Both the position numbers and the translations under genes were made by a program. A model generated the notes under the pieces. The model did no database searches and was not told the DNA's origin. It saw nothing but the letters and a program-made list of their open reading frames with translations. Below are positions 1 through 10,634 of a stretch of 10,634 nucleotides of DNA, piece after piece (the stretch's first letter is position 1; each line of letters starts with the position of its first letter). This DNA is from Syntrophomonadaceae bacterium (lineage in GTDB: Bacteria; Bacillota; Syntrophomonadia; Syntrophomonadales; Syntrophomonadaceae): positions 1 through 10,634 of the forward strand of contig JAISDD010000062.1 of NCBI GenBank assembly GCA_031265005.1, given 5' to 3'.

Positions 1-73
1 GTATAACAGTATACGGAAAAACTAAAACTCCGCGTAAAGGCAGCATTGGTATTTCTTTTAATTCACCATACAT
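1..73 (-). CDS. lon: Lon protease, N-terminal fragment (cut by window edge)
   Basis: Not a full gene here: only the first 24 codons lie in the window. The reverse strand reads M-Y-G-E-L-K-E-I-P followed by MLPLRGVLVFPYTVI, which matches the start of the Lon substrate-binding (LAN) domain; B. subtilis LonA has PLLPLRGLLVYP at the same place. Lon is a cytosolic ATP-dependent serine protease that degrades misfolded and some regulatory proteins. The start at 73 is supported by an AGGAGG nine bases upstream; an internal ATG at codon 10 has no such site. Its place after tig-clpP-clpX is the usual Firmicute order, which strengthens a call based on a short sequence. A terminator separates it from clpX, so it probably has its own promoter. 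The AAA+ and protease domains lie outside the window. Confidence 0.88.
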   Translation of the reverse strand, partial: MYGELKEIPMLPLRGVLVFPYTVI

Positions 74-82
74 AGTAACTGT

Positions 83-88
83 CCTCCT
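83..88 (-). promoter_or_regulatory. Shine-Dalgarno site of lon
   Basis: A full AGGAGG on the reverse strand, nine bases before the ATG at 73. It fixes the lon start although almost all of the gene is outside the window. Confidence 0.85.
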
Positions 89-98
89 AAGTGCATTT

Positions 99-127
99 AT
101 TGTACTATATGACACATATCAGCGCAA
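99..127 (-). promoter_or_regulatory. Candidate sigma-A promoter of lon
   Basis: The reverse strand has TTGCGC (122-127), a 17-base spacer and TACAAT (99-104), about 20 bases upstream of the Shine-Dalgarno site. The -10 box matches consensus at 5 of 6 positions but the -35 at only 3 of 6. A TATAAT also occurs further upstream in this AT-rich gap, without a good -35. A promoter is expected here because a terminator closes the clpX transcript upstream. No CIRCE element or CtsR heptad repeat is visible in the gap. Confidence 0.35.
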
Positions 128-248
128 TAAGTTGTTTAGATAAATCGGTTATAAAACTTGCGTTTTATTATATTATAAGCTTTGAATTTGAAAATATTTT
201 TTTATTATTCCCCACCGCGTTCACATACACCAAGAAAAAAATCCCACT

Positions 249-273
249 AAAAAAGGCAGCTGCCACTGCCTTT
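249..273 (-). terminator. Intrinsic terminator downstream of clpX
   Basis: The reverse strand forms an 8-bp perfect stem (AAAGGCAG / CTGCCTTT) with a 6-base loop, ending in a run of six T. It starts about 55 bases after the clpX stop codon and marks the end of the clpX transcript, before lon. Confidence 0.85.
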
Positions 274-328
274 CTTTTCTTCCAATGTTTTTCAAATGCA
301 ATTTTCCGTATTTTCCAGCCTGAAAAAA

Positions 329-1579
329 TCAATTGATTTTTCTGCGCGCTTCCATAGTGACCAGCAGCGGTTTTTCTTTTTTCAGGACCACTTCTTTAGT
401 AATCAGCACTTTGGTAACATCAATGCGCGAGGGAATATCATACATAACTTCCAGCATAATATCTTCCAGTATGGCCCTCAAGCCGCGAGCTCCCGTATTT
501 CTCCTCAAAGCTTCCTCAGAGACAGCAAATAAAGCGTCTTCGGTAAACTCAAGGTCTACTCCATCTAAGCTGAAAAGCTTTTTGTATTGCTTTACCAAAG
601 CGTTCTTAGGCTCGGTCAAAATTTTGACCAGCGCTTCAACATTTAACGTATTCAAAGTTACTACTATCGGAACTCTTCCTACAAATTCCGGAATCAAACC
701 AAATCTCAGCAAGTCCTGCGGCAATACCATGTTCAAAATTTCGCCGATCTTTTTTTCTTCCTTGCCTTGAATCTCAGCTCCAAATCCCATGATCTTTTGT
801 CTGACCCTGCTCTGTATTATTTTGTCAATACCTTCAAAAGCTCCTCCGCAAATAAAAAGAATATTACTGGTATCGATCTGTATAAATTCCTGATGCGGAT
901 GTTTTCTGCCGCCTTGGGGCGGAACGCTGGCTACAGTTCCTTCTAATATTTTTAATAACGCCTGTTGAACTCCTTCGCCGGAAACATCTCTGGTTATACT
1001 CGGATTATCGGTCTTTCTGGCAATTTTATCGATTTCGTCAATATAAACCATGCCTTTTTCCGCTTTTTCAATATCAAAATCCGCGGCTTGAATGAGTTTA
1101 AGAAGGATATTTTCGACGTCTTCCCCCACATAACCGGCTTCAGTCAAAGAAGTAGCGTCAGCAATAGCAAACGGTACATTCAAAATTTTGGCTAAGGTTT
1201 GCGCTAAAAGAGTCTTCCCGCTGCCAGTTGGCCCCAGCATCATTATATTAGATTTTTGAAGCTCTACATCATCTGCTTTCAACCCTACGTTAATCCGTTT
1301 ATAATGATTATAAACCGCCACTGAAAGGGATTGTTTGGCTTTTTCCTGACCGATTACGTAATCGTCCAGTATGCGTTTTATTTCACGCGGTTTCGGTATT
1401 TCCCCCAACTCAAACCCAAAATCATCCGCGATCTCTTCTTCTATAATCTCATTGCATAGTTCAATACATTCGTCACAAATGTAGACCCCCGGTCCAGCAA
1501 CCAATTTTTTTACCTGTTCTTGAGTTTTGCCGCAAAAAGAACATTTAAGCTGTCCTTTTTCATCGCCGTATTTGTGCAT
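329..1579 (-). CDS. clpX: ATP-dependent Clp protease ATP-binding subunit ClpX
   Basis: ClpX is the hexameric AAA+ unfoldase that recognises tagged or regulatory proteins in the cytosol and feeds them to ClpP. The 416-residue length is normal for the family. The N-terminal zinc-binding domain has Cys13, Cys16, Cys35 and Cys38 (CSFC and CDEC). The AAA+ core has Walker A GPTGSGKT at 116-123, the pore loop GYVG at 149-152, Walker B with D181-E182 and the RKH pore loop at 225-227. The sensor-2 region has the NTGARGLR signature. The loop that docks on ClpP reads MGF at 264-266, where IGF or LGF is usual; this is conservative and ClpP docking is still expected. AGAGGTGAG lies just before the start codon. 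The gene follows clpP by 23 bases on the same strand, so the two are very likely co-transcribed, and a terminator follows. The call is secure. Confidence 0.98.
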
Positions 1580-1602
1580 AATCTCACCTCTTTAGCATCA
1601 GA

Positions 1603-2211
1603 CTATTTCTTTTTATTGTTCTTGTTGACCTGTCCCATAACTTCATCAATTATGCCATATTCTTTGGCTTCTTCCGCCGACATATAAAAATCTCTTTCAG
1701 TATCGGATTGTATTTTAGACAATTTTTGTCCGGTCCTTTCAGACAGGATTTTATTGATAGATTCCCTGACTTTCAAAATATGCTTAGCGTGTATTTCAAT
1801 ATCCGTCGCCTGGCCTTGTGTTCCTCCTGACGGCTGATGGATCATAACCTCGGCGTTAGGCAGGGCAAAACGCTTGCCTTTCTGCCCCGCCGCCAGCAGG
1901 AAAGAACCCATACTGGCCGCTAAACCCACGCATATGGTTGATATATCCGATTTCACATGCTGCATAGTGTCATAGATAGCCATACCCGCACTAACCGACC
2001 CGCCGGGACTGTTAATGTATAATGAAATATCTTTATCCGGGTCTTCAGCTTCCAAAAACAACAACTGGGCGATTACCAAATTCGCTACCCCATCGTCAAT
2101 AGCGCTGCCTAAAAAAACAATACGGTCTTTTAATAAACGGGAGTATATATCATAAGATCTTTCTCCGCGATTTGTTTGCTCAACGACCATTGGGACTAAA
2201 TATGACATCAT
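1603..2211 (-). CDS. clpP: ATP-dependent Clp protease proteolytic subunit ClpP
   Basis: ClpP is the tetradecameric cytosolic serine peptidase that works with ClpX (and ClpC-type partners where present). The 202 residues match the family length. The catalytic triad is intact: Ser100 in GLAASMGSF, His125 in MIHQPSGG and Asp174 in TERDF, with the same spacing as in E. coli and B. subtilis ClpP. The handle region with [14 protein letters not shown] is also present. The N-terminus ([20 protein letters not shown]) is typical of Firmicute ClpP. The chosen start is the first of two adjacent ATG codons, nine bases after AAAGGAG; the second ATG is equally possible and would shorten the protein by one residue. 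It lies between tig (56 bases upstream) and clpX (23 bases downstream), all in one direction. Confidence 0.98.
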
Positions 2212-2267
2212 AAGTTTTTGCTCCTTTGCCTGTAATTATCGATATTTTTTACTTGATACCCTATATA

Positions 2268-3647
2268 TTATTCAGAACTCTTCATTTCTGTCTCAACTAA
2301 TGTTTCGCCGGTTTTAACATCCGGCTCCAACGCCCCTTCTTCGCTGGGGATTTCTTCCTCAGTTACTACAGCGTTTTCCACTAAATAATCGATAGCTTTA
2401 TTAATACAGATACTCATCCGAACGTTATCCGTACTGGAAGCCAGTATTTCCTTGGCTGTATCAGCGGGAATATTAGCTTCTCCCGCAATATCATTAACAT
2501 ATTTCTCTAATTCTTCATCATCTGCTTCAAAACCTTTTTCTTCCGCAATCTTTTCCAGCATAAAATCGGTTCGTACATTCAACTCCGCTTCCGGCCAGAC
2601 ATTTTTATAAAACTCTTCTTCCGAGCTGTTGCTGAATTCAAAATACTGCTCTAAAGTAATGCCTTGCAGAGCCATAGATTGCTGTAATTGCTGGAGCATT
2701 TTTTTTGTACGCTCGTCGACCACCGCGTCAGGAAGAATCATTTCGCAATCGTCAACCGCTTTTTTTAGAACTTCGCTTTTAATCATTTCCCGCTTTCTGG
2801 CGGTTAGCTGCTGTTCCGCTTTTTCACGGACATCGGCTCTCATTTCCTCCAGGGTATCGAATTCGCTTACTTCCTGGGCAAACTCATCATTCAATTCTCT
2901 GAGTTGTTTATGTTCGATTTTATTGAGCGTCACTTTAAAAACAGCTTTTTTATCCGCTAATTCTTGGTTATGGTATTTAGGCGGAAAATAAACTTCCAAA
3001 TCTTTCTTTTCGCCTTTGCGCAGCCCTATTAATTGGTCTTCGAACCCCGGTATAAATGAATTGGAGCCCAATACTAAAGTGTAACCATCAGCTTTTCCGC
3101 CCTCAAAAGGCTCATCGTTCACAAAACCTTCAAAATCTATATTCACCTTATCGTTATATTCCGCCGGCTCATCTTCCGCTCTTTCCGCCAAAAGCGCGTA
3201 TCTGCCCTGTATATCGTTCAACGCGTTCTCAATATCTCCCTCCAGTAATTCCAGTTTAGGGATGGTGACATCGATTTCTTCAATTTTGCCCAAAGTAACT
3301 TCCGGTTTGACAGGTACTCTGGCACTGAAACTAAAAGTCTTGTCAATAATATCATCTTCTGGAAAATCAAATTCCGGCTGAGCGATAGGAGTTATATCCA
3401 ATTGGGTCAAGGCTTTTTCATATGCGTCAGGCACAATCACTTCTAAAGCGTCACTGTAAAAAATTTCTTTCCCGTAATGAGCGGTCAGTATCGCCCGGGG
3501 GGCTTTTCCTTTACGAAATCCGGGAACATTCAGTTTTTTTACAATTTTTTTGTAAGCCTGATTCATGCCCTGCTCAACAGCAGTTTCGTCCACCGTTATC
3601 TCTATGTAAGCCTCGCTATTTTCAACCTTCATTAATTTAGCTTCCAT
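2268..3647 (-). CDS. tig: Trigger factor, ribosome-associated chaperone and peptidyl-prolyl isomerase
   Basis: Trigger factor binds ribosomal protein L23 at the tunnel exit and shelters nascent chains. From the chosen start the protein has 459 residues, slightly longer than the usual 430 or so. The N-terminal domain carries the ribosome-docking signature GFRKGKAP at 43-50. An FKBP-type isomerase domain follows at about 155-240, with FEGFVNDEPFEGG and LGSNSFIPGFEDQLIGL. The rest is the helical C-terminal chaperone domain, ending in an acidic tail rich in Glu and Ser. The frame is open ten codons further upstream, to 3677, but AGGAGG lies only six bases before the ATG at 3647, so that start is preferred. 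The gene heads the tig-clpP-clpX cluster. Confidence 0.97.
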   Translation of the reverse strand: MEAKLMKVENSEAYIEITVDETAVEQGMNQAYKKIVKKLNVPGFRKGKAPRAILTAHYGKEIFYSDALEVIVPDAYEKALTQLDITPIAQPEFDFPEDDIIDKTFSFSARVPVKPEVTLGKIEEIDVTIPKLELLEGDIENALNDIQGRYALLAERAEDEPAEYNDKVNIDFEGFVNDEPFEGGKADGYTLVLGSNSFIPGFEDQLIGLRKGEKKDLEVYFPPKYHNQELADKKAVFKVTLNKIEHKQLRELNDEFAQEVSEFDTLEEMRADVREKAEQQLTARKREMIKSEVLKKAVDDCEMILPDAVVDERTKKMLQQLQQSMALQGITLEQYFEFSNSSEEEFYKNVWPEAELNVRTDFMLEKIAEEKGFEADDEELEKYVNDIAGEANIPADTAKEILASSTDNVRMSICINKAIDYLVENAVVTEEEIPSEEGALEPDVKTGETLVETEMKSSE

Positions 3648-3653
3648 GATGAT

Positions 3654-3659
3654 CCTCCT
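3654..3659 (-). promoter_or_regulatory. Shine-Dalgarno site that sets the tig start
   Basis: AGGAGG on the reverse strand, six bases before the ATG at 3647. It lies inside the longer open frame that begins at 3677, so that upstream ATG is unlikely to be used. Confidence 0.85.
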
Positions 3660-3726
3660 AAAAATTAATATTGCCAATCGTTCATTAACTGCCGCCGCGC
3701 CATCCGTAAATTATTAACTTCTACTT

Positions 3727-3756
3727 ATCGTATTCATAAGGACAAACGAAATTCAA
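3727..3756 (-). promoter_or_regulatory. Weak candidate promoter of tig
   Basis: TTGAAT (3751-3756), an 18-base spacer and TACGAT (3727-3732) on the reverse strand, each box matching consensus at 4 of 6 positions. It would give a leader of roughly 75 bases. A promoter is expected between the tRNA terminator and tig, but this is only the best match seen by eye. Confidence 0.28.
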
Positions 3757-3887
3757 ACCAGCGGCAGGCCCTTTAAAAATAAAGCGGCATATTTTTTCGC
3801 TGGTATACCTGTCAGCAAAATACTATCCTCACGCCCAAATCAATACTCTCTGGATTTTTCCCCATATTCTTTAATATTATAAATTAT

Positions 3888-3920
3888 AAAAAAACATAAA
3901 CCCCGGCAAAACGGCCGAGG
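3888..3920 (-). terminator. Intrinsic terminator of the tRNA-Gly transcript
   Basis: The reverse strand forms a 7-bp stem (CCTCGGC / GCCGGGG, with one T-G wobble) and a 6-base loop. It is followed after a few bases by a run of seven T. It begins 12 bases after the CCA end of the tRNA, so the tRNA is probably a single-gene transcript. Confidence 0.8.
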
Positions 3921-3931
3921 TATAAATTCAC

Positions 3932-4006
3932 TGGAGCGGAAGACGAGATTCGAACTCGCGACCCTCGCCTTGGCAAGGCGATGCTCTACCACTGAGCCAC
4001 TTCCGC
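3932..4006 (-). tRNA. tRNA-Gly (anticodon GCC), CCA encoded
   Basis: 75 bases that fold as a full cloverleaf. The acceptor is GCGGAAG / CTTCCGC, with T as discriminator and an encoded CCA. The D arm has stems GCTC / GAGC. The anticodon arm has stems TCGCC / GGCGA around loop TTGCCAA, which gives anticodon GCC and so glycine for GGC/GGU codons. The T arm has stem GCGAG / CTCGT with the TTCGAAT loop. It has its own promoter upstream and terminator downstream. Confidence 0.96.
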
Positions 4007-4029
4007 GCGAGATTGTTCTTACTTTTAGA

Positions 4030-4058
4030 ATGATATTAATTATCTCTATGAAAGTCAA
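4030..4058 (-). promoter_or_regulatory. Sigma-A promoter of tRNA-Gly
   Basis: TTGACT (4053-4058), a 17-base spacer and TATCAT (4030-4035) on the reverse strand; each box matches consensus at 5 of 6 positions. It ends 23 bases before the mature 5' end of the tRNA, leaving a short leader for RNase P to remove. Confidence 0.75.
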
Positions 4059-4195
4059 GTGGTAAAGTGAAATTCTATTAATAAAAATATTAAAATTTTT
4101 CTAAACATAATTTTTTAGAGTTAACAAATCTTGCCAAAAGTATTTGCCATTTTATACCTAATTTAGTATATCCGTTCTCCTAATATTTATTACCG

Positions 4196-5554
4196 TCATT
4201 CGTGCCAATTCATCAAGGAAGATACTTCCTGGGTTTTGAGGTAGCAGCTGCCGGGGGCTATCGCTTTTAACTCCAAAAAAGCGTTACGCGCTCTATCAAT
4301 TTGATTATTTTTATAATATATTTTACCTAAAAAATATAAGCTGTCGTCATAATAATTGGAATCCGGGAACTCGTACAAATACATATTATAATATTTTTCG
4401 GCCGCGTCATAATCCCCGCTCAAATAATTAACACGCGCTAAATAATAAAGAGCTTCCCGGTTTAAATAGTCCGCCGATTTTAAAGCCACTACCGACTGTA
4501 AATTTTCTTTGGCCAAATCCCATTTCCGGTTCCTGTACGCCTGCATCCCCTTATAATACAATGTCTCCTTCTCGGCCCAAGAAATATTATCATACCGCGC
4601 GGCTTCCGTCACTGAAACAGCCGCGGGAACTGTTCTATAAACCGCAGCGGACATCACCTCAAGCGCTTCTTTTGTATCTCTGTCTTCATACGGATAATTC
4701 CCAAACTTAGACTTCCCGTCTTCGTTTTCATCCCCCGCCGCGGTGTCAGCGCTTGACGTCCAGGCGCCTGACGGCTGAAAATTTTCATTCGCAGCTGCGG
4801 CTTCGGCTTTCAAATCAGCGTTACTATTTTCTGTTGCTGCCGGCGGCGCGGTTTTTAACCTTGAATCAACCACGGAAAACTTACCGGTAAAAGAATCTTT
4901 ATATTGAAAAAGCAGCGCAAAGCCTAATAAACAAACGGCTACTACGAGCTTTTTATGATTTTTACGATAAGAAGCATCGGGACTACCCGAAAAATCCTGG
5001 CTTTTCTCCAATATTTCATATTCTGCTTCTTCTGTTAAAACAGGCTCGGCAAAGGTCCCCAAATAATCCATTAACAAAGGATTGGCCCTATCTATCTCCA
5101 AGCCTTTTCTCCAAACTTTGAACGCGTTACTTTCATCGCCGCAAGCCAGATAACTTATCCCTAACAGCTGATAAACCGCGATGATCCCTTCCTTTTCTTC
5201 CAGCAGAGCTTTTAAAATAACCAGCGCTTGCTCATAATTTTTATTCTCGATGTATTCCACGGATAATGTGAACCTTTTCAGCCACGCTTGAAAAGCCGGG
5301 CTGTAAAATTCCGTTAAACGCATATGGGCTTTAACATTGCCCGGGTCCATGTTTAAAGTTTTTTTCCATAATGCTTCCGCTTTATGAAAATCCCCTATGA
5401 CAAATTCACAATGCGCTTCATGATTGAAAAACCTGACGTCTTCAACCTCAGCGGCATCAGTTAATCTTTCCAAAGCCCTGCTAATCTCATGTCCCTTAAT
5501 CAGATCTTTGATACTGCTGATCATACCGATATTTCTTCCCGCAATATTTTCCAT
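4196..5554 (-). CDS. TPR-repeat protein with one central membrane span
   Basis: No named family is recognised with certainty. The 452-residue protein has three parts. Residues 1-175 are helical with TPR-like repeats (for example near 57-70 and 126-160). A single hydrophobic span, KLVVAVCLLGFALLFQY, lies at 202-218 after basic residues (RKNHKK). Then comes an Ala/Asn/Glu/Asp-rich, probably disordered linker at about 235-295. The C-terminal block at 330-435 has clear TPRs of the YbgF/CpoB/BamD kind, with YYLARVNYLSGDYDAAEKYY and YFLGKIYYKNNQIDRA. The positive-inside rule suggests that the first block is cytosolic and the second outside. AAGGAA lies nine bases before the ATG at 5554; a second ATG ten codons in is possible. 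It is divergent from an L,D-transpeptidase, so a cell-envelope scaffolding role is a reasonable inference, not shown. No strong terminator follows it. Confidence 0.85.
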   Translation of the reverse strand: MENIAGRNIGMISSIKDLIKGHEISRALERLTDAAEVEDVRFFNHEAHCEFVIGDFHKAEALWKKTLNMDPGNVKAHMRLTEFYSPAFQAWLKRFTLSVEYIENKNYEQALVILKALLEEKEGIIAVYQLLGISYLACGDESNAFKVWRKGLEIDRANPLLMDYLGTFAEPVLTEEAEYEILEKSQDFSGSPDASYRKNHKKLVVAVCLLGFALLFQYKDSFTGKFSVVDSRLKTAPPAATENSNADLKAEAAAANENFQPSGAWTSSADTAAGDENEDGKSKFGNYPYEDRDTKEALEVMSAAVYRTVPAAVSVTEAARYDNISWAEKETLYYKGMQAYRNRKWDLAKENLQSVVALKSADYLNREALYYLARVNYLSGDYDAAEKYYNMYLYEFPDSNYYDDSLYFLGKIYYKNNQIDRARNAFLELKAIAPGSCYLKTQEVSSLMNWHE

Positions 5555-5638
5555 ATCGCAACATTCCTTCCAATATATGTTATTATTTATTTCTGCGCGG
5601 GGCTCATGATATCCTGCTTATGCTTGGGGATTTTTTCC

Positions 5639-5668
5639 TTGAATTTTTTCGTTGTTTTCTCATATTTT
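5639..5668 (+). promoter_or_regulatory. Weak candidate promoter of the L,D-transpeptidase
   Basis: TTGAAT (5639-5644), an 18-base spacer and TATTTT (5663-5668), both 4 of 6 matches, 29 bases before the preferred ATG at 5698. If real, it would exclude the longer open frame starting at 5620, because that ATG would lie upstream of the transcript. Confidence 0.28.
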
Positions 5669-5697
5669 TTAATAATGCTACAGCGGGGGGTGGTTAC

Positions 5698-6543
5698 ATG
5701 CTTTACAGCAGCAGGTTTTTATATTTGCACGACCCGCCTTTAAGCGGCCCTGACGTAAAATCACTGCAAGAGCGGCTTAAACAGCAAGGTTTTTATAACT
5801 GTACCCCGGATGGAATTTTTGGAAAAAGCACCGCCGAGGCCCTCAGGGAATTTCAAAAAGTACGCCTGTTAACCGTTGACGGGGTGAGCGACCCTTCAGT
5901 ATGGTCTGAATTGGAGTTATTTTCCGGTTACGCGAAAGACCTCCGCGCAGCCGGGAAAGCCTTGCCCCGCATAACTGTCGATATAGATAAAAGAAAACTA
6001 TGTTACGCTTCGGCGGATAATAATAAGACCTATGCCGTCGGAGTAGGAAGAGCGCGCACTCCCAGCCCTCTCGGTCATTGGACTATTATCGAAAAAGCGC
6101 CGGACCCTGGCGGTCCTTTCGGGTCATGCTGGATGCGTTTAAGCGTACCCTGGGGAGGCTATGGCATTCATGGCACCGACAATCCGCAATCGATCGGCAA
6201 AGCTTACAGCCACGGCTGTATTCGCTTACAAAACCCCGACGCTCTCGAACTTTATAATATGACCCCCATAGGTACTCACGCAACTATCATAGGAAAATCT
6301 TACAACGGCAAAGTTTTGGGCAAAGGGGATGCAGGCGCCGCCGTTCGGTATCTTCAGCGTTCTTTAAAAACCCTCGGTTATTATAAATATCATATTGACG
6401 GTAAATTTAACGGCAAAACCGAAAGAGCGGTCAGGGATTTTCAAAAAAATTCCGGCATAAACCCTGATGGCCTGGTAGGAAATCAGACTTACATTGCTTT
6501 ACAGAAAGCTTTAGCTATAAAACGCGGAGAGATCAGGCCTTGA
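5698..6543 (+). CDS. L,D-transpeptidase (YkuD) flanked by two peptidoglycan-binding domains
   Basis: Predicted to make 3-3 peptidoglycan cross-links or otherwise exchange stem-peptide ends with a catalytic cysteine. Residues 17-75 form a PG_binding_1 domain (DVKSLQERLKQQGFY, then DGIFGKSTAEALREFQK). Residues 91-199 form the YkuD domain with His158 in GIHGTD and the active site SHGCIRL at 171-177 (His172, Cys174). A second PG_binding_1 domain occupies 208-272 (DGKFNGKTERAVRDFQK). From this ATG the protein has 281 residues and starts directly with the R-x-L-x-L-x-x-P-x-x-G-x-DV lead-in seen before such domains, so no signal peptide is visible. A G-rich GGGGTGG lies just before the ATG. The frame is open back to 5620 and would add a hydrophobic stretch, but that start has no ribosome site. 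The gene is divergent from the TPR membrane protein and converges on the NusG-II gene. Confidence 0.93.
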   Translation: MLYSSRFLYLHDPPLSGPDVKSLQERLKQQGFYNCTPDGIFGKSTAEALREFQKVRLLTVDGVSDPSVWSELELFSGYAKDLRAAGKALPRITVDIDKRKLCYASADNNKTYAVGVGRARTPSPLGHWTIIEKAPDPGGPFGSCWMRLSVPWGGYGIHGTDNPQSIGKAYSHGCIRLQNPDALELYNMTPIGTHATIIGKSYNGKVLGKGDAGAAVRYLQRSLKTLGYYKYHIDGKFNGKTERAVRDFQKNSGINPDGLVGNQTYIALQKALAIKRGEIRP

Positions 6544-6553
6544 GCGGTAAATG

Positions 6554-6566
6554 CCCGCCCGGCGGG
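6554..6566. repeat. GC-rich inverted repeat between convergent genes
   Basis: CCCGCCCGGCGGG, a 13-base inverted repeat with 6-base arms around one central base, in the 38-base gap between the stop codons of the L,D-transpeptidase and the NusG-II gene. It could form a tight hairpin (5-bp stem, 3-base loop). No T-run follows on either strand, so it is not a classical terminator. It may still slow polymerase from both sides. Confidence 0.5.
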
Positions 6567-6581
6567 TAAAAGGGAATTATA

Positions 6582-6983
6582 TCAGCGGACCAGTACGTCC
6601 ACCTCTTCTTCCCCGGCGGCGTCTTCAATGGAAATTATTATTTTCTGCGGCAAACAAATGATAGGATTATATTTGTGACTGATCCACCCCTGATGAACAC
6701 AAAGTTTATCCGGGCATTGGGCTGACAGCATCCTCGCTTTCCCGCCTTCGATTTCTACTACGTATTCACCGGCCATCCCCGTAAAATACAGTTGTTTTTT
6801 TTCCTGCCCTTCTCCCGCGGGCAGCAGCGTTTCATAAATGATCACGTTTTCCTGCTTGATAATCAGTCTTCTGGGGGGCGAGGACGCCGCGTCCGATATC
6901 ATCATCCTGTTATTAGCCCAGATTAACAGTAAAGAGGCGCTTAAAAGCAGCATCAAAAATACCGGTATCCACTTTTTGTTCAT
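6582..6983 (-). CDS. NusG domain II-containing membrane-anchored protein (EetA-like)
   Basis: 133 residues: an N-terminal signal anchor or uncleaved signal peptide (about 5-23, WIPVFLMLLLSASLLLIWA), then one extracytoplasmic NusG-domain-II-like beta domain. It has the family pattern of Cys90 (CPDKLC), Cys95, the GWI motif and Cys110 (IICLP). This family, despite its name, is not the transcription factor NusG; in Listeria the EetA protein of the extracellular electron transfer locus is of this kind. Its biochemical role is not established; the three cysteines suggest redox or structural disulfide chemistry (inference). The chosen start gives a four-base ATGA overlap with the upstream Gx gene, pointing to translational coupling; an ATG at 6995 would add four residues but has a poorer ribosome site. 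It is the last gene of the ecf operon. Confidence 0.88.
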   Translation of the reverse strand: MNKKWIPVFLMLLLSASLLLIWANNRMMISDAASSPPRRLIIKQENVIIYETLLPAGEGQEKKQLYFTGMAGEYVVEIEGGKARMLSAQCPDKLCVHQGWISHKYNPIICLPQKIIISIEDAAGEEEVDVLVR

Positions 6984-7546
6984 TTTAAATTCCATGTTTT
7001 TTCTTTATATTCACTGACATAAAACAAAAACGACCTTACGCAAAAACCTATGATCATTCCGGTAATGACGCCGGCCAGCGCTAAGACCGGCGCGTAATAA
7101 AATATTTTTGTACTTTTGATTACAACGGCCGCCACCATTATCTGTCCGAAATTATGCCCCAGCGCGCCTATAATACTGACAATAATAATATTGATTTTAA
7201 AACGGCTGCCGTATAAGAGTACGCTCATAAGGCAAAAACTGAGAAATGAGCCGGTCACGCTGTATAAAAAAGCGGAAAAAGAACCGAATACCCAAGCCGT
7301 CATAAAGCATTTCAAAAGCACTAGAGCCAAAGCCTGACGAAAAGTTAAAAGATACATTCCGGCTAAAATCACCAGGTTCGCTAACCCCAGCTTTATCCCC
7401 GGTATGGTAAAACTGAGCGGCAGCAGCCTCTCCAAATAACTCAGCACCATGGACAGCCCGACCAGCATAGCAATAAAAACCATTTTACGGGTACGCTGAT
7501 AAGGATCGTCAGTTGAAAACGCATCCGGTTTACGTACGTTGATCAT
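6980..7546 (-). CDS. Gx transporter family / EetB-like ECF S-component (labelled heptaprenyl diphosphate synthase component I)
   Basis: 188 residues and very hydrophobic, with about five or six membrane spans (roughly 22-42, 53-67, 72-88, 90-112, 118-143, 150-172). Family marks are PGIKLGLANLV at 49-59 and GALGHNFGQ at 128-136. The Pfam family Hpre_diP_synt_I belongs to the clan of ECF substrate-binding (S) subunits, so the prenyl-synthase label is probably misleading. Listeria EetB, of this family, has been reported to be an ECF-type S subunit for flavin export. Here it sits directly behind its own ecfA1-ecfA2-ecfT genes, so it is the obvious S partner. The start at 7546 is chosen because GGAAAGGAA lies eight bases upstream; the frame opens earlier with a GTG at 7600, without a good site. 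It overlaps the next gene by four bases. Confidence 0.9.
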   Translation of the reverse strand: MINVRKPDAFSTDDPYQRTRKMVFIAMLVGLSMVLSYLERLLPLSFTIPGIKLGLANLVILAGMYLLTFRQALALVLLKCFMTAWVFGSFSAFLYSVTGSFLSFCLMSVLLYGSRFKINIIIVSIIGALGHNFGQIMVAAVVIKSTKIFYYAPVLALAGVITGMIIGFCVRSFLFYVSEYKEKTWNLK

Positions 7547-7554
7547 GATAACAT

Positions 7555-7563
7555 TTCCTTTCC
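7555..7563 (-). promoter_or_regulatory. Shine-Dalgarno site that sets the Gx-family start
   Basis: GGAAAGGAA on the reverse strand, eight bases before the ATG at 7546. It lies inside the longer frame that begins with GTG at 7600 and so argues for the shorter protein. Confidence 0.7.
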
Positions 7564-7630
7564 GCTCCAGCAGCCGCCCGTGTACATCGCCATGTCCCAC
7601 AACTTCTATAAAAACTCAGCCGCGTCAGTG

Positions 7631-8431
7631 TTAATAGTAATCAGGCAGCGCTATAATTATGAGCAATACCGCGGACATTAAGGCCAAAGCGGTATAATCA
7701 GCGCGTTTCATAAACATTTTCCGCAACCCGGTCCGTTCCGCCCCGCTTTGATAGCACCGGCACAGCATAGCGGTACTCAGCGTTTCAGAACGCTGCCAGG
7801 CCCGTATGAATAAGGGCGCCAGTAAACTTACCATAGCCTGAACGCGCTGCGTTATATTGCCGCTGTCGATGTAAGCGCCCCGCGCTTTTTGCGCGTTTAA
7901 TATCCTGTAAGATTCCTCCGCCATTATCGGAACAAAACGCATGGAAATCGACATGATCAAAGCCACTTCCTGCGGAGAAACCTTAATGTAACGAAGCGGA
8001 TACAGCAGTTTACTCATACCTTCCATCAGCTGCAAAGGCGAAGTAGTAAACGTAAGCCAGGAAGTGCCGGCTATGAACAAAATAAAAGACAGGAGAACTT
8101 GCGCCCCCTTGTATATCCCTTCTTTTGACAAACTCAGCCACCCCCACTGAACCCATGACGCGCCGGGCGTCATAAAAGCGCACAAGACAGCGGTGAAGGC
8201 GATCATAACAATGAACCCTCTCATACCGCGCAGCAGCATACTAGGCTTGATTTTAGCCGCGGTTACGGCTCCCGCCAGTGTGAGCGCCGCCAAACCATAT
8301 GACAAGATATCGGAAGCGCATATTAAAGCTATCACATAACATACCGCCAGTATTATTTTCACGCGCGGATCAAGCCGGTGCGCGATGGAATCTCCCGGGA
8401 TATACAACCCCATGGTAATGTCCTGCAACAT
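7631..8431 (-). CDS. ecfT: ECF transporter transmembrane (T) subunit EcfT, FmnA-like by context
   Basis: EcfT couples the two ATPases to an S subunit in the membrane. The 266 residues match the family. Hydrophobic segments lie at about 24-60, 70-88, 108-127 and 245-263. The cytosolic coupling region has the two Arg-containing helices that contact the ATPase grooves: AQKARGAYI (Ala183-Arg184-Gly185) and AMLCRCYQ (221-228). The second is usually AMEARGY or AMEARCY, so the common Glu-Ala is Leu-Cys here, while the Arg is kept. The gene lies 33 bases after ecfA2 with AAAGAGAG before the ATG, and 84 bases before the Gx gene. In Listeria the EcfT homologue FmnA serves flavin export; linkage to EetB-like, EetA-like and ApbE genes suggests the same role here. 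Ordinary vitamin uptake with various S subunits is the alternative. Confidence 0.94.
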   Translation of the reverse strand: MLQDITMGLYIPGDSIAHRLDPRVKIILAVCYVIALICASDILSYGLAALTLAGAVTAAKIKPSMLLRGMRGFIVMIAFTAVLCAFMTPGASWVQWGWLSLSKEGIYKGAQVLLSFILFIAGTSWLTFTTSPLQLMEGMSKLLYPLRYIKVSPQEVALIMSISMRFVPIMAEESYRILNAQKARGAYIDSGNITQRVQAMVSLLAPLFIRAWQRSETLSTAMLCRCYQSGAERTGLRKMFMKRADYTALALMSAVLLIIIALPDYY

Positions 8432-8464
8432 ATAAATTCTCTCTTTAACCGCCTTTTTTTACTA

Positions 8465-9340
8465 TCAGGCCCTTTTTTCTTTTCGTTTATTATACAAGTC
8501 CAGTATCTGCGCCGCCGCTTCGTTAACCAGCATAGTTCCTCTATTTACCGGCACCCCCCGCGCTGATAACTCTTGAAATAGTTGGGTTATTACGGGTTTG
8601 GGCAATTCATCATCAGGGGCGCCGGCCAAGATTTTACTTAACTGGCCTTCCCGGTGAATTTTCCCTTCTTTCATCATGATCACCCGGTCGGTCACGGCGC
8701 CCACGTTTTCCAGGTCATGAGTAACAATGACCAAAGCGATTCCCCGCGCCTGCTGATACGCGCGCATCCTCTCCATGATCAGCTGCCCGCCTTGAGGATC
8801 CAGCCCCACAGTAGGTTCATCAAGAAGCAGTATTTTAGGCTGCATAGCTATGATGCCGGCCAAAGAAACCCGGCGCTTTTCCCCTGTTGACAAGCGCTGC
8901 GGCGAATAGTCCTTTATTTTTTGCTCCAATCCCACGAAAAACAAAGCTTCTTCCGTCCGCTCATTGATTTGGGACGCTGTAAGGCCCATATTTTTCGGTC
9001 CAAAAGCAATATCTTCCGCTACCGTTTTATGAAAAAGCTGGTATTCCGGAAACTGAAAAGCTATGCCGATTTGAAAACGAACTTGCCGTATATTTTTCTT
9101 ATCCTGCCAAATGTCTTGGCCTTTAAAATAAATCTGTCCCCGCTCCGGCTTCAGCAAGCCGTTCATATGCTGGAGCAAAGTCGATTTTCCGGAACCGTTG
9201 GAACCGGTAACTATGACGGTTTCTTCAGGGCGAAGCTGAAAAGACACTCCGTCCAGAGCCGCTTTAGCCCAAGGCGTGCCATAACTATATGTATGGTAAA
9301 CATCGTTCAGCCGTAAAATGCTTTCTGTGTCCGGCATCAC
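8465..9340 (-). CDS. ecfA2: ECF transporter ATPase EcfA2
   Basis: One of two ABC ATPases that power the ECF complex on the cytosolic face. The 291 residues include Walker A GSNGSGKST (46-54), a Q-loop at Gln96 (AFQFPEYQLF, the EcfA2-style form), Walker B ILLLDE (170-175) and the switch His208 (VTHD). The ABC signature reads LSTGE (150-154) instead of LSGGQ/LSGGE. The Gly-to-Thr change sits in the motif that contacts ATP in the partner subunit and may weaken one of the two sites. A C-terminal domain typical of EcfA proteins follows. The gene starts three bases after the ecfA1 stop; GTG at 9340 fits best with GGAG eight bases upstream, and the next codon is an ATG. It is translated with ecfA1 and ecfT as one operon. 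Confidence 0.95.
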   Translation of the reverse strand: MMPDTESILRLNDVYHTYSYGTPWAKAALDGVSFQLRPEETVIVTGSNGSGKSTLLQHMNGLLKPERGQIYFKGQDIWQDKKNIRQVRFQIGIAFQFPEYQLFHKTVAEDIAFGPKNMGLTASQINERTEEALFFVGLEQKIKDYSPQRLSTGEKRRVSLAGIIAMQPKILLLDEPTVGLDPQGGQLIMERMRAYQQARGIALVIVTHDLENVGAVTDRVIMMKEGKIHREGQLSKILAGAPDDELPKPVITQLFQELSARGVPVNRGTMLVNEAAAQILDLYNKRKEKRA

Positions 9341-9343
9341 CCG

Positions 9344-10174
9344 CTATTCTCCCGCCAGCATCCGGCTAATAATTTCCGCGCAGTTTTTCACGCCGTACAC
9401 TTCCGCGGGGACCGGACAGCCCGCTTCAGCCAGCGTATACATCAAAGCTTGCAGCGGAGGCGGTTCCAGCCCGTATTCTCTCAGTTTATCAACTTTGCTG
9501 AAAATTTCCGCCGCGCTCCCGTCTAAAACAATGCGCCCTTTATCTAAAACCAAGACCCGGTCGGCCAAAAGAGCCTCGTCCATATGATGCGTGATCATAA
9601 AAATCGTTAAATTGTACTTCCGGCCCGCGCTTAGCAGCACTTGAAGCCATTCTTGCCGTATGACCGGGTCTAACATGGCGGTGGCCTCATCTAAAACTAT
9701 TCCTTGCGGGCGTAACGCTAAAACCTCAGCCAGCACTACTCGCTGCTTCTCTCCTCCGGACAAGGTATGCGCGGATTGCGTACGCAAATCATATATGCCC
9801 GCCATACGCAGCGCTTCATCCGAACGTTTTCTGATCTCTTCGGGCGCAACGCCGATATTGCCCAGCCCGAAAGCAACTTCTTCCTCTACATTAGACCCTA
9901 TCATCTGGTCGTCAGGATTCTGAAATATCAATCCCACCCTTTGGCGTATCAGGTTCGTATACTGCGGGTCGCGGCTGTCCATTCCCTCTATCAGCACCCG
10001 TCCCGAGGAAGGAAGCAGTAAAGCGTTAAGATGCCTAGCCAAGGTCGATTTTCCGGAAGCGTTCGGCCCGATAAGCGCTACAACGCTCCCCGGACTGATA
10101 TGTAAACTGATACCGTTCAGCACCGGAACATTTTCGTCCGGATAAGTGAATACCAGTTCGTCAATCGTAAACAC
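9344..10174 (-). CDS. ecfA1: ECF transporter ATPase EcfA1
   Basis: Partner ATPase of EcfA2 and first gene of the operon. The 276 residues carry Walker A GPNASGKST (36-44), the Q-loop IFQNPDDQMIG (Gln85) typical of EcfA1, a canonical signature LSGGEKQRV (138-146), Walker B ending D162-E163 followed by ATAMLD, and switch His196 (THHMDEA). The C-terminal EcfA domain is at about 230-275. The start codon is GTG at 10174, with AGGAGG ten bases upstream. In many Firmicutes ecfA1-ecfA2-ecfT follows rplQ in the ribosomal protein cluster. Here the trio instead sits beside flavinylation genes, which suggests a dedicated copy. Whether a second set exists elsewhere cannot be seen from this window. Confidence 0.96.
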   Translation of the reverse strand: MFTIDELVFTYPDENVPVLNGISLHISPGSVVALIGPNASGKSTLARHLNALLLPSSGRVLIEGMDSRDPQYTNLIRQRVGLIFQNPDDQMIGSNVEEEVAFGLGNIGVAPEEIRKRSDEALRMAGIYDLRTQSAHTLSGGEKQRVVLAEVLALRPQGIVLDEATAMLDPVIRQEWLQVLLSAGRKYNLTIFMITHHMDEALLADRVLVLDKGRIVLDGSAAEIFSKVDKLREYGLEPPPLQALMYTLAEAGCPVPAEVYGVKNCAEIISRMLAGE

Positions 10175-10193
10175 TCGGCCTGTCCCTCCTGTT

Positions 10194-10209
10194 GTTAGTT
10201 GCTTCTAAC
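10194..10209. promoter_or_regulatory. Inverted repeat at the ecf operon transcription start (candidate operator)
   Basis: GTTAG, six bases, CTAAC. It lies just downstream of the -10 box of the ecf promoter, covering the expected transcription start, where a repressor would block initiation. The arms are only five bases long, so chance is possible. No regulator gene is in the window. Confidence 0.35.
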
Positions 10210-10213
10210 TCAT

Positions 10214-10241
10214 AATATAGCAACGCCTCCCTCTTTGTCAA
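10214..10241 (-). promoter_or_regulatory. Sigma-A promoter of the ecfA1-ecfA2-ecfT-Gx-NusGII operon
   Basis: A consensus TTGACA (10236-10241), a 16-base spacer and TATATT (10214-10219, 5 of 6) on the reverse strand. It lies 39 bases upstream of the ecfA1 GTG, giving a short leader that contains the AGGAGG. Confidence 0.7.
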
Positions 10242-10270
10242 TAATAATCGCCTTTGTGCGATCTTGGAGA

Positions 10271-10299
10271 TTGCATACACCGGCCCCATATTGTACAAT
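10271..10299 (+). promoter_or_regulatory. Candidate promoter of apbE
   Basis: TTGCAT (10271-10276), a 17-base spacer and TACAAT (10294-10299). The -10 is 5 of 6 and the -35 only 3 of 6. It would give a leader of about 95 bases before the apbE ATG. The -10 box lies within a perfect palindrome. A reverse-strand match (TTTACT, 18 bases, TACAAT) also uses this palindrome and could be a second, upstream promoter of the ecf operon. Confidence 0.4.
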
Positions 10300-10302
10300 A
10301 TG
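10287..10302. promoter_or_regulatory. Perfect 16-base palindrome in the divergent promoter region (candidate operator)
   Basis: CATATTGTACAATATG is identical to its own reverse complement. It overlaps the candidate apbE -10 box and lies about 45 bases upstream of the ecf -35 box. This is a suitable place for a dimeric regulator controlling both arms of the module. I do not recognise the site as that of a known regulator. Confidence 0.5.
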
Positions 10303-10339
10303 TATGTAAACATAGTAAACGATACCGTATCTGCACGCG

Positions 10340-10359
10340 GCGCCATCACTGAGCGGCGC
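10340..10359 (+). other. Possible leader hairpin upstream of apbE
   Basis: GCGCC (10340-10344) can pair with GGCGC (10355-10359) across a 10-base loop, followed by four T. The second arm region can also pair with CGCCG (10377-10381), just before the ribosome site, so two mutually exclusive folds are possible. The stems are short, the T-run is weak, and the pattern is not an FMN riboswitch. Low confidence as a regulatory element. Confidence 0.25.
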
Positions 10360-10402
10360 TTTTGCGTTAAAACAACCGCCGTTACGGGATAAGGAATATT
10401 TC

Positions 10403-10634
10403 ATGACGTTTCATAAATTTTTATGTTTTTTTACCATAGGATTAGCTTTATTCGTTAGCGGCTGCGGCGGTAATGATACTTCTTCTGAAAAAGAAGAACT
10501 TCATACCTACAGGCAAAGTGGATTATTAGGCACTGCCGTCACGATCTCGCTTTACGGCGAAGAAGCCGGGGCTTTGGCTCAGGAATGTTTTGACGCTATC
10601 GAAGATATCGACCGGCGCATGTCGGCCAGCCGCC
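10403..10634 (+). CDS. apbE: FAD:protein FMN transferase ApbE, lipoprotein, N-terminal fragment (cut by window edge)
   Basis: ApbE enzymes covalently attach FMN from FAD to threonine residues of target proteins outside the cytosol. Only the first 77 codons of an expected 330-350 are present. A lipoprotein signal peptide (basic MTFHK, hydrophobic core, lipobox VSGC with lipidated Cys21) puts it on the outer face of the membrane. After a short polar linker comes the ApbE start pattern: LLGTAVTISLYG near residue 42, then FDAIEDIDRRMSASR, ending just before the expected serine-rich motif. AAGGAA lies seven bases before the ATG. It is divergent from the ecf-Gx-NusGII operon, matching the Listeria pairing of FmnB (ApbE type) with EetA and EetB. 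The catalytic residues lie outside the window, so activity cannot be judged. Confidence 0.9.
   Translation, partial: MTFHKFLCFFTIGLALFVSGCGGNDTSSEKEELHTYRQSGLLGTAVTISLYGEEAGALAQECFDAIEDIDRRMSASR

Follow-up and report, generated by a model that had tools for sequence, protein, structure and literature searches.

The window analysed here, a stretch of 10,634 nucleotides that makes up a whole contig (C55), carries five minus-strand ORFs encoding successively EcfA1, EcfA2, EcfT, a Gx protein of the EetB family (PF07456) and an EetA-like NusG_II protein, and an ORF diverging from EcfA1 that encodes the start of a lipoprotein ApbE. The two ATPases, EcfA1 (9344..10174; ABC_tran, 3.7e-29) and EcfA2 (8465..9340; ABC_tran, 8.6e-32), have ECF_ATPase_1 (306 bits, cut-off 315) and ECF_ATPase_2 (301 bits, cut-off 330) as their top NCBIfam models, each score falling below the model's own cut-off, and the solved chains closest to EcfA1 are the EcfA1 chains of 9kym and 4huq. 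They are followed by the transmembrane coupling subunit EcfT (7631..8431; PF02361, CbiQ/EcfT, 1.5e-41), by Gx, the proposed FAD-binding S subunit (6980..7600; PF07456, 6.7e-39, 133.7 bits versus a cut-off of 30), and by the NusG_II protein (6582..6995; PF07009, 1.6e-24). From EcfA1 to NusG_II, the listed ORFs are separated by gaps of 3, 33 and 30 nt and then overlap by 16 nt; the translation of Gx probably starts at the ATG at 7546, since the database copy is 188 amino acids long. A complete ECF-T subunit and ATPase pair in this operon was confirmed by Pfam, NCBIfam and comparison with solved structures. In a sister species, whose contig was the sole find of a scan of genome contigs, the gene order is conserved up to the limit of that contig, with identities of 70% for NusG_II, 89% for Gx and 83% for EcfT.

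The divergent plus-strand ORF (10403..10634) runs off the contig end after 77 codons, which is all that remains for the catalytic domain of ApbE, and matched no Pfam or NCBIfam model. It was nevertheless recognised by an HMM of the ApbE proteins of relatives, built from 17 of 18 loci (L055 is missing because no ORF was picked there), with a score of 21.0 bits, the next best being 9.2 among 1093 N-termini that include the fragment itself. Its mature part alone scores 13.1, versus at most 5.5 for 2000 shuffles, and a lipobox (VSGC) can be read in its sequence. Together with the domain matches above, this result confirms the tight five-gene operon divergent from a lipoprotein ApbE that was proposed by the sequence-only reading. 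The linkage of both the ApbE fragment and the NusG_II gene to Gx is the one expected of an EetB-type exporter. The 228-nt region between EcfA1 and ApbE (10175..10402) contains a promoter-like TTGACA-16-TATATT on the minus strand (10241..10214), which is argued for from its position alone because such sites are no commoner than chance between 6400 and 10634 (5 seen versus 6.1 expected); no riboswitch or other Rfam family reached its gathering score in this region.

The modelled structure of Gx adopts a predicted ECF-S fold with RibU as its nearest relative, in line with the S-like nature that had been suggested for it. In the fold search with this model, the 19 highest-Z rows were all S subunits of ECF transporters, counting 4m58, which is titled a transition metal transporter and which we take to be one of them. 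A sequence search of the PDB with the Gx profile returned RibU alone, at an E value of 0.35. Alignment A3 was made of 40 of the 120 listed Gx homologues (954 found), and a Gx with 64% identity occurs on a longer public contig (P0004, longest contig 16.6 kb). In the Gx tree, the window protein pairs with L030 on a long branch with a support of 84/85, a placement that is not solid. As for the NusG_II protein, it appears by eye to be membrane-anchored, with cysteines arranged as Cx4C...CxP. Its closest solved structures are 4esn (3.4e-10), 4obi and Lin0431 (2kpp, 3ld7), and a protein search with it gave 6 matches. Any role in the system can only be proposed, and deletion of eetA in Listeria yields no EET phenotype (PMC9973259).

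Flavin export by EetB-ECF complexes has been published (Rivera-Lugo 2023, PMC9973259): EetB, FmnA and EcfA/EcfA' are required for flavinylation in Listeria, and EetB pulls down FAD. The exporter EetB-FmnA-EcfA-EcfA' of Listeria monocytogenes, which works with FmnB, shares with the window an EetB-family S subunit, an ECF-T protein and two ATPases, as well as EetA/NusG_II, an ApbE-type transferase and the ECF-S fold. In Listeria, however, EcfA/EcfA' are shared with the importer and the EcfT-like FmnA is used, whereas the window has a complete EcfA1-A2-T set beside Gx, a second set elsewhere in the genome and no EET genes in view (PMC9973259). Clusters of eetB with ECF genes and of eetB with apbE were reported in the same work, whose main text and legend of Fig. 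2B give eetB operons with ECF-T and ECF-A/A' for 291 and 796 genomes and describe the same types of genes as in the window, often in an apparent operon (PMC9973259). Since both the export and the clusters are already published, they are not new and the window is a further example of a known system, to which the separate pump genes, the likely targets and the ApbE-less cousins add something. In that work, a single organism underpins what is said of the direction and the dedication of ECF exporters (PMC9973259).

We consider, with a probability of about 0.8, that the operon encodes a complete EetB-type ECF exporter of FAD that supplies the adjacent ApbE, vitamin uptake being left to another ECF set linked to rplQ. 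In such a mechanism, Gx would bind FAD within the membrane, EcfT would link it to the EcfA1-EcfA2 pair, and ATP hydrolysis would drive FAD out of the cell, where the lipoprotein ApbE would use it to attach FMN covalently to a Ser/Thr of secreted lipoproteins. FAD as cargo and the outward direction are proposed by analogy with the Listeria system (PMC9973259).

The rplQ-linked set was found in the window's own genome (G000), where a second EcfA1-A2-T set follows rpoA-rplQ, as the sequence-only reading had recommended looking for. Because this second set adjoins rpoA-rplQ, the ECF set of the window is an extra one, and a dedicated exporter running on a pair of ATPases of its own, as had been suggested, becomes plausible; the housekeeping set would then handle vitamin uptake. 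The sister genome carries orthologues of the rplQ-linked set, and a third CbiQ lies there beside CbiM and a CbiO-like ATPase, forming a cobalt-type set. In the EcfT tree, the window protein falls outside both its own rplQ-linked EcfT and the other Gx-linked EcfT. An AU test on EcfT rejected the idea that the ECF set of the window was recently copied from the rplQ-linked one (p 0.010), and another rejected its grouping with the remaining Gx-linked sets in a single clade (p 0.022), in a tree of EcfT alone with 31 rows and long branches (the 31 of 63 CbiQ matches with a locus). As the window EcfT groups with neither the housekeeping nor the other Gx-linked sets, the exporter has probably been assembled more than once; this point and the ApbE-less loci described below are what is new here. 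A whole exporter in one operon, in a genome with a second, rplQ-linked ECF set, also offers a clean unit for reconstitution and for asking why an ECF complex would run outward.

Which proteins would receive the flavin bears on the physiological setting. The clustering of EetA-like, EetB-like, EcfT and ApbE genes is reminiscent of the EET cluster, and the sequence-only reading had accordingly envisaged a Listeria-type EET module whose PplA-like acceptor, Ndh2 and quinone genes would lie beyond the contig. This setting is improbable and was rejected as unsupported: a PF04205 search of G000, which is 77% complete, gave no match at E 0.001, and the two proteins found in the sister genome are small single-domain lipoprotein-like ORFs, one of which belongs to an iron cluster with P19 and FTR1; the incomplete G000 yielded no EET acceptor. 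The sister iron-uptake cluster comprises FTR1, P19, an FtrD-like protein, two FtsX permeases, an ABC ATPase and the FMN_bind lipoprotein. With a closer query, a cut single-domain orthologue of this lipoprotein was detected in G000 (1.1e-54), its gene starting on a short contig behind genes for an FtrD-like protein, two FtsX and an ABC ATPase. P19-associated iron clusters with FMN-binding proteins are known (PMC8238504); the same gene set is found in the sister and a partial one in G000, but the exporter and ApbE are here encoded away from the iron cluster. Besides, G000 encodes a rare rhodanese-DUF2271 lipoprotein with an SGAT site, the contig of which shows synteny with the sister genome. The motif [S/T]GA[S/T] is present in 12 of 17 aligned DUF2271 sequences, that of G000 included, and its AT is kept in all 17 (alignment A5, made of 16 of 120 listed homologues, 564 found, plus L043). 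The DUF2271 proteins flavinylated by ApbE carry the same SGAT motif in that domain (PMC8238504), whereas the protein seen here is a rhodanese fusion, with both domain orders among the relatives found. The most likely acceptors in G000 are thus the rhodanese-DUF2271 lipoprotein and the FMN_bind lipoprotein encoded in the iron-uptake cluster with FtrD-like, FtsX and ABC genes, a cluster that is of the P19 type in the sister, although their pairing with the window ApbE is only deduced. The sequence-only reading had named a genome without flavinylation targets as an argument against a dedicated exporter; since candidate targets occur in G000, that argument does not apply.

ApbE is not a constant neighbour of these putative exporters. 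Within the family, a Pfam ApbE match occurs in 14 of 18 genomes with PF07456 and in 1 of 36 without it, a contrast for which Fisher p-values overstate independence because the loci are related. Eight related loci have the full ECF-Gx-NusG_II set with ApbE not nearby, and five of them adjoin a FAD_binding_2 protein without FMN_bind domain; these labels refer to genes within 5 kb of Gx, and statements of no ApbE nearby or no reductase are weaker at short loci because one side of Gx is barely covered (L038, L082, L083 and L084 among the ApbE-less; L034, L036, L043, L050, L087, L089 and L090 among the ApbE-linked). L032 and L033, with ECF sets partly beyond 5 kb, were counted as ApbE-linked, and a Gx fragment interrupted by two stops (G067:C9) was left out of the counts. 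A class-level scan of 51 genomes with a completeness of 85 or more returned only genomes of the same order, all of them already included in the analysis. In two ApbE-less ECF-Gx genomes rated 99% complete, no ApbE was found. These genomes, together with the ApbE-less loci and their FAD_binding_2 neighbours, suggest that ECF export of FAD serves non-covalent loading as well. Such loading would be a counterpart of the pairing of Bfe and FccA in Shewanella; a literature search on Bfe gave nothing specific. If confirmed, the ApbE-less relatives would broaden the job of the exporter beyond covalent flavinylation, to providing secreted flavoenzymes at large with their cofactor.

For the window itself, we regard it as unlikely that the FAD serves mainly secreted enzymes binding it non-covalently, with ApbE as a second user. 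Despite the FAD_binding_2 neighbours mentioned above, the window Gx and EcfT fall outside the ApbE-less clade, ApbE adjoins the operon and none of the window proteins submitted to Pfam is a FAD_binding_2 protein. A broader possibility, which we advance tentatively as somewhat short of even odds, is that ECF complexes of the EetB type have a general role in bringing FAD to the cell exterior, beyond feeding ApbE: they would serve lipid-anchored reductases in the ApbE-less clade and, in the case of the window, ApbE, with the rhodanese and iron-uptake lipoproteins encoded elsewhere in G000 among its targets. The ApbE-less clade would then consist of EcfT-EcfA1-EcfA2-Gx-NusG_II modules of the same order whose exported flavin reductases bind FAD non-covalently. 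The window would hold an independently assembled dedicated exporter, and the flavinylated rhodanese lipoprotein of G000 would be a new kind of acceptor.

Import by the complex, as a second riboflavin/FAD uptake system or one for another vitamin, is quite improbable. The modelled Gx fold is nearest to RibU and, EetB complexes apart, it is as importers that ECF transporters have been presented (PMC9973259), but a separate rplQ-linked ECF set is present, the Gx operon is linked to ApbE and NusG_II, and Listeria EetB is no substitute for RibU in uptake (PMC9973259). Finally, Gx bears in Pfam and JGI the name of component I of heptaprenyl diphosphate synthase, and in the distant relative L031 its neighbour is a polyprenyl synthetase gene (PF00348, 1.2e-64), but this function was rejected as very unlikely: Gx has a modelled ECF-S fold within a full ECF operon, and the window proteins submitted to Pfam include no partner synthase domain.

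The window's operon is well supported as a further example of a published transporter type, the EetB-type ECF transporter. Its five genes, coding for EcfA1, EcfA2, EcfT, Gx (PF07456, EetB family, a proposed FAD-binding ECF-S subunit) and a NusG domain II (NusG_II) protein, lie in tight order on the minus strand from 10174 down to 6582, the listed ORFs being spaced by 3, 33 and 30 nt before a 16-nt overlap. Since the database copy of Gx has 188 residues, the gene probably begins with the ATG at 7546. Divergently, 228 nt from the operon, starts a lipoprotein ORF that the contig end cuts after 77 codons (the window spans all of contig C55), a fragment too short for any Pfam or NCBIfam match. Against an HMM of 17 ApbE proteins from relatives it scores 21.0 bits, compared with 9.2 for the runner-up among 1093 scored N-termini (the fragment included), and its mature part reaches 13.1 bits, where 2000 shuffles reach at most 5.5. 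These scores, together with the operon content, bear out the sequence-only reading of a five-gene ECF-Gx-NusG_II operon divergent from a lipoprotein ApbE. The remainder of the window (329-6543: clpX, clpP, trigger factor, tRNA-Gly, a TPR protein and an L,D-transpeptidase) is ordinary housekeeping surroundings, mostly kept in a sister genome of the same genus.

As far as the consulted portion of PMC9973259 goes, EetB, FmnA and EcfA/EcfA' are required for flavinylation in Listeria, EetB pulls down FAD, and, among 4,214 eetB genomes, eetB occurs with eetA in 3,328, with apbE in 2,169, with ECF-A/A' in 796 and with ECF-T in 291; given this role and these clusters, the window's transporter type is already published. 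The same source reports that an EET phenotype was absent upon eetA deletion in Listeria. Among the NusG_II proteins of the window (6582-6995) and its relatives, Cx4C is found in 28 of 29 loci and a third cysteine, in CxP, in all 29, and a redox or metal role of these cysteines is possible.

The suggestion that flavin export could be separate from flavin uptake held up when a second ECF set was sought near rplQ. The window's own genome (1.63 Mb, 276 contigs, 77% complete) has three CbiQ/EcfT genes. One, on contig C37, lies downstream of rpoA, rplQ and two genes for ECF-type ATPases, with orthologues equally placed in the sister, so the window's ECF set is additional; another has one ATPase gene downstream, and its sister counterpart adjoins CbiM, as in a cobalt-type set. 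In a tree of 31 EcfT rows, the window's EcfT groups (93/87) with rows belonging to two further families in the phylum, which by eye have a TruA-like gene downstream. Separate assembly of the window's set is thus suggested, not proven. AU tests rejected the joining of the window's EcfT with its own rplQ-linked EcfT (p 0.010) and a single clade with the other Gx-linked EcfT (p 0.022).

Whether the transporter feeds ApbE is challenged by the sister. Its contig (JAISWS010000213.1, Syntrophomonadaceae bacterium isolate Nc350_bin141) keeps the window's gene order as far as its own end, just upstream of EcfT, with identities of 70% for NusG_II, 89% for Gx and 83% for EcfT. ApbE was not found in this genome, rated 93% complete, which speaks against the ApbE-feeding reading, unless the gene is hidden in the gap where the contig ends.

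Flavinylated acceptors, which the sequence-only reading had placed out of view, have two candidates elsewhere in the window's genome. The first is a rhodanese-DUF2271 lipoprotein with an SGAT motif (L029:1621-2652, contig C170). Identities to the sister of 78% for CbiQ, 85% for the CbiO-like ATPase and 87% for the kinase-like ORF downstream place C170 in the window's genus; the rhodanese-DUF2271 gene itself was not found in the sister. Seven such proteins, this one included, head the best 120 of 564 DUF2271 homologues; rhodanese is C-terminal instead in two of them, the fusion thus existing in both domain orders, and a literature search for both words found no paper on it. DUF2271 flavinylation is shown in the portion of PMC8238504 consulted, and in a same-family genome (L043) a DUF2271 gene adjoins ApbE, NusG_II, Gx and an EcfT-like gene. 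The second candidate is on contig C7, which carries FtrD-like, two FtsX and ABC ATPase genes and ends within a lipoprotein gene orthologous (1.1e-54) to FMN_bind lipoproteins of the sister, one of them clustered with FTR1, P19, FtrD-like, two FtsX and ATPase genes, like the P19 type in that same portion of PMC8238504. The C7 protein breaks off ahead of the attachment motif, and Pfam gives it no match of its own. By Pfam model, PF04205 has no match in this 77% complete genome, and the proposed Listeria-type EET setting is not supported.

Related modules without ApbE nearby also exist. Thirty-three Gx loci, window and sister among them, were classed by the genes within 5 kb of Gx: ApbE is present in 20, a full ECF set without ApbE in eight (L037, L038, L040, L081-L085, all with NusG_II) and neither in three, several loci being short on one side of Gx, which weakens both the counts without ApbE and the absence of a reductase there. 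The eight form a single clade in the EcfT tree (100/100) and, with one of the "neither" loci, in the Gx tree (95/91). Five of them adjoin a FAD_binding_2 protein without FMN_bind match; four of these proteins are intact and, judged by eye, begin like a lipoprotein, and the contig start truncates the fifth. The 20 ApbE-linked loci yielded no such protein, aside from a 194-aa ORF in L086 with a weak match over only 35 residues and no lipoprotein start (1/20 if counted). A NapC/NirT-type cytochrome c is also present in two of the eight, and three (L038, which is on a short contig, L084 and L085) show no reductase. The single-contig genome G038 (99% complete) carries the module with no ApbE or FMN_bind match, and G065 (99% complete) with no ApbE match; ApbE is found elsewhere in the module-bearing genomes G006, G011, G063, G066 and G067. 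Both alignments conserve the KLGLAN and HxxGQ signatures, making the same cargo plausible for ApbE-less and ApbE-linked modules. We regard it as a lead, not a result, that the former might export FAD for enzymes holding it non-covalently, a claim found neither in the listed results of the literature search nor in the consulted portion of PMC9973259.

Some ApbE and FMN_bind clusters have a different ECF set (L149, G066:C57; L150, G067:C9; L151/L085, G063:C14; L033, G021:C1), whose S subunit is PF09819 in L149 and L033. MobB genes occur in L149, L150 and L085, and exported-looking proteins match Oxidored_molyb, clearly in L151 and near the cut-off elsewhere, one being fused to FMN_bind (L149). 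A molybdenum or pterin cofactor, destined for exported molybdo-flavo proteins, might be the cargo of this second ECF. Finally, in a distant relative, a polyprenyl synthetase gene (L031:7793-8794, PF00348 1.2e-64) adjoins Gx and may be the source of its old Pfam name, heptaprenyl diphosphate synthase component I.
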